A stretch of DNA of 64,000 bases from Bradyrhizobium algeriense. Its GTDB lineage: Bacteria > Pseudomonadota > Alphaproteobacteria > Rhizobiales > Xanthobacteraceae. Of the stretch, positions 1 through 64,000 are shown piece by piece (positions within the stretch are counted from its first letter, which is position 1; every line of letters begins with the position of its first letter). A program made the position numbers and the translations under genes. The DNA is taken from the NCBI RefSeq assembly GCF_036924595.1, contig NZ_JAZHRV010000001.1:5456001-5520000 (forward strand). Reading direction: 5' to 3'. Below the pieces are notes generated by a model. It was not told where the DNA came from and searched no databases. It saw nothing but the letters and a program-made list of their open reading frames with translations.

Positions 1-238
1 TGAATTGACTCATCGTGAGGTCTACGCGCCTTCCGTCAATCCGGTTGTAGAAATGCCAGGCGCCGTTGACATCGGTTTTCAGGATTTCGCCACCGAGCTT
101 GTCATGCACGACGAGCGCTGTCACGCCGCACTGTCCGCATGCCGGATTGTCCGGCTGCCAGCGGCTGCTGGTCTCGATCGACCACGACCGCCGGAGTTGC
201 TGATAGAAATCGACGAGAAGCGCACTGCCTGCGGTCAT
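1..238 (-). CDS. YunG-family protein, 3' end cut by window edge
   Basis: The reverse strand from the ATG at 238 reads without a stop to the window edge (79 codons). It carries the signature of the small YunG family: SSRWQPDNPACGQCGVTALV around residues 19-38, GGEILKTDV around 47-55 and [15 protein letters not shown] further on. The function of YunG proteins is unknown. An in-frame GTG two codons upstream (244) is an alternative start; a purine-rich AAGGGCGA lies about 20 bases before it. The C-terminal end lies outside the window. The next gene leftwards cannot be seen; to the right a lytic transglycosylase gene ends 43 bases away on the same strand. Confidence 0.75.
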   Translation of the reverse strand, partial: MTAGSALLVDFYQQLRRSWSIETSSRWQPDNPACGQCGVTALVVHDKLGGEILKTDVNGAWHFYNRIDGRRVDLTMSQF

Positions 239-281
239 CGGCACCTCGAATTCGGTCGCCCTTGTTCGTGAATGATACGCG

Positions 282-1517
282 CTAGCGCCCCGCACTCATA
301 GAGCGCAGCACCGCTTCGCTCGGCCAGCAATCGACCTTGAGGCCGGCGGACTTCTGATACGCGCCGAGCGCCGCGCGGGTCTGCATGCCCGCCTTGCCGT
401 CGAGCTTGTCCTTGTAGAGGCCGATGCGCGTCAGATGACGCTGCATCGCCTCGACATCGGCGGAGCGCAACTGCGTCGAGGCGGACCATGGTGTGGCGAA
501 CGGCTGCGGGCTCGTCATGCGGTCGGCGAGATGGCCGACGAACAGCACATACAAGTCGGAGAAATTATATTCCTTGATGACGAAGTAGTTCTTCGTGGTC
601 AGGAATGCCGGGCCGTAGATGCCCTCCACCTGCAACAGCGAGGCCGGCTGCGCCTGCTCCGCCGCGCTCAGCTTTTGTCCGCGCACCGGCACAAAACCCG
701 CACGCAGCCATTCGGCGATCGGCTTGGTCACCTCGGGCACGCCCATGGTGCAATCGACATTGGCGGGCGCCTTCACCTCATAGGCCCAGCGAACGCCCGG
801 CTGCCAGCCCTTGTTGACGAGCTGCTGCGCGGCTGCGGCCAGCGCGTCCGGCACCGAATGCCAGATGTCGACCCGGCCGTCACCGTCGAGATCGACGCCG
901 TGCTTGTAGTATTCCGACGGCAGGAACTGGGTGTACCCGGTGGCGCCGGCCCAGGACGAGCGGAAGTCTTTGCGCGCCACTGCGCCCTCGCCGAGAAGCT
1001 TCAGCGCCAGGATGAATTCACTCCGGTACTGATCCTTGCGTCGCCCGACATAGGCCTGCGTGGCAACGACGCGCAGCGTGTCGTAAGGCAGCCGATAGCG
1101 GCCATAGTCCGTCTCGCGGCCCCAGATCGCGAGCACGATGCTTGAAGGAACGCCGAAACGCTTTTCGATCTCGGTGAGCGCCGCGCGATGCTTCTGCATC
1201 AGCTTCTGCCCTTCGGCTGCGAGCCGCGCGATGGAAGCTTCCTTCACGTAATCGGCCGGCACCTGCACGAACTCGGCCTGCGACGGTGCGCCGGTGGCGG
1301 GCCGGCCGGGCAGCAAAAGATCGGGCAATTTGTAATCGGGCTCGAGCCCGCGCGTTTCGGCATCGAAGGTCGCGCGCGACACGCCGGCGGCCTGGGCCTC
1401 CGGCCACAGGGAAGCAATGAACTGGGTAAAATCGGCGTCGGCGGCGCGAGCCGGACGCATCGCGCCCGGCGTCATCGCTGCCAGTATCAGAACCGCGGCT
1501 ATCAACCTCTGTCGCAA
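282..1517 (-). CDS. Lytic murein transglycosylase (MltB/SLT_2 family) with C-terminal peptidoglycan-binding domain
   Basis: Predicted periplasmic enzyme that cleaves the glycan strand of peptidoglycan, forming anhydro-muropeptides. After a hydrophobic signal segment (LIAAVLILAAM) comes the SLT_2 domain, with the catalytic glutamate in WGRETDYG and the typical GATGYTQFLPSEYYK stretch and DLDGDGRVDIW loop. A peptidoglycan_binding_1 domain (SADVEAMQRHL, RIGLYKDKLDGKAG) closes the protein. I place the start at a TTG (1517) with AGGA seven bases upstream, because it gives a normal signal peptide and avoids overlap with the upstream gene. In-frame ATGs at 1574 and 1613 would leave over 30 polar residues before the hydrophobic core. 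It is probably co-transcribed with the UPF0114 gene. Confidence 0.9.
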   Translation of the reverse strand: MRQRLIAAVLILAAMTPGAMRPARAADADFTQFIASLWPEAQAAGVSRATFDAETRGLEPDYKLPDLLLPGRPATGAPSQAEFVQVPADYVKEASIARLAAEGQKLMQKHRAALTEIEKRFGVPSSIVLAIWGRETDYGRYRLPYDTLRVVATQAYVGRRKDQYRSEFILALKLLGEGAVARKDFRSSWAGATGYTQFLPSEYYKHGVDLDGDGRVDIWHSVPDALAAAAQQLVNKGWQPGVRWAYEVKAPANVDCTMGVPEVTKPIAEWLRAGFVPVRGQKLSAAEQAQPASLLQVEGIYGPAFLTTKNYFVIKEYNFSDLYVLFVGHLADRMTSPQPFATPWSASTQLRSADVEAMQRHLTRIGLYKDKLDGKAGMQTRAALGAYQKSAGLKVDCWPSEAVLRSMSAGR

Positions 1518-1548
1518 ACCGGAATCCTGTCGATCGACACGTCGCCCA

Positions 1549-2139
1549 TCAATGCGAGACGGCCTGTTTGGCATGTTCGGCGGAAACATTCGACAATCTG
1601 TCGACATAGGCAATGCCGATCGCCGACAGAATGAAAACCGTGTGGATGATGGTCTGCCACATCACGCCGGTTTCGGTGTAGCCGGACTTGCCCGAGGCCA
1701 ATCCTCCGGCCTCGATGAAGGTGCGCAACAGATGGATCGACGAGATGCCGATGATGGCCATCGCCAGCTTGATCTTGAGCACGCTGGCGTTGACGTGGCT
1801 GAGCCATTCCGGCTGGTCGGGATGTCCTTCCAGATTGAGACGGGAGACGAACGTCTCGTAGCCGCCGACGATCACCATCACCAGCAGGTTGGAAATCATC
1901 ACCACATCGATCAGGCCCAGCACCGCCAGCATGATCTGCTGCTCGCTGAAATCGAAGGCGTGGGCGAACAAGTGCCACAACTCCTTCAGAAACAGCACCA
2001 CATAGACGCCCTGCGCGACGATCAGGCCAAGATAGAGCGGCAGTTGCAGCCAGCGGGAGCTGAAGATCAGCAGCGGGACCGGACGCAATGCCTTCCTCTG
2101 AGCTTTGGGCGGCAAGGGTGTTTCGGGAGTAAGGGACAT
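1549..2139 (-). CDS. UPF0114 / TIGR00645 (YqhA-like) inner-membrane protein
   Basis: A 196-residue integral membrane protein. After a short Pro/Lys-rich cytoplasmic N-terminus come hydrophobic segments around residues 32-52, 68-91, 125-150 and 165-180. The conserved stretches [15 protein letters not shown] and [17 protein letters not shown] are characteristic of the UPF0114 family. The molecular function is not known. It is 196 residues where many members are nearer 165-180, owing to the N-terminal tail. It is divergent from the GNAT gene at 2283, with 143 bases between them, and precedes the lytic transglycosylase on the same strand. Confidence 0.85.
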
Positions 2140-2282
2140 TCAGGAGGGCTCGCTTGCGGAGGATTCGAATTGCGGAAGGAGGTCTATATCTACGCAATCT
2201 GACCGCGCTGTGAAGCGACAACTGGCCGCAGCGCATGTTACAGGATGGTCACTTTATGCCCAGCTTCAAGGCAAAATAACGG

Positions 2283-2738
2283 GTGTACATGACCGAAGCC
2301 ATTGTCCGCTCTGCGGCAGAACACGATCTGCCCGAGGTGTTGAACCTTTACCGACACCTTCATCCGCACGATCCTCAGCTGGAGACAGCTACTGCTGAGC
2401 GCGTCTGGTCGACGTTGCTTACATCCAGCTTCATGACCGTGATCGTGGCGCAAGCAGCGGAACTGCTTGTATCTTCGTGCACACTCGCGATCGTGCCTAA
2501 CCTGTCTCGAGGCGGTAGATCATATGGGGTGATTGAGAATGTGGTCACTCACGCCGACTACCGCCGGCTGGGGCTCGGCCGACGGGTTCTTGCTCATGCG
2601 CTCGATGTTGCTTGGCAGGCCGACTGCTACAAAGTCCTATTGGCGACGGGTTCGAAACGGGAGACCACCCTACGCTTCTATGAGGGAGCGGGCTTTCATC
2701 GTGGGGGCAAAACCTACTTCGAAGTACGCCGCCCTTAG
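2283..2738 (+). CDS. GNAT-family N-acetyltransferase
   Basis: A 151-residue single-domain acetyltransferase. The acetyl-CoA pyrophosphate-binding loop (motif A) is VENVVTHADYRRLGLGRRVL-like, with RRLGLGR as the R/Q-x-x-G-x-G core near residues 93-99. Motif B reads FYEGAGFHRGGKTYFEV near the C-terminus. Such proteins transfer acetyl groups from acetyl-CoA to amines; the acceptor here is unknown. The GTG at 2283 opens the frame, and an ATG two codons later (2289) is an equally good start. The gene stands alone, divergent from the UPF0114 gene and convergent with ettA, so context gives no substrate. Confidence 0.88.
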   Translation: MYMTEAIVRSAAEHDLPEVLNLYRHLHPHDPQLETATAERVWSTLLTSSFMTVIVAQAAELLVSSCTLAIVPNLSRGGRSYGVIENVVTHADYRRLGLGRRVLAHALDVAWQADCYKVLLATGSKRETTLRFYEGAGFHRGGKTYFEVRRP

Positions 2739-2905
2739 CGTGCAGTTTTGTACATTGAGCAAACTGGGGGCTCCACGCCCCGTCCCGTTGCGCTCGCGAC
2801 AGATTGAAGGGCTGTGGCTCCGGGGGCCAAAGCAATTCCTTCACGATGGAATGCCCCGCGCGCAAGCATTCCTCGACAAGTTTGGTAACTTGCGAAACCG
2901 CCTGC

Positions 2906-4555
<1,650 letters not shown>

Positions 4556-4805
4556 CGAGAGCCCTTAGAATCGTTGGATTTTGCGGAAATTTGCTGCCGC
4601 TGATGTAGCGGCGTGGCCCCGAAAGGGCAACCGCGGGAACCCGTTTTCCATCCGTTCACCACGGATGAATACGGGTTGGACACCATGTGGGCCGAGATCC
4701 CGACAATTGAAACTATCTTTTAATAAATCAGGCGAAAACTCGTTTTCAGGCGCCGAATAAGGCGTTTACGCGGCCAGCCGCCGCGACTGAAAAAGGGCCC
4801 GCGTC

Positions 4806-5000
4806 ATGGCTACGATCAGCTCGGCATCCCTGCACGCCCCGGCGAACAGCCGCGACGGACTGGAAAAACCCTTCGCAGAACTCCGCGCCTTCCTGCGCCA
4901 GTTCATCGCCAAAGCGTTCGATCCCTACCGGCCGGAACTGCACTATATGCGCGGCCCGGGCCCGGCCTGGCGCGCCAAGCATCCCGGCCGTTCGAACTGA
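4806..5000 (+). CDS. Small hypothetical protein (64 aa)
   Basis: A short open frame, MATISSASLHAPANS to the C-terminal RAKHPGRSN, with an AAAAAGGG purine run about 10 bases before the ATG. The middle (PFAELRAFLRQFIAKAFDPYRPELHYM) looks like an amphipathic helix followed by an Arg/Pro/His-rich tail. I do not recognise a domain. The reverse-strand frame over the same bases is longer but lacks protein-like composition. Coding status is likely but unproven; it sits between ettA and a hydroxyacid dehydrogenase on the opposite strand from ettA. Confidence 0.45.
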   Translation: MATISSASLHAPANSRDGLEKPFAELRAFLRQFIAKAFDPYRPELHYMRGPGPAWRAKHPGRSN

Positions 5001-5125
5001 GCTATCCGGTTATTTGAGGCAGCCCCGCATTTAAGTCCGCTTGCGCCATCTCTGATTGCGCGCAACGATGGCGACTTCCCCGACGGCCGCTTCCGGCCGT
5101 CATCCTCGCCACCAACGGACCTCCC

Positions 5126-6085
5126 ATGACGCGGCTGCGCTGTGCAATCCTCGACGACTATCTCAATGTGGCGCTCTCGGTCGCCGACTGGTCCAAAGTA
5201 TCCGACCGCGTCGACGTCACGGTGTTCAACCAGCCGTTTGCGACCGCCGAAGCCGCGGCCAGTGCACTTAGGGATTTCGAGATCGTCTGCGCGATGCGCG
5301 AACGCACCCCGTTCCCGCGCACGATGTTTGCGGCGCTGCCCAACCTGAAACTCCTGATCACCTCGGGCATGCGCAATGCCGCCATCGATATGGAAGCCGC
5401 CAAGGAGCACAAGGTGATGCTATGCGGCACGCAATGGGGCCGTGACCCGACCGCGCCTCTGACCATGGGCCTGATCCTGGAACTGACCCGCAATATCGGC
5501 CGCGAAAACGCCCGCATGCATGCCGGCGAGCCGTTGCAAAAATTCGTCGGCATGGAGATCGAGGGCCGGACGCTCGGGGTGATCGGCCTCGGCAAGCTCG
5601 GCACCAAGGTGTCGAAACTGGCGCAGGCCTTCGGCATGAACGTGATCGCCTGGAGTCCGAACCTGACACCGGAGAAGTGCCAGGAAGCCGGCGTTACCTA
5701 CGCCAGCAAGGAAGAGCTGTTCTCGACCGCCGACATCGTCACCATCCATGTGGTGCTGAGCCAGCGCTCGCGCGGGCTGGTCGGGCGTGACGACCTCGCG
5801 CGGATGAAGCCGACCGCCTACCTCGTCAACACCGCGCGCGGACCGATCGTCGACGAAGGCGCGCTGCTGGAGGCGCTGACGCAAAAGAAGATCGCGGGCG
5901 CCGGCGCCGACGTGTTCTCGGTCGAGCCGCTGCCGGTCGACCATCCGTTCCGCAAGCTCGACAACATGGTGCTGACGCCGCATCTCGGCTACGTCACCGA
6001 GGACAGCTTTCGAAGTCACTATCAGCAGATGGTCGAGGGCATCGACACCTGGTTCAAGGGCGAGCCGAAGCAGCGGCTGGCGTAG
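5126..6085 (+). CDS. D-2-hydroxyacid dehydrogenase family protein
   Basis: A 319-residue NAD-dependent dehydrogenase of the formate/glycerate dehydrogenase fold, expected to interconvert 2-oxo acids and D-2-hydroxy acids. The NAD-binding GLGKLGTKVSK motif lies about residue 151. The catalytic triad is visible as Arg in NTARGPIVDE, Glu in GADVFSVEPLP and His in LTPHLGYVT. It lacks the ACT domain of SerA and is a different protein from the SerA encoded at 49565-50824. The substrate is not deducible. It is followed within a few bases by a dispersed palindromic element, and the next gene is convergent, so it is probably a single-gene unit. Confidence 0.9.
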   Translation: MTRLRCAILDDYLNVALSVADWSKVSDRVDVTVFNQPFATAEAAASALRDFEIVCAMRERTPFPRTMFAALPNLKLLITSGMRNAAIDMEAAKEHKVMLCGTQWGRDPTAPLTMGLILELTRNIGRENARMHAGEPLQKFVGMEIEGRTLGVIGLGKLGTKVSKLAQAFGMNVIAWSPNLTPEKCQEAGVTYASKEELFSTADIVTIHVVLSQRSRGLVGRDDLARMKPTAYLVNTARGPIVDEGALLEALTQKKIAGAGADVFSVEPLPVDHPFRKLDNMVLTPHLGYVTEDSFRSHYQQMVEGIDTWFKGEPKQRLA

Positions 6086-6186
6086 AGCGCTATCGGTTCT
6101 GATTGAATCAGAACTGAGCTCTAGCTTCTTGTTTTGACGCGTTTTCTTGACGCGAACCGGCGTCCACTTCGCTCGAAAACGCTATT
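6086..6186. repeat. Dispersed intergenic palindrome, family 3 copy A
   Basis: Between two convergent genes lies a composite element. It begins with the palindrome GTTCTGATTGAATCAGAAC (6096-6114), then GAGCTCTAG, then a module with GACGCGTTTTCTTGACGCG and CACTTCGCTCGAAAACGC. The second module is the reverse orientation of the element at 54366-54420 (AGCGTTTTCCAGCGAAGTGG, GAAAACGCGTCAAA). I associate such elements with Bradyrhizobium intergenic regions, where they end transcripts or stabilise mRNA; no function is shown here. Confidence 0.75.
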
Positions 6187-6193
6187 GCCGCGC

Positions 6194-7159
6194 TCAGGCC
6201 GCATGTTGCGTGGTGGCCCGGCTCGCGACCTCCGCAAATCCCTGGCGCCACGACGGATGCGCCGGCCGCCAGCCCAGTTCCTGCCGGGCCTTGGCGTTGG
6301 AGCCTGCCCCTACCTCGGTCATCATCGAAACCAGGTGCTCCCCGGCGAACAGCCGGCCAAGCCAGGCCGGCACGCGAATCGGCGGCCTGGCGCCGAGCAA
6401 GGCGGCAAGGGCGGGCAGCCATTCGCTGACCTGCGCCGGCTCATCATCGACGATGTTGTAGATGGCGCCGGACTTGCCGCGCTCGACCGCAGCCACGGTA
6501 GCGGCGGCCGCATCATCGACGTGGATGAACGACCACTGGCCGCCACCGCCGCCGATCAGCGGCACGCGCCGGCGGCGCAACTGGTCGATCATGGCGCGCG
6601 AGAGCATCCCGGTGTCCGGGCCGTAGAATGATCCATATCGCAGGACAATCCCCTCAGGGTTCGCCGAGCCGGTGACGGCGTCCTCCAGATGCCGGATCGC
6701 TTGCAGGGTGCGGTGCAGCTCCTCCGGCGGATCGGGATCCAGCGCATCGGCCTCCGTCTTGACCTGTTCGCCGCCGCGGCCGTAGGTCCAGCCGCAGAAG
6801 CTCTGGGCGATGAAACGTTTCACCCCGGCTTCGCGGGCGGCCGCCAACAGGAAATCGGTGCCTTCCGTGCGCAACCGGTTGGTGGTGGCGAAGGCACGAT
6901 CGAAATGCCTGATATCCGTGACATTAGCCAGATCGGTCATCTGGTCGATGATGATGTCGGGCCTCGCCGCGATCACGGTGTCGAGAATGGCCGGCGCGTC
7001 GAGCCCATTGGCGATCGCAGGTTCCGCGCCCATTCGTTTGATGATCGCGGCCTTCGCCGGCGTTCGCGTTGTGCCGACGACGGAATGACCGGCTGCAATG
7101 AGCTGCGGAACGAGCTGAAGGCCGACAGCGCCGGTGGCGCCCGCAACAAGAATTCGCAT
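6194..7159 (-). CDS. NAD(P)-dependent epimerase/oxidoreductase (extended/atypical SDR)
   Basis: A 321-residue Rossmann-fold protein opening MRILVAGATGAVGLQLV, with the GxxGxxG dinucleotide-binding motif at residues 7-13. The region following TDLANVTDIRHFDRAF and the FIHVDDAAAATVAAVERG stretch are typical of NAD-dependent epimerase/dehydratase family members. The usual YxxxK pair is not obvious: the position after the serine strand reads FCGWTYGRGGEQVK, which may supply Tyr and Lys. The substrate is unknown. It ends close to the dispersed element at 6086-6186 and is separated from the L,D-transpeptidase by a clear terminator, so it is its own unit. Confidence 0.85.
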   Translation of the reverse strand: MRILVAGATGAVGLQLVPQLIAAGHSVVGTTRTPAKAAIIKRMGAEPAIANGLDAPAILDTVIAARPDIIIDQMTDLANVTDIRHFDRAFATTNRLRTEGTDFLLAAAREAGVKRFIAQSFCGWTYGRGGEQVKTEADALDPDPPEELHRTLQAIRHLEDAVTGSANPEGIVLRYGSFYGPDTGMLSRAMIDQLRRRRVPLIGGGGGQWSFIHVDDAAAATVAAVERGKSGAIYNIVDDEPAQVSEWLPALAALLGARPPIRVPAWLGRLFAGEHLVSMMTEVGAGSNAKARQELGWRPAHPSWRQGFAEVASRATTQHAA

Positions 7160-7303
7160 GGCGTGATCCTCATATTCGTTGCGACCGAGCGGCAGGTAGT
7201 CGGAGCGAATGTGAAATCAAGCGTGCGAATGTGGCGGCGGTGAAAATCTGTGCGAGTTGCGGAACTCAGATCAGCCGGGGGCCGATTGCACCTCGTACCC
7301 CAA

Positions 7304-7330
7304 CAAAAAAGGCGCGCTCTCGGCGCGCCT
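7304..7330 (-). terminator. Rho-independent terminator after the L,D-transpeptidase gene
   Basis: Read on the minus strand, an 8-bp stem AGGCGCGC / GCGCGCCT with a short CGAGA loop is followed directly by a run of six T. It lies 27 bases beyond the stop codon of the L,D-transpeptidase gene (7357), a canonical intrinsic terminator. Confidence 0.9.
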
Positions 7331-7356
7331 CAGATGCTTGTTCGACGACCGCCCGA

Positions 7357-8658
7357 TCAGCGAATCGTGACCGGCGCGGGCAGCGGCGGCACCACCGTCG
7401 TCGGCTGCTGCGCGCCGGGAACAGGCGCCAGTTGGGCCTGAGAAGCCGGTCCCGGGGCTGCTGCGGCAGCCGGGCCAGCGGACGGCGACGGGGCGGCCGA
7501 CGCGCTTGCGGTGTTGGCGGGCGGCGCCCCACCGGGCATCACCACCACGCGGGTGCCGACCTTGGCGCGCTCGAACAGATCCGAGACGTCCTCGTTCAGC
7601 ATGCCGATGCAGCCCGAGGAGACGAACTTGCCGATCGTCGAGGGCTGGTTGGTGCCGTGGATGCGGTAAATGGTCGAACCGAGATACATCGCCCGCGCGC
7701 CGAGCGGATTGCCGGGGCCGCCGGCCATGAAGCGCGGCAGATAGGGCTGACGCTCGATCATCTCGGTCGGCGGATGCCAATCCGGCCACTCGGCCTTGCG
7801 GCTGATCTTCTGCACGCCGTTCCAGGTAAAACCGTCGCGGCCGACGCGGACGCCGTAGCGGATCGCGCGGCCGCCACCAAGCACGTAATAGAGGTGGGTG
7901 TTCGAGGTATCGACGACGATGGTGCCCGCGGGCTCCTTGGTCGCAAAGGACACTTCCTGACGGCGCAGGTGCGCCGGAAGCTGCGCAGGGCCCACTTCCG
8001 GCTGCTCTTCCGGCGGCAGCGCAGCGAGCTGCACCGGCCTGCCGTCGGCGCCAACCGAAGGCTGCTGCGGTTGCGGGAGCGCGCCGGTAGCGCCGGGCGC
8101 CGGTGCGGCGCCGATTGCTCCCGGCGGGCGCAGGCCAGCGCGGTCGTCGTTCGGATAAACGATGCCGGCGCCGGGAATGCGGCTGTCGCCGCGATCCGAA
8201 TAGGCCGGCTGCTGCTGCTGACCGGGCGGGCGGTCCGCATAGATCACCGGCGGCGGACCGGCCGGGCGGCCGTAACGCGGATCGTCGGGCGAAAGGATCG
8301 GGCCAGTCGGCGTCGGGGCGCCGCGGTCAGAATAAACAGGCGTGCCGCGGTCCGAATAGGCCGGGGCGGCGGCCGGACGGCCATAGCGCGGATCGCTGGG
8401 TGACAGCACCGGGCCGGGCGGCGGCAACGCGGCCGCGTTCTGACCGTCCGGCGCGTCGTCATCATCAAGTGCGTCGAAATCGGGTTCGCCGGGGCGGCGG
8501 CGTTCATCAGTCGCATAGCCACCGGGAACATACGGTCCCGGAGCCGTCGAATAGAGCTGACCTTGGGCGGGATAGCCCTGCTGCGCATGGGCGAGCGAAG
8601 TACCCGCCAAGCCAGCGGCCATGGCGGCACAAATCGTCAGAATGCGGTTATTCATCAT
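7357..8658 (-). CDS. Secreted L,D-transpeptidase (YkuD domain) with proline-rich repeat region
   Basis: A 433-residue exported protein. The start is set at ATGATGAAC (8658), which gives the signal peptide MNNRILTICAAMAAGLAGTSLAHA; a longer frame to 8724 adds a polar stretch. Residues about 30-200 are low-complexity, with two copies of a GPxLSPxDPRYGRPA unit and three YSDRG units. The YkuD domain follows (TIVVDTSNTHLYYVLGGGRAIRYGVRVGR), with catalytic Cys in SSGCIGM and the upstream His in YRIHGTN. The family forms 3-3 peptidoglycan cross-links or attaches proteins to peptidoglycan. An Ala/Pro tail of about 60 residues follows the catalytic domain. A terminator closes the unit at 7304-7330. 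Confidence 0.93.
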   Translation of the reverse strand: MMNNRILTICAAMAAGLAGTSLAHAQQGYPAQGQLYSTAPGPYVPGGYATDERRRPGEPDFDALDDDDAPDGQNAAALPPPGPVLSPSDPRYGRPAAAPAYSDRGTPVYSDRGAPTPTGPILSPDDPRYGRPAGPPPVIYADRPPGQQQQPAYSDRGDSRIPGAGIVYPNDDRAGLRPPGAIGAAPAPGATGALPQPQQPSVGADGRPVQLAALPPEEQPEVGPAQLPAHLRRQEVSFATKEPAGTIVVDTSNTHLYYVLGGGRAIRYGVRVGRDGFTWNGVQKISRKAEWPDWHPPTEMIERQPYLPRFMAGGPGNPLGARAMYLGSTIYRIHGTNQPSTIGKFVSSGCIGMLNEDVSDLFERAKVGTRVVVMPGGAPPANTASASAAPSPSAGPAAAAAPGPASQAQLAPVPGAQQPTTVVPPLPAPVTIR

Positions 8659-9004
8659 CGCCTTTTTATAGACCCCAAGCCCCACCGGACGGTTAACGGC
8701 AGATGACGGAAGATAGCGGCACATTCAAGACAAGTCCGCGAAATTCGGCCCGTTCCAGTCATTTGTGATCGCCGCCCGGCTGCGGCACAGATGCCTCAGC
8801 GCGCCGGAAATCGCCATTGTGGATGGTCAGCGACTTCAGACCGAAGATTTTGCAACAAAAAGCCACCGCGCACTGAGATACTCTCAAATCGGCCTGATTC
8901 GCGCGCACGCACGCGCGCCTCACGAATCAGGCCACATAGTGGTCACCGCGTTCCCCTGGCAATCAATAACCCTCCAGCGATCAAGGAGGGTGGAACTCGA
9001 GTCC

Positions 9005-9811
9005 ATGCTTCCCGGCTTTCGTTTCCTGTTCACCGCCATCGTCCTGTCGATGTCGGTCCTGGTTTTTGGGCTTGGCGCCGCCGCCCTGTTGCGCTCCGCG
9101 CATGAGGAATTTGCCAACCTTCCCTCGCGGCGGGCGACGCCCGAGCCGATGTTTGCCCGACTGAATGACGGCCCGCCGCCGACGCTGGCGCTGTTGCGGG
9201 TCGATCCGCCGGCCGCGGAGAAGCCGGCGGAGAATGTCCCTTCCGCAGTTCCGGCAGCAGCCCCGGACGTCCCGGCGTCGGCCGGACAGGCCCTCGACGC
9301 CAGTCCGGCGGAGCCCGAGAAACTGGCAGCCGTGAGTCCGGCTGAGCCGATGCAGGTTGAAGCGGCAAAGCCGGAAGACCCGGCGCAGGAGGCAAGCGCG
9401 GAGACATCGGCAGCTCCGGCCCCTGCGGCGGCCGGAACCGAGGCGCCCGTGGCCAATGCGGAAGTGAAGATCGCCGCCATCGCCGCAACACCGGAACCTG
9501 CCGCGGCCACTCCGCCTGCAACTTCGCCGGAGCCAGCAGCGGATATCCCGTCGTTCGAAGGCAGTATCGCCACGACCCTGATCGCGACGCTCGGCGGTCC
9601 CGCCGTCCTCATCGATGAAAAGACATCGACCACGGAAGCGAAGCCGGACCGCAGCGCCGTCCAGAAGAGAGCCGCAGAGCGGGCCCGGGAACGGCGGCGG
9701 ATTGCTGCAGCACGCCGCGCGCGCATCGCGCGTGAGGCAACGCTGACTCTGCAGCAGCAACAACCCAATCCGTTCTTCCCGCCGCTCCCGGTGACGCGCG
9801 CGACAAGGTAG
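9005..9811 (+). CDS. Membrane-anchored Ala/Pro/Glu-rich protein of unknown function
   Basis: A 268-residue protein with one N-terminal membrane segment (FLFTAIVLSMSVLVFGLGAA, residues 6-25), then about 190 residues dominated by Ala, Pro and Glu. Near the C-terminus is a very basic helix (RAAERARERRRIAAARRAR) and a short NPFFPPLP tail. The topology suggests a single-pass anchor with an extended, unstructured domain. I recognise it only as a conserved hypothetical of Bradyrhizobium relatives. The start at ATG 9005 follows AAGGAGGG by about 15 bases; an in-frame GTG at 8990 overlaps that ribosome-binding site, so I prefer the ATG. It is divergent from the L,D-transpeptidase gene. Confidence 0.8.
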   Translation: MLPGFRFLFTAIVLSMSVLVFGLGAAALLRSAHEEFANLPSRRATPEPMFARLNDGPPPTLALLRVDPPAAEKPAENVPSAVPAAAPDVPASAGQALDASPAEPEKLAAVSPAEPMQVEAAKPEDPAQEASAETSAAPAPAAAGTEAPVANAEVKIAAIAATPEPAAATPPATSPEPAADIPSFEGSIATTLIATLGGPAVLIDEKTSTTEAKPDRSAVQKRAAERARERRRIAAARRARIAREATLTLQQQQPNPFFPPLPVTRATR

Positions 9812-9823
9812 CTTCTGGGTTGG

Positions 9824-10678
9824 TCAGGCCGGACCGGTCGCGACCGGCGGACCATCCGCCGCGCCCCACTCCGTCCATGAGCCGTCATAGAGCGCCGGGT
9901 TCTCGACGCCGAGGCGATAGAGCGCCAGCGTCAGCACGGCGGCGCTGACACCGGAGCCGCAACTGGTCACGATCGGTGCGTCGAGCTTCACGCCGGCGCC
10001 CGAGAACGCCGCGCGCAATTCGTCCAGCGATTTCATCGTGCCGGTCGCGGCATCGAACAGGTGGTTGTAGGGCAGGCTGAGGCTGCCCGGGATATGCCCG
10101 GAGCGAAGGCCCGCCCGCGGCTCGGCCACCTTTCCCTGATAGCGCTCGTTGGCGCGCGCATCGATCACCTGCTCGGCCCGGCTGGCGAGATTGGCGATGA
10201 GCTGCTGCATGCTGCGCGTGCGCCGCGCGTCGAACGTCGCCTTGAAGGTCGCAGGCTTCGGCGTCACCTCACCCTTCTCGACCTTGCGGCCTTCGGCGAC
10301 CCACTTCTTCAGGCCGCCATTGAGCACGCGCACGTCCTTGCCGAACGACAGGAACATCCACCACACCCGGGGTGCGGCGACCCAGCCGCCGGAATCGTAG
10401 AGCACAACCGTGTCGTCATTGCCGATCCCGAGTCCGCCGACGTCGCGGCCGAACTGTTCAGCGGAAGGAAACATGTGCGGCAGCGGGTTAGAATGATCGG
10501 ACACCGCGTCGACGTCGAAGAACACCGCGCCCGGGATATGCGCGGCGAGATAATCGTCCTTCGGCAGCGGCCGCACGCCCGGCATCTTGAACGAGGCGTC
10601 GATCACCTTGACGCCGGGATCGTTCAGGTGCGCGGCGAGCCATTCGGTGGAGACGAGCGGGTCGGTGGTGGTGGGCAT
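9824..10678 (-). CDS. sseA: 3-mercaptopyruvate sulfurtransferase (two rhodanese domains)
   Basis: A 284-residue tandem-rhodanese enzyme that transfers sulfur from 3-mercaptopyruvate (or thiosulfate) to a thiol or cyanide acceptor. The inactive N-terminal domain begins STEWLAAHLNDPGVKVIDAS. The catalytic C-terminal loop reads TSCGSGVSA: CGSGV is the mercaptopyruvate-type loop, in contrast to the CRKGV loop of thiosulfate sulfurtransferases. The start is ATG 10678 (MPTTTDPLVS); the frame continues upstream but through a dispersed repeat. The next gene upstream on the same strand is a single-domain rhodanese, with that repeat between them. Confidence 0.92.
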   Translation of the reverse strand: MPTTTDPLVSTEWLAAHLNDPGVKVIDASFKMPGVRPLPKDDYLAAHIPGAVFFDVDAVSDHSNPLPHMFPSAEQFGRDVGGLGIGNDDTVVLYDSGGWVAAPRVWWMFLSFGKDVRVLNGGLKKWVAEGRKVEKGEVTPKPATFKATFDARRTRSMQQLIANLASRAEQVIDARANERYQGKVAEPRAGLRSGHIPGSLSLPYNHLFDAATGTMKSLDELRAAFSGAGVKLDAPIVTSCGSGVSAAVLTLALYRLGVENPALYDGSWTEWGAADGPPVATGPA

Positions 10679-10693
10679 CAGTGCAAATTCCTT

Positions 10694-10816
10694 GTCATTC
10701 CGGGATGGTCCGAAGGACCAGACCTCAGATGCGCAATTGCGCATCGGGGAATCTCGAGATTCTTTGATGTACAATTGTACATCATAGTTCGATGCTGCGC
10801 ATCGCCCCGGAATGAC
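10694..10816. repeat. Dispersed palindromic element, family 1 copy A
   Basis: Bounded by GTCATTCCGGG and CCCCGGAATGAC as terminal inverted repeats. Inside are two perfect 18-bp palindromes, GATGCGCAATTGCGCATC (10728-10745) and GATGTACAATTGTACATC (10766-10783), and a small GGTCCGAAGGACC hairpin. It sits between the sseA start and the rhodanese stop. The same ends occur at 11271-11384, 41099-41197 and 55060-55099. Confidence 0.88.
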
Positions 10817-10830
10817 TGTGGTTGGGGTAT

Positions 10831-11244
10831 TCACCCCTTCTTCTTCGGCTCCCACTTCTCGACCGGGCCGCCGGCGTCGCGCCAGGCGGCGAAACCGCCG
10901 CCCATATGGGCGACCGGCTTCAGGCCCATGTCCTGCGCGGTCTTGGCCGCGAGCGCCGAGCGAAGTCCGCCGGCGCAGTGAAAGATGAACTTCTTGTCCT
11001 CCTGGAAGATCGGCTTGGCGTAGGGGCTTTGCGGATCGATCCAGAATTCCAGCATGCCGCGCGTGCAGGAGAACGCGCCGGGGATCTTGCCCTCGCGCTC
11101 GATCTCGCGGGGGTCTCTGATATCGACGATCACGACATTGGGATCTTGCGCGGCCTTGATGGCGTCAGCGGCGCTGACGGTCTCGATCGCAGCGTTCGCT
11201 TCGTCGATCAGGGATTTGATCCCGCGGTGGATGGTCTGGGGCAT
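10831..11244 (-). CDS. Single-domain rhodanese-like sulfurtransferase
   Basis: A 137-residue protein with one rhodanese domain. NVVIVDIRDPREIEREGKI holds the conserved Asp/Arg of the fold, and the active-site loop is CAGGLRS (Cys near residue 91), followed by HMGGGFAAWRDAGGPVE. The likely role is persulfide transfer; partners are unknown. The N-terminal 20 residues (GIKSLIDEANAAIETVS) are typical of a subgroup that starts with an amphipathic helix. The gene is bracketed by two copies of the same dispersed palindromic element (10694-10816 and 11271-11384), which makes it look like a separately transcribed cassette next to sseA. Confidence 0.9.
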   Translation of the reverse strand: MPQTIHRGIKSLIDEANAAIETVSAADAIKAAQDPNVVIVDIRDPREIEREGKIPGAFSCTRGMLEFWIDPQSPYAKPIFQEDKKFIFHCAGGLRSALAAKTAQDMGLKPVAHMGGGFAAWRDAGGPVEKWEPKKKG

Positions 11245-11270
11245 TGATTGCGCCTTTCGTTTTTCTTGCC

Positions 11271-11384
11271 GTCATTCCGGGGCGATGCGGAGCATCGAAC
11301 TACGATGTGCAATAGCACATCGGAGAATCTCGATCGAGTGAAGTAACCTCTAGATTCCGGGTTCGCTTCGCGCCCCGGAATGAC
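11271..11384. repeat. Dispersed palindromic element, family 1 copy B
   Basis: Same ends as copy A (GTCATTCCGGGGCG at 11271, CGCCCCGGAATGAC ending at 11384). The internal palindrome is GATGTGCAATAGCACATC (near 11303), a stem variant of those in copy A. It fills the space between the VWA gene stop and the rhodanese start. Confidence 0.88.
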
Positions 11385-11393
11385 GCCGATGGC

Positions 11394-12569
11394 CTACCGC
11401 ACCAACTCCTTCATCGCGCCTTCGAGGCCTTCGATCGTAATCGGGTACATGCGCTCCGAAAGCAGCCGGCGGATGATGGTGGTGGATTCCGAATAGTCCC
11501 AGTGCTTCTGCGCCACCGGATTGAGCCACACGGTGTGCGGATAGGTACGCGTGATGCGCTCCAGCCAGACCGAGCCGGCCTCCTCGTTGACATGCTCGAC
11601 CGAGCCGCCCGGCACCATGATCTCGTAAGGGCTCATCGAGGCGTCGCCGACGAACACCACCTTGTAGTCGTGCGGATACTTGTGCAGCACATCCCAGGTC
11701 GGCGTGCGGTCGGTGAAGCGGCGCTTGTTCTGCTTCCAGACGCCTTCATAGAGGCAGTTGTGGAAGTAGAAATACTCCATGTGCTTGAACTCGGACTTCG
11801 CCGCCGAGAACAGCTCCTCGACCTGCTCGATATGCGAATCCATCGAGCCGCCGATATCGAAGAACACCAAAACCTTCACCGCATTGCGACGCTCGGGCCG
11901 CATGTGCACATCGAGATAGCCGTGGTTGGCGGTCTCCCTGATCGTGGTGTCCAGATCGAGTTCGTCGGGCGCGCCGGTGCGGGCGAATTTTCGCAGGCGG
12001 CGCAGCGCGATCTTGATGTTGCGAATGCCGAGCTCGACATTGCCGTCGAGATCTTTGAACTCGCGCTTGTCCCACACCTTCACGGCGCGGTTGTTGCGGT
12101 TCTTTTCCTGCCCGATCCGCACGCCCTCGGGATTGTAGCCATGGGCACCGAACGGCGAGGTTCCTGCCGTGCCGATCCACTTGTTGCCGCCCTGATGGCG
12201 GCCCTGCTGTTCCTTCAGGCGCTGGCGAAGCGTCTCCATGAGCTTGTCCCAGCCCATCGCCTCGATCTGCTTCTTCTCTTCCTCGGTGAGGTATTTTTCC
12301 GCAAGCTTCTTCAGCCACTCGGCGGGAATGTCCGCCTTCTCCATCGCATCCAGCAGGCTTTCCAGCCCCTTGAACACGGTGCCGAAGACGCGGTCGAACT
12401 TGTCGAGGTTGCGCTCGTCCTTCACCAGGGCGGCGCGGGAGAGATAGTAGAAATTCTCGACCGTCTGATCGGCGAGGTCGGCGTCGAGCGCCTCCATCAG
12501 CGTCAGATATTCACGCAGGGTCACCGGGACCTGCGCGTCGCGCAGCGATGTGAAGAATTGCAGGAACAT
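11394..12569 (-). CDS. CoxE-like VWA-domain protein (partner of MoxR-type ATPase)
   Basis: A 391-residue protein of the VWA/CoxE-like group that works with MoxR AAA+ ATPases in chaperone-like assembly or metal insertion. The N-terminal half is helical and charged (DAQVPVTLREYLTLMEALDADL). The VWA domain begins about residue 225 at VLVFFDIGGSMDSHIEQ: the MIDAS motif is D-x-G-G-S rather than D-x-S-x-S, a change I regard as usual in this subgroup. Later metal-site stretches are VFVGDASMSPYEI and NEEAGSVWLERI. The ATG at 12569 (MFLQFFTSL) fits the family better than the first frame start at 12599. The MoxR gene lies 500 bases away on the opposite strand. Confidence 0.88.
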   Translation of the reverse strand: MFLQFFTSLRDAQVPVTLREYLTLMEALDADLADQTVENFYYLSRAALVKDERNLDKFDRVFGTVFKGLESLLDAMEKADIPAEWLKKLAEKYLTEEEKKQIEAMGWDKLMETLRQRLKEQQGRHQGGNKWIGTAGTSPFGAHGYNPEGVRIGQEKNRNNRAVKVWDKREFKDLDGNVELGIRNIKIALRRLRKFARTGAPDELDLDTTIRETANHGYLDVHMRPERRNAVKVLVFFDIGGSMDSHIEQVEELFSAAKSEFKHMEYFYFHNCLYEGVWKQNKRRFTDRTPTWDVLHKYPHDYKVVFVGDASMSPYEIMVPGGSVEHVNEEAGSVWLERITRTYPHTVWLNPVAQKHWDYSESTTIIRRLLSERMYPITIEGLEGAMKELVR

Positions 12570-12597
12570 GGGATACAGATTGCGCGCCGGACCGCAC

Positions 12598-12631
12598 ACG
12601 TCAAGAGCCGGCGCACGTCAAGGGCCGGCGC
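12598..12631. repeat. 17-bp tandem duplication
   Basis: ACGTCAAGAGCCGGCGC is followed immediately by ACGTCAAGGGCCGGCGC, with one mismatch. It lies 29 bases upstream of the VWA gene start, inside its presumed 5' leader or promoter. Confidence 0.85.
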
Positions 12632-12710
12632 ATAGCTGTCAGACCTAGACCGGGAGGCTTTTTCAATTACAATTGAGCCATAAACGGCTTATTCCGGCAG
12701 GGGAAATTCA

Positions 12711-12953
12711 ATGGGCATCATTGCGGCGCTGATCATTGGCGGTATCGCGGGCTGGCTTGCTGGGCTGATCGTGCGCGGCGCGGGCTTCGGGCTGATCGGC
12801 AATATCGTGGTCGGCATCATCGGCGCGCTGCTGGCGAGTTGGTTGTTGCCGCAACTGGGCGTCAGCCTCGGCGCCGGCTGGGTCCGCGACATCATCAACG
12901 CCACCATCGGCGCGGTGATCATTCTGGTCATCCTGTCGCTGATCAGACGCTGA
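12711..12953 (+). CDS. GlsB/YeaQ/YmgE-family stress-response membrane protein
   Basis: An 80-residue, almost wholly hydrophobic protein with three predicted membrane segments and Gly-rich helices (GIIAALIIGGIAGWLAGLIV, IGNIVVGIIGALLASWLL, the C-terminal VIILVILSLIRR). Family members are small inner-membrane proteins often induced by general stress; the biochemical role is unknown. The insertion around LPQLGVSLGAGWVRDIINA between helices two and three is seen in alphaproteobacterial members. AGGGGAAA lies seven bases before the ATG. It lies 111 bases before the MoxR gene on the same strand. Confidence 0.93.
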   Translation: MGIIAALIIGGIAGWLAGLIVRGAGFGLIGNIVVGIIGALLASWLLPQLGVSLGAGWVRDIINATIGAVIILVILSLIRR

Positions 12954-13063
12954 GGACAGGCACATCAATTTCAATCGCGACCGCCGGACCGGCGGTCGTT
13001 TACTGTTCAGGCCGCAAGCGGCCCAAGAACGAAACAACAAGGCACGAGAAGGCAAACGGATAG

Positions 13064-13906
13064 ATGAAATTTACCGGCACCAAGGACTATGTCGCCACCG
13101 ACGACCTCAAGATCGCCGTCAACGCCTCGATCGTGCTCGAGCGCCCGCTGCTGATCAAGGGCGAGCCCGGCACCGGCAAGACCGTGCTGGCGGAGGAAGT
13201 CGCCAAAGCGCTCGGCGCACCACTGCTGACCTGGCACATCAAGTCCACCACCAAGGCGCAGCAGGGCCTGTACGAATACGACGCGGTGTCGCGCCTGCGC
13301 GACAGCCAGCTCGGCGATCCCCGGGTTTCCGACATCTCGAACTACATCAAGCGCGGCAAATTGTGGGACGCCTTCACTCACGAGAAGCGCCCGGTGCTTC
13401 TGATCGACGAAATCGACAAGGCCGACATCGAATTTCCCAACGACCTGCTGCTCGAACTCGATCGCATGGAGTTCTTCGTCTACGAGACCGGCGAGAACAT
13501 CAAGGCGAGCCTGCGCCCGATCGTGATGATCACCTCGAACAACGAGAAGGAACTGCCGGACGCCTTCCTGCGCCGCTGCTTCTTCCATTACATCAAGTTC
13601 CCCGACGCCGACACCATGGGCCGGGTCGTCGACGTGCACTTCCCCGGCATCAAGAAGCGGCTGGTGGAAGAAGCGCTGCGGATATTCTTCGAGGTGCGCG
13701 AAGTGCCGGGCCTGAAGAAGAAGCCCTCGACCTCCGAGCTGCTCGACTGGCTCAAGCTGCTCTTGAACGAGGACATCACCCCGGAAATGCTCAGGGAGCG
13801 CGACCCGCGCAAGCTGATCCCGCCGCTGCATGGCGCGCTGCTCAAGAACGAACAGGACGTGCACCTGTTCGAGCGGCTGGCGTTCCTCAGCCGCCGCGAA
13901 GTGTAA
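13064..13906 (+). CDS. MoxR-family AAA+ ATPase
   Basis: A 280-residue ATPase of the MoxR/CoxD type. Walker A is GEPGTGKTVLAEEVA (about residues 30-37), Walker B is VLLIDEIDKADIEF, and sensor-1 is IVMITSNNEKELPDAFLRR. MoxR proteins couple ATP hydrolysis to remodelling of client complexes together with a VWA protein. The CoxE-like VWA gene at 11394-12569 is the obvious partner, although it is divergent here instead of downstream. Nothing indicates a nearby client such as carbon monoxide or methanol dehydrogenase. The gene ends at a strong terminator (13925-13952). Confidence 0.93.
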   Translation: MKFTGTKDYVATDDLKIAVNASIVLERPLLIKGEPGTGKTVLAEEVAKALGAPLLTWHIKSTTKAQQGLYEYDAVSRLRDSQLGDPRVSDISNYIKRGKLWDAFTHEKRPVLLIDEIDKADIEFPNDLLLELDRMEFFVYETGENIKASLRPIVMITSNNEKELPDAFLRRCFFHYIKFPDADTMGRVVDVHFPGIKKRLVEEALRIFFEVREVPGLKKKPSTSELLDWLKLLLNEDITPEMLRERDPRKLIPPLHGALLKNEQDVHLFERLAFLSRREV

Positions 13907-13924
13907 TTCGCTGACGACCTACGG

Positions 13925-13952
13925 CGCCAGAACCCCAAGGTTCTGGCGTTTT
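13925..13952 (+). terminator. Rho-independent terminator after moxR-type gene
   Basis: Perfect 10-bp stem CGCCAGAACC / GGTTCTGGCG with a CCAA loop, followed by TTTTGCTTT. It begins 19 bases after the MoxR stop codon. Confidence 0.92.
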
Positions 13953-13989
13953 GCTTTCAAAACACAACAAACCAAAAAGAACAGGGAAG

Positions 13990-15492
13990 ATGAACGTTCA
14001 AACCCAGATCGACAGGGCTTCACCCCGCGCCTCAGCGCATTTCGACGTCCTGATCGCCGGCGCCGGGATTTCGGGCGTTGGGGCTGCCTATCACCTCACC
14101 ACGCAATGCCCGGGAACGAGCTTCGTCGCGCTGGAAGCGCAAAAGACTTTTGGCGGCACCTGGACCACGCATCGCTATCCGGGCATTCGCTCCGACAGCG
14201 ACCTGCATACGTTCGGCTACCGCTTCAAGCCATGGACATCAGCGCCGATCGCAAGCGCCGCCGAAATCCTGAAATACATGGGCGAGGTGATCGAGGAGAA
14301 CGATCTCGCGCCGCACATCCGCTATCAGCACACCATCACCTCCGCGAAATGGTCGAGTGAGGAAAACCTCTGGACCATCGAAGCCACCCGCACCGACACC
14401 GGCGAAAACCTTCGCTTCACCACCAATTTCTTCTGGATGTGCCAGGGCTATTACCGCCACACCGAGGGCTACACGCCGGAATGGAAGGACATGGCCAGGT
14501 TCAAGGGCCGCATCGTCCATCCGCAGAAATGGCCTGAAGACCTCGACTACAAGAACAAGCGCATGATCGTGATCGGCTCGGGTGCCACGGCGGCGACGCT
14601 GATCCCGGCGCTGGCGGGCGATTGCGCGCATGTCACGATGCTGCAGCGTTCGCCGACCTATTTCCGCACCGGGCGCAATGCGATCGAAATCGCCGAGGAG
14701 CTGCGGAAACTGCAGGTCGACGAGACCTGGATCCACGAAATCACGCGGCGAAAAATCCTGTTCGATCAGGACGCCTTCACGCGCAAGACGTTCGCGGAGC
14801 CGGAGGCGGCCAAGAAGGATTTGCTGTCGGCGGTCGAAGCCTATCTCGGCAAGGACTACGACATCGCCACTCACTTCACGCCAAAGTATCGGCCGTGGCG
14901 ACAGCGCATCGCGTTCATCCCGGACGGCGACCTGTTCCAGGGCATCAAGTCCGGCAAGGCCTCCGTCGTCACCGACGAGATCGACCGCTTCACCGAAAAG
15001 GGCATTTTGCTGAAATCCGGCAAGGAGCTTGAAGCCGACATCATCGTGACAGCGACCGGCTTCAACCTCTGTGCCAATGGCGACATCGAATTCGCCATCG
15101 ACGGCAAGCCGCTCGACTTCGCCGACACCGTGACCTATCGCGGCATGATGTTCACCGGCGTGCCGAACCTCGTCTGGGTGTTCGGCTATTTCCGCGCGAG
15201 CTGGACGCTGCGCGTCGATCTCGTCGCCGACTTCGTCTGCCGGCTGCTCACGCACATGAAGGAGACCGGCGCGAAAAAGGTGACGCCGGCGTTGCGTCCC
15301 GAAGACCACAACATGCCGCTGTTGCCGTGGATCGATCCCGAAAACTTCAATCCCGGCTACATGATGCGCGGCATGCATTTGCTGCCCAAGCGCGGCGAAA
15401 AGCCGGAATGGCAGCACAACCAGGATTACTGGGCCGAGAAGGACGAATTCCCGGCCATTGATCTGAAGGACAAGGCGTTCGTTTACGGCTGA
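13990..15492 (+). CDS. Flavin-containing monooxygenase / Baeyer-Villiger-type monooxygenase (EthA-like)
   Basis: A 500-residue FAD- and NADPH-dependent monooxygenase, expected to insert one oxygen atom into ketones or oxidise sulfur/nitrogen atoms. The FAD-binding motif is LIAGAGISGVGAAYHL near residue 20. The fingerprint F-K-G-R-I-V-H-P-Q-K-W-P fits FxGxxxHxxxW(P/D) and lies directly before the NADPH-binding GSGATAATLIPAL. A third conserved ATGF motif (DIIVTATGFNL) is present. The length is that of EthA-like enzymes (about 490). The start at 13990 has AGGGAAG upstream. No neighbouring gene reveals the substrate. A hairpin separates it from the convergent methyltransferase gene. Confidence 0.92.
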   Translation: MNVQTQIDRASPRASAHFDVLIAGAGISGVGAAYHLTTQCPGTSFVALEAQKTFGGTWTTHRYPGIRSDSDLHTFGYRFKPWTSAPIASAAEILKYMGEVIEENDLAPHIRYQHTITSAKWSSEENLWTIEATRTDTGENLRFTTNFFWMCQGYYRHTEGYTPEWKDMARFKGRIVHPQKWPEDLDYKNKRMIVIGSGATAATLIPALAGDCAHVTMLQRSPTYFRTGRNAIEIAEELRKLQVDETWIHEITRRKILFDQDAFTRKTFAEPEAAKKDLLSAVEAYLGKDYDIATHFTPKYRPWRQRIAFIPDGDLFQGIKSGKASVVTDEIDRFTEKGILLKSGKELEADIIVTATGFNLCANGDIEFAIDGKPLDFADTVTYRGMMFTGVPNLVWVFGYFRASWTLRVDLVADFVCRLLTHMKETGAKKVTPALRPEDHNMPLLPWIDPENFNPGYMMRGMHLLPKRGEKPEWQHNQDYWAEKDEFPAIDLKDKAFVYG

Positions 15493-15507
15493 GTCCTGAT
15501 GATGGGC

Positions 15508-15538
15508 GTCGAGTGACGGAGACATCCCGTCACTCGAC
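15508..15538. terminator. Hairpin between convergent genes, probable bidirectional terminator
   Basis: A 12-bp perfect inverted repeat GTCGAGTGACGG / CCGTCACTCGAC around a 7-base spacer. It occupies the 51 bases between the monooxygenase stop (15492) and the methyltransferase stop (15544). No T-tract follows on either strand, so termination is inferred from position. Confidence 0.65.
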
Positions 15539-15543
15539 CGACC

Positions 15544-16560
15544 TCAAGCGGGACGCGCCTCAATCAGATTGAAGCGGCCGGCTGAATACGTCGTGACCAG
15601 ATCGAAGCCGCTTCGGTCGAGCAATTCGCGAAATTGCTCTCTCGTGCGCTCGAGCCCTCCGGGCCCGCGAAGCATATTCAGATCGCTCAACGCCTGCTCC
15701 CTGTCCTCAACTGCCATGGTTGGCGTCTCCGGCATCAGCCGTTCCACCAGAAGCAATTTGCCGCCGCCCGGGAGCGCCTTGCGACAGTTTTGCAGGATCG
15801 TGACGCTGCGCGCATCATCCCAGTCGTGAATAATGCTCTTGAGGATGATCGCATCCGCGAGCGCCGGCACGGACTTGAAGAAATCGCCGGCGGCGAAGTC
15901 CACGCGGTCACCGACGCCGGTCTGCCTGAGATGCTTGCTTGCGGCCTCGGCGCACCTCGGAAGATCGAAAACAGTTCCGCGCAGTTCCCGGTTTTGCTGT
16001 GCGATGGCGCCGAGCAATTCGCCGGATCCGCCGCCGACGTCCATCAGATGGCGTATCCCGCTGAAATCGTAGGCGCGAAGGACATCCGGCGTTACCAGCC
16101 GCGTGAGCTCTGTCATCGCAGCATTGAACTTGTCGACGATTTCAGGTGTTCGACCCATCAGCTCGAAAGTGTTGGCAAGGCCCTGCAATTCCGCTGCAGT
16201 CTTGCCGGTCATCACGGATTCAAGCATTCCGCTCCAGGCTTTTGAAATCATCTCGCCTTCTAAGATTGCCCAGCCTTTGAACGATTGCTCGGCGGCGCTG
16301 TCGAGGCAGGCGCCCACTTCCGTCAATGCGTAGCGATCTTCGCCGCTACGCGAGAATATGCCGATGGTGGAGAGCGCGGTGAGCAGGCGGCCAAGCGCCC
16401 GTTGATCCGCGCCGGTTGCCTTGGCGAGCTTGCCAAGCGTCTGCGGCCCGTCCCGCAGCAACTCGGCGAGCCCGAGCCTGGCCGCGACATAGATCACCGC
16501 CGTGACACGGTGCGATTGGATCAAATCGAAAAGCCTGAGGGCCGATACTTGCGATGACAT
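15544..16560 (-). CDS. S-adenosylmethionine-dependent O-methyltransferase (family 2, acetylserotonin/hydroxyindole type)
   Basis: A 338-residue enzyme of the plant/bacterial small-molecule O-methyltransferase family. The N-terminal 90 residues form the winged-helix dimerisation domain (VIYVAARLGLAELLRDGP, LGRLLTALSTIGIF). The SAM-binding motif is LMDVGGGSGELLGAI, and the catalytic-base region is IIHDWDDARSVTIL, where His is expected to deprotonate the acceptor hydroxyl. The acceptor is unknown, likely a phenolic or polyketide-like compound. It lies 19 bases downstream of the frameshifted TctC gene and forms the last gene of a MarR - TctC - methyltransferase operon, divergent from a VanA/VanB-type demethylase operon. 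Confidence 0.9.
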   Translation of the reverse strand: MSSQVSALRLFDLIQSHRVTAVIYVAARLGLAELLRDGPQTLGKLAKATGADQRALGRLLTALSTIGIFSRSGEDRYALTEVGACLDSAAEQSFKGWAILEGEMISKAWSGMLESVMTGKTAAELQGLANTFELMGRTPEIVDKFNAAMTELTRLVTPDVLRAYDFSGIRHLMDVGGGSGELLGAIAQQNRELRGTVFDLPRCAEAASKHLRQTGVGDRVDFAAGDFFKSVPALADAIILKSIIHDWDDARSVTILQNCRKALPGGGKLLLVERLMPETPTMAVEDREQALSDLNMLRGPGGLERTREQFRELLDRSGFDLVTTYSAGRFNLIEARPA

Positions 16561-16579
16561 CGTGCCTCCCGTCGCTGAA

Positions 16580-17604
16580 TTATTGCGGATTCCGGATATC
16601 GATTACCTTGGCCAGTTCGTTCATCGCTGATCGCTGCTTTTCGATCCCCGATTTCAGTTCCTCGGTCGTGCCGCTCAACACAATGTGCCCACCTGCCTCC
16701 AGTTTACCGCGAACATCTGTATCGCGACAGACGGCGGCAACGTCGGCGGCAATTCGGCTTCGCACGGCCTCCGGCATGATCTTGCTACCGAAGATGCCCG
16801 CCAGCCCCTCGATTTCAAGCTCAGGATATCCGAGTTCGCGCGCGGTCTTGACATCGGGCAGCGTGGCGGCGCGGGTCGGGTTGACGACGCGAGAAAGCGC
16901 GCCTTTCCGGCTTGAACGGGCGAGGATGACGCGGTCAATGAGGTCAGAAGTGCCTGGATGCGACCTTCCCCCAGATCAGCCTGGGGCTGGGAGGCGTCGC
17001 GATAACTGACAAAGCTCATCTTCAGATCGTGTTGCTTCAGGAATGCCGAAAATACAAATCGCGGCAGGGTCGGGCCCGAATTCCAGGCATATTTTTCGGG
17101 GCTCGCCCGCAACGCCTCGATCAGCTCCGGGATGCTGTTGACGGATAGCTGGTTGCTGACAGTGAGCGTCAAGGCGATCGCCGTGGTTGCGGAGATCGGC
17201 ACCAGATCACGGTTGACGTCGTATGGCAGCTTCTCGACCAGCATCGGCGCAACTGTGATCGAGCCGGCCACGGTATACAACAGCGTATGATCATCCTGGC
17301 TTGCCACGAACGAACCGACGCCGATCGTGCCCTCGGCGCCGGGCCGATCCTCGACGACGACCGGCTTACCCCATTTCTTGCCAAGCGCATCGGCGAAAAT
17401 CCGGGCCGCCGCATCGTTGGCACTTCCGGGCGGAAACGTCACGACCATCTTGACCTGCCGCTCGGGCCAATCCGCGCGCGCGGAGATCGGCGCAGCAAGA
17501 GCCATGACGAAAGCCGCAAGACCCGCGAGCGCGCGCAGCCGGGCGAATTTTTCAAGGGTCGGGCTACGAGCAGCCCATGAACCAGATATCTGCAAGAACG
17601 TCAC
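16580..17604 (-). pseudogene. TctC/Bug-family tricarboxylate-transporter binding protein, frameshifted
   Basis: A periplasmic solute-binding protein of the tripartite tricarboxylate (Bug) family. The GTG start at 17604 has GGGAGG five bases upstream; the N-terminus holds a signal peptide (AGLAAFVMALAAPISARA) and then WPERQVKMVVTFPPGSANDAAAR. The reading frame is lost near 16889-16891: after QAGKARFLA the sequence has CTCGCGTCGTCAACC where a single extra C would give the expected LAVVNPTRAATLPDV. Continuing in that frame restores KTARELGYPELEIEGLAGIF and the C-terminus MPEAVRSRIAADVAAV to the stop at 16580. Either a recent one-base deletion or a sequencing error. No TctA/TctB genes are nearby. 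Operon position: between MarR (16-base gap) and the methyltransferase (19-base gap). Confidence 0.85.
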
Positions 17605-17620
17605 GGCTACCTCCCATCGT

Positions 17621-18127
17621 TCACTGGCTGGATTTGCGCTGCGGCTTGCGTCGACCGTTTCCGGGACGGGCATAGGAGTCGTTTGCTTCAATGATGCGCA
17701 CAAGCATGTCGAGCAGTGCGATCCGCTCGTCCGGATCGAGCGGAGCGAGCAGACGTTCCTGAGCGGCAAGCGCAGCCGGGCGCAAGCGGCGGCGCAGCGA
17801 GGCCCCTCGTTCCGTGACATAGAGCTGGCGCGCGCGCCGGTCGTCGGGATCGACCTTTCGCTCGATCAGGCCCTTGTCTTCCAGCTCCTCGACCATCTGC
17901 CCGAAATTGACCGCGTCTACCCCCATGCGTTGCGCCACCTGTTTCTGGCCTCTCCCGGGCTCCTCCAGGATCGCCGCGAGAACGCCCCAGAGCAGCGGTG
18001 TCAAACCTTCGGCGCTGAGAATTTCGGCGGTCACGCCGAGGCAAATTTGATTGAAGCGGCGCGCCAGATGCGCCGGCACGCGGTGGGAAGGGAGGACACC
18101 ACCGGAATTGAGGTGAAGCTTCGACAT
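17621..18127 (-). CDS. MarR-family transcriptional regulator
   Basis: A 168-residue winged-helix regulator. The start at 18127 (MSKLHLNSGGVLPSHR) follows the family pattern; the open frame runs far upstream, but only through the antisense of the Rieske gene. The HTH region is TPLLWGVLAAILEEPGRGQKQVAQRMGVD and the wing is LIERKVDPDDRRARQLYVTERG, the canonical MarR DPDDRR wing. MarR proteins are usually ligand-responsive repressors of their own operon and of divergent genes. It heads the TctC - methyltransferase operon and faces the VanA-type gene across 174 AT-rich bases that contain several repeats. Confidence 0.92.
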   Translation of the reverse strand: MSKLHLNSGGVLPSHRVPAHLARRFNQICLGVTAEILSAEGLTPLLWGVLAAILEEPGRGQKQVAQRMGVDAVNFGQMVEELEDKGLIERKVDPDDRRARQLYVTERGASLRRRLRPAALAAQERLLAPLDPDERIALLDMLVRIIEANDSYARPGNGRRKPQRKSSQ

Positions 18128-18145
18128 GACAAGCTCAGAGCCCCA

Positions 18146-18172
18146 AATAATAAGAATTCTAATAATAAGAAT
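18146..18172. promoter_or_regulatory. 12-bp direct repeats upstream of MarR gene (candidate operator)
   Basis: AATAATAAGAAT occurs at 18146-18157 and again at 18161-18172, a 15-base period, with the palindrome AGAATTCT across the junction. They lie 19 bases from the MarR start in an unusually AT-rich stretch for this GC-rich genome. Position suits autoregulation by MarR; this is inference. Confidence 0.5.
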
Positions 18173-18203
18173 ACAAATCACATGGGTAGTCAATCTCAAT
18201 AGA

Positions 18204-18276
18204 TGTATACCTTTAAGGTTCCTAAATACCTTATATGCAGGAAATTTGCGGAGCACTGCCAGATTGTGTATACATA
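18204..18276. promoter_or_regulatory. Paired GTATAC palindromes, candidate GntR operators of the vanA-type operon
   Basis: GATGTATACC (core 18205-18210) and TGTGTATACATA (core 18268-18273) share a GTATAC core with flanking TG/CA, matching the general TGT-ATAC-A half-site style of FCD-type GntR regulators. The centres are 63 bases apart, six helical turns. They lie upstream of the Rieske gene start at 18302, and the encoded GntR follows that gene. Confidence 0.5.
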
Positions 18277-18301
18277 TGGAATTCAAGCACGGAGCCAAGC
18301 C

Positions 18302-19351
18302 ATGCCATCCTCGTTCCCGCTCAATGCCTGGTACGCCGCCGCCTGGGATGTTGATCTCAAGCACGCGCTGTTTCCGCGCACGATCTGCGGCAAGCATGTC
18401 GTGATGTACCGCCAGTCCGACGGGCGGGCCTGCGCGCTGGAGGATGCCTGCTGGCACCGGCTGGTGCCGCTGTCGAAGGGGCGGCTCGACGGCGACACGG
18501 TCGTCTGCGGCTATCACGGGCTGAAATACAATGCGCAGGGCCGCTGCACCTACATGCCCTCGCAGGAAACCATCAATCCTTCCGCCTGCGTGCGCGCCTA
18601 TCCCGTCGTGGAACGACATCGTTTCATCTGGCTGTGGATGGGCGATCCGGCGCTGGCCGACCCCGCGCTGGTGCCCGACATGCACTGGAATGACGATCCG
18701 GCCTGGGCCGGCGACGGCAAGACCATTCATGTGAAGTGCGACTACCGCCTCGTGGTCGACAATTTGATGGACCTGACCCACGAGGCTTTCGTGCACGGCT
18801 CCAGTATCGGCAACGATCACGTCGCCGAAGCCCCCTTCGACGTCACCCATGGCGACAAGACCGTAACCGTGACGCGCTGGATGAAGGGCATCGATGCGCC
18901 GCCCTTCTGGGCCGCGCAGTTGCAGAAGCCGGGCGCGGTCGACCGCTGGCAGATCATCAACTTCCAGGCACCCGGCACCGTCAATATCGACGTCGGCGTG
19001 GCACCCGCGGGCACCGGCGCGCCGGAGGGCGACCGCTCGCAGGGCGTCAATGGCTTTGTGCTCAACACCATGACGCCGGAGACCGAGACTACCTGTCACT
19101 ATTTCTGGGCCTTCGTCCGCAATTACCGGACCACCGAGCAGAAGCTGACCACCGAAATCCGCGAGGGCGTTGCCGGCATCTTCCACGAGGATGAAATCAT
19201 CCTCGAAGCGCAGCAGCGCGCGATGGACGAAAATCCGGACCGCACCTTTTACAACCTCAATATCGATGCCGGCGCGATGTGGGCGCGGCGCGTGATCGAC
19301 CGCATGGTCGCGCGCGAAACCGGACCGCAAAGCGTGCAAGCCGCGGAGTGA
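18302..19351 (+). CDS. Rieske non-heme iron oxygenase, VanA-type O-demethylase oxygenase subunit
   Basis: A 349-residue terminal oxygenase. The Rieske 2Fe-2S motif is C-W-H near residue 51 and C-G-Y-H about 20 residues later (VVCGYHGLKY). The mononuclear iron site lies in NLMDLTHEAFVHGSSIGND, with the two histidines and preceding Asp/Asn. Family members hydroxylate or O-demethylate methoxy-aromatics such as vanillate, receiving electrons from a VanB-type reductase, which is encoded two genes downstream. The substrate cannot be assigned. The ATG at 18302 (MPSSFPLNAWYAAAWD) has GGAG upstream and matches the family start; the frame extends upstream to 18203 through the regulatory region. First gene of a three-gene operon. 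Confidence 0.92.
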   Translation: MPSSFPLNAWYAAAWDVDLKHALFPRTICGKHVVMYRQSDGRACALEDACWHRLVPLSKGRLDGDTVVCGYHGLKYNAQGRCTYMPSQETINPSACVRAYPVVERHRFIWLWMGDPALADPALVPDMHWNDDPAWAGDGKTIHVKCDYRLVVDNLMDLTHEAFVHGSSIGNDHVAEAPFDVTHGDKTVTVTRWMKGIDAPPFWAAQLQKPGAVDRWQIINFQAPGTVNIDVGVAPAGTGAPEGDRSQGVNGFVLNTMTPETETTCHYFWAFVRNYRTTEQKLTTEIREGVAGIFHEDEIILEAQQRAMDENPDRTFYNLNIDAGAMWARRVIDRMVARETGPQSVQAAE

Positions 19352-19355
19352 GGTC

Positions 19356-20108
19356 ATGAGCGAACGCGACGCCGAGCGCTCCGTCTCGCAGACCGTGCGC
19401 GCGCAACTCGCGCTGCGCGATATGATCCTGTCCGGGCGGCTGCGCTCGGGCGAGCGCATCTCCGAGCTGCAGGCGGTCGATATCACGGGCGTCTCGCGGA
19501 CGCCGGTGCGGCTGGCGCTGGTGCGGCTGGAGGACGAAGGCCTGCTGCAGGCGATCCCGTCCGGCGGATTCATGGTGAAGGCGTTCACCGAGCGCGACAT
19601 TTTGGACTCGATCGAGCTGCGCGGCACGCTGGAGGGCCTCGCGGCCCGCTTTGCGGCCGAGCGCGGCGTCAGCGCGCGCAGCCTCGAGCCGTTGAAGGAA
19701 TGCCTAGGCGATCTCGACCAACTGGTTCGTCAGGACCCGATTTCGGTCGAAGCGTTTTCCGCCTATGTCACCATGAACGCGCGCTTTCACGCGCTGCTCA
19801 ACGAACTATCCGCAAGCGCGCCGCTGATCCGCGAGATCGACCGCGTCTCCGCGCTGCCGTTCGCCTCCCCAAGCGCTTTTGTGATGGCGCAGTCGGCGTT
19901 GCCGGAAGCGCATCAGATCCTGCTGCTCGGGCAGGATCACCACCGCATCGTGGTGGACGCGATCGAGAACCGCGAGGGCGCGCGGGCCGAGGCCGTGATG
20001 CGCGAGCATTCGCGCCTCGCCGCGCGCAATTTGCGGCTCGCGATCCGAAACCGCACGCATCTCGAACTGATGCCGGCGCTCGCCTTGCTCAAATCGTCAG
20101 CCGAATAG
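19356..20108 (+). CDS. GntR-family transcriptional regulator (FadR/FCD subfamily)
   Basis: A 250-residue regulator with an N-terminal winged helix (residues about 12-75: QTVRAQLALRDMILSGRLRSG then ISELQAVDITGVSRTPVRLAL) and an all-helical FCD ligand-binding domain. It begins four bases after the Rieske gene and ends nine bases before the reductase gene, so it lies inside the operon it probably controls, like VanR between or beside vanA and vanB in other proteobacteria. It would be expected to release DNA when the aromatic substrate is present. The two GTATAC palindromes upstream of the operon are its likely targets. Confidence 0.92.
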   Translation: MSERDAERSVSQTVRAQLALRDMILSGRLRSGERISELQAVDITGVSRTPVRLALVRLEDEGLLQAIPSGGFMVKAFTERDILDSIELRGTLEGLAARFAAERGVSARSLEPLKECLGDLDQLVRQDPISVEAFSAYVTMNARFHALLNELSASAPLIREIDRVSALPFASPSAFVMAQSALPEAHQILLLGQDHHRIVVDAIENREGARAEAVMREHSRLAARNLRLAIRNRTHLELMPALALLKSSAE

Positions 20109-20117
20109 GGATCGCCG

Positions 20118-21104
20118 ATGCGTTTTGCCGAGCAATGGAGCTGGTGCACGGTCGAAGCTGTGCGCGACGTGACGCCCACGATCCGCGAATTCAGACTGCG
20201 CCCCGAGAACGGCCGCGTGCCGCCCTACCCGGCCGGCAGCCATATCGGCGTCAGCGTGCTGATCGACGGACAGCCCGCGCGGCGATCTTATTCGCTGGTG
20301 GAGAACAGCGATCCCAACACCTATCGCATTGCGGTGCGCCGGGCGCCGGACAGCCACGGCGGCTCGCGCGGCATGTGGAGCCTGACGCCGGGCGCGCGGA
20401 TCGAGACTTCAAATCCAGCATCCCTGCTCGAAATCGACTGGACGAGGAAGAACTATTGCCTGATCGCCGGCGGCATCGGCATCACCCCGATAACAGGTAT
20501 CGCCGCCGCGCTGCGCCGCAGGAATATCGACGCTCCCCTGCACTACGCCGTCAAATCGCGCGGCGATGCCGCCTTCCTCGACGAACTGACGGCGCTGCTC
20601 GGCGATCGCTTGATCGTGCACGCCTCCGATGAAGGCGCCCGGCTCGACCTCGATGCCACCTTCCGCGCCTTGCCGGATGATGCCATCGCCATCATGTGCG
20701 GGCCGATGCGGATGCTGGAAGCGGCGCGGCGCGCCTGGAATGACGCGGGACGCGCGCCGGCCGATCTGCGCTATGAAACCTTCGGCTCCAGCGGCCTGAA
20801 GCCGACGGCCGAATTCCGCGTGCGGCTGAAGGGCACCGACACCGAACTCGTGGTGCCACAGAACAGCTCGATGCTGGACGCACTGAACGGCGCCGGTTTT
20901 GAGGTGATCTCAGACTGCCAGCGCGGCGAATGCGGCGTCTGCGCCGTCGACGTCGTTTCCGTCGACGGCGAGATCGATCACCGCGACGTGTTCTTCAGCG
21001 ATCAGCAGAAGCACGACAATCGCAAGATCTGCCCCTGCGTGTCGCGCGCGATCGGCGTCGTCACCATCGACACGCTGTACCGGCCGGAAGCGGCGCATCG
21101 TTAA
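20118..21104 (+). CDS. VanB-type oxidoreductase (FNR-like reductase with C-terminal 2Fe-2S ferredoxin domain)
   Basis: A 328-residue phthalate-dioxygenase-reductase-type protein. The flavin-binding region has RRSYSLVE (RxYS motif). The NAD-binding region is LIAGGIGITPITGIAAAL and later IMCGPMRML. The plant-type ferredoxin domain at the C-terminus holds CQRGECGVC and the fourth Cys in KICPCVS. It passes electrons from NAD(P)H through flavin and 2Fe-2S to the Rieske oxygenase encoded two genes upstream. The domain order and length match VanB. The gene begins nine bases after the GntR stop with the conserved start at 20118. Confidence 0.93.
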   Translation: MRFAEQWSWCTVEAVRDVTPTIREFRLRPENGRVPPYPAGSHIGVSVLIDGQPARRSYSLVENSDPNTYRIAVRRAPDSHGGSRGMWSLTPGARIETSNPASLLEIDWTRKNYCLIAGGIGITPITGIAAALRRRNIDAPLHYAVKSRGDAAFLDELTALLGDRLIVHASDEGARLDLDATFRALPDDAIAIMCGPMRMLEAARRAWNDAGRAPADLRYETFGSSGLKPTAEFRVRLKGTDTELVVPQNSSMLDALNGAGFEVISDCQRGECGVCAVDVVSVDGEIDHRDVFFSDQQKHDNRKICPCVSRAIGVVTIDTLYRPEAAHR

Positions 21105-21496
21105 GCGAACGCGCGCCGTGCTCCAGAAGCGGTCACTGAGCCGAAGTCGAATCCCTATCCAAGCCGCGTGGTTGCGTCAGCTCGCTTATCTCCAGGAGAA
21201 GGCGTGAAATTCGACCGATGCATCGACGATCCGCGCGGTCATCGGTCAGACGCTTACTCCTACTCAGCCCTGGTCAATAGATTCTGTTGTCATGTTGCTG
21301 ACGCAATCTCTGTCTTAGTCGATGAGAACTAAGAATACCTGTGCGAGGACCACACTGGTTCCCACAACGGTTCCACTGCCAATATTGGAACGAATCCGCA
21401 AATAACTGGCGCGAGTTAGTCAACGCATCCGCGTTCGCTTGACCATTTTTTTGCGGCATCGGGAACCCAGCGTTCTAGAAAATCAATCAAGGAGTT
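21105..21496 (+). other. 392-base region without a gene
   Basis: No protein-like frame or RNA gene was recognised on either strand. It is less GC-rich than the neighbours and contains several GGTTCC/GGAACG words and a run of seven T at about 21448-21454. AAGGAG before 21497 belongs to the next gene. It may hold the promoter of the RlpA-like gene; I see no clear promoter boxes. Confidence 0.5.
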
Positions 21497-21991
21497 ATGA
21501 TGTTGCTTCGCTCGCGCGCCGCAATTTGCGGCGCCGTACTTGCGCTTGCCTTTTCTGTTACCGTTGCTCGAAGTGAAATCGTTGCAGTTCATTCAAGCGC
21601 CGTCGTCGATGCCGCTTCTGGGGATGCGATCGTTGGCGCTGCATCCACGTACAATCCGTTCCGGCCCGGATGGCGGGAGGGTGGTCCGAACACAGCCTCC
21701 GGCGAGCGCTATGATCCCTCTGTTTGGACGGCTGCCATCAAGACGAGCTTGCGCCAGAAATTTGGCGGGGTCCGATATGGCACGAGGCCGAAGTATGCCC
21801 TCGTTGAGGCTGTAGGCAAGAAGGTCATCGTCAAGATAAATGACGTGGGCCCACTAACGCCTGGCCGCATCATTGACCTCAATGAGCGAGCGATGCGCTA
21901 TTTCGATCCGAGCCTGCAGCTCGGGGTAATTTATAGCGTAATAGTCAGGCCGCTTTCCGGCGACTATTGGGTTCCCGGACCGGTTGGCTGA
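21497..21991 (+). CDS. Exported RlpA-like double-psi beta-barrel protein
   Basis: A 164-residue protein with a signal peptide (AAICGAVLALAFSVTVARS) and a single RlpA-type DPBB domain. Recognisable are GAASTYNPFRPG, TASGERYDPSVWTAAIKT, KKVIVKINDVGPLTPGRIID and LNERAMRYFDPSL. Family members act on septal or denuded peptidoglycan glycan strands; the usual C-terminal SPOR domain is absent, so septal targeting is not implied. The GPL..GR.IDL region carries the conserved Asp of the fold. AAGGAG lies six bases before the ATG. Isolated gene. Confidence 0.85.
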   Translation: MMLLRSRAAICGAVLALAFSVTVARSEIVAVHSSAVVDAASGDAIVGAASTYNPFRPGWREGGPNTASGERYDPSVWTAAIKTSLRQKFGGVRYGTRPKYALVEAVGKKVIVKINDVGPLTPGRIIDLNERAMRYFDPSLQLGVIYSVIVRPLSGDYWVPGPVG

Positions 21992-22080
21992 ACATCGCAC
22001 GTGAAAGAAGCAGAGCAAGACATGAGAGTTTCGGCGAATGTCCGCTCTGCAATCGGATGGCGCACGCGGTCTTCAACAGC

Positions 22081-22440
22081 TTAGCCGCAATTCCAGATCG
22101 GCCCGATCGGCGTCCGCGTCCAGCAAGGGCCGAAGCTGCCGCCATTGTAGCGACCGCCGTAAAAGCCAGGCCGGCCGAAATAGTGCCAGTCGCCATCGTA
22201 CCCGTAATAACTTGGGGTTGGATCGATATACCAGGGGCGCTGGTTGCGGCGCGCCATGCGCGAAGCCGAAGCCTTCCGGGCGTAAGCTGGAAGGCTGTTA
22301 TTCGGTGGCTGCTGATAGCCCGGCAGGAAGCCGTATCCATGCCAGCGTGGCGCTGGCCGCTTGTGAGCCGGCGCAGCCGGCGCGACGACCGGCAGCAGCG
22401 ATAGGGTGATAGCAATCAATGGAAACACGAGGCGCGACAT
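22081..22440 (-). CDS. Small secreted protein of unknown function
   Basis: A 119-residue protein with a clear signal peptide (LVFPLIAITLSLLPVVAPAAPA). The mature part is rich in Tyr, Gly, Pro and Trp (WYIDPTPSYYGYDGDWHYFG, FYGGRYNGGSFGPCW) and holds two Cys near the end (CWTRTPIGPIWNC) that could form a disulfide. It resembles the Gly/Tyr-rich secreted proteins common in Bradyrhizobium, whose role is unknown. Isolated; the upstream region on the same strand carries the terminator of the HU gene. Confidence 0.78.
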   Translation of the reverse strand: MSRLVFPLIAITLSLLPVVAPAAPAHKRPAPRWHGYGFLPGYQQPPNNSLPAYARKASASRMARRNQRPWYIDPTPSYYGYDGDWHYFGRPGFYGGRYNGGSFGPCWTRTPIGPIWNCG

Positions 22441-22588
22441 CAGCGCACCATAGACGGCCGACTGTTGAGAGGCGATTCAAATCTGAGTGCACATTGCAGC
22501 ACAGCTGCTTCCGGTCCGCTTGCGATACGAGCGCTCTGCGCCGGAAGCGACCGTTCACCCCGGGGATTTCTATCTTTGCGGTCAGACA

Positions 22589-22624
22589 ATAAAGACAAAA
22601 AGCCACATAAAGACAAAAAGCCAC
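22589..22624. repeat. Perfect 18-bp tandem duplication at a terminator tail
   Basis: ATAAAGACAAAAAGCCAC is present twice in direct succession (22589-22606, 22607-22624). The right-hand copy supplies the T-tract (minus strand) and the last five bases of the stem of the terminator at 22615-22645. Confidence 0.92.
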
Positions 22625-22645
22625 GCGGGCATTACACCGCATGGC
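22615..22645 (-). terminator. Rho-independent terminator downstream of the HU gene
   Basis: On the minus strand GCCATGCGG and CCGCGTGGC pair with one G-T wobble around an 8-base loop, followed by TTTTTGTCTTTAT. It lies about 30 bases after the present stop of the HU-like gene and about 140 bases after its presumed original stop. Confidence 0.82.
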
Positions 22646-22674
22646 CTTTGCGAGACTGCGCGCCCCTAGGCCCT

Positions 22675-23076
22675 CTAGAGATTCCGTCTCGGGGCGCATA
22701 GTGTGCGGGTGGAGGTGCCTGTCCAGGGTGTGATCGAAGTTACCACAGTTCCGGCGAACGGATATGCCCCAACCGATCCGCCCGGTTCAAACCGCGTCTT
22801 TAGCAACGGTGACGCCTTGACCGACTTGCTGGCTGGCTTGGCCGCGAACTCCATAGGCTCTTTCGTGAAAGGATTCACACCGCTGCGGGCTTCAGTAGCA
22901 GGCTTGTTCACGACCGACATTTTGACGAAGCCAGGAATGACGAACTCGCCGGATTCATTCAGTTCCTTATAGCCCACAGTCGCCATCTGCTCGATGACGG
23001 CCTTTACGTCTCCTTTGGAAACCTGCGTTCCCTCTGCAATTGCATCAATCAACTGATTCTTGGTCATCTTGGCCAC
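22675..23076 (-). CDS. HU-family DNA-binding protein with frameshifted C-terminal tail
   Basis: A histone-like protein of the alphaproteobacterial HU type, opening MAKMTKNQLIDAIAEGTQVSK. The DNA-binding beta-arm and the C-terminal helix region (PATEARSGVNPFTKEP, KPASKSVKASP) are intact to about residue 90. The family normally ends within ten residues with a tail like VAKDAV. Here the frame instead continues LLKTRFEPGG for 43 residues to 22675. The codons for VAKDAV and a stop (22787-22789) are present in another frame directly after KASP, so a small indel has extended the protein from about 97 to 133 residues. The core fold should still be functional; the tail may affect DNA binding. Confidence 0.85.
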   Translation of the reverse strand: MAKMTKNQLIDAIAEGTQVSKGDVKAVIEQMATVGYKELNESGEFVIPGFVKMSVVNKPATEARSGVNPFTKEPMEFAAKPASKSVKASPLLKTRFEPGGSVGAYPFAGTVVTSITPWTGTSTRTLCAPRRNL

Positions 23077-23208
23077 AATGGATTCCTTTGTGGAGGCTCA
23101 GAACAGGCTAAAGCGCATGAGCTACCGGGGGCACTCTGCTTAAAACGGACCGAGCTGCCGTTAACAAGGCGGCTTCGAGCGCAGTCCGAGTAGCGGATGG
23201 TCACGCTG

Positions 23209-24120
23209 TCAAACACTTCGCCAAGGCGGCTTCGGTTGAAAGCGGGTTTTCAGGCTTTCAACAAAATGCGAAACACGAGCTGAGACCCCGCGACGCGTTG
23301 GCACCAAAGCCAGAATGTCGGCGCCTTCGAACTCATATTCAACAAACAGCCGACGCAGTTCGCCACGTTTGACGGATGGTGCTACGTCCCATTCGGACCT
23401 GAGTGCGACGCCCAACCCCGCGACGGCCCACTCGCGAACAACCTCGCCATTGTTGCTCGTGAGTGCCGGACTTATTCGAAGCGCCTCTGATCGCCGGGAT
23501 GATGTGTGGCCGTTTTTGTAGCGCCACAGCGTCACGTCCTCTTCGTTTTCGCGAACGGAGAGACAGGCATGCTGCGCCAGCTCTCGAGGGTGTGACGGCG
23601 TTCCGCATCGTCGAAGATAGCTGGGACTGGCGCATACCCAGCGCGCGTTGCGGGCAAGAAGATGAGCAACCCACGAGGAATCCCGGACAGTTCCAATATG
23701 GATGACGACGTCAGCGTCGACATTGCTGTTCCAGGGCGCTTCGGAAAGATCCAACGTCGCACGCACTTGCGGGTGGTCGCGAATGAATGCCGCCATGACG
23801 GGCGCGACATGGATCCTGCCGAAACCAAACGGCGCGACAACCCGCAGGGGGCCGGCAAATACGCCACCGCTGAGACTGTCCGCCAGCCCATCGACACGCG
23901 CCAACAGCGACTGGGCTTCATGGACAAGTTGTTCGCCTTCCGGCGTGAAGCACAGCCCTCGGGAGTTGCGAACGACAAGGTTGACCCCGAGAACAGCCTC
24001 CAGCTTCTTCAATCGCATGGAAAGAGCCGGCGGCGTGACATCGAGCGCCCTAGCCGCCGCGCTTAGCGAGCCGGTTCGGCTCAGGGCCACCACAAACCGC
24101 AAATCCTCAAGCGCGATCAT
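23209..24120 (-). CDS. LysR-family transcriptional regulator
   Basis: A 303-residue LysR-type regulator. The N-terminal HTH is LRFVVALSRTGSLSAAARALDVTPPALSMRLKKLE (quoted in part), followed by the periplasmic-binding-like effector domain with LRVVAPFGFGRIHVAPVMAAF. It is divergent from the HAD - Bug - D-threonine-aldolase-family - RidA operon, with 70 bases between start codons, the classic LysR arrangement, and is the probable regulator of that operon. A TTCC-N5-GGAA dyad with T-N11-A spacing lies in the shared intergenic region. Confidence 0.93.
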   Translation of the reverse strand: MIALEDLRFVVALSRTGSLSAAARALDVTPPALSMRLKKLEAVLGVNLVVRNSRGLCFTPEGEQLVHEAQSLLARVDGLADSLSGGVFAGPLRVVAPFGFGRIHVAPVMAAFIRDHPQVRATLDLSEAPWNSNVDADVVIHIGTVRDSSWVAHLLARNARWVCASPSYLRRCGTPSHPRELAQHACLSVRENEEDVTLWRYKNGHTSSRRSEALRISPALTSNNGEVVREWAVAGLGVALRSEWDVAPSVKRGELRRLFVEYEFEGADILALVPTRRGVSARVSHFVESLKTRFQPKPPWRSV

Positions 24121-24126
24121 TCAATT

Positions 24127-24139
24127 TTCCTGAAGGGAA
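24127..24139. promoter_or_regulatory. Candidate LysR box (T-N11-A dyad)
   Basis: TTCCTGAAGGGAA is an interrupted palindrome, TTCC-N5-GGAA, whose outer bases fit T-N11-A. It begins seven bases from the LysR start codon, in the 70-base divergent promoter region. Confidence 0.45.
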
Positions 24140-24190
24140 GAGATAATCCTACTTAAACACAACTGATCACCGGGATGATAGAGGTTTGGC

Positions 24191-24820
24191 ATGACCATGC
24201 CACGCGCCGTTCTTTTCGACCTTCTCACCGCGCTCCTCGATTCCTGGAGCGTCTGGAATGCCTCCGCCGGATCCGAAGCATCGGGCCGAACCTGGAGGGC
24301 CGAGTATCTCCGCCTGACATATGGTTGCGGGAGTTATGTCCCGTATGAGGATCTGGTCCGCCAGGCTGCGCGCACCACCGGTCTCGCTCCGTCGGTGGCA
24401 GACGCCCTCGAAGCAAATTGGCAGTCCCTCCCGGTCTGGAGCGGCGCGCAGGCTGCGCTCGACCGGTTGGCTGGACGAACGCGCCTGGCAGTCGTCACCA
24501 ATTGCTCGACGCGCCTTGGACGAATGGCCGCCGCCCGCCTGCGCACGCAATGGGATGTCGTGATCACCGCGGAGGAGGCCGGCTTCTATAAGCCCGATCC
24601 CCGCCCCTATCGTCTGGCCCTGGACATGCTGGGCGTGTCGGCCGCGGACGCTGCGTTTGTCGCGGGCTCCGGCTACGACCTCATCGGCACCTCAGCCGTC
24701 GGACTGCGCACCTACTGGCACAATCGCGTGGGCCTGGCGCGTCCCGATGGCGCACCGGTAGCCGAGAAAGAGTCTGCGAACCTCGATGACCTCATTCCAT
24801 GGCTGGAGGACTTTTCGTGA
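24191..24820 (+). CDS. HAD-superfamily hydrolase, 2-haloacid-dehalogenase-like
   Basis: A 209-residue HAD protein nearest to the type II haloacid dehalogenase group. Motif I is LFDLLTALLDSW, with the nucleophile expected at Asp10. Motif II is VVTNCSTR, motif III lysine is in FYKPDPRPY, and motif IV is VAGSGYDLIGTSAVG, followed by the dehalogenase-like YWHNR. Motif I is unusual: the position four residues after the nucleophile is Ala instead of Thr. Role in this operon unknown; a C-O or C-X hydrolysis step on the imported substrate is possible. First gene of a four-gene operon; its TGA overlaps the GTG of the next gene. Confidence 0.85.
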   Translation: MTMPRAVLFDLLTALLDSWSVWNASAGSEASGRTWRAEYLRLTYGCGSYVPYEDLVRQAARTTGLAPSVADALEANWQSLPVWSGAQAALDRLAGRTRLAVVTNCSTRLGRMAAARLRTQWDVVITAEEAGFYKPDPRPYRLALDMLGVSAADAAFVAGSGYDLIGTSAVGLRTYWHNRVGLARPDGAPVAEKESANLDDLIPWLEDFS

Positions 24821-25791
24821 TATCTCGCATGTTGGCGACCTTGCTCGCGGTCGGATTGAACATCTCTGCGGCAACGGCTCAGGGGTTTCCCGAGAAGCAA
24901 TTGACGCTGATCGTTCCGTTTCCCGCCGGTGGCCCGAGCGATGCGCTTGGCCGGGCGGTGGCTCAGGCCATGGCGGCCCACTTGAAGCAATCCATCGTCG
25001 TGGAAAATATCGGCGGCGCCAGCGGCACCATCGGCCTGACCAAGTTGCTAAAGGCGCCTGCGGATGGATACTCGCTCGGCTTTGGCACCATCGGCACACA
25101 TGTCGCGAATGTCGCGCTCTTCAAGCGCCTCCCTTACGACCCAGTCGCCGACTTCGAGCCTGTGGGCCTCGCTGGGATGGCCTCAACGCTTCTTGTCGCG
25201 AAGTTGGGCTTTCCGGCGTCCAATCTACAGGACTTCGTCACCTATGCCCGTGCCAACCGCGAGAAACTCACCTATGGCAGCGCCGGCGTCGGATCGATTT
25301 CGCATTATGCCTGCGTTCTGCTGCTGTCGAACCTGAAACTGAACATCACCCATGTTCCATATCGGGGCGTTGCCCCAGCGATGAACGATCTCATGGGTGG
25401 TCACGTCGACTTCATGTGCGACCAGACCACCACCGCGCTACCCCAAGTGCTCGGCGGAACGATCAAGGCAATCGCAGCGCTGAGTGATCAGCCCCCGCCG
25501 CAGGCGCCTCAAGTATCCACTGCGGCAGCGGCCGGCTATCCGGGCGTGAACCTCCGCTCCTGGAACGCGATCTTCGTGCGGAAAGGAACGCCCGCGCCGG
25601 TGCGTCAGAAATTAAATGACGCCTTGCGCGCAGCACTCGCCGACCCGGATGTGACGCGGCAAATGACGGCGGTTGGTGTCGAACTGCCACGGGGAGCGGA
25701 TCTCGAGCCCGGTGCCGTCAGCGCGCTGATCGCTCAAGGGCTGGAGCACGACGTACCAGTGCTGCGCGCCAAGGGCGAATATCTGGACTAA
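24817..25791 (+). CDS. Bug/TctC-family periplasmic solute-binding protein
   Basis: A 324-residue tripartite-tricarboxylate-type binding protein. I place the start at GTG 24817, overlapping the preceding stop as GTGA, with GGAGGA seven bases upstream. It gives the signal peptide MLATLLAVGLNISAATAQ. The mature protein opens FPEKQLTLIVPFPAGGPSDALGR, the family hallmark, followed by VVENIGGASGTIGL and LTYGSAGVGSISH. These proteins bind carboxylic acids or small amphoteric molecules for uptake by TctAB, not encoded here. Context suggests the bound ligand is the substrate of the downstream PLP enzyme. Confidence 0.92.
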   Translation: MISRMLATLLAVGLNISAATAQGFPEKQLTLIVPFPAGGPSDALGRAVAQAMAAHLKQSIVVENIGGASGTIGLTKLLKAPADGYSLGFGTIGTHVANVALFKRLPYDPVADFEPVGLAGMASTLLVAKLGFPASNLQDFVTYARANREKLTYGSAGVGSISHYACVLLLSNLKLNITHVPYRGVAPAMNDLMGGHVDFMCDQTTTALPQVLGGTIKAIAALSDQPPPQAPQVSTAAAAGYPGVNLRSWNAIFVRKGTPAPVRQKLNDALRAALADPDVTRQMTAVGVELPRGADLEPGAVSALIAQGLEHDVPVLRAKGEYLD

Positions 25792-25793
25792 GC

Positions 25794-26927
25794 ATGACCA
25801 CATCTCTCTCGGATATCGAAACGCCCGCTGCCGTCATCGACGTCGCGCGCACGCAGCGTAACATCGGCCGCATGCAGGACCGGATGAACGCCTTGGGCGT
25901 CAGTTTCCGTCCCCACGTCAAGACGACCAAATGCGTCGCAGTTGCCGACAGGCAGCGCGCCGCAGGCGCGAACGGCATCACAGTCTCGACTCTCCGCGAG
26001 GCTGAGGAGTTTTTTGCCGCGGGCTACGACGATATTCTCTACGCGGTCTGCATCGCTCCGCACAGGCTCAGCCGGGCCCAGGGACTGCGTGATCAGGGTT
26101 GCCGTCTCAGAATTCTGGTCGACTCGGTCGAGGCCGCGCAAGCCGTCGTCGAGGCGCAGTCGCGTCGCGATCCTTTCGAAGTCCTGATCGAAGTCGACAC
26201 TGACGGGCACCGCTCAGGTGTGGGCCCCGAGGATGAGCGTCTCATCGAGATCGGTCGCATTCTTCACACCGGTGGCGCCACACTTTGCGGCGTGCTGACT
26301 CATGCCGGAAATTCCTATGAACTCGACGATCCCGAGGCCTTGGAGCACTTGGCGGAGCAGGAGCGTGCCTTGAGCGTACGCGCGGCCGAACGGCTTCGCG
26401 CTGCCGGCCTTCCCTGCCCGATAGTGAGCGTCGGATCGACCCCGACAGCACTGTCCGCCCGTGCCCTGGACGGCGTTACGGAAGTGCGATGCGGCGTGTA
26501 TGTGTTCTTCGACCTGTTCATGACGAATGTCGGCGTCTGCGCGATCGACGATATTGCACTTTCTGTGCTGACGACCGTGGTCGGCCATCAGTCGGAAAAA
26601 GGCTGGATCATCGTCGATGCCGGATGGATGGCGATGAGCCGAGACCGCGGCACTGCTCGTCAGCGCCATGATTACGGATACGGGATCGCATGCGACTTGG
26701 CGGGGCACCCGCTCAAGGGAGACTTGGTCATGATCGCGGCAAATCAGGAACATGGGATCCTCGCCGCGACGAACGGACGTCTCATCTCTCTTGAAAATCG
26801 CTTCCCGATTGGCACACGACTTCGAATACTCCCGAATCACGCCTGTGCAACCGGAGCGCAATTCTCCGAATATCACGTCGCCACGGACAACGGCATTGAA
26901 ACATGGCGGAGGTTTAATGGCTGGTGA
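25794..26927 (+). CDS. PLP-dependent D-threonine aldolase / D-serine dehydratase-family enzyme (DSD1 type)
   Basis: A 377-residue fold-type III (alanine-racemase-like) PLP enzyme. The PLP-binding lysine lies in FRPHVKTTKCVAVADRQ (about residue 43). The C-terminal metal site is in LPNHACATGAQF, with the conserved His and Cys. Family reactions are retro-aldol cleavage of D-3-hydroxy amino acids, dehydration of D-serine or D-threo-3-hydroxyaspartate; which one applies cannot be read from sequence. It follows the binding-protein gene by two bases and overlaps the RidA gene by 11 bases, indicating translational coupling. Dehydratase products are enamines, which fits the RidA partner. Confidence 0.92.
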   Translation: MTTSLSDIETPAAVIDVARTQRNIGRMQDRMNALGVSFRPHVKTTKCVAVADRQRAAGANGITVSTLREAEEFFAAGYDDILYAVCIAPHRLSRAQGLRDQGCRLRILVDSVEAAQAVVEAQSRRDPFEVLIEVDTDGHRSGVGPEDERLIEIGRILHTGGATLCGVLTHAGNSYELDDPEALEHLAEQERALSVRAAERLRAAGLPCPIVSVGSTPTALSARALDGVTEVRCGVYVFFDLFMTNVGVCAIDDIALSVLTTVVGHQSEKGWIIVDAGWMAMSRDRGTARQRHDYGYGIACDLAGHPLKGDLVMIAANQEHGILAATNGRLISLENRFPIGTRLRILPNHACATGAQFSEYHVATDNGIETWRRFNGW

Positions 26928-27309
26928 CATTGACTACCTGGAACCTCACGGAATGGCGGCTCCCGGTGGGCACTACAGTCATGCTGTGAGAGCTGGTGCT
27001 TTTGTTTTTGTGTCTGGACAATTGCCGATCTCCGCCAATGGTGCGAGGCTTGCTGACAAGGACTTTCAGACCCAAGTGCGTCAAGCATTGGCCAATCTCG
27101 CGACGGCCTTGGAGGCGGCAAACAGCGCTGTCGACAAGCTCATTCATGTTCGCGTCTACGTCACGGACATCAATGACTGGCCGGTCTTCGACAGCATCTA
27201 TTCCGAATGGATCGGCGCCGTCCGACCGGCCCGCGCGGTCGTTCCCGTCCCGACGTTGCACTACGGCTTTCGTGTCGAGATCGAAGCAGTGGCGGGCATA
27301 GCGCAATAA
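26917..27309 (+). CDS. RidA-family enamine/imine deaminase
   Basis: A 130-residue Rid/YER057c/UK114-family protein. The start is ATG 26917 with GGAGG five bases upstream; the start overlaps the end of the PLP enzyme gene. Family motifs are YSHAVRAGAFVFVSGQLPI, VRQALANLATALEAANSAVDKLIHVRVYVTD and the C-terminal VPTLHYGFRVEIEAVA. The usual catalytic Arg of the RidA archetype (in a R-x-x-V stretch) is represented by RPARAVVPV. RidA hydrolyses reactive enamine/imine intermediates made by PLP dehydratases, consistent with its coupling to the preceding gene. Last gene of the operon; no obvious terminator was seen after it. Confidence 0.9.
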   Translation: MAGDIDYLEPHGMAAPGGHYSHAVRAGAFVFVSGQLPISANGARLADKDFQTQVRQALANLATALEAANSAVDKLIHVRVYVTDINDWPVFDSIYSEWIGAVRPARAVVPVPTLHYGFRVEIEAVAGIAQ

Positions 27310-27527
27310 AAGCGAGATCAGCGCGCCGAATGACATTACCGGATTTTTAGCGAGGAACCATACGCGAGGCCTGTCCGCTTTGCGCCAGAAGCGTCCGTTC
27401 CGACAGAACGCGATTGCCCCAATACGGACGCAACGTAAGACTCTTTTTGATCCTTGCGCCGGCTGGCCGGACTAACTTCTGCTTAGGCGTCTCAACTCTC
27501 GTATCCAGTACCTAATCTCATCACGGC

Positions 27528-29171
27528 CTAGGCCTGCACCGGAAACCTTACGGCCTCCAGCGCGGCCTTGCCGCGGATCATGTCGGAGGCCTTGTCGGCA
27601 ATCATCAGCGTCGAGGCGTTGAGATTGGCCGAGATCATGCGCGGCATGATCGAGGCGTCGACGACGCGCAGTCCCTGCAGCCCGTGGACGCGCAACTGGT
27701 CGTCGACTACGGCCCATTTGGCGTCCGCCGGTCCCATGCGGCAGGTGCAGCCGGGATGGAATGTGGTAGTGCCGCGCTCGGTAGCGGCGGCGAGGAATTC
27801 GTCGTCGCTCTGCACCTTCGGTCCCGGAAAATCTTCATAGGCGTAATAGGGCGCGAGCGGCTTGGACGCGAGCAGACGGCGCGCCAGCTTCATGCCGGCG
27901 ACGACGACGCGGCGATCGATCTCCTCGACCAGGTAATTGGTCTGGATGATCGGCGGCGCGAATGGATCGGCGGAGCGGATGCGGACATAGCCGCGGCTCT
28001 CGGGGCGCTGCTGCCATGAGGCCACCGTCATGCCGGGCTCATCCTCGAGCTGGCCTTGCACGCCTTCCTTGTAGCTCGCCGGTGTAAAGGTGAGCTGCAG
28101 GTCGGAGCTTTCGGTGGTCTCGCCGGAGTGCCAGAAGCAATAGACCATGGTCGGCGACAGCGAGAGCAGGCCGCGCCGTGTCGTCGCCCATTTCAGCGCC
28201 TCGACCCACAGGCTCACGCCGCGCCTGAGTTCATTGATGGTCCTAATGTTCTTGACCCGCGCGACCGAACGCGGCGCGTAGTGATCCTGCAGGCCTTCGC
28301 CGACGCCCGGCAGCGCGTGACGGACCTCGATGCCATGCGATTGCAGCAATTCCGGCGAACCGACGCCGGACAATTGCAGCACCTGCGGCGAGTTGTAGGT
28401 GCCGCCGGAAAGAATGACTTCCTTGCTGGCGCGCACTTCGACGGGCACGCCGCCCTTGCCGCCCTTGAGATAGCGCACGCCGACCGCGCGCTTGCCCTCG
28501 AAGATGAGGTTGGTGACATGCGCATGGGTGCGCACATCGACATTGCCGCGCTTCCGCGCCGGATGCAGGAACGCCTTGGCCGCGCTCATGCGCAGGCCCT
28601 TCTCGATGGTGCGCTGGCAGTAGGACACGCCCTCCTGGATCGCGCCGTTGTAATCGGGGTTGCGCGGAATCCCGAGGCTCATAGCGCCTTCCATGAAGGC
28701 CTCGCACAGCGGATCCTGCCAGTCCATGGTGGTGACGGTAAGACTGCCGTCGCGCCCGCGATAGGTTTCGTCGCATTCGCCGACGCGCCGCTCCAGCCGC
28801 TTGAAATAGGGCAGTATGTCCGGATAGCCCCAGCCGCGGTTGCCGAGCTGCGCCCAGGTGTCGAAATCCTGGCGCTGGCCGCGGTTGTAGATGTGGCCGT
28901 TGATCGAGGACGATCCTCCCAGCGTCTTGCCGCGCGGCGCATAGATGCTGCGGCCGCCGGTCCACGGCCCCGGCTCTTGGCTGTAGCCCCAGTTGACGCT
29001 CTTCATGTGGAACGTCTTGATGAAGCCGGCCGGCAGGTGGATGTAGGGATGCCAGTCGCTCGGCCCCGCCTCCAGTACGCAGACGCGGGCCGTAGAATCT
29101 TCGCTAAGCCGGTTGGCGAGCACGCTGCCTGCTGAGCCCGCGCCGATAATCACGTAATCGAACGTTTCCAT
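27528..29171 (-). CDS. GMC-family FAD oxidoreductase (choline/alcohol dehydrogenase type)
   Basis: A 547-residue flavoprotein. The FAD motif is YVIIGAGSAGSVLANRLSED at the N-terminus; the GMC signature region is PRGKTLGGSSSINGHIYNRG. The catalytic His/Asn region near the C-terminus is TTFHPGCTCRMG and RVVDASIMPRMISANLNA. GMC enzymes oxidise alcohols to aldehydes or ketones; the length matches choline dehydrogenase-like bacterial members, but the substrate is not determined. No betaine genes are nearby. The start is conserved. It lies 24 bases downstream of a GNAT gene on the same strand. Confidence 0.93.
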   Translation of the reverse strand: METFDYVIIGAGSAGSVLANRLSEDSTARVCVLEAGPSDWHPYIHLPAGFIKTFHMKSVNWGYSQEPGPWTGGRSIYAPRGKTLGGSSSINGHIYNRGQRQDFDTWAQLGNRGWGYPDILPYFKRLERRVGECDETYRGRDGSLTVTTMDWQDPLCEAFMEGAMSLGIPRNPDYNGAIQEGVSYCQRTIEKGLRMSAAKAFLHPARKRGNVDVRTHAHVTNLIFEGKRAVGVRYLKGGKGGVPVEVRASKEVILSGGTYNSPQVLQLSGVGSPELLQSHGIEVRHALPGVGEGLQDHYAPRSVARVKNIRTINELRRGVSLWVEALKWATTRRGLLSLSPTMVYCFWHSGETTESSDLQLTFTPASYKEGVQGQLEDEPGMTVASWQQRPESRGYVRIRSADPFAPPIIQTNYLVEEIDRRVVVAGMKLARRLLASKPLAPYYAYEDFPGPKVQSDDEFLAAATERGTTTFHPGCTCRMGPADAKWAVVDDQLRVHGLQGLRVVDASIMPRMISANLNASTLMIADKASDMIRGKAALEAVRFPVQA

Positions 29172-29195
29172 CGTATCGTTTCTAGCGCGGCCTGT

Positions 29196-29789
29196 TCACC
29201 GCGTCTTTTCGTTGAGTTGATAGGTGAGATGCGCCTTCACCGTCGGCCATTCGCTGGCGATGATGCTGTAAACCACGGTGTCACGCAACGTGCCGTTCGG
29301 CGCGATCTGGTGGCTTCTCAGGATACCGTCCTGCTTGGCGCCCAGACGCTCGATGCCCCGGCGGCTCTGGTGATTGAAGAAATGCGTGCGGAACTCTACC
29401 GCAATGCAGTTGAGCTGCTCGAAGGCATGCGTCAGCAGCAGCAATTTGCACTGCGTATTGAGCGCGCTGCGCTGCACACGCTTGGCGTACCAGGTCGAGC
29501 CGATCTCGACGCGGCGGTTGGCGGCATCGACGTTCATATAGGTCGTCATGCCCGCGACCTTGCCTTCGGCGTCGTAGACCGTGAACGGCAGCATCGAGCC
29601 CGCCGCGAAGAGGCCGAGGCGGCGGTCGATTTCCTTTTTCATGTTTTCGGCGGTCGGGATGGCGGTGTACCAGAGCTTCCACAGTTCGCCGTCGCTCACC
29701 GCTTCCACGAGCCCGTCGGCATGATCGTGGGACAACGGCTCGAGCCGGGCGTGCGCGCCTTGCAGGGTAACAGGTTCAAGAAAAGCCAT
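29196..29789 (-). CDS. GNAT-family N-acetyltransferase (RimJ/RimL-like)
   Basis: A 197-residue acetyltransferase of the RimJ/RimL subgroup. It opens MAFLEPVTLQGAHARLEPL, typical of these proteins, followed by VAGMTTYMNVDAANRRVEIGSTWY and the acetyl-CoA region LLLTHAFEQLNCIAVEFRTHFFN. NHQSRRGIERLGAKQDGILR is the conserved end of the fold. Substrate unknown; the group includes ribosomal-protein and small-molecule acetylases. Probably co-transcribed with the GMC oxidoreductase (24-base gap). A family 2 dispersed palindrome lies just upstream at 29811-29894. Confidence 0.9.
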   Translation of the reverse strand: MAFLEPVTLQGAHARLEPLSHDHADGLVEAVSDGELWKLWYTAIPTAENMKKEIDRRLGLFAAGSMLPFTVYDAEGKVAGMTTYMNVDAANRRVEIGSTWYAKRVQRSALNTQCKLLLLTHAFEQLNCIAVEFRTHFFNHQSRRGIERLGAKQDGILRSHQIAPNGTLRDTVVYSIIASEWPTVKAHLTYQLNEKTR

Positions 29790-29810
29790 TTAATTCTCCG
29801 CTAGCAACCG

Positions 29811-29894
29811 CGTCATTGCGAGGAGCGCAGCGACGAAGCAATCCATCTATCCCCTTGTGGCGCTATGGATTGCTTCGCTGCGCTCGCAATGACG
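29811..29894. repeat. Dispersed palindromic element, family 2 copy A
   Basis: Ends are CGTCATTGCGAGGAGCG and CGCTCGCAATGACG; the inner arms are GAAGCAATCCAT and ATGGATTGCTTCG. The whole 84-base element can fold as one long hairpin. It lies between the SMP-30 gene stop and the GNAT gene start. Other copies are at 36910-37022 and 52091-52174. Confidence 0.9.
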
Positions 29895-29902
29895 TGGATG
29901 GT

Positions 29903-30829
29903 TCACTTATTCAAAAAATTCAGCGGCAGTCCAGGCCGCGCCCAGTCCATCTCGATCAGTTCGCCCTTGCCCGAGAGCGTGATGTAGGCCGTCTTCAGAT
30001 CAGGCCCGCCGAAGGCGATATTGGTGGTGACACGGTCGCCGGTCGGCACCTGCTCCACCAGGGTGCCGTCAGGCGCGATCACCGAGATGCAGCCCGACAC
30101 CAGCGTTGCCACGCAGACATTTCCGTTCGCCTCCACCGCCATCGAATCGAACATCTGGTAGCCGCCGAGCCCCGCGATCGGCTTGCCGCGCTCGCCGCGA
30201 TAGATCACGTCGCGCGGCTTGATGGTGCCGGGCTCGGCAATTTCATAGGCCCACAACCGCGCGGTCGGGGTCTCCGCGATGTAGACCGTCTTCTCGTCCG
30301 GCGACAGGCCGATGCCGTTGGCGGGCAGTACGCCGTGCACGGCCTCGACGATCTCCTTCATGCCCGGCTTGAGATAGTAGAACGCGCCGACATCCATCTC
30401 GCGGGCGCGGCGCTTGCCGAGATCGGAGAACCACAGCCCGCCGTGCTTGTCGAACACGAGGTCGTTGGGGCCGCGCAGCGCGTGCTCGCCGCATTTGTCG
30501 ACGACAGTCTCGACCTTGCCGCTCTGCAGATCGACCCGCTGGATCGAGCCGCCGAGATAGTCCTCGGGCTGCGGCCCCGGCATGATCATCTTGCCGGTGG
30601 GAATCCAGCTGAAGCCGCCATTGTTGCAGATGTACATCTTGCCGTCGGGCCCGAGCGCTGCGCCATTCGGGCCGCCGGGAATCTGCGCAACCACCTCTTT
30701 CCGTCCGTCGGGATAAACCCGCGTCAGCCGCTTGCCGCGGATTTCGACCAGCACGACGGAGCCGTCGGGCATGACGACCGGGCCTTCCGGAAACTCCAGA
30801 TCGGTGGCGAGAACGCGGATATCGGCCAT
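29903..30829 (-). CDS. SMP-30/gluconolactonase/LRE-family protein
   Basis: A 308-residue six-bladed beta-propeller lactonase-like protein, cytoplasmic (no signal peptide). The N-terminal LATDLEFPEGPVVMPDGSVVLVEI contains the metal-binding Glu of the family (FPEGP). Asn and Asp ligands are expected in HALRGPNDLVFDKHGGLWFSD and PANGIGLSPDEKTVYIAET. Family members hydrolyse sugar lactones. It lies 148 bases downstream of the AraC-type regulator gene on the same strand; no sugar dehydrogenase is adjacent on this strand. Confidence 0.92.
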   Translation of the reverse strand: MADIRVLATDLEFPEGPVVMPDGSVVLVEIRGKRLTRVYPDGRKEVVAQIPGGPNGAALGPDGKMYICNNGGFSWIPTGKMIMPGPQPEDYLGGSIQRVDLQSGKVETVVDKCGEHALRGPNDLVFDKHGGLWFSDLGKRRAREMDVGAFYYLKPGMKEIVEAVHGVLPANGIGLSPDEKTVYIAETPTARLWAYEIAEPGTIKPRDVIYRGERGKPIAGLGGYQMFDSMAVEANGNVCVATLVSGCISVIAPDGTLVEQVPTGDRVTTNIAFGGPDLKTAYITLSGKGELIEMDWARPGLPLNFLNK

Positions 30830-30977
30830 GAATCCTCCCAGCTGGCTTGGCTGCAGGCGGACTTCAGGCTCGATCCCGCACGCGCAACAATTCGTTGCGT
30901 CATGTTATGGCAAAGTCGATATCGCTTGCCAAGCAACCGCGGGCAATCCCGCGGCGCAGGGCAGCATTGCGGTGGTG

Positions 30978-31814
30978 CTATTCCCGCACCGGCACCCAGA
31001 TCTCCAGCCCGCCATTGCCGGTAGCCGGATCGAACTTCTCGTCGTATCGCTCGAAGAACGGCGCGTCGGCCGCCTTCATGCCTGATATCGGCAGCCAGTG
31101 ATTCCAGATCGTGTTGACGGTGCGGCGGATGGTCGAGATGTGCTCGGCGTGGGTGAAGACAGCGTACTTCTGTTCGGGAATCCGCACGCGGGCGAACTCG
31201 CGCGGCAGGTCGGAGAAGTCGGACACCTCGACGCCGGCGATGTAATCGAAATTGCCGGAATCGTCGCCATTGCAGCAGACGCCGTAGGCGACCTTGCCGA
31301 CGCGGTCCGGAATTTCGTCGACCTTCTGGTGGAAGCGCTGCCATTGATTGGGAATACCGGCGCCGCCGTTTTCATGCGTGCAACGTTCGCTGATACCGGC
31401 GATCAGCAACGGCCTGGAGGTTTCGAAGCGCGGGGGCTTGAGATTGTCGAGCAGGGTTGAATCCATGATGATGGGCTCCTGAAGCTTGAGACGATCGAGG
31501 CACGTTGCGGCGCGGACCGCTTCGGGCGTGATGCCGAAATGGTCGCGGAACGCGCGGGTGAAAGCTTCGTGAGAGCTGTAGTCCGCATCCAGCGCGAGGC
31601 TGAGGATGTCGGGCGCGCCGGCCGCGAGTGCCTGCGCGGCCTTGGTCAGCCTGCGGGCACGCACATAGCGCATGACCGAAAACCCGGTGGCGGCGGCAAA
31701 CGCCCGCACCAGATGGAAGCGCGAAACGCCGGCAACGCCGGCGATCTCATCAAGCGTCAGCGGCTTGGCGAGATGGCTTTCGATGTACCAGAGCGCTTTC
31801 TGGGCCGGATTCAT
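30978..31814 (-). CDS. AraC-family regulator with C-terminal GyrI-like domain
   Basis: A 278-residue regulator. The N-terminal two-HTH AraC domain covers residues 8-105 (LTLDEIAGVAGVSRFHLVRAF and YSSHEAFTRAFRDHFGITPEAVR). The C-terminal 150 residues are a GyrI/SOUL-like ligand-binding domain (SDLPREFARVRIPEQKYAVFTH, the closing FDPATGNGGLEIWVPVRE). Such SAV/Rob-type proteins bind small or xenobiotic ligands. It is divergent from the enolase-superfamily gene at 31934 with 119 bases between, so it may regulate it. Confidence 0.92.
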   Translation of the reverse strand: MNPAQKALWYIESHLAKPLTLDEIAGVAGVSRFHLVRAFAAATGFSVMRYVRARRLTKAAQALAAGAPDILSLALDADYSSHEAFTRAFRDHFGITPEAVRAATCLDRLKLQEPIIMDSTLLDNLKPPRFETSRPLLIAGISERCTHENGGAGIPNQWQRFHQKVDEIPDRVGKVAYGVCCNGDDSGNFDYIAGVEVSDFSDLPREFARVRIPEQKYAVFTHAEHISTIRRTVNTIWNHWLPISGMKAADAPFFERYDEKFDPATGNGGLEIWVPVRE

Positions 31815-31933
31815 GACTGACAGCCTTCATGCGAAGCGTCCGCATTATGATCTGATGCTGCGCGCTTCATTTGACAGTCCTTGCTCTGCGTTCCTGCCGC
31901 TGACAATGTATCGGAGCGCGATGGGAGGGAACC

Positions 31934-33040
31934 ATGCTGATCACCAATGTCAGGGCGCACCATATCCGCATCCCCTATGACGCCGGGGTGGCGAGCTTCA
32001 GGCAAGGCGCGTCCGCCATATCCGCGCTGGAAATCGTCATGGTCGAGGTTTCCACCGATGCCGGCATCACCGGTTGGGGCGATGCCTTTGCGTATGTCTG
32101 TCCACGGACAACATACACTGCCATCGAGGAAATGATCGCGCCGCAGGCGCAAGGCCTCGAGGTTCCCGACGCGGCTGATATTCCCGCCTTCATGGAACAG
32201 ATCCAGCGCAACCTGCATCTGTTCGGCCGCTATGGCATCACCATGTTCGCGATATCGGCGCTCGACATCGCGCTGTGGGACCTTGCCGCCAAAGCGAAGG
32301 GCGTGCCGTTGCATCGGATGATCGGCGCGGCGAAACGCACCCGGATTCCTGCCTATGCAAGCCTGCTGCGGATCGGCAAACCCGAATTGATCGCAAGCGA
32401 ATGCGAGACCGCGCTGCGGCGGGGTTACAAGGCAATCAAATTGCATGAGACCACAACGCCTGCGGTATTTGCCGCGCGGCAAGCGATCGGTCCCGGTATT
32501 CCGTTGATGGTCGACCTGAACTGCCCGCTGAATGGCGAGGCTGCGATCGCATTCGCGCATTCCTGCCGCGACGCCGCGCCGATGTTCATCGAAGAGCCGG
32601 TCTGGCCGCCGGAGGATTTTGCAACGCTTGCCGAAGTGCGAACCAAAGGCGGGCTCAACGTTGCAGCCGGCGAGAATGCCTGCACGGTGCATCAGTTCAG
32701 GCAGATGATGCAGGCAGGCGCGGTAAGCCATGCGCAACCCTCCGTCATCAAGGTTGGCGGCATCACCGAATATCTGAAAGTCGTAGCTCTGGCCGACGAA
32801 CTCGGCGTCTGGCTGGCGCCGCATTCGCCGTATTTCGGGCCGGGCTTGCTGGCGACGCTGCAGCTGATGTCGCTGCGCGACGACGCAAGCTTCGTCGAGG
32901 TGTTTTACATGAAGCGCGCTGCATGCCTGTGGCGCGGTCGCATCGACGTCGATGCCAACGGCGATGTCGAGGTTCCCCCGGGGCCCGGGCTCGGTTATGA
33001 ACCGGACAAGGCCGTCATGGAGCAATACCGGGTGTCCTGA
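31934..33040 (+). CDS. Enolase-superfamily enzyme (mandelate racemase/muconate lactonising type)
   Basis: A 368-residue acid-sugar or carboxylate-processing enzyme. The Mg ligands are Asp in MVDLNCPL, Glu in MFIEEPVWP and Glu in AAGENACT. The first acid/base motif is AIKLHETTT, a K-x-H where mandelate racemase has K-x-K. The opposite-face region is AQPSVIKVGGITEY with a Lys where many members have Asp, and APHSPYFGPGL supplies a His. This combination does not match a subgroup I can name. GGGAGG lies seven bases before the ATG. Divergent from an AraC/GyrI regulator. Confidence 0.88.
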   Translation: MLITNVRAHHIRIPYDAGVASFRQGASAISALEIVMVEVSTDAGITGWGDAFAYVCPRTTYTAIEEMIAPQAQGLEVPDAADIPAFMEQIQRNLHLFGRYGITMFAISALDIALWDLAAKAKGVPLHRMIGAAKRTRIPAYASLLRIGKPELIASECETALRRGYKAIKLHETTTPAVFAARQAIGPGIPLMVDLNCPLNGEAAIAFAHSCRDAAPMFIEEPVWPPEDFATLAEVRTKGGLNVAAGENACTVHQFRQMMQAGAVSHAQPSVIKVGGITEYLKVVALADELGVWLAPHSPYFGPGLLATLQLMSLRDDASFVEVFYMKRAACLWRGRIDVDANGDVEVPPGPGLGYEPDKAVMEQYRVS

Positions 33041-33056
33041 CCGCGGGGACGGGACG

Positions 33057-33449
33057 CTACTTCGTGCCGTCCTTCGTCGGGGCCGCATCCTTCGCAGCTG
33101 GCGCCGCATCCTTCGCCGCGGGCGGTGCGGCCTTCTTCGCGTCTTCCGCCGCCTTCTGCGCCGACTGCAACTCGCTAACGACCTTCTGCAAGCCAATGAC
33201 CGCGTTCTTCAGCGCCTCGATCTGCCGGTTACCGACGTCGATCTTCTGCTGATGGTCCATCGTGAGCTTGTTAATCGTCTTCTGCAGGAAGTCGACATTG
33301 CTTTGCAGGCAGGAGGTGCGCCGCTCCATGGTTTTTTCCACAGTGCAGATCTCGATGCCGGGAACGTCCTGCGCGTGAACGGTCGCCGGCCATGAAACCA
33401 TCAGCAGCGCGAAAGCGGCAAAGGTGATCCTGGCCATCGAAGCAATCAT
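33057..33449 (-). CDS. Secreted coiled-coil hypothetical protein
   Basis: A 130-residue exported protein. The start chosen is ATG 33449, with GAGG five bases upstream; alternatives are 33470 and 33437. The signal peptide is MARITFAAFALLMVSWPATVHAQ. The mature part has two Cys (EICTVEKTMERRTSCLQ) and then a predicted coiled coil (LQKTINKLTMDHQQKIDVGNRQI). The tail is Lys/Ala/Pro-rich, with the unit AAPAAKDAAP repeated. I do not recognise a family. It is convergent with the enolase-superfamily gene, 16 bases apart. Confidence 0.75.
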   Translation of the reverse strand: MIASMARITFAAFALLMVSWPATVHAQDVPGIEICTVEKTMERRTSCLQSNVDFLQKTINKLTMDHQQKIDVGNRQIEALKNAVIGLQKVVSELQSAQKAAEDAKKAAPPAAKDAAPAAKDAAPTKDGTK

Positions 33450-33630
33450 CAAATCCTCATTCAACCGCATCTAGCGCGGGGAACGTCCATCACGGCAATT
33501 TGCACGAAGCAAACCGCCCACCCCAGTGATACCATACTGATACCTCATTCAGGCGTTGTGCTTCATCCTGTTAACGGTGGATGGATTTTGCCGCGCGCCT
33601 CAAACGGCCGCAGCAATGGAGATTGATTAT

Positions 33631-33846
33631 ATGGCAACGCGTGAAAAGCGGCTGGCGCAGTTCGACGGGAACGGGGCTCCGCCGCCCGACCAGCCGGTGG
33701 AAGTTCTTTGCGAGGATCACAGCGGAACCTATCAACTGCCCTTCGCCTGCCGCTGGATCGATGGTCAATGGCGCAATGACAGGACCGGCGGCATGGTCGA
33801 GGCCACGGTGGTCGGATGGCGGCTGCCACGCTCCAGCGCGATCTGA
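33631..33846 (+). CDS. Small conserved hypothetical protein (71 aa)
   Basis: A 71-residue cytoplasmic protein, MATREKRLAQFDGNGAPPP at the start and VEATVVGWRLPRSSAI at the end. The ATG at 33631 has GGAGA eight bases upstream; upstream in-frame ATGs (33616) lie in that site. The arrangement Gly-Ala-Pro-Pro, LCEDHSGTYQLPFACRW, then GQWRN and VVGWR, looks like a compact beta-rich fold I have seen in other Bradyrhizobium/alphaproteobacterial small proteins of unknown function. Isolated gene. Confidence 0.65.
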   Translation: MATREKRLAQFDGNGAPPPDQPVEVLCEDHSGTYQLPFACRWIDGQWRNDRTGGMVEATVVGWRLPRSSAI

Positions 33847-34092
33847 GCTTTGGCGCAACCGAAAATGGCCCCTCGCATTGTGCCAGAATGCGACGGAACC
33901 GCGCGTGATCTTTACGTTCGGAACGGCGATGGAACGAATCGCGCCCGAATCACTGATTTAGCGCCGTACTCCGTTGTTCACGGCTAGATGTCGTCCGCAA
34001 TCCGAAGCGGCGCACCACATCCAGCACCACAACAATCGGCCGCAGCCAGCGGCCGACGACAAAGGTTAATTCCTCGGGCGACGACATAGCGG

Positions 34093-34527
34093 TCACTTCC
34101 AGGGGGTCGGCGGCGGCACCTTGTCGACGGCCGGCGGCACGTCGACAGTCCTGAAATCGGCCGGGCTGACGATCTCGAGATACTCCATGTCCTCCGAGTA
34201 GTCGTACAGGTAGTGCGTGATGCCGGGCCGCTGGTGGACGACGTCGCCGGCCTGCACCAGGGTCGACTTGTCCTCATACATGAAGCGCGCCCAGCCCTTG
34301 GTCATGATCACGATCTGGAATTCGCATTCGTGCTTGTGCCAGCCGGTACCCTCTTCCGGAGGCAAGTCAGGGTTGGCTTTGACCAGATGGCAAATCACCT
34401 GCCCGCCGGTGGCGTCGGCGATGCCGAGATCGCGATACAGGAAGAAGTCGCGCAGACCCCCGCCCTTGAATTCGGTATCGCCGGGTTTGACGTGAGAGAA
34501 TTTGCTGACAACAGCCTGCTTGTTCAT
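34093..34527 (-). CDS. Cupin-domain protein
   Basis: A 144-residue single-domain cupin. The start is ATG 34527 (MNKQAVVSKFSHVKPGD), with GGAGG seven bases upstream. Cupin motif 1 is GTGWHKHECEFQIVIMTKGWARF (His, His, Glu metal ligands); motif 2 is VQAGDVVHQRPGITHYL with the last His. It opens with a region containing GLRDFFLYRDLGIADATGG, as in a subgroup annotated simply as cupin. Role unknown; a metal-dependent dioxygenase, isomerase or sensor is possible. No adjacent metabolic genes on the same strand. Confidence 0.85.
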   Translation of the reverse strand: MNKQAVVSKFSHVKPGDTEFKGGGLRDFFLYRDLGIADATGGQVICHLVKANPDLPPEEGTGWHKHECEFQIVIMTKGWARFMYEDKSTLVQAGDVVHQRPGITHYLYDYSEDMEYLEIVSPADFRTVDVPPAVDKVPPPTPWK

Positions 34528-34834
34528 GGAAGCCTCCACGGTTCTTGTTCGCGAGATCGCGACCGGCGAAGGCGTCCAAATTTTCGGCAGCGTCGCATCG
34601 TCGCATTCACGGCTGCATGTTGCTATGCGAAATCCGCGCCACGCGCGCTGCAGTGCGGCGATCGCACCGGCATCGGCGCACCGAACCGCTTGGCCGCAAG
34701 CAGCAATCCGGTTTCAGCCGCCTGCGAATGACGGCCAGGTGGCCGGTCGCGCCGCGCTCACGGCTGGCACCGGCTTGAGCAAGGGCTGCCCGTTGCCTGA
34801 GCCCTTCAAGCGGGCAAGGCCGCGCCAAGCCTGC

Positions 34835-35488
34835 CTAATATTCGACCTCGAGCTCTTCGATGTCGGCGGGCTCCACCTTGGCGGCCTCGATCCATTCTTG
34901 CATTTCGGGCATCGCCATGATGGTGCTGGCGTAGGCCGCAAGCCGTGGTTCGAGCTTCACGTCATAGGTCATGAAGCGGGTGACGACGGGCGCATACATC
35001 GCATCCGCCATGGTGCGTTCGCCGAACAGGAACGGCCCGCCTGACTCCGCGAGGCACTCGCGCCAGATGGTGCAGACCCGGTCGATATCGGCCTGTGCGC
35101 GCGACCAGATCTTGAAGCCCGGGAAATGGCCCTTCAGGTTGACCGGCAGCGAGGCGCGCAGCGTGGTGAAGCCGGAATGGATTTCGCCACAGATCGAGCG
35201 GCAATGCGCACGCTGGATGCGGTCCGCCGGCAACAGGCCGGCGTCCGGCATGACCTCGTTGAGGTATTCCGCAATCGCCAGCGTATCCCAGACGGTGGCG
35301 CCGTCATGGCGCAGGCACGGCACCAGGATCGACGACGACAGCAGCAGGATTTCGGCCCGCGCCGACGCATCGTCGGGGGCAGTGACGACCTCCTCGAATT
35401 CCAGCCCTGAGAATTTCGCCAACAGCCAGCCGCGCAGCGACCAGGACGAGTAATTCTTGCTGGAAATGGTCAGTGTGGTCTTCGCCAT
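34835..35488 (-). CDS. Glutathione S-transferase
   Basis: A 217-residue two-domain GST. The thioredoxin-like N-terminal domain opens LTISSKNYSSWSLRGWLLAKF, with Ser/Tyr candidates for glutathione activation, and continues ILVPCLRHDGATVWDTLAIAEYLNE (the cis-Pro and the Asp/Thr after VWDT bind glutathione). The C-terminal helical domain includes GPFLFGERTMADAMYAPVVTRF, the N-capping box region. Substrates unknown. The start is ATG 35488 (MAKTTLTIS); the frame extends upstream without family similarity. Divergent from the PHA depolymerase gene. Confidence 0.93.
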   Translation of the reverse strand: MAKTTLTISSKNYSSWSLRGWLLAKFSGLEFEEVVTAPDDASARAEILLLSSSILVPCLRHDGATVWDTLAIAEYLNEVMPDAGLLPADRIQRAHCRSICGEIHSGFTTLRASLPVNLKGHFPGFKIWSRAQADIDRVCTIWRECLAESGGPFLFGERTMADAMYAPVVTRFMTYDVKLEPRLAAYASTIMAMPEMQEWIEAAKVEPADIEELEVEY

Positions 35489-35664
35489 ATGGCCTTCCCT
35501 CGAACCCCAAAACGCCCCCGCGCAGGCATGGGCAGCCAGCCGCGCCGCCGCCCAATGCCTGTGCGTCAGGCATTTGCGGAGCAAGCCACGTGCCAGTTTT
35601 AGAGGCGGCCGGGCCGGCTCTGGCGTCGATATTGCATGGTATCACCGGACGGGGGCGGACGTGA

Positions 35665-36888
35665 ATGATGTCAATGATGTACCAGGCCTATCAGAACCAC
35701 ATGGACCTGACGTCGCCGTGGCGGACCGGGGCCGCGGCGGGGCTGAAATATCTCAATCTGGTGCCGCAGGGCGTCTCCGACAGGTTATTTCGCCGGCTCG
35801 CCGCTTCGCTCGAATTGATTTCGCGCTCCTCGCTGACCTATGCGCGGCCGGCCTATGGCATCGACAAGATACTGGTCGGCAATCAGGAGCTGGAGGTAAC
35901 CGAGGAAGTCACCTTCGCCACCCCGTTCGGGTCGCTGCTGCATTTCAAGAAGGAGAGCGCGCCGGAGCAGCCGCGGCTGTTGCTGGTAGCGCCGATGTCC
36001 GGCCATTTCGCCACCCTGTTGCGCGGCACCGTCAAGACGCTGCTGCAGGACCACGACGTCTACATCACCGACTGGCACAATCCGCGCGACATTCCACTTG
36101 GCCACGGCCGCTTCGGGCTGGAGGACTACACCGACCACCTGATCACCTTCCTCGACAAGATCGGTCCGCGCGCGCACATGGTGGCGATCTGCCAGCCGTC
36201 GGTATCGGCGCTGGCCGCCGCCGCGGTCATGTCGGAAGACAACCACCCGGCCCGCCCGGCGACGCTGACCCTGATGGCCGGGCCGATCGACACGCGGATC
36301 CAGCCGACCAAGGTCAACGGATTCGCCAAGAGCAAGCCGATCAACTGGTTCGAAAAAAACCTGATCAACTACGTGCCGGTGCAATGCAAGGGCGCGTTCC
36401 GCAGGGTCTATCCCGGCTTCGTGCAGCTCACGGCCTTCGTATCGATGAATCTGGAGCGCCACATCAAGCAGCACATCGACCTCGCCAATCACCTGGCGAA
36501 GGGCGAGAAAGAGAAGGCGGAAATCATCAAGAGCTTCTACGACGAGTATTTCGCCGTAATGGACCTGCCCGCGGAATTCTACATCGAGACCGTGCGCGAT
36601 GTATTTCAGGAGCACCTGTTGCCGCAGGGAAAGCTGATGCATCGCGGCCGGCCGGTGAACCCGGCCTCGATCAGGCGCATGGGCCTGATGACGGTCGAGG
36701 GCGAAAAGGACGACATCTGCTCGATCGGCCAGACGCTGGCGGCGCAGGACCTCTGCACCGGCGTGCGCGCCTATCGCAAGGTGCACCACATGCAGGCCGG
36801 CGTCGGCCATTACGGCGTGTTTTCCGGCAGGCGCTGGAACAACGAAATCTATCCGCTGCTGCGGGATTTCGTGCACGTGAATTCGTAA
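35665..36888 (+). CDS. phaZ: Intracellular polyhydroxyalkanoate depolymerase
   Basis: A 407-residue cytoplasmic depolymerase that mobilises stored poly-3-hydroxybutyrate granules. The alpha/beta-hydrolase nucleophile box is VAICQPSVSAL: Cys (about residue 176) takes the place of the usual serine, as in the characterised Ralstonia PhaZ-type intracellular enzymes. The remaining triad is expected in ENxxDDI-like VEGEKDDICSIG and in the C-terminal MQAGVGHYGVFSGRRW, where His is conserved. Other family stretches are DVYITDWHNPRDIPL and KVNGFAKSKPINWFEKNLI. No PHA synthase is nearby. It is followed by a family 2 palindrome. Confidence 0.94.
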   Translation: MMSMMYQAYQNHMDLTSPWRTGAAAGLKYLNLVPQGVSDRLFRRLAASLELISRSSLTYARPAYGIDKILVGNQELEVTEEVTFATPFGSLLHFKKESAPEQPRLLLVAPMSGHFATLLRGTVKTLLQDHDVYITDWHNPRDIPLGHGRFGLEDYTDHLITFLDKIGPRAHMVAICQPSVSALAAAAVMSEDNHPARPATLTLMAGPIDTRIQPTKVNGFAKSKPINWFEKNLINYVPVQCKGAFRRVYPGFVQLTAFVSMNLERHIKQHIDLANHLAKGEKEKAEIIKSFYDEYFAVMDLPAEFYIETVRDVFQEHLLPQGKLMHRGRPVNPASIRRMGLMTVEGEKDDICSIGQTLAAQDLCTGVRAYRKVHHMQAGVGHYGVFSGRRWNNEIYPLLRDFVHVNS

Positions 36889-36909
36889 GGCGGCGGACTG
36901 CTCTATCCC

Positions 36910-37022
36910 CGTCATTGCGAGCGAAGCGAAGCAATCCATCGCTCCGCATGCTCGGAGGGACGGATTGCTTCGTCGCTGCGCTCCCTTGCGCAAACGCTTC
37001 GCGTTTGTCGCAGGCAATGACG
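36910..37022. repeat. Dispersed palindromic element, family 2 copy B, with inserted module
   Basis: Same ends and arms as the copies at 29811 and 52091 (CGTCATTGCGAGCGAAGCG, GGATTGCTTCGTCGC, GCAATGACG). The right arm is interrupted near 36984-37013 by about 30 bases containing GCGCAAACGCTTCGCGTTTG, a small palindrome that also occurs in the family 3 element at 44786-44861. Confidence 0.88.
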
Positions 37023-37105
37023 TGGAGGCTCTAGCCGCCTCCTCCTTCGCACGCTAACATCCTCTCAAGGCCGACCTTCAAGAGTCGTCCCGGGGAGAAA
37101 CCACC

Positions 37106-37900
37106 ATGCGTCTTTCAATCAACCTTCGCGCCTTCACGCTCGCCGTTCTCAGCGTACTCCTGCTGACCGTCACGGCCGGCGCTGCCGAGGTGCACGTGAT
37201 GATCTCGGGCGGACTGTCGGCGGCCTACAAGGCGCTGGTTCCTGAATTTGAGCGTGCGACGGGCCACAAGGTGCTGACCGCCTACGGGCCGTCGATGGGC
37301 ACGACGACCAACGCCATTCCGGTGCGGCTGGAGCGCGGCGAGCCTGCGGACGTCCTGATCATGGTCGGTTATGCGCTCGACGATCTCGCCAGGAAGGGAA
37401 AGGCGATCGCCGACAGCAAGGTCGATCTCGTCAAATCGCCGATCGGGGTCGCGGTGAAATCGGGGACGCCGAAGCCGGATATCAGCACACCCGATGCGCT
37501 CAAGCGCGCGCTGCTGGCGGTGAAGACCGTCGCCTATTCCGACAGCGCCAGCGGCGTCTATGTCTCGACCGAGATGTTCGGCAAGCTCGGCATCGCCGAC
37601 GAAATGAAGGACAAGGCCAGGAAGATTCCGGCCACTCCCGTCGGCGAGATCGTCGCGCGCGGCGACGCCGAGATCGGCTTCCAGCAGATGAGCGAATTGA
37701 AGCCGGTGGAAGGCATCGACATCGTCGGTCCCTTGCCGGACGAGTTGCAGAAGATCACGGTGTTTTCCGCAAGCATCGCCACCGTCTCCAAGGAGCCTGA
37801 CGCCGGCAAGGCGCTGATCAAGTTCCTCGCCTCGCCCGCCGCCCGCCCTGAGATCGTCAAGAGCGGCATGGACCCGATACCGGCGGGCGCGACGAACTAA
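37106..37900 (+). CDS. Periplasmic substrate-binding protein (ModA-like, SBP_bac_11)
   Basis: A 264-residue exported binding protein. The signal peptide is LAVLSVLLLTVTAGAAE; the mature protein opens VHVMISGGLSAAYKALVPEFE, followed by GEPADVLIMVGYALDDLARKG and the hinge region YSDSASGVYVSTEMF. This is the molybdate/sulfate-type binding fold used by several oxyanion and unknown-ligand transporters. No permease or ATPase gene is adjacent, so the ligand is open and molybdate is only one option. GGGGAG precedes the ATG at 37106. Downstream is the convergent kinase-phosphatase gene. Confidence 0.88.
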   Translation: MRLSINLRAFTLAVLSVLLLTVTAGAAEVHVMISGGLSAAYKALVPEFERATGHKVLTAYGPSMGTTTNAIPVRLERGEPADVLIMVGYALDDLARKGKAIADSKVDLVKSPIGVAVKSGTPKPDISTPDALKRALLAVKTVAYSDSASGVYVSTEMFGKLGIADEMKDKARKIPATPVGEIVARGDAEIGFQQMSELKPVEGIDIVGPLPDELQKITVFSASIATVSKEPDAGKALIKFLASPAARPEIVKSGMDPIPAGATN

Positions 37901-37993
37901 GGCACCGCAGAGCCTGGACACAAAATCGCGAAAACAACCCCATGCAAAGTAGGGCTTGCGCCCCACGAAAAGCTAGACGCGGACCGGGGCGCT

Positions 37994-39730
37994 CTACCGA
38001 TGCATCCCGTGCTGCATGGCAAGCAGCACGATCACGGCGAGCGCCAGCACGACGGTCGTGCACTTCCAGAACAGCAGCGGGTTGCGCTCGATCAGCGGCG
38101 TCGATGATGTGGCGAGATAGTTCGCATTGGGATGACGCAGGTCGAACAGGAACTCCGAAAAACTGTCATAGCGCTTATATGGATTGGGATGCACGGCCTT
38201 CTCGAGCGTGCCGTCGATCCATTGCGGCACCTCGCGGTCGCCATGCGACGCCGGACGGTAGACCAGCCTGTTGAACTGCGATCGCGTTCGCGCATTCGCG
38301 ATCTGCGAACCGTAAGGCAGCTTTCCCGTCAACATCTGATAGGTGATGACACCGAGCGAGAACAGGTCGGAGCGGGACGTCGCCGGCTCGCCGAGAAAAT
38401 ATTCGGGTGCGGTGTATTGCTGCGTGCCGAGAATGTCGTCGTGCATGCCGGATGGTTCGGCCTCGACGACGCCGGTGATTTTCGTCGAACCGAAGTCGAT
38501 GATCTTCACCGTGCCCGTGGTGTCGATCATGATGTTGTCGGGCCTGATGTCCTGGTGCAGCATCTCCTTGCGGTGGAAGGCGCGCAGCCCTTTTGCAATT
38601 TGCTCGACGATGCCACGCACGGTTTCCAGCCCTGGTTTTGGATTGTCGATCATCCATTGCGTCAGCGTTTGGCCGTCGATGTATTCGGTCGTGACATAGA
38701 GGAAATTGCGCTTGCGCTGCAGCAGGCAGGGTTTCAGGACATGCGGGCTGTCGATCCGCCGCGCCACCCACTCCTCCATCATGAACCGCTTCAAATAGGC
38801 GGGATCGTCGCGCAGATCGATCGACGGAATTTTTATGGTAACCACGGCGTCGGTTTCGATATCGACGGCAAGATAGATGTGGCTGCGGCTGGAGCCGTGC
38901 AGCTCGCGGACGATCCGGTAGCCGTCGAATACCGCCCGTGCCTCGAGCAGCGGCGGCAGCGGCAACTCATGCGGCTGCGCGAACACTTCGGCCGCGGCGC
39001 CGTCCGGCACTTGATCGATGCGGACGATCTGGACGGTGAGATTGTCCTTGCTGCCGGCTTCAAGGGCCTGGTCGACAACCGCCTTGGCGGCGGCGTCGAG
39101 ATCGGCGCCGCCTTCGTTCACCGCCTTTGCCATGCGGCGTGCGCTGAGATGCTCGTAGATGCCGTCGGTCGCGAGCACAAAGACGTCGCCCGGCTCGAGC
39201 CGCAGCATCTGGTAGTCGATCTCGATTTGCGGATTTACGCCGAGCGCCCGGCCGAGATAGCTCTGCTGCGAGGAGATGACGATGCGGTGGTCGTTGGTCA
39301 GTTGCTCCAGCGTGTTGCCGGAGAGACGATAGATGCGGGAATCGCCGATGTGAAAGAGATGTGCTGTGGTCGATTTGATGACCATGGCGGAAAGCGTACA
39401 GACGTAACCGCGGTCCTTGTCATAGGCATACTGGCTGCGCGTCTGCGAATGCAGCCAGGAATTGGTCGCCTCCAGCACGCGCTGCGCCGAGGTGCGCACC
39501 GACCAGGACTCCGAGGTGCAGTAATAGTCGGTCAAAAACCCCTTGACCGCCGATTCCGCGGCGACCCGGCTGACCTTGCTTGTGCTGATGCCGTCGGCCA
39601 GCACGATGGAAATGCCCTTGAGGCTGAGCAGCGGCTCGTCCGGTATCAGGACGCCATGGAAATCCTGGTTGGTTTCCTTGAAGCCCTTATCGGAAAACTG
39701 TCCGACCGATATTTTCAGCTCACGCGGCAT
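37994..39730 (-). CDS. Bifunctional PP2C-type phosphatase / Ser-Thr protein kinase, membrane-anchored
   Basis: A 578-residue fusion. Residues 1-245 form a PP2C phosphatase (ISIVLADGISTSKVSRVAAE, FHIGDSRIYRL, VFVLATDGIYEHL and SKDNLTVQIV hold the metal-binding Asp residues). Residues 270-530 form a Hanks-type kinase (VVTIKIPSIDLRDD with the ATP lysine, catalytic loop LHQDIRPDN, IDFGSTK as DFG, then GTQQYTAPEYFLGEPATSRS). HQD replaces HRD. A C-terminal membrane segment (WKCTTVVLALAVIVLLAM) anchors it. Both enzymatic centres look intact, so it could write and erase the same phosphorylation. It lies 62 bases after the formate/nitrite-channel gene on the same strand. Confidence 0.94.
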   Translation of the reverse strand: MPRELKISVGQFSDKGFKETNQDFHGVLIPDEPLLSLKGISIVLADGISTSKVSRVAAESAVKGFLTDYYCTSESWSVRTSAQRVLEATNSWLHSQTRSQYAYDKDRGYVCTLSAMVIKSTTAHLFHIGDSRIYRLSGNTLEQLTNDHRIVISSQQSYLGRALGVNPQIEIDYQMLRLEPGDVFVLATDGIYEHLSARRMAKAVNEGGADLDAAAKAVVDQALEAGSKDNLTVQIVRIDQVPDGAAAEVFAQPHELPLPPLLEARAVFDGYRIVRELHGSSRSHIYLAVDIETDAVVTIKIPSIDLRDDPAYLKRFMMEEWVARRIDSPHVLKPCLLQRKRNFLYVTTEYIDGQTLTQWMIDNPKPGLETVRGIVEQIAKGLRAFHRKEMLHQDIRPDNIMIDTTGTVKIIDFGSTKITGVVEAEPSGMHDDILGTQQYTAPEYFLGEPATSRSDLFSLGVITYQMLTGKLPYGSQIANARTRSQFNRLVYRPASHGDREVPQWIDGTLEKAVHPNPYKRYDSFSEFLFDLRHPNANYLATSSTPLIERNPLLFWKCTTVVLALAVIVLLAMQHGMHR

Positions 39731-39747
39731 TCCCGGCTTTCACGACA

Positions 39748-39779
39748 ATGGGCCCCTCCCCTTGCGAGGAGAGGCCCAT
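39748..39779. terminator. Hairpin between the nitrite-channel and kinase-phosphatase genes
   Basis: ATGGGCCCCTCCC pairs with GGAGAGGCCCAT around a short TTGCGA loop. It fills the gap between the channel stop (39793) and the kinase start (39730). There is no T-tract on the minus strand, so it may be a processing or partial-attenuation hairpin, not a full terminator. Confidence 0.6.
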
Positions 39780-39792
39780 CCTCATCTTAAGA

Positions 39793-40644
39793 TCAAGCGG
39801 CAATGCGCGAGGACGGCCGCGAAGATGCCGCAGCCGACGCGCTGCGCGACGGGCCGGTCTTGATGTGGGTCGCGTACAGCGTCAGCCCGGTGAAGGCGAG
39901 ACCGCCGACGAGGTTACCGATGACGGTCGGGATCTCGTTCCAGAAAATATAATCCCACCAGGTGAACTTGCCGCCGAGCAACAGGCCGGACGGGAACAGG
40001 AACATGTTCACGATGGAATGCTCGAAGGTCATGAAGAAGAACAGCATGATCGGCATCCACATCGCGATCACCTTGCCGCTGACGTGCGTGGAAATCATCG
40101 CGCCGACGACGCCGGCGGAAACCATCCAGTTGCAGAGCATGCCGCGGACGAACAGCGTCAGCATGCCGGCCGCGCCATGATTGGCATAGCCGACGGTGCG
40201 GCTCTCGCCGATCGTGCCGATCACCTGACCGACCTTGTCCGGTGGCTGCGACCAGCCGAAGGTGAAAACGATCGCCATCATGACGGCGACCGTGAAGGCG
40301 CCGGCGAAATTGCCGATGAAGACGAGGCCCCAGTTGCGCAGCACGCCGCCAAGCGTCACGCCAGGGCGCTTGTCGATCAGCGCCAACGGCGCCAGCACGA
40401 ACACGCCGGTGAGCAAGTCGAAGCCAAGCAGATACAACATGCAGAAGCCGACCGGGAACAGCGCGGCGCCGACGATCGGCACGCCGGTCTGCACGTTGAT
40501 GGTGATCGCAAACGCCGCGGCGAGCGCGAGGATCGCACCGGCCATGTAGGCGCGGATGACCGTATCGCGCGTCGACATGAAGATTTTGGATTCTCCGGCG
40601 TCGACCATCTTGGTCACGAATTCCGAAGGCGCGAGATAGGCCAT
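39793..40644 (-). CDS. Formate/nitrite transporter (FNT) family channel
   Basis: A 283-residue inner-membrane channel of the FocA/NirC family, with six hydrophobic helices (AYMAGAILALAAAFAITINV, VGAALFPVGFCMLYLLG, GLVFIGNFAGAFTVAVMMAI and others). FNT markers are GCNW-like RGMLCNWMV and FEHSIVNMFLFPSGL, the latter carrying the central conserved His. The start at 40644 (MAYLAPSEF) has AAGGGGAA upstream. It carries formate, nitrite or similar monovalent anions; which one cannot be told. The downstream kinase-phosphatase is the only close partner, so regulation by phosphorylation is plausible. Confidence 0.93.
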   Translation of the reverse strand: MAYLAPSEFVTKMVDAGESKIFMSTRDTVIRAYMAGAILALAAAFAITINVQTGVPIVGAALFPVGFCMLYLLGFDLLTGVFVLAPLALIDKRPGVTLGGVLRNWGLVFIGNFAGAFTVAVMMAIVFTFGWSQPPDKVGQVIGTIGESRTVGYANHGAAGMLTLFVRGMLCNWMVSAGVVGAMISTHVSGKVIAMWMPIMLFFFMTFEHSIVNMFLFPSGLLLGGKFTWWDYIFWNEIPTVIGNLVGGLAFTGLTLYATHIKTGPSRSASAAASSRPSSRIAA

Positions 40645-41256
40645 TCCAGTTCCCCTTTCGAGACAACGTTGAAGCGCGCCGGATGCTGCGCAGCCGTGCA
40701 CCGATTAAGTGAAAAATCTTGCCGTCCTCGTGCGCGACAAATCCCGCGCCGCCTTTGAACGGCACAGAACGACGCAGGTCACGCCCGATCAGGAACTGGA
40801 GATGCGCGAGCTATCGTGAGGTGGTCCCGAAGACTGCTCGAAGCGCCTCACGCGAGGCCGCTTGATCCCAACGGCCTTCGGCCAACGCTGGCCTTGGCAC
40901 TCCGAACGGACGGCAGTCGTCATTGACTGAGACAGGATTAAGCAATCGATGTGCCAACCCGAAATCTGGCCGCGGGCTCAAAAAAGAGCGTATTTTTACG
41001 TGGTTATGGCCCTATCGCAGGATATCTCGATTAGGGCTGATGCCTTGTATTTGTGCAGTTGCACAGATGTTGCGCCTGCCGCGCAGCCCGCCCTATCAGT
41101 CATTCCGGGGCACGCACGGCGTGGGCCGGAATCGATTTCGGTACGTTCGAGGCTCAATGGATTTGGGCTTCGCTGCTTTGCTTCGCCCCGGAATGACGTA
41201 AGGACTATCCTGAGACCTCGACGGTCAGCCGGCCTCAAAGATTGGAAGGTGCAACG
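40645..41256. other. 612-base intergenic region with one dispersed element
   Basis: Divergent upstream region of the FNT channel and a cupin gene. No protein-like frame was found. It holds the perfect inverted repeat TGTGCA-GT-TGCACA (41052-41065) and a family 1 element (41099-41197). No FNR or nitrogen-regulation box was recognised near the FNT start. Confidence 0.55.
41099..41197. repeat. Dispersed palindromic element, family 1 copy C
   Basis: Ends GTCATTCCGGGGC and GCCCCGGAATGAC match the copies at 10694, 11271 and 55060. The centre lacks the 18-bp palindromes of copies A and B and instead holds CACGCACGGCGTGGGCC, a smaller hairpin. Confidence 0.82.
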
Positions 41257-41610
41257 ATGAGAGACAAGATCAGCCTGACCGACAAGCTGGCCACGTTCAA
41301 TGAGTATTGGTCGCCAAGAACCGTTGCGCAACTCAATGACTATGACGTCATGGTCGTGAAGGTGAAGGACGAGTTCGTCTGGCACAAACACGATGACACA
41401 GATGATTTTTTTCTCGTCCTGAAGGGAGTTCTCGACATCCAGTTGCGCGACCGAACAATCACGATCGGCCCCGGCGAAATGTACATCGTGCCAAAGGGCG
41501 TCGAGCATCGCCCAGTCGCCCGCGAGGAAGTACACCTGTTGCTCATCGAACCCACCGGAACGCCAAATACCGGCGATGCCAAAACGGCGGCGCCACGCAA
41601 GACTGCATAG
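41257..41610 (+). CDS. Small cupin-domain protein
   Basis: A 117-residue cupin. Motif 1 is FVWHKHDDTDDFFLVLKGVLDI with His, His and a following Asp/Glu ligand; motif 2 is IGPGEMYIVPKGVEHRP. The N-terminal KISLTDKLATFNEYWSPRTVAQL is the pattern of a widespread cupin subgroup, sometimes described as mannose-6-phosphate isomerase-like. Likely metal-binding; function unknown. ATG 41257 has AAGGTG upstream; a TTG at 41242 is less likely. It is unrelated in detail to the cupin at 34093. Confidence 0.88.
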   Translation: MRDKISLTDKLATFNEYWSPRTVAQLNDYDVMVVKVKDEFVWHKHDDTDDFFLVLKGVLDIQLRDRTITIGPGEMYIVPKGVEHRPVAREEVHLLLIEPTGTPNTGDAKTAAPRKTA

Positions 41611-42001
41611 CGCATCAGGTCTCCGTGTGTGACTTCGCGACATATTGCGCCGCCGCGCAAGCTTGGCCGCTCACGGGGCAACGCGGACATTAACCGGCCG
41701 ATAGTCCTGGCTGAATCAGCCGAAAATGACCCTGAGCGGTCCTTACCCTCTCGTCACACCAGCCAGCGCATTCCTAGTAGATGCGTTCGCAACGTCATGA
41801 TCGCCGGCGGCGTTTTCGATGCGACCCGTGACTGGTGGCCGTGTGGGTCTTCTTGGACGGGTGCAACGCGAATGCCGCGCGGCGCGACCATTTCCGTGGC
41901 AGTCGATCCCTTAACTAAAATCGAACGTCATTAGAGCGGTAGCGGTGTTGCAATTTCAGGTGGAATCCCGTACCGGTACGCCGGAACGTAAAGGGAAAAT
42001 T
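41611..42001. other. 391-base region without a gene
   Basis: Holds one copy of a 58-base dispersed fragment (41633-41690) and otherwise nothing I can name. A 101-codon frame across it reads TSRHIAPPRKLGRSRGNADI at its start, which is only the translation of that repeat. AAAGGGAAAA before 42002 is the ribosome-binding site of the next gene. Confidence 0.55.
41633..41690. repeat. 58-bp dispersed fragment, copy 1
   Basis: CTTCGCGACATATTGCGCC to GGGGCAACGCGGACAT. It matches 42521-42578 at 52 of 58 positions, same orientation, 830 bases apart. Confidence 0.85.
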
Positions 42002-42418
42002 GTGCGCAAAAGTTTTTGCTTTGTCCTGTCGGCTATGCTGACCGGAAGTGTGGCCACTATCGCAAACGCCCAAACGGGAAGTCCGCAACAAAAACCGATT
42101 CCCCCTAGCCTGATCAAGGACTGTAAGGCCCATCTTGCAAAGGAAGACCCAAGGACCAAAATCGTCGGACCCTTTGCTCCTGCGCGGTTTGCCAATATCT
42201 TCGGTGGCTGGGCCGGGCAATTAGGAATCGTTATCATCGCGGCCCCTGCAAGAATCGATCCCCCTACAAGTTTAGTGACGGTAAAAAGCTGGGTGGGCTG
42301 TGTATATGATCCCGAGAATAAGGTGAATCCCAAGGACGGAGGGCTCGTGCTTCGAAAGGTGATCGGCTTTGCCGACTTTCCGAAGCGAACCAAATTGGAG
42401 CCGGGGGAAGCGCCTTAG
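42002..42418 (+). CDS. Secreted hypothetical protein
   Basis: A 138-residue exported protein. The GTG at 42002 follows AAAGGGAAAATT and gives the signal peptide RKSFCFVLSAMLTGSVATIANAQ; an earlier TTG at 41945 would precede it with a polar stretch. The mature protein has two Cys (LIKDCKAHL, WVGCVYDPENK) that could pair, and a hydrophobic core (GWAGQLGIVIIAA). I do not recognise a family. Its GC content is visibly lower than most neighbours. It lies between the two copies of a 58-base dispersed fragment. Confidence 0.7.
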   Translation: MRKSFCFVLSAMLTGSVATIANAQTGSPQQKPIPPSLIKDCKAHLAKEDPRTKIVGPFAPARFANIFGGWAGQLGIVIIAAPARIDPPTSLVTVKSWVGCVYDPENKVNPKDGGLVLRKVIGFADFPKRTKLEPGEAP

Positions 42419-42520
42419 CCAAGATCAGGCTTGAAGTCCGCCGCCTTGCCTCCACGTTTATTCGCTATCCCGCCGTGCAAACGCGGCAAGTGCACTCCCT
42501 CGACAATTCCGCAAGTGGCC

Positions 42521-42578
42521 CTTCGCGACATACTGCGCCGCCACGCCAGCTTGGGCGCTCACGGGGCAAAGCGGAAAT
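42521..42578. repeat. 58-bp dispersed fragment, copy 2
   Basis: CTTCGCGACATACTGCGCC to GGGGCAAAGCGGAAAT; second copy of the fragment at 41633-41690, about 90 percent identical. The short frame that crosses it (HTAPPRQLGRSRGKAEI) mirrors the frame over copy 1 and is not taken as a gene. Confidence 0.85.
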
Positions 42579-42620
42579 AATCTTCGCGGCGTCACGCCAC
42601 CGAGTTTATGGATGCATGGC

Positions 42621-43424
42621 CTACTTCGTCTGCGTCCGCACCGGCCGATCCTTCAGGCCGTTATTGTCATAGGCGTTGCGTAGCGTGCCGTCGGCGATCG
42701 CTTCGTTCAGAAACTTCACCGCAAACGCCAGCGAGAGCGGATGATTGGGCGGCACCGCGACCGCCGTGACGGTCTGCTTGAAGGTTTCGTCGAGCACGCG
42801 GGTGCCCGGGATCTGTTTTGCCATGGCGTTGAGCTGGTCGCGCGACAGCGCGAACGCGTCGATCTCGCCCGCTTTGAGCAGGCCGAAGATCTCGTCGTAG
42901 GTCTGGTAGCCCGTGACCTCAGCGTTCTTCAGATGCGCGATCGCGCCGCGCATCGTGGTCGTGTTGTTGACCGCGGCGACCTTGATCCCGGGCTGGTCGA
43001 GCGCTGCGAAATTCGTGATCGGCGAGCCTGGCTTGACGATGTAGGTCGCGTCCGCGACCTCATAGATCGGCCCGAACGACATCCTGCCCTCACGTTCCGG
43101 ATCTTTCGGCAGGAAGGTGACGTCCCAGGTGCCCTTCGACGCCGCATCGACGATCTGTCCGGAATTGTTGTGTGCGACATATTCGACGGGCACGCCAAGT
43201 TGCTCTGCCATCGCCTTGCCGAGATCGACCGGCACGCCGGCATAGCCGGTTTCGGTTTTGGTCGACCAGAACGCGCCACCGGCCGGACTGATCGCAATCG
43301 CCACCCGCAGCTTGCCGGTCGGCGCGATCTCGTCCTTCAAGGCATCGGCGGCGGCGGGCGTCATCATCATCACTGTCAATCCCAGCAAGAGACCGGCCAT
43401 TCCCGGCAATGGTTGATTGAACAT
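42621..43424 (-). CDS. Amino-acid-type periplasmic binding protein (SBP_bac_3)
   Basis: A 267-residue exported protein of the polar amino-acid binding family. The signal region is GLLLGLTVMMMTPAAADA; the mature protein opens EIAPTGKLRVAIAISPAGGAFW, then YAGVPVDLGKAMAEQLGVPVEYV and MSFGPIYEVADATYIV. Arg in the AINNTTTMRGAI-like AVNNTTTMRGAIA stretch would contact the ligand carboxylate. No permease or ATPase gene is nearby, so it is an orphan binding protein. It lies 56 bases beyond the OmpA-like gene start region on the same strand (that gene is upstream). Confidence 0.9.
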   Translation of the reverse strand: MFNQPLPGMAGLLLGLTVMMMTPAAADALKDEIAPTGKLRVAIAISPAGGAFWSTKTETGYAGVPVDLGKAMAEQLGVPVEYVAHNNSGQIVDAASKGTWDVTFLPKDPEREGRMSFGPIYEVADATYIVKPGSPITNFAALDQPGIKVAAVNNTTTMRGAIAHLKNAEVTGYQTYDEIFGLLKAGEIDAFALSRDQLNAMAKQIPGTRVLDETFKQTVTAVAVPPNHPLSLAFAVKFLNEAIADGTLRNAYDNNGLKDRPVRTQTK

Positions 43425-43480
43425 CGGGCGCTCCTTCCCCAGCCGGCGGCTGGCGTCGCTCTCACCCCCTCACGGGGCGA

Positions 43481-44146
43481 TCAGCGCTTCTTTTTCTTTG
43501 CCGCAGCGGGGCCTTTTGGTGCCGCTGCAGCCGGCGTTGCCGGATCGGCCGTTTCAAACTTGCCGATCGCAATGATCTGGACGCGCGCATTGGCAGGCGA
43601 CGCCGGACGATTGACATCCTGCAACTGTTCTTCGCCGAGTCCAAGGGCCTGCAATCGCTTCGGTGCAACCTTGAAGGTGTTCACCAGCACATCCCGGACC
43701 GATTCGGCGCGCCGCTGGCTCAGGATCAGATTGTGGTCGCGTCTTCCGGCAGACTCGACATGATCGACGATCAGATAGCGATAGGGTCGCGTCTTCGGAT
43801 CTGTGAGCGCGTCGGCGATGCTGCCGATCGTCTGGTAGGAGGCCGGCCGGATCAGGGACGAGTCCTGGTCGAACACGACGTCGAAACGGATTTGCGGCAG
43901 TTTGGTCAGTTGGGGCGCGATCGGCGGCCGCTTTTGCGGCTGGGCATCGGCCCTCGCCTTGATGCGGTCGGCAGCCTGCTGGCGCAGGGCCGTCAGATCG
44001 ATATCCGACTCGGCCTCAACGGCAAGCTTCTCAATGATATCGCCAGTCGACGTCGCCGTTTGCGCGCGTGCGGCCGTCGGCAAGACAAACAGGGCCACGG
44101 CGCCCAGCACGAGAGCGATACCGCGCGGCTTCTTTCCCCAAAGCAT
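43481..44146 (-). CDS. OmpA-family peptidoglycan-binding protein
   Basis: A 221-residue exported protein with signal peptide (ALVLGAVALFVLPTAARA), a central linker (LTALRQQAADRIKARAD) and a C-terminal OmpA-like domain. That domain has FDQDSSLIRPASYQTIGSIADAL and LILSQRRAESVRDVLV, where the conserved Arg and Asp-equivalent positions bind diaminopimelate. The usual central Asp in the second motif (VDHVESAGRRDHNLILS) is present. No beta-barrel is encoded, so it is a periplasmic peptidoglycan anchor. The ATG overlaps the stop of the preceding Cys-rich gene as ATGA, indicating translational coupling. The tail is PAAAAPKGPAAAKKKKR. Confidence 0.92.
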   Translation of the reverse strand: MLWGKKPRGIALVLGAVALFVLPTAARAQTATSTGDIIEKLAVEAESDIDLTALRQQAADRIKARADAQPQKRPPIAPQLTKLPQIRFDVVFDQDSSLIRPASYQTIGSIADALTDPKTRPYRYLIVDHVESAGRRDHNLILSQRRAESVRDVLVNTFKVAPKRLQALGLGEEQLQDVNRPASPANARVQIIAIGKFETADPATPAAAAPKGPAAAKKKKR

Positions 44147-44565
44147 CAGCGATACCCCGCTGCGCTAATCGCCTTGTTGCAGTTCGGGGTCGCCTTCTTG
44201 GTCGACTCCAACAGGCATTGCAGACCCTTGACGGGGTCCTGCCGAACCTCGCCGCACAGGTGTTTCAATTCCCAATTGCACAGCTTTACAAGCGAGGTGC
44301 GCGCGGTAATGCGCTGCTGGATCGCCCCGAGCGCCTGGGGATAATCGGCCTTGCACTTCGCCGACACCACGTCCTGGTTGCGGCCCAGGCACTCCTTCAG
44401 GCGCGTCGCGTCGAGATTGACGCCGCGGCAATTGTCATCGATGTCCTTGCCGCAGCTCGCGGCCAGCATGGCCGCGGCCTCCTCGAATTTCATGGACTGC
44501 TGCGCCGCCGCCAGCGAGGGCACCAATATCGCAATGATGAACAGGAAAAGCCGGATTCGGGTCAT
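44146..44565 (-). CDS. Secreted cysteine-rich-repeat protein
   Basis: A 139-residue exported protein: signal peptide LFLFIIAILVPSLAAAQ, then a helical domain with eight Cys in the pattern of the cysteine-rich-repeat family (CGKDIDDNCRGVNLD, RLKECLGRNQDVVSAKCKADY, LCNWELKHLCGEVRQDPVK, CLLESTKKATPNC). The repeat was first named from the eukaryotic Golgi protein MG-160/GLG1. Function in bacteria unknown; probably disulfide-bonded in the periplasm. It is translationally coupled to the OmpA-like gene, suggesting they act together at the cell wall. Confidence 0.88.
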   Translation of the reverse strand: MTRIRLFLFIIAILVPSLAAAQQSMKFEEAAAMLAASCGKDIDDNCRGVNLDATRLKECLGRNQDVVSAKCKADYPQALGAIQQRITARTSLVKLCNWELKHLCGEVRQDPVKGLQCLLESTKKATPNCNKAISAAGYR

Positions 44566-44785
44566 GCCCGCACCTCACACAAGGAGGGTGGCGATGGTCA
44601 AGTGTTCTGTTTGATATGGCTGCATTACCCCTGAGCTATTGCGCCGCAGCAAATCGTCGCGGGTAGCCCGGGGGCATCAGGCCCCGATATCCAGTAACGC
44701 CATGCCCAGCCGCCGGCACCATGACGGAATGATGACGCCATGAGTTCGACAGCCGGCTGCCGTCGATCGAATCACCTTCTGTTTT

Positions 44786-44861
44786 GAGCATGATCTCCGC
44801 GCAAACGCGTTCCGCGTTTGTCGCGAGGGAAAACCAGTTCCCACTTTCCGGATCATGCTCT
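44786..44861. repeat. Dispersed palindromic element, family 3 copy C
   Basis: Ends GAGCATGATC and GATCATGCTC form terminal inverted repeats; inside are GCAAACGCGTTCCGCGTTTG (a hairpin shared in part with the element at 36910) and AGGGAAAACCAGTTCCC. It lies directly beyond the stop codon of the MFS gene. Confidence 0.8.
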
Positions 44862-46041
44862 ACGGCGCGGTCTGCGCCGCCGGCACCTTGATCTCCTGCG
44901 GCAGGATGAGCGCCGCCACGATCACCAGCAGGCACAGCGCGCCGAACGCCTGCAGCATGGTGGCGAAGCCGCCTCTTTCATAGAGCCACGCCACCAGGCC
45001 GACGGATGCGCCCGCCGCGGTAAAGCCGATGAAGTAGCGCACCGAATAGGCGCGCGAACGCCATTCCTCGCTGGTGTATTTGCCGACCATGGCGTCGTTG
45101 ACGGTGACCTGCCCAAACGCGCCCATCACGATGCCGATGGAGGCGATGATCAGCGGCAGGTTCGACAGCGTCGCCGCGAAATACATGAACGGCGCCAGCA
45201 AAAACGACAGCGGCAGCATCACGGTCTTCAGCGAATAATGATCGATCAACTTGCCGATGGTATACTGCGTCATCGCGCCGAAGACATAGACGCCGGCCGC
45301 GATGACCCCGAGCAACGCCGGGCTGTCGGTCACGCCGGCCAGCCGCTCAGCGAACAGTTTCGGCATCGCCACGGTAATGGCGTTAAACGTGGTGGATATC
45401 GCGATCACCACGATCAGCAAAGCCAGCAACACCCGCCACATGTCCTCTTTCGCCACCTTGGCCTGCGCCGCCGCCTGCCTGCTGCCGGTTCGGTCCTCGT
45501 GCACCACTATCAGCGCAAAGGCCACGCCGATCAGCATGGTGACGATGCCCGGGACGATAAAGGCCCAGCGCCAGCCGAGATATTGCCCGATCACCCCGGT
45601 GACCAGCGCCGAAGACGCCACGCCGAGATTGCCCCAGACGCCGTTCAGGCCCATCTCCCGGCCGAGCTTGTCGGCATAGGAAACGATCATCGCGGTGCCG
45701 ACGGGATGATAGATCGAGGCGAACAGGCCGATCGCCAGCAGCGCCGCGCCGAGCTGCAGCGGCGTTTGCACAAAGCCGACCGCGACCATCGACGCGCCGA
45801 TACCCAAAAAGAAGATCACCATCATGTGGCGGCGGCTCCAGCGGTCGCCGAGCCAGCCGGTGATCAGCGAGCCCGCGCCAAAGGCGACGAAGCCCGGGGT
45901 GGCGTAAGGCAATAGTTCCGAATAGGCCATGCCGAGCGCCGGCCCCATGATGATGACGGCTGCGGCAAAGATCAGCATCGCATAATGGTCGATGAAATGG
46001 GCGGCGTTGACGAAAGTGATCACCCGGCTGGGGCTGTTCAT
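44860..46041 (-). CDS. MFS transporter
   Basis: A 393-residue major-facilitator protein with twelve predicted membrane helices. The loop 2-3 motif A equivalent is GWLGDRWSRRHMMVIFFLGIG, giving the D-R-x-x-R-R signature. The sequence opens VITFVNAAHFIDHYAMLIFAAAVIIMGPALG, which is typical of the alphaproteobacterial MFS group related to fosmidomycin-resistance/Fsr transporters. Substrate unknown. The divergent AraC gene starts 60 bases away and is the probable regulator. Confidence 0.92.
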   Translation of the reverse strand: MNSPSRVITFVNAAHFIDHYAMLIFAAAVIIMGPALGMAYSELLPYATPGFVAFGAGSLITGWLGDRWSRRHMMVIFFLGIGASMVAVGFVQTPLQLGAALLAIGLFASIYHPVGTAMIVSYADKLGREMGLNGVWGNLGVASSALVTGVIGQYLGWRWAFIVPGIVTMLIGVAFALIVVHEDRTGSRQAAAQAKVAKEDMWRVLLALLIVVIAISTTFNAITVAMPKLFAERLAGVTDSPALLGVIAAGVYVFGAMTQYTIGKLIDHYSLKTVMLPLSFLLAPFMYFAATLSNLPLIIASIGIVMGAFGQVTVNDAMVGKYTSEEWRSRAYSVRYFIGFTAAGASVGLVAWLYERGGFATMLQAFGALCLLVIVAALILPQEIKVPAAQTAP

Positions 46042-46100
46042 GGTCGATTCCCGAATCCCGCAATTTTCTGAAATAGGTTATACGGGGTTGTCCTGACGGG

Positions 46101-46910
46101 ATGTCGCCAATGAATATCGCCGAAAAGCCAATTGCCGCCATTATCGGCCGCCTCACCTCGACCGGCGACGGCATCCACATGATCGCCAACAGCTACAAGA
46201 AGGGCTTCCGGATCCACACCCACATGCACCGCGAGGCGCAACTGGTGTATGCGGCGAAGGGGACGATGCAGGTGACGACGCCGAAAGGCCGCTGGCTGGT
46301 GCCGCCGGACCGCGCGGTGTGGGTGCCTGCGCTGTCGGAGCATGCGATCGACGTGCTCGCCGATATCGAGATGCGGACGCTCTATTTCGAACTGGACTGG
46401 CTGCAGCGCGAAGCGCGCAGCCACAGCCTGGATGCGGAATTCGTGGTGCGGGTGTCGCCGCTGCTGCATCAGACCATACTCGCACTGTTCGACGATCGCG
46501 GCGACCGCGAGCGAACGGAGCTTCTATTGCGGCTCGCAATGATGGAGCTGGACCAGGCGGAGGATTCCGCGACCTTCATCCCGCTGCCGCGCGAGCCGCG
46601 CTGCCGGCGCGCTGCCGACATCGTGCTGGCGGACCCGACCGGCGACCACGAGATAGAAACGCTGGCGCAGGAGGTCGGCACCTCGGTGCGGACGCTGTCG
46701 CGGCTGTTCTCGTCGGAGACGCAATTGAGCTTCAAGAGCTGGTGCCAGCGCGCCCGCATCGCTGCCGCGATCGAGAAGCTGTCGACGGAGGCGAGCGTCT
46801 CGGTCAAGCAGCTTGCCTCGGATCTGGGCTATGCGAGTGTGCCTGCGTTTTCCCATGCCTTCCGGCAGGTTACCGGAAAAACGCCGACGGAATTTGCGGG
46901 GAAGGAGTAA
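46101..46910 (+). CDS. AraC-family regulator with N-terminal cupin
   Basis: A 269-residue regulator with an N-terminal cupin ligand domain (GFRIHTHMHREAQLVYAAKGTMQV, PPDRAVWVPALSEHAI) and a C-terminal AraC double HTH (IETLAQEVGTSVRTLSRLFSSE, then VKQLASDLGYASVPAFSHAFRQ). Its position opposite the MFS gene with 60 bases between them suggests it controls that transporter and itself. Either ATG 46101 or the in-frame ATG at 46110 could start it. Confidence 0.92.
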   Translation: MSPMNIAEKPIAAIIGRLTSTGDGIHMIANSYKKGFRIHTHMHREAQLVYAAKGTMQVTTPKGRWLVPPDRAVWVPALSEHAIDVLADIEMRTLYFELDWLQREARSHSLDAEFVVRVSPLLHQTILALFDDRGDRERTELLLRLAMMELDQAEDSATFIPLPREPRCRRAADIVLADPTGDHEIETLAQEVGTSVRTLSRLFSSETQLSFKSWCQRARIAAAIEKLSTEASVSVKQLASDLGYASVPAFSHAFRQVTGKTPTEFAGKE

Positions 46911-47025
46911 ACGCTCGACTTAGAGGCATGACATATTTACGTACGATCCATACGCTTGATTGTGATCGGCACCGTCCTAAATCTCATATAAGATTCCGCA
47001 ATATCAGCTGGATTCGACCCACCGC

Positions 47026-48378
47026 ATGGCCAACGCCTTTTTCTCCGACCTTCTCGCGACAATATCAGAACGTGGGCGCACGCTGCTTCGGCGGGGTGAG
47101 CCGTCCGTCGCCCGCCAGGACGCCTCCGAACTGCTCGAACTATGCAAGGCGCTGCTGTCCGGCCGCGGCGAAGCATCCGGCACCGCGATGGCGCGGGACG
47201 TGCTCGATCGCTACCACAACCTCGACGCCGCCGGCCGGCTGACCTTCTTCGAAACGCTGGCGCGAGACTTCGGTCCCGACCGCGAAAAACTGTCGCAGGC
47301 GATCGAGAGCTGGCGCAGCCAGCCGAACGACAGCGATGCCAGCGACCTTCACTTTGCCTCCGAGCCGCAGCGGCAGGAGCTGATCCGCCGGCTCAACCGC
47401 GCGCCCGGCGGCACCAGCGACCTGGTGGCGATGCGCGCCGACCTGCTTGCCCTGATGAAGGGCAACAAGGATCTGGCCGCGCTCGACCGCGACGTGGTGC
47501 ATTTGCTGTCTTCTTGGTTCAACAGGGGATTTCTCGTGCTGCGCAGGATAGACTGGTCGACGCCAGCAAATATTCTGGAACAGATCATCCGTTATGAGGC
47601 GGTGCATGCGATCCGCGACTGGAACGATTTGCGCCGCCGTATCGATCCCGTAGACCGGCGCTGCTACGCCTTCTTCCATCCCCAGCTCAACGACGAACCG
47701 CTGATCTTCGTCGAGGTTGCGCTGACCGAGGCAATTCCAACCGCGATCGCGCCGCTGCTCGCCGCCGAGCGTCAGCCGGTGCCGATCGAACGCGCGCGCA
47801 CCGCCGTGTTTTATTCGATCTCGAATACGCAAAAAGGTCTAGGCGGCATTTCCTTCGGCAGCTTCCTGATCAAGCAGGTGGCCGAGGAATTGCGGCGCGA
47901 ATTGCCGAAGCTGGATACGTTCATCACGCTGTCGCCGGTGCCGGGCTTCATGCAATGGCTGAAACAGGCCGGCGACGTGCCGGTCAGCGACGAGGAACGG
48001 ACGCTGCTGGAAGCGCTCGACAGGCCGGACTGGTTCGAGGATGCGGAGCTGACCGCGCAATTGCGCGCCGTGCTGGAGCCGCTGGCCGCGCATTACTTCC
48101 TCAAAGCCCGCACGCCAAAAGGCCGGCTGATCGATTCGGTGGCGCGCTTCCACATCGGCAACGGCGCGCGGCTGGAGAAGATCAACTGGCTCGGCGACCT
48201 CTCGCCGAAGGGCCTGCGTGAGTCGGCCGGGATCATGGTCAACTATCTCTATCGGCTGGAAGACATTGAGAAGAACCACGAGGCCTACGCCAACCAGGGC
48301 GACATCGCCGCTTCCAGCACGGTGAAGAAACTGATCAAGACCGAGGGCCGGCGGCTGCTGGATATGCGGCTGTCGTAG
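47026..48378 (+). CDS. Malonyl-CoA decarboxylase
   Basis: A 450-residue enzyme of the eukaryote-like malonyl-CoA decarboxylase family, converting malonyl-CoA to acetyl-CoA and CO2. The N-terminal helical domain (residues 1-180) is followed by the GNAT-like catalytic domain with IEVALTEAIPTAIAPLL-like VEVALTEAIPTAIAPLL, FYSISNTQKGLGGISFGSFL, TFITLSPVPGFMQWL (candidate catalytic Ser) and ARFHIGNGARLEKINWLGD (candidate catalytic His). The C-terminal NYLYRLEDIEKNHEAYANQG is strongly conserved. No malonate uptake or malonyl-CoA synthetase gene is adjacent here. Confidence 0.94.
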   Translation: MANAFFSDLLATISERGRTLLRRGEPSVARQDASELLELCKALLSGRGEASGTAMARDVLDRYHNLDAAGRLTFFETLARDFGPDREKLSQAIESWRSQPNDSDASDLHFASEPQRQELIRRLNRAPGGTSDLVAMRADLLALMKGNKDLAALDRDVVHLLSSWFNRGFLVLRRIDWSTPANILEQIIRYEAVHAIRDWNDLRRRIDPVDRRCYAFFHPQLNDEPLIFVEVALTEAIPTAIAPLLAAERQPVPIERARTAVFYSISNTQKGLGGISFGSFLIKQVAEELRRELPKLDTFITLSPVPGFMQWLKQAGDVPVSDEERTLLEALDRPDWFEDAELTAQLRAVLEPLAAHYFLKARTPKGRLIDSVARFHIGNGARLEKINWLGDLSPKGLRESAGIMVNYLYRLEDIEKNHEAYANQGDIAASSTVKKLIKTEGRRLLDMRLS

Positions 48379-48422
48379 AGCGGGCTGGAACTGGCCGGGG
48401 CTCAATTGGAAATCAGTTCGCA

Positions 48423-49556
48423 ATGGCTTGCGATGGCGGCGCATTTCCCCGGCCGACAGGCGCCCAAGAGCGGATCGACGCCATCGACGTGCTGCGGGGT
48501 ATCGCCCTGCTCGGCGTTCTGGCCATCAATGTCGTCATGGAATTTCGCGTTTCGATCTTTGAGCAATTTCTGGCCAGCAAGCCCCCGGCATCGCCGCTCG
48601 ATGATGCCATCGAAACGATCCTGACGCTGGCCGTCGAACTGAAGGCGCTTGCGCTGTTTTCGCTGCTGTTCGGCGCTGGCCTTGCCATCCAGTTCGATCG
48701 GCTTGCGGACAGCGAACGCCGCACGCCGTTGCTGGTGCGCCGGCTCGCCGTGTTGCTGGCGTTCGGGCTCATTCACCTGTGCCTGATCTGGAATGGCGAT
48801 ATTCTCACTGAATATGCCCTCGCGGGCCTGATCGTCCTGCCGTTCCTGTTCGGCCCGCGCTGGCTGCTGGCTGTCGCCGCGCTGGCGTCTCTTTTGCTGT
48901 ACCTTGCGATGCAGGCGTTTCCGCCGGCTGGATTGTTTCCGAGCACGGAAACGATCACCCAGCATGTCGCGGATGCTACCCGCATCTATGCGACGGGCGG
49001 CTTCCTCGATGTGCTGGCATTCCGGCTCCGCGAGATTCCCCTTATCGCTCCCCTGCACGCGTTTATCTTTCCGCGCACGATCGGGCTGTTTCTTCTCGGA
49101 GCGTTCGCCTGGCGCGCCGGCCTTCTGCAAAACGCACCCGGCCGCCTGCTCTGGATCGCCGCCCCCTGTATTGGCCTCGGCGCGGCATTGATCCTTGCCG
49201 GCACTGAGGCCCTCGGCACCATTCTCCTGGCGTTGGGTTATGGCGCCGGTATCATCGGTATCGCCAGTCTCAGAAGCGGAAAAGCGCTGCTTGGCTGGGC
49301 CGCGCCGCTGGGGCGCATGGCGTTCACCAACTACCTCGCGCAATCCCTGATCTTCGGCTGGATCTTTTATGGCTATGGTCTTGGCCTGTTTGGCCGCCTC
49401 GGTGTCGCCAGCGCGCTGGCCATCGGCCTCGCCGTCTATGCCGGGCAGGTGCTGTTCAGTGCCTGGTGGCTGCGCCGCTACCGGTACGGCCCGGTCGAAT
49501 GGCTGTGGCGCACGCTGATGTATGGCGCGGCGCAGCCGATGCGGCAGACGGCGTAG
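48423..49556 (+). CDS. DUF418-domain integral membrane protein
   Basis: A 377-residue membrane protein with about ten predicted helices. It has the DUF418 hallmarks RIDAIDVLRGIALLGVLAIN at the start, LFSLLFGAGLAIQFDR, and the C-terminal domain GRMAFTNYLAQSLIF and WWLRRYRYGPVEWLWRTLMYG. The fold resembles acyltransferase-3/YeiB-type proteins, but no activity is established. Start at 48423, 44 bases after malonyl-CoA decarboxylase. Convergent with serA, which ends nine bases beyond its stop. Confidence 0.92.
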   Translation: MACDGGAFPRPTGAQERIDAIDVLRGIALLGVLAINVVMEFRVSIFEQFLASKPPASPLDDAIETILTLAVELKALALFSLLFGAGLAIQFDRLADSERRTPLLVRRLAVLLAFGLIHLCLIWNGDILTEYALAGLIVLPFLFGPRWLLAVAALASLLLYLAMQAFPPAGLFPSTETITQHVADATRIYATGGFLDVLAFRLREIPLIAPLHAFIFPRTIGLFLLGAFAWRAGLLQNAPGRLLWIAAPCIGLGAALILAGTEALGTILLALGYGAGIIGIASLRSGKALLGWAAPLGRMAFTNYLAQSLIFGWIFYGYGLGLFGRLGVASALAIGLAVYAGQVLFSAWWLRRYRYGPVEWLWRTLMYGAAQPMRQTA

Positions 49557-49564
49557 CGCCGGGC

Positions 49565-50824
49565 TCAGATCCTGTATTCATAGAGCAATCGGGCGCGAAT
49601 GGTACCCTCCAGAGATCGGATGTCCGCAAGCACACGCTGGCCGTCGGCGGCGGAGGCATCAGCGTCGAGAACCACATAGCCTACCTCGTGGTCGGTCTCA
49701 TAGTATTGAGCGGCAATGTTGACGGCGTGGCGCGCGAGCACTTCATTCAGACGTCCCAGCATGCCCGGCAGATTGCGCTGTACCTGAATGAACCGCGTCC
49801 CCGATGGCCGCGGCGGTAGCTGGACCTGGGGGAAATTGACCGCGCCCATCGTCGAGCCGGAATCGCTGTAATCGACGAGCTTGCGCGCCACTTCGGCACC
49901 GATGCGTTCTTGCGCCTCTTCGGTCGAACCGCCGATGTGTGGCGTCAGAATAACATTTTCCAGACCCTGAAGCGGCGATACGAAGCGATCTGCGTTCGAA
50001 CGCGGCTCGACCGGAAAGACGTCAACCGCGGCGCCACGAAGCCTGCCCTCGCGCAGCGCGTCCGCGAGCGCCTCTAGGTCAACGACCGTACCGCGACTGT
50101 TATTGATGAAATACGCGCCGGATTTGATCGCCGCAATCTCCTCGCGCCCGATCATCCCATGCGTGGCAGGCGTTTCCGGCACATGCAACGTCACCACGTC
50201 GCTTTGTGCCAGCAGTTCATGCAAGCTCGCGGTCGGCTCCGTGTTGCCGTGACGCAGCCTGTCCGTATGATCGTAGAAAATGACCCTCATCCCCATCGCT
50301 TCGGCGAGATTCGAGAGCTGCGAGCCGATATTGCCGTAACCAATGATGCCGAGCGTCTTGCCCCTCACCTCGTAGCTGTGATTGGCGGACTTGTCCCAGC
50401 GCCCCTGATGCGCGGCGTTGGAACGCGCGACGATCCGGCGCAGCAGGATGACGATCTCGCCGATCACCAGTTCTGCGACGCTTCGCGTATTGGAAAACGG
50501 CGCGTTGAACACGGGAATCCCGCTCCGGCGCGCGGCGTCAACATCCACCTGATTGGTGCCGACGCTGAAGCATCCGATCGCGATGAGCCGGTCCGCGGCC
50601 TCAAGAACGTCCGTTGTGATCTGCGTGCGTGAGCGGATGCCCAGCAGGTGCACGCCTTTGATGGCTTCCTTGAGCGCATCGCCCTCAAGTGCCCTAGACA
50701 AGCGAACCATGCTGGAATAGCCCGCAGCCTCGATCATCTGCACGGCGCTGTCGTTGACCCCTTCGAGAAGCAAGACCCGGATCTTGTCCTTCGAGAGCGA
50801 GAGTTGGGGAAGTTGACTGGGCAA
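49565..50824 (-). CDS. serA: D-3-phosphoglycerate dehydrogenase (SerA, E. coli type with ACT domain)
   Basis: A 419-residue enzyme catalysing the first step of phosphorylated serine biosynthesis. The NAD-binding motif is GIIGYGNIGSQLSNLAEAM; the catalytic Arg lies in NNSRGTVVDLEAL, Glu in AVDVFPVEPRS and His in LTPHIGGSTEEAQ. The C-terminal ACT domain (residues about 340-419: RFIQVQRNLPGMLGRLNEVL) would bind serine for feedback inhibition. The length fits the short, E. coli-like type, not the 530-residue type. Single gene. Confidence 0.93.
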   Translation of the reverse strand: MPSQLPQLSLSKDKIRVLLLEGVNDSAVQMIEAAGYSSMVRLSRALEGDALKEAIKGVHLLGIRSRTQITTDVLEAADRLIAIGCFSVGTNQVDVDAARRSGIPVFNAPFSNTRSVAELVIGEIVILLRRIVARSNAAHQGRWDKSANHSYEVRGKTLGIIGYGNIGSQLSNLAEAMGMRVIFYDHTDRLRHGNTEPTASLHELLAQSDVVTLHVPETPATHGMIGREEIAAIKSGAYFINNSRGTVVDLEALADALREGRLRGAAVDVFPVEPRSNADRFVSPLQGLENVILTPHIGGSTEEAQERIGAEVARKLVDYSDSGSTMGAVNFPQVQLPPRPSGTRFIQVQRNLPGMLGRLNEVLARHAVNIAAQYYETDHEVGYVVLDADASAADGQRVLADIRSLEGTIRARLLYEYRI

Positions 50825-50885
50825 GATCGCGGTATCCTTCAGAGCTCGATGATCGGTAGACTGGCGGCCTGGAAAACCACCATCC

Positions 50886-52055
50886 TCACGCCGCCAGCGC
50901 CTTCATTTCCTTGTATAGATCGGATTTTCCCTCAAATCCGATGCCCGGCAGGTCCGGCATGGTGATGTAGCCGTTCTCGACGCGAACGCCGTCCGGGAAG
51001 CCGCCATAGGGCTGGAACAGGTCGGGATAGCTCTCATTGCCGCCAAGCCCGAGACCGGCCGCGATATTGAGCGACATCTGGTGGCCACCGTGGGGGATGC
51101 AGCGGCTCGGCGACCAGCCGTGGGTCTTCAAGACCGCCAGCGTGCGCTGGTATTCGCACAGGCCATAGGACAACGCACAATCGAATTGAAGCCAGTCGCG
51201 GTCCGGCCGCATGCCTCCATAGCGGATCAGGTTTTTTGCGTCCTGATGGCTGAAGAGATTCTCGCCGGTCGCCATCGGTCCGGGATAGAACTCAGCGAGC
51301 GCCGCCTGCAGCGCGAAGTCGAGGGGATCGCCGGCCTCCTCGTACCAGAACAGCGGATACTCCCGCAGCATTTTTGCATAAGCAATCGCCGTCTCGAGAT
51401 CGAAGCGGCCGTTGGCGTCGACGGCGAGTTGTGTCTGACTGCCGATCTCCTTCAAGACAGCTTCGATGCGCTCGCGATCTTCCGCGATCGGCGCGCCGCC
51501 GATCTTCATCTTCACGACGTTGTAGCCGCGGTCGAGATAGCCGCGCATTTCGCCGCGCAGCGCCGACAGGTCCTTGCCGGGATAATAGTAACCACCGGCG
51601 GCATACACGAACACACGCGGATCGGCCTTGAGGCCGTGACGCTCGGCGAGCAAACGAAACAGCGGCTTGCCGGCGATCTTCGCCACCGCATCCCACACCG
51701 CCATATCGATGGTGCCGACGGCGACCGAGCGCTCGCCGTGGCCGCCCGGCTTCTCGTTCGACATCATGGCGGCCCAGACCTTGTCCGGATCGAGATTGCC
51801 GCCATCGGCATCCAGCAGACTCTTGGGATCGGCCTCTTTCAGCCGCGGCGCAAAGCGTTCGCGGATCAGGCCGCCCTGCCCGTAGCGGCCGTTCGAGTTG
51901 AAGCCGTAGCCGACCACGCGCTTGCCGTCGCGCACGACGTCAGTGACGACGGCGACGAGGCTCGTCGTCATTTTAGTGAAGTCGATATAGGCGTTGCGGA
52001 TCGGCGAGGAGATCGGTTTTGTGATTTCGCAGACGTCGACGATACGGACGGACAT
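50886..52055 (-). CDS. tarD: D(-)-tartrate dehydratase (enolase superfamily)
   Basis: A 389-residue Mg-dependent dehydratase converting D-tartrate to oxaloacetate. From the ATG at 52055 the residues fall as Lys182-x-Lys184 (VVKMKIGG), Asp213 (AVDANGRF), Glu239 (WYEEAGD), Glu265 (ATGENLF) and His322 (IPHGGHQM). These match from memory the numbering of the characterised Bradyrhizobium enzyme, as do the length and the C-terminal LPGIGFEGKSDLYKEMKAL. The open frame runs 38 codons further upstream through a dispersed palindrome; those residues are not part of the protein. No tartrate transporter is adjacent. Confidence 0.95.
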   Translation of the reverse strand: MSVRIVDVCEITKPISSPIRNAYIDFTKMTTSLVAVVTDVVRDGKRVVGYGFNSNGRYGQGGLIRERFAPRLKEADPKSLLDADGGNLDPDKVWAAMMSNEKPGGHGERSVAVGTIDMAVWDAVAKIAGKPLFRLLAERHGLKADPRVFVYAAGGYYYPGKDLSALRGEMRGYLDRGYNVVKMKIGGAPIAEDRERIEAVLKEIGSQTQLAVDANGRFDLETAIAYAKMLREYPLFWYEEAGDPLDFALQAALAEFYPGPMATGENLFSHQDAKNLIRYGGMRPDRDWLQFDCALSYGLCEYQRTLAVLKTHGWSPSRCIPHGGHQMSLNIAAGLGLGGNESYPDLFQPYGGFPDGVRVENGYITMPDLPGIGFEGKSDLYKEMKALAA

Positions 52056-52090
52056 GGTGGATGGCTTTCGTGGTGACGCTGCTTCTACAC

Positions 52091-52174
52091 CGTCATTGCG
52101 AGCGAAGCGAAGCAATCCATAGCGCCGCAAGAGGAAGAATGGATTGCTTCGTCGCTTCGCTCCTCGCAATGACG
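52091..52174. repeat. Dispersed palindromic element, family 2 copy C
   Basis: Ends CGTCATTGCGAGCGAAGCG and CGCTCCTCGCAATGACG, inner arms GAAGCAATCCAT and ATGGATTGCTTCG. It is a clean 84-base copy without the insertion seen at 36910-37022, and lies between the DUF3297 gene stop and the tarD start. Confidence 0.9.
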
Positions 52175-52187
52175 ACGAGAGACCGGG

Positions 52188-52457
52188 TCAGGATCCCGCC
52201 TTATCGCGGAAATACGGCTCGACCGGGCCGTGCACCTTGATCGTCAGCGGGTTGCCATAGCGGTCCTTGGCATTACCGGCGGTGACGCGCACCCAGCCCT
52301 CGCTGATGCAGTATTCCTCGACATTGGTTTTCTCGACGCCCTTGAAACGAATGCCGACGTCGCGCGCGAGGATATCGGCGTTGTAATACGGGCTGTTCGG
52401 ATCGACCGAGAGACGGTCGGGGAATTCGTCGTTCATCGCTTTGTTGGTCTCGCTCAC
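52188..52457 (-). CDS. DUF3297-family small protein
   Basis: An 89-residue protein opening SETNKAMNDEFPDRLSVDP and containing NSPYYNADILARDVGIRFKG, the DUF3297 hallmark, and a basic C-terminal half (GWVRVTAGNAKDRYGNPLTI). Function unknown. The GTG at 52457 overlaps the glutathione peroxidase stop as GTGA; ATG 52436 is an alternative. The four-base overlap indicates translational coupling with the peroxidase, so a role in oxidative stress is a guess from context only. Confidence 0.88.
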   Translation of the reverse strand: MSETNKAMNDEFPDRLSVDPNSPYYNADILARDVGIRFKGVEKTNVEEYCISEGWVRVTAGNAKDRYGNPLTIKVHGPVEPYFRDKAGS

Positions 52458-52930
52458 AGCAGTGCCTCGATTTCTCTTCGTAGCCCCTCGGGGGTCACGG
52501 TCGGGGCATAGCGCCCGACCACCCTGCCCGACCGGTCGATCAGGAATTTGGTGAAATTCCATTTGATCGACGAACCGAGCAGCCCCGATTTCTCATTCTT
52601 CAGGTGGTTGAACAACGGATGCGCATGGCTGCCATTGACGTCGATCTTGGCGAACATCGGAAACGTCACGTCATATTTGCTCTCACAGAATTGCTCGATC
52701 TGCCTTGCGTCGCCCGGCTCCTGCCCGCCGAACTGGTTGCAGGGAAAGCCGAGCACCGCAAAGCCACGCGGCGCGAGTTCGCGTTGCAATTGCTCCAGGC
52801 CCCTGTACTGCGGCGTGAACCCGCAGGCGCTCGCGGTGTTGACGATCAGGAGCACCTGACCCTCAAACTGCTTCAGCGGCACCTGTTCGCCGGCGAGCGA
52901 CTGCGCCGTAAAATCATAAACGCCTGGCAT
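52454..52930 (-). CDS. Glutathione peroxidase (Cys type)
   Basis: A 158-residue thiol peroxidase reducing hydrogen peroxide and lipid or organic hydroperoxides with glutathione or thioredoxin. The peroxidatic residue is Cys in VNTASACGFTPQY, where animal enzymes have selenocysteine. The conserved Gln/Trp/Asn tetrad members are LGFPCNQFGGQEPG and IKWNFTKFLID. The extra Cys in FPCNQF and CESKYDV could serve as resolving residues. It precedes the DUF3297 gene with a four-base overlap and follows the amidase gene by 15 bases. Confidence 0.94.
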   Translation of the reverse strand: MPGVYDFTAQSLAGEQVPLKQFEGQVLLIVNTASACGFTPQYRGLEQLQRELAPRGFAVLGFPCNQFGGQEPGDARQIEQFCESKYDVTFPMFAKIDVNGSHAHPLFNHLKNEKSGLLGSSIKWNFTKFLIDRSGRVVGRYAPTVTPEGLRREIEALL

Positions 52931-52945
52931 CGTGTTCTTTCGAAA

Positions 52946-54337
52946 TTAGCCCGCCGGATCAATCGCCGCCGACGGCGTTCCGCCGGCTTCGATCGCCTCG
53001 CCGGCAGCAAGGCATAAATCCTCGCGGTAACGGCCGGAAACCAGTTGCACGCCAACGGGTACGCGTCCGACCAGCCCTGTCGAAACCGTTAGCCCGGGAA
53101 GCCCCATGAAGGGAACGGCGATCTGCGGCAATTGCGCATGCCAGACGCGCGCAAACGACGCCTCGTCCTTGCGGTCGAGCTGATCGGGGAACGGCAATTC
53201 GCCGGATACCGGCATCAGCAGTACGGCGTAGTTTTCGAAGAACGCCAGCCATTCGCGGGTCAGCGTCAGGCGCCGCGTCAGCGCCTTGGACAGGTCGAAC
53301 GGATGGACTTTTGCGCGGTTCCCGCGCAGGCAGGCCAGCGCGCCGGGGTCGCCTTCGCGCTCGGCCATCTCCAGCTGCGCCTCGTAGCCATCGCCGAGCC
53401 AGAGTTTTGTCTGCAGATCGGCAGCCTCGCGCAGCGGCGGCGTGTTGGCGATTTCCTCGACAATCCAACCGGCACGCTCGAGCCGCTTGCCCGCGTCCGC
53501 AACGGCGGCCTTCACTTCAGGCACGGGATCGAGGCCGTCGGGGTTGAGACACATCGCGACACGCTTGGGCATCGCCGGCCCTTCGAGCGGCGCCGGCACC
53601 CACCAGGGATCGCGATAATCCCGCGCCGACATCGCGGCCAGCGCGATCCTGATATCGCCGATAGTGCGCGCCAGCGGGCCCGAGACGGCGCTGATCTGCG
53701 GCCCGATAGGCCGTTCGGGCAGCGCCGCATTGAACGCCGCGATGCGGCCCATGGTCGGCCGCAGGCCATGCACGCCGCAGGCGTAAGCCGGATAGCGGAT
53801 CGATCCCGCGATGTCAGTGCCGTGTGCGATATGCCCGATGCCGGCCGCGACCGCCGCCCCCGCGCCGCCGGACGAGCCGCCCGGCGTGATGGACGGATCG
53901 CGCGGGTTCCTGGTGTCGCCATGAATGAGGTTGGTGGTGAACCAGCGATAGGAGAACGCCGGGCAATTGGTGCGCCCGAGAATGACGGCGCCGGATTTGC
54001 GCAGGTTGTCGATCACCGGGTTGTTGCTCTTGGCGATGGCGTCGCGCTGCAGCTTGAGCCCGTTGGTGGTAGCAAAGCCCTCCTGGTCGATATTGACCTT
54101 CACCGTGACGGGCACGCCGCCGAGCGGTCCGGCGTCTTCACCGCGCCCGATGGCGGCATCGATGGCGGAAGCCTGCGCCTGCACGTCCTTAGGCCTGTGG
54201 TCGACCACGGCGTTGATTTTGGGGTTGACTGCGTCCAGCCGCGCCAGCGCCGCGGTCGCCGCCTCCTTGGCCGAGACTTTCTTCGACCTGATCAGCGAAG
54301 CGATTTCCGCGGCCGACAAGCGCCATAGCTCCTGCAT
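52946..54337 (-). CDS. Amidase-signature-family amidohydrolase
   Basis: A 463-residue amidase-signature protein. The Ser-cisSer-Lys triad is Lys in GVPVTVKVNIDQEG, cis-Ser in TPGGSSGGAGAA and nucleophilic Ser in HGTDIAGSIRYPA. The motif otherwise follows the family, including GLRPTMGRI. Such enzymes hydrolyse carboxamides or participate in tRNA amidation; the absence of GatB/GatC genes nearby and its divergence from GatA argue for a catabolic amidase of unknown substrate. ATG 54337 has GGAG six bases upstream; ATG 54349 is the alternative. First gene of a run amidase - glutathione peroxidase - DUF3297. Confidence 0.92.
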   Translation of the reverse strand: MQELWRLSAAEIASLIRSKKVSAKEAATAALARLDAVNPKINAVVDHRPKDVQAQASAIDAAIGRGEDAGPLGGVPVTVKVNIDQEGFATTNGLKLQRDAIAKSNNPVIDNLRKSGAVILGRTNCPAFSYRWFTTNLIHGDTRNPRDPSITPGGSSGGAGAAVAAGIGHIAHGTDIAGSIRYPAYACGVHGLRPTMGRIAAFNAALPERPIGPQISAVSGPLARTIGDIRIALAAMSARDYRDPWWVPAPLEGPAMPKRVAMCLNPDGLDPVPEVKAAVADAGKRLERAGWIVEEIANTPPLREAADLQTKLWLGDGYEAQLEMAEREGDPGALACLRGNRAKVHPFDLSKALTRRLTLTREWLAFFENYAVLLMPVSGELPFPDQLDRKDEASFARVWHAQLPQIAVPFMGLPGLTVSTGLVGRVPVGVQLVSGRYREDLCLAAGEAIEAGGTPSAAIDPAG

Positions 54338-54365
54338 GCAAAACTCCATATCGATTGGAGCCCTT

Positions 54366-54420
54366 TTAGAGCGTTTTCCAGCGAAGTGGAAACCGGTTCG
54401 CGCCAAGAAAACGCGTCAAA
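54366..54420. repeat. Dispersed intergenic element, family 3 copy B
   Basis: AGAGCGTTTTCCAGCGAAGTGG, ACCGGTTCGCG and GAAAACGCGTCAAA in sequence (read in parts). This is the reverse orientation of the second module of the element at 6086-6186. Confidence 0.78.
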
Positions 54421-54473
54421 CCAAAAATCCAGCGCCGGGCGCAGGGCAATGCCAGCGGGCCCGCCGCCCAGAT

Positions 54474-55040
54474 TTAGCGCATACGGGCGATGTAATGGGC
54501 GAGATCGGCGATCTGCTCTGCTGCGATCGGGGCCATCACGTCCGCCATGCTGGCATCATAGCCGTGGCGGCTGTTGTCCTTGTACTCGGCAAGGGTCTTG
54601 GCGAGATAATCCTCGCGCTGGTTGGCGATGCGCGGGACGTTTTCCTTGCCCGACAAATCGGGGTTGTGGCAGGTGTCGCAGCGGTGCTGCTGCACCAGCG
54701 CCTGCCCGCGCTGCATCCGCGCTGGATCGCCATTTTCCGCTGGCGGCGCGGGCTTCGGTATCTTGGCGATGAAGTCGGAGAACAGGCGAAGGTCGTCGTC
54801 GGTCAGCGGCTTCGCCATCTCGTTCATCAGCTCGAAGACGCGCAGCTTTTCGCGGAACATGAAGAGCTGGATCAGTGTGTAAGGCGCTTGCTGACCGCCG
54901 AGCGAAGGGGTGTTCTCGGTTTCCGATTGGCCTTTCTCGCCGTGGCAGGCGAGACACGGCGCGATGCGTTGTTCGATGGTTTCGGCTGATGCGCATGTTG
55001 AAATCAACGCAAACGCCAGTGCCGTTATTGTTTTACGCAT
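54474..55040 (-). CDS. Diheme class I cytochrome c (c4/c553-like)
   Basis: A 188-residue exported protein: signal peptide [20 protein letters not shown] and two heme-binding motifs, CLACH (about residue 32) and CDTCH (about residue 120). Each half is a class I domain with candidate distal Met ligands (the first near FMFREKL / ELMNEMA, the second in ASMADVMAP). Likely periplasmic electron carrier. It lies 79 bases downstream of the soluble quinoprotein dehydrogenase gene on the same strand, with a family 1 palindrome between, suggesting that it accepts electrons from it. Confidence 0.92.
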
Positions 55041-55059
55041 CAGCCATTCCCGGTACGTC

Positions 55060-55099
55060 GTCATTCCGGGGCGATGCGAAGCATCGAACCCGGAATGAC
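55060..55099. repeat. Dispersed palindromic element, family 1 copy D (short)
   Basis: GTCATTCCGGGGCGATGCG directly followed by the complementary AAGCATCGAACCCGGAATGAC, i.e. the terminal inverted repeats with almost no interior. It lies between the quinoprotein dehydrogenase stop and the cytochrome c start. Confidence 0.85.
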
Positions 55100-55119
55100 T
55101 GCTATTCGCAAAGGGCGAT

Positions 55120-56400
55120 CTACTTCTCCGCCACCTTCTGCTTGCCATAGGTGATGCGATAGACCGCGCCGTTCCAGTCGTCGGAGACCAGCAGCGAGCC
55201 GTCCTTCATCGGCAGAACGTCGACCGGGCGGCCGATATACTTGTTGTCTTCCAGGAAGCCGGTGAGGAACGGCTCCATCGACTTCATCGAGCCGTCCTTG
55301 TTCAGTTTGACGATCACGACGTCACCGCCGACTTTCTTGGTGCGGTTCCATGAACCGTGGCGCGCGATGATGGCCACGTTCTTGTAGGCTTTCGGGAACA
55401 TATTGCCGGTGTAGAAGCGCATGCCGAGCGCGGCCGAATGCGGGCCCAGCAGGCCGACCGGCGCGGTGAACTCGCTGCAGGATTTACCCCAGCCGAATTC
55501 CGGATCGACGATGTTGCCCTGCAGGCAGTAGGGCGCGCCGAAATGTTCGCCGACCTTGGTGATACGGTTGAGCTCGTCCTCGGGCACGTCTTCCGACATC
55601 CAGTCGCGGCCGTTGTCGGTGAAGTAGAGCTGCTTGGTCGCTGGATGCCAGTCGAAGCCGACGGTCTGGCGAACGCCCCTGGCGATCACTTCCGCATCTG
55701 AGCCGTCCAGGTTCATCCGGCGGATCTGACCGTGGTCGTCGCTATGCAGCAAATTGTTGCCGGGCTGGCCGACCGGAACGTAGAGTTTGTTGTCGGGACC
55801 GATGCCGATGAACTTCCAGCCATGGGCCTCGTCCTTTGGCAGCTTGTCATAGATCAGAGTCGGCTTCGGCGGGTTGTCGATGACGTCTTCAACCTTGTCG
55901 ATCTTTGAGACCTTCGACAGCTCCGCGATGTAGAGCGTGCCATCCTTGAAGGCGAGACCGTTCGGACGGTAGAGGCCGGAGGCCAGCACCTTGACCTCGC
56001 GCTTGCCGTCCTTGTTGACGATGGCATAGACCTTGTCGACCAGGCGGCTGCCGACAAACACCGTGCCCTTGTCGCCCACGGCGAGCGAGCGCGCATTCGC
56101 CATGCCCGCGGCATAGACCTCGATGTTGAAGCCGGCCGGCACTTTCAGCTTCGCCGTCGGCAGCTTGTCCGGCGCCGCGGGTATCGGCGGCGGCGCATTC
56201 GGCGCGAGCTTGGCGGCGGCTTCGTTGCCCGCGGGACGTCCGATCAGGGGAGATCCCGGCGGAAGCTCGGGTGCGGCCGCAGGCGGTGCGCCGGCGGCCG
56301 GCGGAGCGGCGGGCTGCTGCGCAGCGGCGCCTAGCGTGAATGCACTAAGGAAGGCACCGGCCAGCAACAGGCTGCGCGGCGCCGACGAATGGCGTATCAT
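55120..56400 (-). CDS. Secreted PQQ-type sugar dehydrogenase (sorbosone/glucose dehydrogenase propeller family)
   Basis: A 426-residue exported protein: signal peptide [17 protein letters not shown], about 45 residues of Ala/Pro linker, and then a soluble GSDH-type six-bladed propeller. Recognisable are [46 protein letters not shown] and the closing [26 protein letters not shown]. The family (L-sorbosone and soluble glucose dehydrogenases) uses PQQ bound between conserved Arg/His residues; whether this member binds PQQ is not provable here, but a complete PQQ operon starts 744 bases beyond its start codon on the other strand. The cytochrome c gene follows it. Confidence 0.9.
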
Positions 56401-56577
56401 GGGCGTTCTCCCTTGGTGGAAGCCTGTTCTCTACACGCAGCACACAAGGGTGCTGACGCCGGTGGCTTTCCGAACGGCAATCTCCGATATTTTTCCGTCG
56501 TTGCGCAACCGGAAACATGCCTCACGGAAACGGCGGCGGCCGAGTGGTCGGCCGACGCAGACCGGCTTCATCGCGCG

Positions 56578-56835
56578 TCAATGCTTCGTAACCGAGGCGC
56601 CGGGGGCGTCGAGGATCGCTTCGGCGAACGGAAACTCCAGCACGAGCTCGCCGTCGTCGTCGGTCACCTCGATGATCGCGCTCAACAGCGCGCCATCGGC
56701 GCCGTCAGTCTTGAGCAGCTCCCGGATCATCGCACGCGCCATTTCCCAGGCGCGATCGGGATCGACAAGTACTTCGCCGTCGGGATCGGGGATCAGCTCG
56801 TCGCCGATACGGGTGTTGAAATAATATCGCGGCAT
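56578..56835 (-). CDS. DUF6894-family small protein
   Basis: An 85-residue acidic protein opening MPRYYFNTRIGDELIPDPDG, the signature of DUF6894, with AWEMARAMIRELL and the C-terminal DDDGELVLEFPFAEAI. The family is abundant in rhizobia and of unknown function. Isolated gene between the quinoprotein dehydrogenase and pqqA. Confidence 0.9.
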   Translation of the reverse strand: MPRYYFNTRIGDELIPDPDGEVLVDPDRAWEMARAMIRELLKTDGADGALLSAIIEVTDDDGELVLEFPFAEAILDAPGASVTKH

Positions 56836-57143
56836 CGGCTGAAACCTGGCTCCGTTTGAGGCCCCGCAACCGGAGGCCGCTACTATCTCACAAGGTCTTT
56901 ATCCGGAGCCGGCTGCGCCCCGTCACACCCAGAATTGCCATTCGTGGCGGTGCAAACAACCGCGAAAGGCTTGATCCCACGCCGTTTTGACCGAGAACCT
57001 CCACACAACCCCGTGAAATCCCCTTTGCGGCGCAGCATAAACAAATGGGGTTCCAGGCAAAAGATTTAACTGGCGAACTTTTTGATCCGCAGTACCTTAA
57101 TCCGCAAGGGCGGAGTTCGTCCGGTAACAAAAGGGAGGCGCCA
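56836..57143 (+). other. Upstream region of the pqq operon
   Basis: 308 bases without a protein-like frame. It must hold the promoter of pqqA; I could not identify convincing -35/-10 boxes or a regulator site. The last bases are the strong ribosome-binding site AAGGGAGG, about 8 bases before the pqqA ATG. Confidence 0.55.
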
Positions 57144-57224
57144 ATGGCCTGGAAAGCACCAAAAATCGTCGAAGTATCGGTCGGCATGGAAATCAACATG
57201 TATATGTGCGCCACCCGCAAGTAA
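57144..57224 (+). CDS. pqqA: PQQ precursor peptide PqqA (26 aa)
   Basis: A 26-residue ribosomal peptide, MAWKAPKIVEVSVGMEINMY then MCATRK. Glu16 and Tyr20 form the E-x-x-x-Y motif whose two side chains are cross-linked by PqqE (with PqqD) and turned into pyrroloquinoline quinone. Strong ribosome-binding site AGGGAGG upstream. The gene precedes pqqB by 146 bases; a larger gap than between the other pqq genes, as expected when the precursor is made in excess. A CTGGA/TCCAG mini-hairpin lies just before pqqB. Confidence 0.96.
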   Translation: MAWKAPKIVEVSVGMEINMYMCATRK

Positions 57225-57370
57225 GCGGCAGCGCATTTCACATCTTACGCAGGTGGACCTCCGGGCCCGACACGTTCCGATAGCGGGACTGTGTCCGACG
57301 CCGGTGTCCACTTTGCGGCGTTTGTAATTCAGCTTGTTTCTTCAAGTCTGGAATCTCCAGGAGACGGATC

Positions 57371-58300
57371 ATGCTTCGCGTCGTCGTCCTGGGCGCCGCC
57401 GCAGGCGGCGGGATTCCGCAGTGGAACTGCGGATGTCCGGTGTGCCTGATAGCACGAAGCGAAAATCCCGAACTGCGTAGTACCCAAGCCTCGATCGCGG
57501 TCAGCGCCGATGGTGCGCACTGGTATCTCATCAACGCTTCGCCCGACCTGCGCCAGCAGGTGATTGCGACGCCGCAGCTTCACCCCAAGGCAGGTCAGCT
57601 CAGGCACAGCCCGATCGCAGGCGTGATCCTGACCAATGGCGAGGTCGATGCGGTCGCAGGGCTGCTGTCGATGCGGGAGGGTTCGCCGTTCACGCTCTAT
57701 GCGCATGAGCGGGTCCTTGCGATTTTGCGATCCAACAGCATCTTTAACGTACTGGGCGACAACAACGTGAAGCGGCGGCCAATCGAGGTCGACAAGGCGT
57801 TCGAGCCAGCCCTGCCCGATGGCTCCCCATCCGGCATGGAAATCCTTCCCTTCGCGGTTCCCGGCAAGGGCGCGTGGTATCTCGAAGGCAAGGCGCATCC
57901 GGCCGGCGGCGACGGCGCGGGCGATACGCTGGGCTTGCGGATTCTGGACAAGGCAAGCGGCAAGTACTTCTATTTCCTGGCCGCCTGCGCTGACGTGACC
58001 GACGATCTCAAATCGCGCCTGGCGGGCGCCGCGCTGGTGTTCTTCGATGGCACCGTGTGGCGCGACGATGAATTGATCGTCCAGGGGCTGGGCACTAAAA
58101 CGGGACAAGGGATGGGCCATATTTCAATGTCGGGCACACATGGCGCGATCGAGAGCCTTGCCGGCCTCGATGTCGGCCGCAAAATGTTCCTGCATATCAA
58201 CAACTCCAACCCCGCGTTGCTCACCGGCTCGGACGAGCGAAAGGAATTGGAACAGGCAGGCTGGCAGATTCCAGCTGACGGAACGGAGATCACGCTGTGA
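57371..58300 (+). CDS. pqqB: PQQ biosynthesis protein PqqB
   Basis: A 309-residue metallo-beta-lactamase-fold protein, believed to hydroxylate the cross-linked Tyr-Glu intermediate. It opens VVVLGAAAGGGIPQWNCGCPVC, the PqqB hallmark with the zinc-structural Cys residues, followed by IAGVILTNGEVDAVAGLLSMR, in which Asn/Asp occupy part of the HxHxDH site. Later DGTVWRDDELI and GHISMSGTHGAI provide remaining ligands. The ribosome-binding site AGGAGA lies before the ATG. Its stop codon overlaps the GTG start of pqqC (GTGA). Confidence 0.96.
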   Translation: MLRVVVLGAAAGGGIPQWNCGCPVCLIARSENPELRSTQASIAVSADGAHWYLINASPDLRQQVIATPQLHPKAGQLRHSPIAGVILTNGEVDAVAGLLSMREGSPFTLYAHERVLAILRSNSIFNVLGDNNVKRRPIEVDKAFEPALPDGSPSGMEILPFAVPGKGAWYLEGKAHPAGGDGAGDTLGLRILDKASGKYFYFLAACADVTDDLKSRLAGAALVFFDGTVWRDDELIVQGLGTKTGQGMGHISMSGTHGAIESLAGLDVGRKMFLHINNSNPALLTGSDERKELEQAGWQIPADGTEITL

Positions 58301-59076
58301 ATGTCATGGCCAAGGCGGAAATGACCGCCCTGTCGATCGGCAAGGGCATCACGCTCAACAGCGCCGATGAACTCGAAGCGATGCTCCGCCACATCGGCGC
58401 GACGCGCTATCACAATCTGCATCCGTTCCACCGGTTGCTGCATGGCGGCAAGCTCAACAAGGGGCAGGTGCAGGCCTGGGCGCTGAACCGCTATTTTTAC
58501 CAGAGCACGATCCCGCTCAAGGACGCGATGGTGATCTCCCGGTTCCGCGACCGCGCGACCCGGATCGAATGGCGGCACAGGATCGAGGATCACGACGGCG
58601 ATATCGGCTCCGAAGGCGGTATCGAGCGCTGGCTGAAGCTGACCGAGGGGCTCGGGCTCGACAGCGCCTATGTGGAATCGACCGAAGGCATCCTGCCCGC
58701 GACACGATTTGCGGTGGAGGCCTATGTGCATTTCTGCCGTGACAAGACGCCGCTGGAAGCGATCGCCTCCTCGCTCACGGAACTGTTCGCGCCGAACCTG
58801 CATGAGGAACGCATCTCCGGGATGCTGCAGCACTATGATTTCGTCAACCCTGACATCATGAGCTATTTCAGCCGGCGCCTGACGCAGGCCCCGCGCGACG
58901 CGGGTTTTGCGCTGGAATACGTCAAGGCCAATGCGAAGACGCACGCCGAGCGCGAGGCGGTCTGCAATGCGCTGATCTTCAAGACCAATGTGCTATGGGT
59001 TCAGCTCGACGCGCTGTATCATGCCTATGTCGAGGGCCACATACCGCCCGGGGCGTTCGTGCCCAGAGGAGACTAG
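58297..59076 (+). CDS. pqqC: Pyrroloquinoline-quinone synthase PqqC
   Basis: A 259-residue cofactor-free oxidase that carries out the final ring closure and eight-electron oxidation to PQQ. Family stretches are RYHNLHPFHRLLHGGKLNKGQ, QAWALNRYFYQSTIPLKDA, RIEDHDGDIGSEGGIERWL and LQHYDFVNPDIMSYFSRRL, with the active-site His/Tyr/Arg residues in them. The GTG at 58297 overlaps the pqqB stop; an ATG three codons later (58306) is the alternative. Six bases separate it from pqqD. Confidence 0.96.
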   Translation: MNVMAKAEMTALSIGKGITLNSADELEAMLRHIGATRYHNLHPFHRLLHGGKLNKGQVQAWALNRYFYQSTIPLKDAMVISRFRDRATRIEWRHRIEDHDGDIGSEGGIERWLKLTEGLGLDSAYVESTEGILPATRFAVEAYVHFCRDKTPLEAIASSLTELFAPNLHEERISGMLQHYDFVNPDIMSYFSRRLTQAPRDAGFALEYVKANAKTHAEREAVCNALIFKTNVLWVQLDALYHAYVEGHIPPGAFVPRGD

Positions 59077-59082
59077 CGATCG

Positions 59083-59394
59083 ATGGCTGCGAGCCGCAAC
59101 ATCAGTGTCAGCGAGGGGAGCCGGCCGAAATTGCCGCGACATGCCCGGCTGAAATTCGATGAGACGCGGCAGGTCTGGGTGATCCTGGCGCCGGAACGCG
59201 TGCTGGCGCCGGATGAGATCGCGGTGGAAGTGCTGCAGCTCTGCGACGGCGTGCGCAGCGTCGGCGAGATGGCCGACCAGCTCGCCGCCAAATATGCCGC
59301 GCCGCGCGAGGCGATCTTAGTCGACGTCATCGGGATGCTGCAGGACCTCGCCGACAAGGGCTTTCTGACCGAAGCGCGTGAGAAGACGTCATGA
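59083..59394 (+). CDS. pqqD: PqqD, PqqA chaperone
   Basis: A 103-residue RiPP recognition element protein that binds PqqA and delivers it to PqqE. The winged-helix family pattern is present: PKLPRHARLKFDETRQVWVIL, APERVLAPDEIAVEVLQLCDG and MLQDLADKGFL at the end. The ATGs overlap with pqqE by four bases (ATGA), consistent with the PqqD-PqqE complex being made together. Confidence 0.95.
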   Translation: MAASRNISVSEGSRPKLPRHARLKFDETRQVWVILAPERVLAPDEIAVEVLQLCDGVRSVGEMADQLAAKYAAPREAILVDVIGMLQDLADKGFLTEAREKTS

Positions 59395-60599
59395 GCGACA
59401 TTCTCGCCGATGGTAAAACAGCCGGCGCCGCGCCCAGCGACGGGCTTGCGGTTCTGGAATCGCAACGTTCGACCGCGGAAACGTTCGGCATTCCGCTTGC
59501 CGTGCTCGCGGAGCTGACGCACCGCTGCCCGCTGCAGTGCCCCTATTGCTCCAATCCGGTCGAGCTCGACCGTGCTGGCAGTGAGCTGACGACCGACGAA
59601 TGGAAGAAGGTTTTGAGTGAGCTCGCCGAAATCGGCGTGCTGCAGATCCATTTCTCCGGGGGAGAGCCGACCGCACGCAAGGACCTGGTGGAACTGGTGC
59701 AGCATGCGACCGACGTCGGGCTATACAGCAACCTCATTACATCGGCGGTGCTGCTGACCAAGGAAAGACTTTCGGCGCTGGCCGATGCCGGCCTCTGCCA
59801 TGTGCAGATCAGTTTCCAGGGCAATGAGCCCATGGTGGCCGATCGCGTCGCCGGGCTGAAGAATTCTCACGAGAAAAAGGTCGAAGCCGCGAAATGGACG
59901 CGCGAGCTCGATATGCCGCTGACGGTCAATGCCGTCATGCACCGGCAGAACCTGCACCAGCTCGCAGACATCATTCAGATGGCGGTCGATCTCGACGCCG
60001 ACAGGCTGGAAGTGGCGAACGTTCAATATTACGGCTGGGCGCTGAAGAACCGCGCCGCCTTGATGCCGACGCTCGAACAGATCGAGGAGACCAGCCGCAT
60101 CGTCGAGGAAGCCACCGTGCGGCTGAAGGGCATTCTCGCCATCGACTATGTGGTGCCGGATTACTACGCGCTGCGGCCGAAGAAATGCATGGGCGGCTGG
60201 GGCCGGCAGTTCTTCAACATTTCTCCGGCGGGCAAGGTCCTGCCTTGCCACGCGGCCGAGAGCATCACCGGGCTCGAATTCTTGTCCGTGCGCTCAAATC
60301 ATTCGATCGCCTGGATCTGGCAGAATTCCGAAGCCTTCAACCGCTATCGCGGCACCGGCTGGATGCCCGAGCCATGCAAGAGCTGCGAATTCCGGGAAAT
60401 CGATTTCGGCGGCTGCCGGTGCCAGGCCTTTGCGCTGACCGGCGATGCCGGCAATACCGACCCGGCGTGCACGCTGTCGCCGATGCACGAGCAGATCTTC
60501 AAGCAGGCCGAGCGCGAGGCGGCCGCGCACCAGGACCGCTTCCTCTATCGCAATTTCGCCGGCGGCACGCTGGAGACGGAAGGCAAGCATGGCGCCTGA
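59391..60599 (+). CDS. pqqE: PqqA peptide cyclase PqqE (radical SAM)
   Basis: A 402-residue radical SAM/SPASM enzyme that forms the carbon-carbon bond between the Glu and Tyr of PqqA. The SAM cluster motif is CPLQCPYC (C-x3-C-x2-C) about residue 44. The SPASM cluster cysteines are in KKCMGGWGRQFFNISPAGKV, LPCHAAE, CKSCEFREIDFGGCRCQAF and TDPACTLSP. The substrate strand is HFSGGEPTARKDL. Overlaps pqqD by four bases and the next gene by eleven. Confidence 0.96.
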   Translation: MSDILADGKTAGAAPSDGLAVLESQRSTAETFGIPLAVLAELTHRCPLQCPYCSNPVELDRAGSELTTDEWKKVLSELAEIGVLQIHFSGGEPTARKDLVELVQHATDVGLYSNLITSAVLLTKERLSALADAGLCHVQISFQGNEPMVADRVAGLKNSHEKKVEAAKWTRELDMPLTVNAVMHRQNLHQLADIIQMAVDLDADRLEVANVQYYGWALKNRAALMPTLEQIEETSRIVEEATVRLKGILAIDYVVPDYYALRPKKCMGGWGRQFFNISPAGKVLPCHAAESITGLEFLSVRSNHSIAWIWQNSEAFNRYRGTGWMPEPCKSCEFREIDFGGCRCQAFALTGDAGNTDPACTLSPMHEQIFKQAEREAAAHQDRFLYRNFAGGTLETEGKHGA

Positions 60600-61575
60600 C
60601 GCCGACGCCGGCAAATCCGTCAAACGCGCCGATCCGTTTGCCCCGCTGACGTCGGAGCAGCTCCCAGTCAGCGACGGTCACGACATTTACGTTGAAAGCG
60701 TCGGTCGCGCCGGTGGCATCCCCGCGGTCTACCTGCATGGCGGGCCCGGCAGCGGCTGCCAGCCGGACCATCGCCGGCTGTTCGATCCCGAGCGTTTCCA
60801 CGCCGTGCTGTTCGACCAGCGCGGCGCCGGCCGCAGCCGCCCCAAGGGCCGCCGCGAAGCCAACACGTTGCCGCATCTGATCGCCGACATGGAAGCGATC
60901 CGCGAGAAATTCGAACTTGAGCGCTGGATGATCGTCGGCGGCTCCTGGGGCGCGACGCTGGCGCTGGCCTATTCGCAAGCCCATCCCGACCGCGTCACCG
61001 GCATCGTGCTGCGCGCCACCTTTCTCGGCACATCAGAGGAAATCGAAAACGGTTTTCTCAAGGTAATGCCGCGGTTCTATCCCGGCCTTTACGACGACTT
61101 CATGAGCGTGCTGCCGGAAGGCGAACGCGCGCAACCGCTGCAGGCCTATTTTCGCCGTATCCTCGATCCCAATCCTGACGTGAATATTCCCGCGGCGCGG
61201 GCATGGGGCGAAACCGAGCGCATTCTTTCCGAACACACGCCGAACCGCATACGCCTCGATCTGGCGACGCTTAGTTCATCGCGAGGCCTGCCGGCCACGC
61301 CGTTCATGGAAGCGCACTACTTCGCCAATGACTGTTTCATGGAGCCCAACCAGTTGCTGCGCGAAGCGGGCAGGCTCAAAGGCATCCCCGGCATCATCGT
61401 GCAGGGCCGATATGACCTGCTGTGCCCGCCCGCGACCTCGCATGCGCTTGCGGCGGTGTGGCGCGAGGCCGAGATTCGTTTTGTCGAGGGCGCCGGCCAC
61501 ACGCTGTACGATCCCGGCGTCCGCGATGCCGTGATGAAGGCGATCGCGGACATGGCTTCCAGAACGGGCAAATAG
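60589..61575 (+). CDS. Prolyl aminopeptidase-type alpha/beta hydrolase
   Basis: A 328-residue proline-iminopeptidase-family protein. The oxyanion motif is YLHGGPGSGCQPDHRRLFDP, then DQRGAGRSRPKGR; the nucleophile elbow is IVGGSWGATLAL (G-x-S-x-G). The Asp and His of the triad are expected in GRYDLLCPP and GAGHTLYDP. These enzymes remove N-terminal proline, or act on other peptides and esters. ATG 60589 overlaps the end of pqqE by 11 bases, so it is part of the pqq transcript. A role in trimming PqqA-derived peptides is possible; alternatively it is only co-transcribed. Confidence 0.9.
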   Translation: MAPDADAGKSVKRADPFAPLTSEQLPVSDGHDIYVESVGRAGGIPAVYLHGGPGSGCQPDHRRLFDPERFHAVLFDQRGAGRSRPKGRREANTLPHLIADMEAIREKFELERWMIVGGSWGATLALAYSQAHPDRVTGIVLRATFLGTSEEIENGFLKVMPRFYPGLYDDFMSVLPEGERAQPLQAYFRRILDPNPDVNIPAARAWGETERILSEHTPNRIRLDLATLSSSRGLPATPFMEAHYFANDCFMEPNQLLREAGRLKGIPGIIVQGRYDLLCPPATSHALAAVWREAEIRFVEGAGHTLYDPGVRDAVMKAIADMASRTGK

Positions 61576-61586
61576 GAATCAAGAAA

Positions 61587-62249
61587 ATGCCGATCGCCGG
61601 AAAAGGCATGCTGCTGACGTCCATGAACATCGACGCGAAGGACGAAGCCGAATTCAATCGCTGGTACGACCGCGAACATCTCGAAGAACGCGTCGCGATC
61701 GATGGCTTCCTCGAAGCGCGCCGCTATGTCGCCCACGACGGCAACCCGAAATATCTCAGCCTCTACTCCACCGAAACGTTTGAGGTGCTGGACAGTCCGG
61801 CCTATCGCACCGCGCTTTCGAACCAGACGGCGTGGTCGAAGGCCAACATCGCCCGCTTCCAGAACATGATCCGGGCGGTCGCGCGCATCACGATCAGCCA
61901 GGGCACCGGCCGCGGCGCGGCGCTCGGCATCATCCGGCTGCGCCCTTCCGGCGGCGAAGACAAACTGCGCGCCGCGCTCCGCGAGCAACTCGATCCCGCA
62001 CAACTCGACGGCATCATCTCCATGCATTTGATCGAGAGCGATCCGGCGCTGTCAAAACCGATCACCGACGATCCCTCGACGCCCAATCCCGGCGCCGGCG
62101 ACTGGTTCGTGCTGATCGATGCAACTGACGTAGGCGCCGTCCCTTCTGCGGCGGCGCGGTTTCTCGACAATGCCGCACTCAAGCCGCTGGTGATTTCCAG
62201 CGGCGTCTACCGGCTGATGTGGGATATCGCCAAAAGCGACCTCGGCTAG
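61587..62249 (+). CDS. Two-domain ferredoxin-like (EthD/DUF4286-like) protein of unknown function
   Basis: A 220-residue protein made of two similar halves of dimeric alpha/beta-barrel type. The first has LLTSMNIDAKDEAEFNRWYDREHLEERV, with the W-Y-D-x-E-H pattern of EthD-like proteins, and RRYVAHDGNPKYLSLYSTE. The second has GIIRLRPSGGEDKLRAALREQL and DWFVLIDATDVGAVPSAAARFL. Such folds occur in monooxygenases and in heme-degrading or accessory proteins. It follows the hydrolase gene by 11 bases with AGGA before the ATG at 61587. Confidence 0.78.
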   Translation: MPIAGKGMLLTSMNIDAKDEAEFNRWYDREHLEERVAIDGFLEARRYVAHDGNPKYLSLYSTETFEVLDSPAYRTALSNQTAWSKANIARFQNMIRAVARITISQGTGRGAALGIIRLRPSGGEDKLRAALREQLDPAQLDGIISMHLIESDPALSKPITDDPSTPNPGAGDWFVLIDATDVGAVPSAAARFLDNAALKPLVISSGVYRLMWDIAKSDLG

Positions 62250-62261
62250 GGCTTGGGATCG

Positions 62262-63473
62262 ATGCCCGATGCCATGAATGACCAAAATGCCATGGGCAGT
62301 ACCGCGGAAGTCTTTACCGCCTTCCTCAAGCTGGGCCTTACATCGTTCGGCGGGCCGATTGCGCATCTCGGCTATTTCAGGACCGAATTCGTCGAGCGGC
62401 GGAAATGGCTGAGCGAGAGCAGCTACGCCGACATCGTTGCGCTCTGCCAGTTCTTGCCGGGGCCGGCTTCCAGCCAGGTCGGCTTCACCCTCGGCATCCT
62501 GCGCGGCAACGGCCTGCTTGGCGGATTGGCGGCTTGGTTCGCCTTCACGATGCCGTCGGCGATCATTCTGTTCGCCTTTGCGCTCGGCGCAACCGCCCTC
62601 ACCGGCCCCTTCGCCGAGGGGATTCTTCACGGCCTGAAGCTGGTCGCGGTTGCCGTCGTCGCGCAAGCGATCTGGGGCATGGCCAACAGCCTGACGCCGG
62701 ACCGGGCGCGGGCGGCGATCGCGCTTGCGGCTGTTGCGATCGTGGTTTTCGTCGGCGGATCGTTCGGGCAGATCGGCGCCATCGCGCTTGGGGCGTTGGC
62801 CGGGCTCTGGCTGTGCCGCGGCGACGGGCCGGCGCTGACCGGTCAACTCGGCTTTTCGGTGTCGCGTCAACACGGCGTAATCGCGCTCGTGCTTTTCGCA
62901 GTGCTGTTCCTTGTCACGCCACTGATGACGGCGCGAACCGGCTCGCAAGGCCTTGCGCTGTTCGACGCGTTCTATCGTTCCGGCTCGCTGGTGTTCGGCG
63001 GCGGCCATGTCGTGCTGCCGCTGTTGCAGGCGGAAGTGGTGACGCCGGGCTGGGTCAGCAACGAGGATTTCCTCGCTGGCTACGGCATGGCGCAAGCGGT
63101 GCCCGGACCGCTCTTCACGTTCGCGGCCTATCTCGGCGCCATAGGTCCCGCTCCCAACGGTCTCGCCGGCGCTGCGATCGCACTGGTCGCGCTGTCTCTG
63201 CCGGGGCTACTCCTGGTCTACGGCATGCTGCCGTTCTGGGATGCGCTACGCCTGCGTCCCACCGCCCAAGCCGCCATGCGCGGCACCAATGCCGCCGTGG
63301 TCGGCATCCTTGGGGCGGCGCTCTACAATCCGGTCTGGACCAGCGCCGTGCTTACGCCGCGGGATTTCGCCGTCGCGTTGGCGGGCTTCCTGCTGCTGAC
63401 CGTGTGGAAATGGCCGCCCTGGATTGTCGTCGTCCTGCTGGCGGCGACAGGAGCCACCCTGCGACTGATTTGA
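62262..63473 (+). CDS. chrA: ChrA-family chromate efflux transporter
   Basis: A 403-residue CHR-family transporter with two homologous halves of about five helices each. Family marks are FLKLGLTSFGGPIAHLGYF and QFLPGPASSQVGF in the first half, and YRSGSLVFGGGHVVLPLL and GMAQAVPGPLFTFAAYLG in the second: FGGP and PGP are the chromate-family motifs. It exports chromate, or another oxyanion, using a proton gradient. The ATG at 62262 (MPDAMNDQN) is preferred to the TTG at 62253. It lies 12 bases after the EthD-like gene, at the end of the pqq-led gene run. Confidence 0.92.
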   Translation: MPDAMNDQNAMGSTAEVFTAFLKLGLTSFGGPIAHLGYFRTEFVERRKWLSESSYADIVALCQFLPGPASSQVGFTLGILRGNGLLGGLAAWFAFTMPSAIILFAFALGATALTGPFAEGILHGLKLVAVAVVAQAIWGMANSLTPDRARAAIALAAVAIVVFVGGSFGQIGAIALGALAGLWLCRGDGPALTGQLGFSVSRQHGVIALVLFAVLFLVTPLMTARTGSQGLALFDAFYRSGSLVFGGGHVVLPLLQAEVVTPGWVSNEDFLAGYGMAQAVPGPLFTFAAYLGAIGPAPNGLAGAAIALVALSLPGLLLVYGMLPFWDALRLRPTAQAAMRGTNAAVVGILGAALYNPVWTSAVLTPRDFAVALAGFLLLTVWKWPPWIVVVLLAATGATLRLI

Positions 63474-63694
63474 GCACACCTCATCGCATCTGCGTCCATT
63501 TTGCCCGACATGCGCGTACTTGCCGTGTTCGAAGTTGAAGCTGCACTGCACATGCTGCACTGCCGCATCGATGTGCGACGCTAAGCCCTAGCTCCCATGC
63601 AGTTGAAGGCCGGAGATCGCACAAAATTGCCTTGTGCGCGGCGTCTGGAATGGCTCTAATAAGATAAGCCTATGATCCAATTCAAAAACCACAA

Positions 63695-63713
63695 GAACGC
63701 TCGTTAAGCGTTC
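63695..63713. promoter_or_regulatory. Inverted repeat upstream of the FAD oxidoreductase gene
   Basis: GAACGCT-N5-AGCGTTC, a perfect 7-bp dyad around CGTTA, 49 bases before the start codon at 63763. Could be an operator or a leader hairpin. The rest of the 289-base gap after chrA holds nothing I recognise. Confidence 0.45.
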
Positions 63714-63762
63714 GAGCCAAAATAAGGCCGCGTTCCCGTAGCTTGCGCGGACAAGGTAGGAA

Positions 63763-64000
63763 TGAAACCGACTGATATCTCGGCGCCAGACTACTTTCAC
63801 AAAGTGGTCGATTGCCAATGGGCCTGCCCCGCACACACACCGGTTCCCGAGTACATCCGTTTGATTGCCGAAGGGCGTTATAGCGACGCCTACATGATCA
63901 ATTGGCAATCGAATGTGTTTCCCGGAATTCTGGGACGCACCTGCGATCGTCCATGCGAACCCGCGTGCCGCCGCGGCCGCGTCGAGGAAACTCCGGTTGC
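63763..64000 (+). CDS. 4Fe-4S/FAD oxidoreductase (GltD-like N-terminus), cut by window edge
   Basis: Seventy-nine codons from the ATG at 63763 to the window end, without a stop. The N-terminal domain opens MKPTDISAPDYFHKVVDCQW, with the cluster-binding cysteines in CQWACPAHTPVPEYIRL and the second set in GRTCDRPCEPACRRGRVEE. This is the alpha-helical ferredoxin domain found in glutamate-synthase small subunits, dihydropyrimidine dehydrogenases and related NADPH-dependent flavoproteins. AAGGTAGG precedes the ATG. The remainder, with the FAD domain, lies outside. Confidence 0.88.

Follow-up and report, generated by a model that had tools for sequence, protein, structure and literature searches.

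In Bradyrhizobium algeriense, a LysR regulator and four tightly packed genes divergent from it form a cassette whose probable role is the breakdown of 3-hydroxyaspartate-type amino acids, with oxaloacetate and ammonia as products. The cassette occupies positions 23209..27309 of a 64,000-nucleotide stretch of contig NZ_JAZHRV010000001.1, here called the window (Table 1). Two enzymes that were each crystallised separately, D-threo-3-hydroxyaspartate dehydratase and a defluorinating HAD hydrolase, have their homologues here as operon partners; they were not linked in the literature searched (mostly without subscription papers). The reading that we favour, with some reserve, is that of a LysR-linked cassette converting either D-3-hydroxyaspartate itself or a 3-substituted aspartate, which the HAD protein would open beforehand, to oxaloacetate and ammonia. 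Within the same literature, no paper named this gene set, none joined hydroxyaspartate with a haloacid dehalogenase, and 3-hydroxyaspartate, dehydratase and RidA were brought together only by a yeast ethanol study. An earlier note on this DNA had likewise known of no named pathway with these genes; the enzyme type of the PLP protein is, however, already known.

Table 1. Features of the cassette, with positions in the window.
Feature	Position	Strand	Support
LysR-family regulator	23209..24120	-	PF00126 and PF03466 over cut-off; NCBIfam; LysR near related loci
Putative LysR operator region, two boxes	24121..24159	.	Offsets conserved across related intergenic regions
HAD hydrolase, DeHa4A clade, dehalogenase-like, Asp10 nucleophile	24191..24820	+	PF13419/PF00702 over cut-off
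Bug/TctC periplasmic binding protein	24817..25791	+ (GTG start)	PF03401 over cut-off; PDB matches
PLP enzyme, D-threo-3-hydroxyaspartate dehydratase homologue	25794..26927	+	PF01168 and PF14031; 3wqc
RidA/YjgF-family protein, 130 aa from ATG at 26917	26917..27309	+	PF01042; PDB RidA-family matches

The HAD stop and the Bug start share the sequence GTGA (24817-24820), a 2-base gap separates the Bug stop from the PLP start, and the RidA ATG (26917), with GGAGG just 5' of it, lies in an 11-base overlap with the end of the PLP gene. This arrangement, with LysR divergent, had been described in the earlier note exactly to the base. Its family calls (Bug, DSD-family PLP enzyme, RidA, and a HAD protein that is dehalogenase-like and not phosphatase-like) were likewise confirmed by Pfam scores over cut-off.

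At 67.0% identity over 376 residues (535.2 bits), the PLP enzyme is close to D-threo-3-hydroxyaspartate dehydratase from Delftia sp. HT23, whose crystal structure is PDB 3wqc. Both the PLP lysine and the metal pair are kept: K43, H349 and C351 align to K43, H351 and C353 of 3wqc, and the two metal columns are the ones altered in the deposited structures 4pb3 (H to A) and 3wqg (C to A). Homology thus argues strongly for a predicted enzyme of the D-threo-3-hydroxyaspartate dehydratase type, which would convert D-threo-3-hydroxyaspartate to oxaloacetate and ammonia; within the literature searched, the dehydratase is named in three papers, PMC4401734 and PMC8071972 among them. The earlier assignment to the D-threonine aldolase/D-serine dehydratase family was correct as to family, but the choice that it left between these two falls away, as 67% identity and the His/Cys pair place the protein with D-threo-3-hydroxyaspartate dehydratase. 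A hydroxylated D-amino acid, proposed at the same time as substrate class, is supported.

Recurrence of the cassette was assessed in 80 PLP loci kept from a search of genome contigs, with final neighbour counts determined by tblastn. A codon-usage gene caller had missed PLP in three of the 80 loci (L030, L047 and L103), which are also absent from the tree, as well as HAD and PLP of L109. In 51 loci a HAD gene preceded PLP on the same strand (within 60 bases in 37 of them), and the pair occurs across several families of Alpha- and Betaproteobacteria, Bradyrhizobium lablabi (L028) and Paraburkholderia xenovorans LB400 (L067) being examples. HAD was also found next to PLP enzymes only about 45% alike (L024-L027, L180), and in the P. 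xenovorans family sample PLP adjoined HAD in all 30 HAD loci fetched (30 of 74 matches). LysR was present within 4.5 kb in 56 of the 80 loci and RidA in 29 (directly downstream in 28 of them); at the threshold used, 34 of the 51 HAD loci had no RidA nearby. A close Bug gene was seen in only 12 of the 80, and at some loci an ABC transporter took its place. A Delftia-like genome carried a single LysR-HAD-Bug-PLP-RidA cluster whose PLP enzyme is 96.6% identical to 3wqc and whose HAD protein scored 444 bits to 9c9e.

No HAD gene stood beside PLP in 29 of the 80 loci, and 27 of those 29 genomes, some of them partial MAGs, had no HAD of the clade at E 1e-40; therefore, the dehydratase does not need HAD. 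At four HAD-less loci (L069, L095, L098, L102) the PLP gene adjoins a threo-3-hydroxy-L-aspartate ammonia-lyase homologue, and the two of the four that were scored, at 587.1 and 595.6 bits, exceeded the cut-off of NF005454 (452). In L131-L133, HAD was present and the PLP gene was not near. PLP matches were found in 71 plasmid records; two of the four regions opened had gene tables, and the incomplete tables for plasmid regions L115 and L116 list no HAD beside PLP. A TauD dioxygenase was near one of the 80 loci (L044), and an agmatinase near L029. No link was accepted between the cassette and the Rieske oxygenase/reductase pair encoded at 18203-21104 of the window: a pair of this kind also occurs close to the Delftia-like loci L124 and L125, but with only 29-34% identity, and is therefore treated as coincidence. 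Overall, PLP and LysR look like the core of the cassette, and HAD, Bug and RidA like modules that come and go. The co-occurrence check proposed in the earlier note, in which scattered genes or unrelated partners would count against a common route, came out in favour of HAD-PLP linkage but not of a constant association with Bug and RidA.

Among NCBIfam equivalogs the regulator came nearest to TtdR, but its 178.7 bits fall short of the cut-off (398); hence the protein is not TtdR itself. Two boxes lie 5' of its gene: box 1, TCA-N7-TGA (T-N11-A), with CTGAA at 24130-24134, and box 2, TTAAACA, at 24153-24159. Of 36 intergenic regions with a divergent LysR gene, that of the window included, 30 have both boxes at fixed distances from the start of LysR (shuffle mean 0.002), and the two-box element is common to Alpha- and Betaproteobacteria. 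It is a putative operator through which LysR may act.

The HAD protein is 70% identical to the crystallised fluoroacetate dehalogenase 4A (DeHa4A) of Delftia acidovorans D4B (PDB 9c9e) and belongs to the DeHa4A clade by both sequence and fold; its best structural matches are dehalogenases and their kin, and other matches rank lower. Active-site residues D10, R36, K134, Y140 and D163 are invariant and align to D11, R42, K152, Y158 and D181 of 2no4. T15, S119, S176, S177 and N178 of 2no4 are replaced by A, T, A, G and S (A14, T103, G159 and S160 among them). Residues of the 2no4 type at T15, S119, S177 and N178 matter for dehalogenases. As several residues of the 2-haloacid dehalogenases are missing, the HAD reaction may differ from theirs, and the score against haloacid dehalogenase type II (TIGR01428) was 91.6 bits, below the cut-off of 125.4. 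The substrate here can only be inferred; dehalogenation of a halo D-amino acid, as put forward in the earlier note, is conceivable.

It is unlikely, though worth serious consideration, that the HAD protein is a true haloacetate/fluoroacetate detoxifier which travels with an amino-acid operon and whose product glycolate is unlinked to the PLP enzyme. The 70%-identical Delftia enzyme was deposited as a fluoroacetate dehalogenase, and DeHa4 defluorinates mono- and difluoroacetate according to the available text of a preprint (PMC13419579). However, a mere passenger would not be expected to stay with a single partner, and the linkage to PLP, seen at 51 of the 80 loci, across several families and even beside the 45%-alike enzymes, therefore argues against this role. 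In addition, the Km of DeHa2 and DeHa4 for fluoroacetate, given in the accessible part of PMC12184663 as about tenfold under 59.8 mM, i.e. millimolar, is weak for a dedicated substrate.

The Bug protein scored 186 bits against PF03401 (TctC; cut-off 27). Its closest solved relatives were PDB 2f5x (BugD, aspartate; 223.9 bits) and 6hke (218.5 bits), which we take to be MatC (malate), and since these bind C4 dicarboxylates the Bug protein may do so too. The AGGxxD loop, which binds carboxylate in Bug proteins (PMC5812351, available text), is present as AGGPSD. A search of the bacterium's own genome gave 73 TctC and 10 TctA places, with no TctA gene within 300 kb of Bug. RidA scored 111.5 bits against PF01042, over cut-off (on the longer frame 26752-27309), and 96.0 against TIGR00004, below 106.25. 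Its PAR motif aligns with those of 2dyy and 2cwj at the position of the catalytic arginine, presumably R105 in E. coli RidA.

RidA classically removes aminoacrylate, which would suit an operon for D-serine or D-3-hydroxy amino acids in general, with the PLP enzyme forming aminoacrylate, RidA clearing it, and HAD and Bug acting on unrelated metabolites. D-serine dehydratase is a member of the family (3anu, 205.8 bits), but the 3-hydroxyaspartate enzyme scores far higher (535 versus 206 bits), some relatives adjoin the ammonia-lyase homologue, and Bug is nearest to C4-dicarboxylate binders; such an operon is rather improbable. The Delftia dehydratase may accept D-serine too, so that D-serine-like substrates are possible for the PLP enzyme itself. 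A D-threonine or 3-hydroxyaspartate aldolase of BhcC type, splitting a beta-hydroxy amino acid into glycine and an aldehyde, is very improbable: the fold family is shared and BhcC (NF045642) was the only NCBIfam match, but at 118.3 bits, far under the cut-off of 690, BhcC identity was rejected. D-threonine aldolase identity was rejected as well, with scores of at most 103.1 bits and a His/Cys pair as in dehydratases, not His/Asp as in the aldolase AxDTA (His347/Asp349; PMC4401734, accessible part). RidA would presumably have nothing to do behind an aldolase. Many HAD proteins are phosphatases, but a phosphatase role, on a phosphorylated intermediate or on damaged PLP, is barely credible and was rejected, as the DxD motif is absent (D10-L11-L12, Leu12 being invariant within the clade) and the best structural matches are dehalogenases.

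The favoured breakdown of 3-hydroxyaspartate-type compounds would proceed as follows: (i) an aspartate-like dicarboxylate would be captured by Bug; (ii) in the least certain step, Asp10 of HAD would displace a leaving group (halide, or strained-ring N or O) on the carbon adjoining a carboxylate, yielding 3-hydroxyaspartate; (iii) the PLP enzyme, as homology strongly suggests, would dehydrate D-threo-3-hydroxyaspartate with metal help at H349/C351; (iv) RidA, judged by its family, would hydrolyse the released enamine/imine (iminosuccinate) to oxaloacetate and ammonia. LysR would exert control through its two-box element. The earlier interpretation as a whole is thus upheld in part: the recurrent LysR-linked cassette stands, and the choice of PLP enzyme is refined. 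The cassette gives both crystallised enzymes a shared physiological setting, in Delftia-like genomes and many other Alpha- and Betaproteobacteria, together with a short list of candidate substrates. It has implications for what C-F cleaving HADs are for, hinting at what a DeHa4A-like enzyme may do in nature, and suggests what may become of D-hydroxyaspartate, a component of the siderophore ornibactin (PMC9958762, available text). Very tentatively, DeHa4A-type HADs might have a new activity, opening or dehalogenating a 3-substituted aspartate (aziridine-2,3-dicarboxylate or 3-haloaspartate) to 3-hydroxyaspartate, which dehydratase and RidA would finish to oxaloacetate and ammonia, with fluoroacetate defluorination as a side activity.

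Among known systems, 3wqc shares 67.0% identity, the PLP lysine and the His/Cys metal residues with the PLP enzyme, but the available parts of its description present it as a lone protein, naming no operon and no partner of the HAD, Bug or RidA kind. The beta-hydroxyaspartate pathway (BhcABCD) involves the same metabolite as proposed here, and BhcC is distantly related to the PLP enzyme; its cut-off, however, was missed by far, and none of the five cassette genes is a Bhc-type partner. BugD and MatC are nearest to Bug and share the AGGxxD loop, whereas Bug here has no TctA nearby. DeHa4A was studied in defluorination assays, and the accessible account gives neither its natural substrate nor its gene context. 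The L-2-haloacid dehalogenases (DehIVa, L-DEX, ZgHAD) have the same fold and the nucleophile Asp, Arg, Lys, Tyr and Asp, but only 24-27% identity, the five 2no4 residues replaced and a TIGR01428 score under cut-off setting the HAD protein apart. L-azetidine-2-carboxylate hydrolase and cis-epoxysuccinate hydrolase, HAD-family members among its structural relatives, both open rings adjoining a carboxylate, although at 19-23% identity. The activity tentatively proposed for DeHa4A-type HADs would, if true, join the chemistry of the former (C-N ring opening beside a carboxylate) with that of the latter (on a C4 dicarboxylate).

The LysR, HAD, Bug, PLP and RidA genes form a real, recurrent, LysR-linked cassette built around a known enzyme, and as far as the literature searches go the gene set is new. 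The earlier note had read the same five genes and spacings from the sequence, in agreement with the coordinates found here.

Genes of the cassette in the window
Gene	Position	Strand	Remarks
LysR	23209-24120	-	Pfam domain over cut-off
HAD	24191-24820	+	Pfam domain over cut-off
Bug	24817-25791	+	Pfam domain over cut-off; starts with GTG within GTGA
PLP enzyme	25794-26927	+	Pfam domain over cut-off; begins two bases past Bug
RidA	26917-27309	+	Pfam domain over cut-off; 11-base overlap with PLP gene

The genome (8.10 Mb) is a single contig. At 18203-21104 a Rieske-type oxygenase (assigned by look) lies in series with a GntR-FCD regulator and a FAD/2Fe-2S reductase (both by Pfam); an oxygenase/reductase pair of 29-34% identity is found near the same kind of cassette in the Delftia-like loci L124 and L125. 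A partial TctC/Bug match at 16873-17406 (minus strand; profile positions 2-181 only) is perhaps a worn Bug gene. Convergent with the operon is a choline dehydrogenase-like GMC oxidoreductase (27528-29171; 564.8 bits versus a cut-off of 605), matched within 4.5 kb of the PLP gene at two of the best 80 of 466 related loci.

The solved structure that the PLP enzyme matched best, at 535.2 bits, was the D-threo-3-hydroxyaspartate dehydratase from Delftia sp. HT23 (252 of 376 residues or 67.0% identical). Behind it came a predicted aldolase/racemase (330.8 bits), D-serine dehydratase (205.8 bits) and D-threonine aldolases (at most 103.1 bits). K43, H349 and C351 align onto the reference lysine and metal pair, the latter being, according to excerpts of PMC4401734, His/Cys in the dehydratase versus His/Asp in D-threonine aldolase. 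Excerpts of PMC8071972 name D-threo- and L-erythro-3-hydroxyaspartate as substrates of the Delftia enzyme and a divalent metal as essential. The closest named locus among the matches listed is that of Bradyrhizobium lablabi (95%); the only second PF14031 place in the window's genome is much less similar (124 bits).

PLP relatives were found at 466 places in the genome-contig collection. The best 80, biased to close, mostly burkholderial relatives and including four short contigs (L047, L057, L071, L078), were inspected for neighbours by tblastn within 4.5 kb. HAD was present at 51 of these 80, always upstream and on the same strand, at a distance of at most 60 bases in 37 and of 61-1200 bases in 14. 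LysR was found at 56, RidA at 29 (17 with HAD, leaving 34 HAD loci without RidA) and a close Bug at 12, each time between HAD and PLP gene. The conserved co-occurrence of four genes envisaged in the earlier note thus held for the HAD-PLP pair, but only in part for RidA and Bug. Within the same 80, HAD-positive loci comprised 25 of 34 in Burkholderiaceae, 12 of 23 in Comamonadaceae, 3 of 7 in Alcaligenaceae, 4 of 4 in Reyranellaceae and 3 of 3 in Nitrobacteraceae.

In 29 genomes without HAD beside the PLP gene, HAD was detected elsewhere in two at E 1e-40 (positive controls 3 of 3). Of these two places (L122 and L123), one is a decayed cassette with fused Bug/PLP remnants and a broken LysR gene, and in the other Bug and RidA are present but the PLP gene that should separate them is missing. 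Each of the two genomes carries a PLP homologue elsewhere (L061, L045). Conversely, a called PLP gene adjoined HAD at 38 of 45 HAD loci. The remaining seven include a gene-caller miss (L109, identical with L030, which has both genes), a locus with a more distant, divergent PLP gene (L121; L128) and the two genomes with the decayed and the PLP-less cassette (L110, L111); near HAD in L131-L133 no PLP gene was found. L181 shows an unusual order with HAD downstream. A same-clade HAD (about 50% identity) in L165, L166 and L167 has no PLP gene nearby and lies beside a GTPase-like gene, by its look presumably of EngB type.

Among 198 genomes from the family to which the window belongs, 24 carried a total of 25 PLP places; at 12 of these 25 places, the window's included, HAD lies in the same locus of about 4 kb. 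HAD also accompanies the PLP gene in a far branch (about 45% identical; five tree rows). In L178 and L179, read by eye from protein starts, RidA is followed by ABC-transporter genes. The HAD label required 16 changes on the PLP tree (109 rows, 105 different, the four identical pairs probably being the same genomes from two collections), which therefore indicates repeated gain and loss. With at most seven candidates per genome scored (ten in the P. xenovorans LB400 family), lower bounds for HAD were at least 6 of 397 genomes in the order, 5 of 399 in the P. konjaci family, 74 of 299 in the P. xenovorans LB400 family and 6 of 398 in the phylum; none was found in the 14 same-genus genomes listed for the order sample, scored likewise.

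The regions between LysR and the next gene were compared for 35 of 84 loci and for the window itself; all are divergent and 20-250 bases long, with a LysR match that begins no later than residue 3. Of the 36 regions, 31 have CTKAA at +9 or +15, 33 have TNAANCA at about +32 or +38, and 30 have both boxes, against means of 0.21, 0.21 and 0.002 when the same sequences were shuffled, with offsets picked after inspection and close relatives being non-independent. LysR directly faces the PLP gene without HAD in eight regions; both boxes were kept in L057, L061, L068, L086, L093 and L097 and not in L078 and L102. As most of these regions retain both boxes, the target that stays constant appears to be the dehydratase gene.

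A threo-3-hydroxy-L-aspartate ammonia-lyase homologue lies near the PLP gene at four HAD-less loci, L069 (595.6 bits), L095 (587.1 bits; cut-off 452), L098 and L102; the window's own genome has no place above the cut-off of the corresponding profile NF005454. The top solved matches of Bug were BugD and 6hke, which we take to be MatC. According to excerpts of PMC5812351 and PMC11452294, the ligand of BugD is aspartate and that of R. palustris MatC is malate. The window's genome has a large Bug repertoire (73 TctC versus 10 TctA places), with no TctA within 300 kb of the window's Bug. Past LysR, four Variovorax-type loci (L030, L032, L042, L046) encode an SsuA/NMT1-like binding protein, scored in L032 and there alongside a permease. 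Ornibactin contains D-hydroxyaspartate according to excerpts of PMC9958762, so there is a natural supply. In L058 an M81 metallopeptidase (6421-7974; MlrC-like, 144.3 bits versus a cut-off of 999) directly precedes the dehydratase gene, with Bug before it; in L061 that gene is followed by Bug and by a peptidase belonging to the same cluster. Such peptidases could free hydroxyaspartate from peptides.

The dehydratase is already a known kind of enzyme; the role of HAD is a question that can be tested by experiment. The main rival reading is that HAD acts on fluoroacetate. With the fluoroacetate dehalogenase DeHa4A of Delftia acidovorans D4B (9c9e) as query, at least five matches were obtained in 399 genomes of the Paracidovorax konjaci family, a lower bound with possible misses as at most the top seven candidates per genome were scored. 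Genome G446 (6.6 Mb) has the order LysR / HAD-Bug-PLP-RidA, with an HAD scoring 444 bits to 9c9e and a PLP enzyme 96.6% identical to the Delftia dehydratase 3wqc. In G516 these proteins are 97% and 90.8% identical to 9c9e and 3wqc, RidA follows the PLP gene, and no Bug lies between HAD and PLP gene. Given these identities, such genomes are probably Delftia-like.

Directly observed were the active-site residues and a gene order that recurs. In the pathway that we favour, Bug would take up a C4-dicarboxylate, the PLP enzyme would, by homology, dehydrate D-threo-3-hydroxyaspartate, RidA would, by family, hydrolyse the enamine/imine, and HAD may act on a 3-substituted aspartate at its 3-carbon. 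As 29 of the 80 dehydratase loci (best 80 of 466) lack HAD, it fits a module that broadens the substrate range. The 3-carbon of a 3-substituted aspartate adjoins a carboxylate, which is the attack site of HAD dehalogenases. Because HADs attack beside a carboxylate and also open strained rings, our first guess by analogy is 3-haloaspartate or aziridine-2,3-dicarboxylate. Ring opening is known from azetidine-2-carboxylate hydrolase, exemplified in excerpts of PMC8016842 by Aspergillus AzhA, and from cis-epoxysuccinate hydrolase, both of which are among the structural relatives of the HAD.
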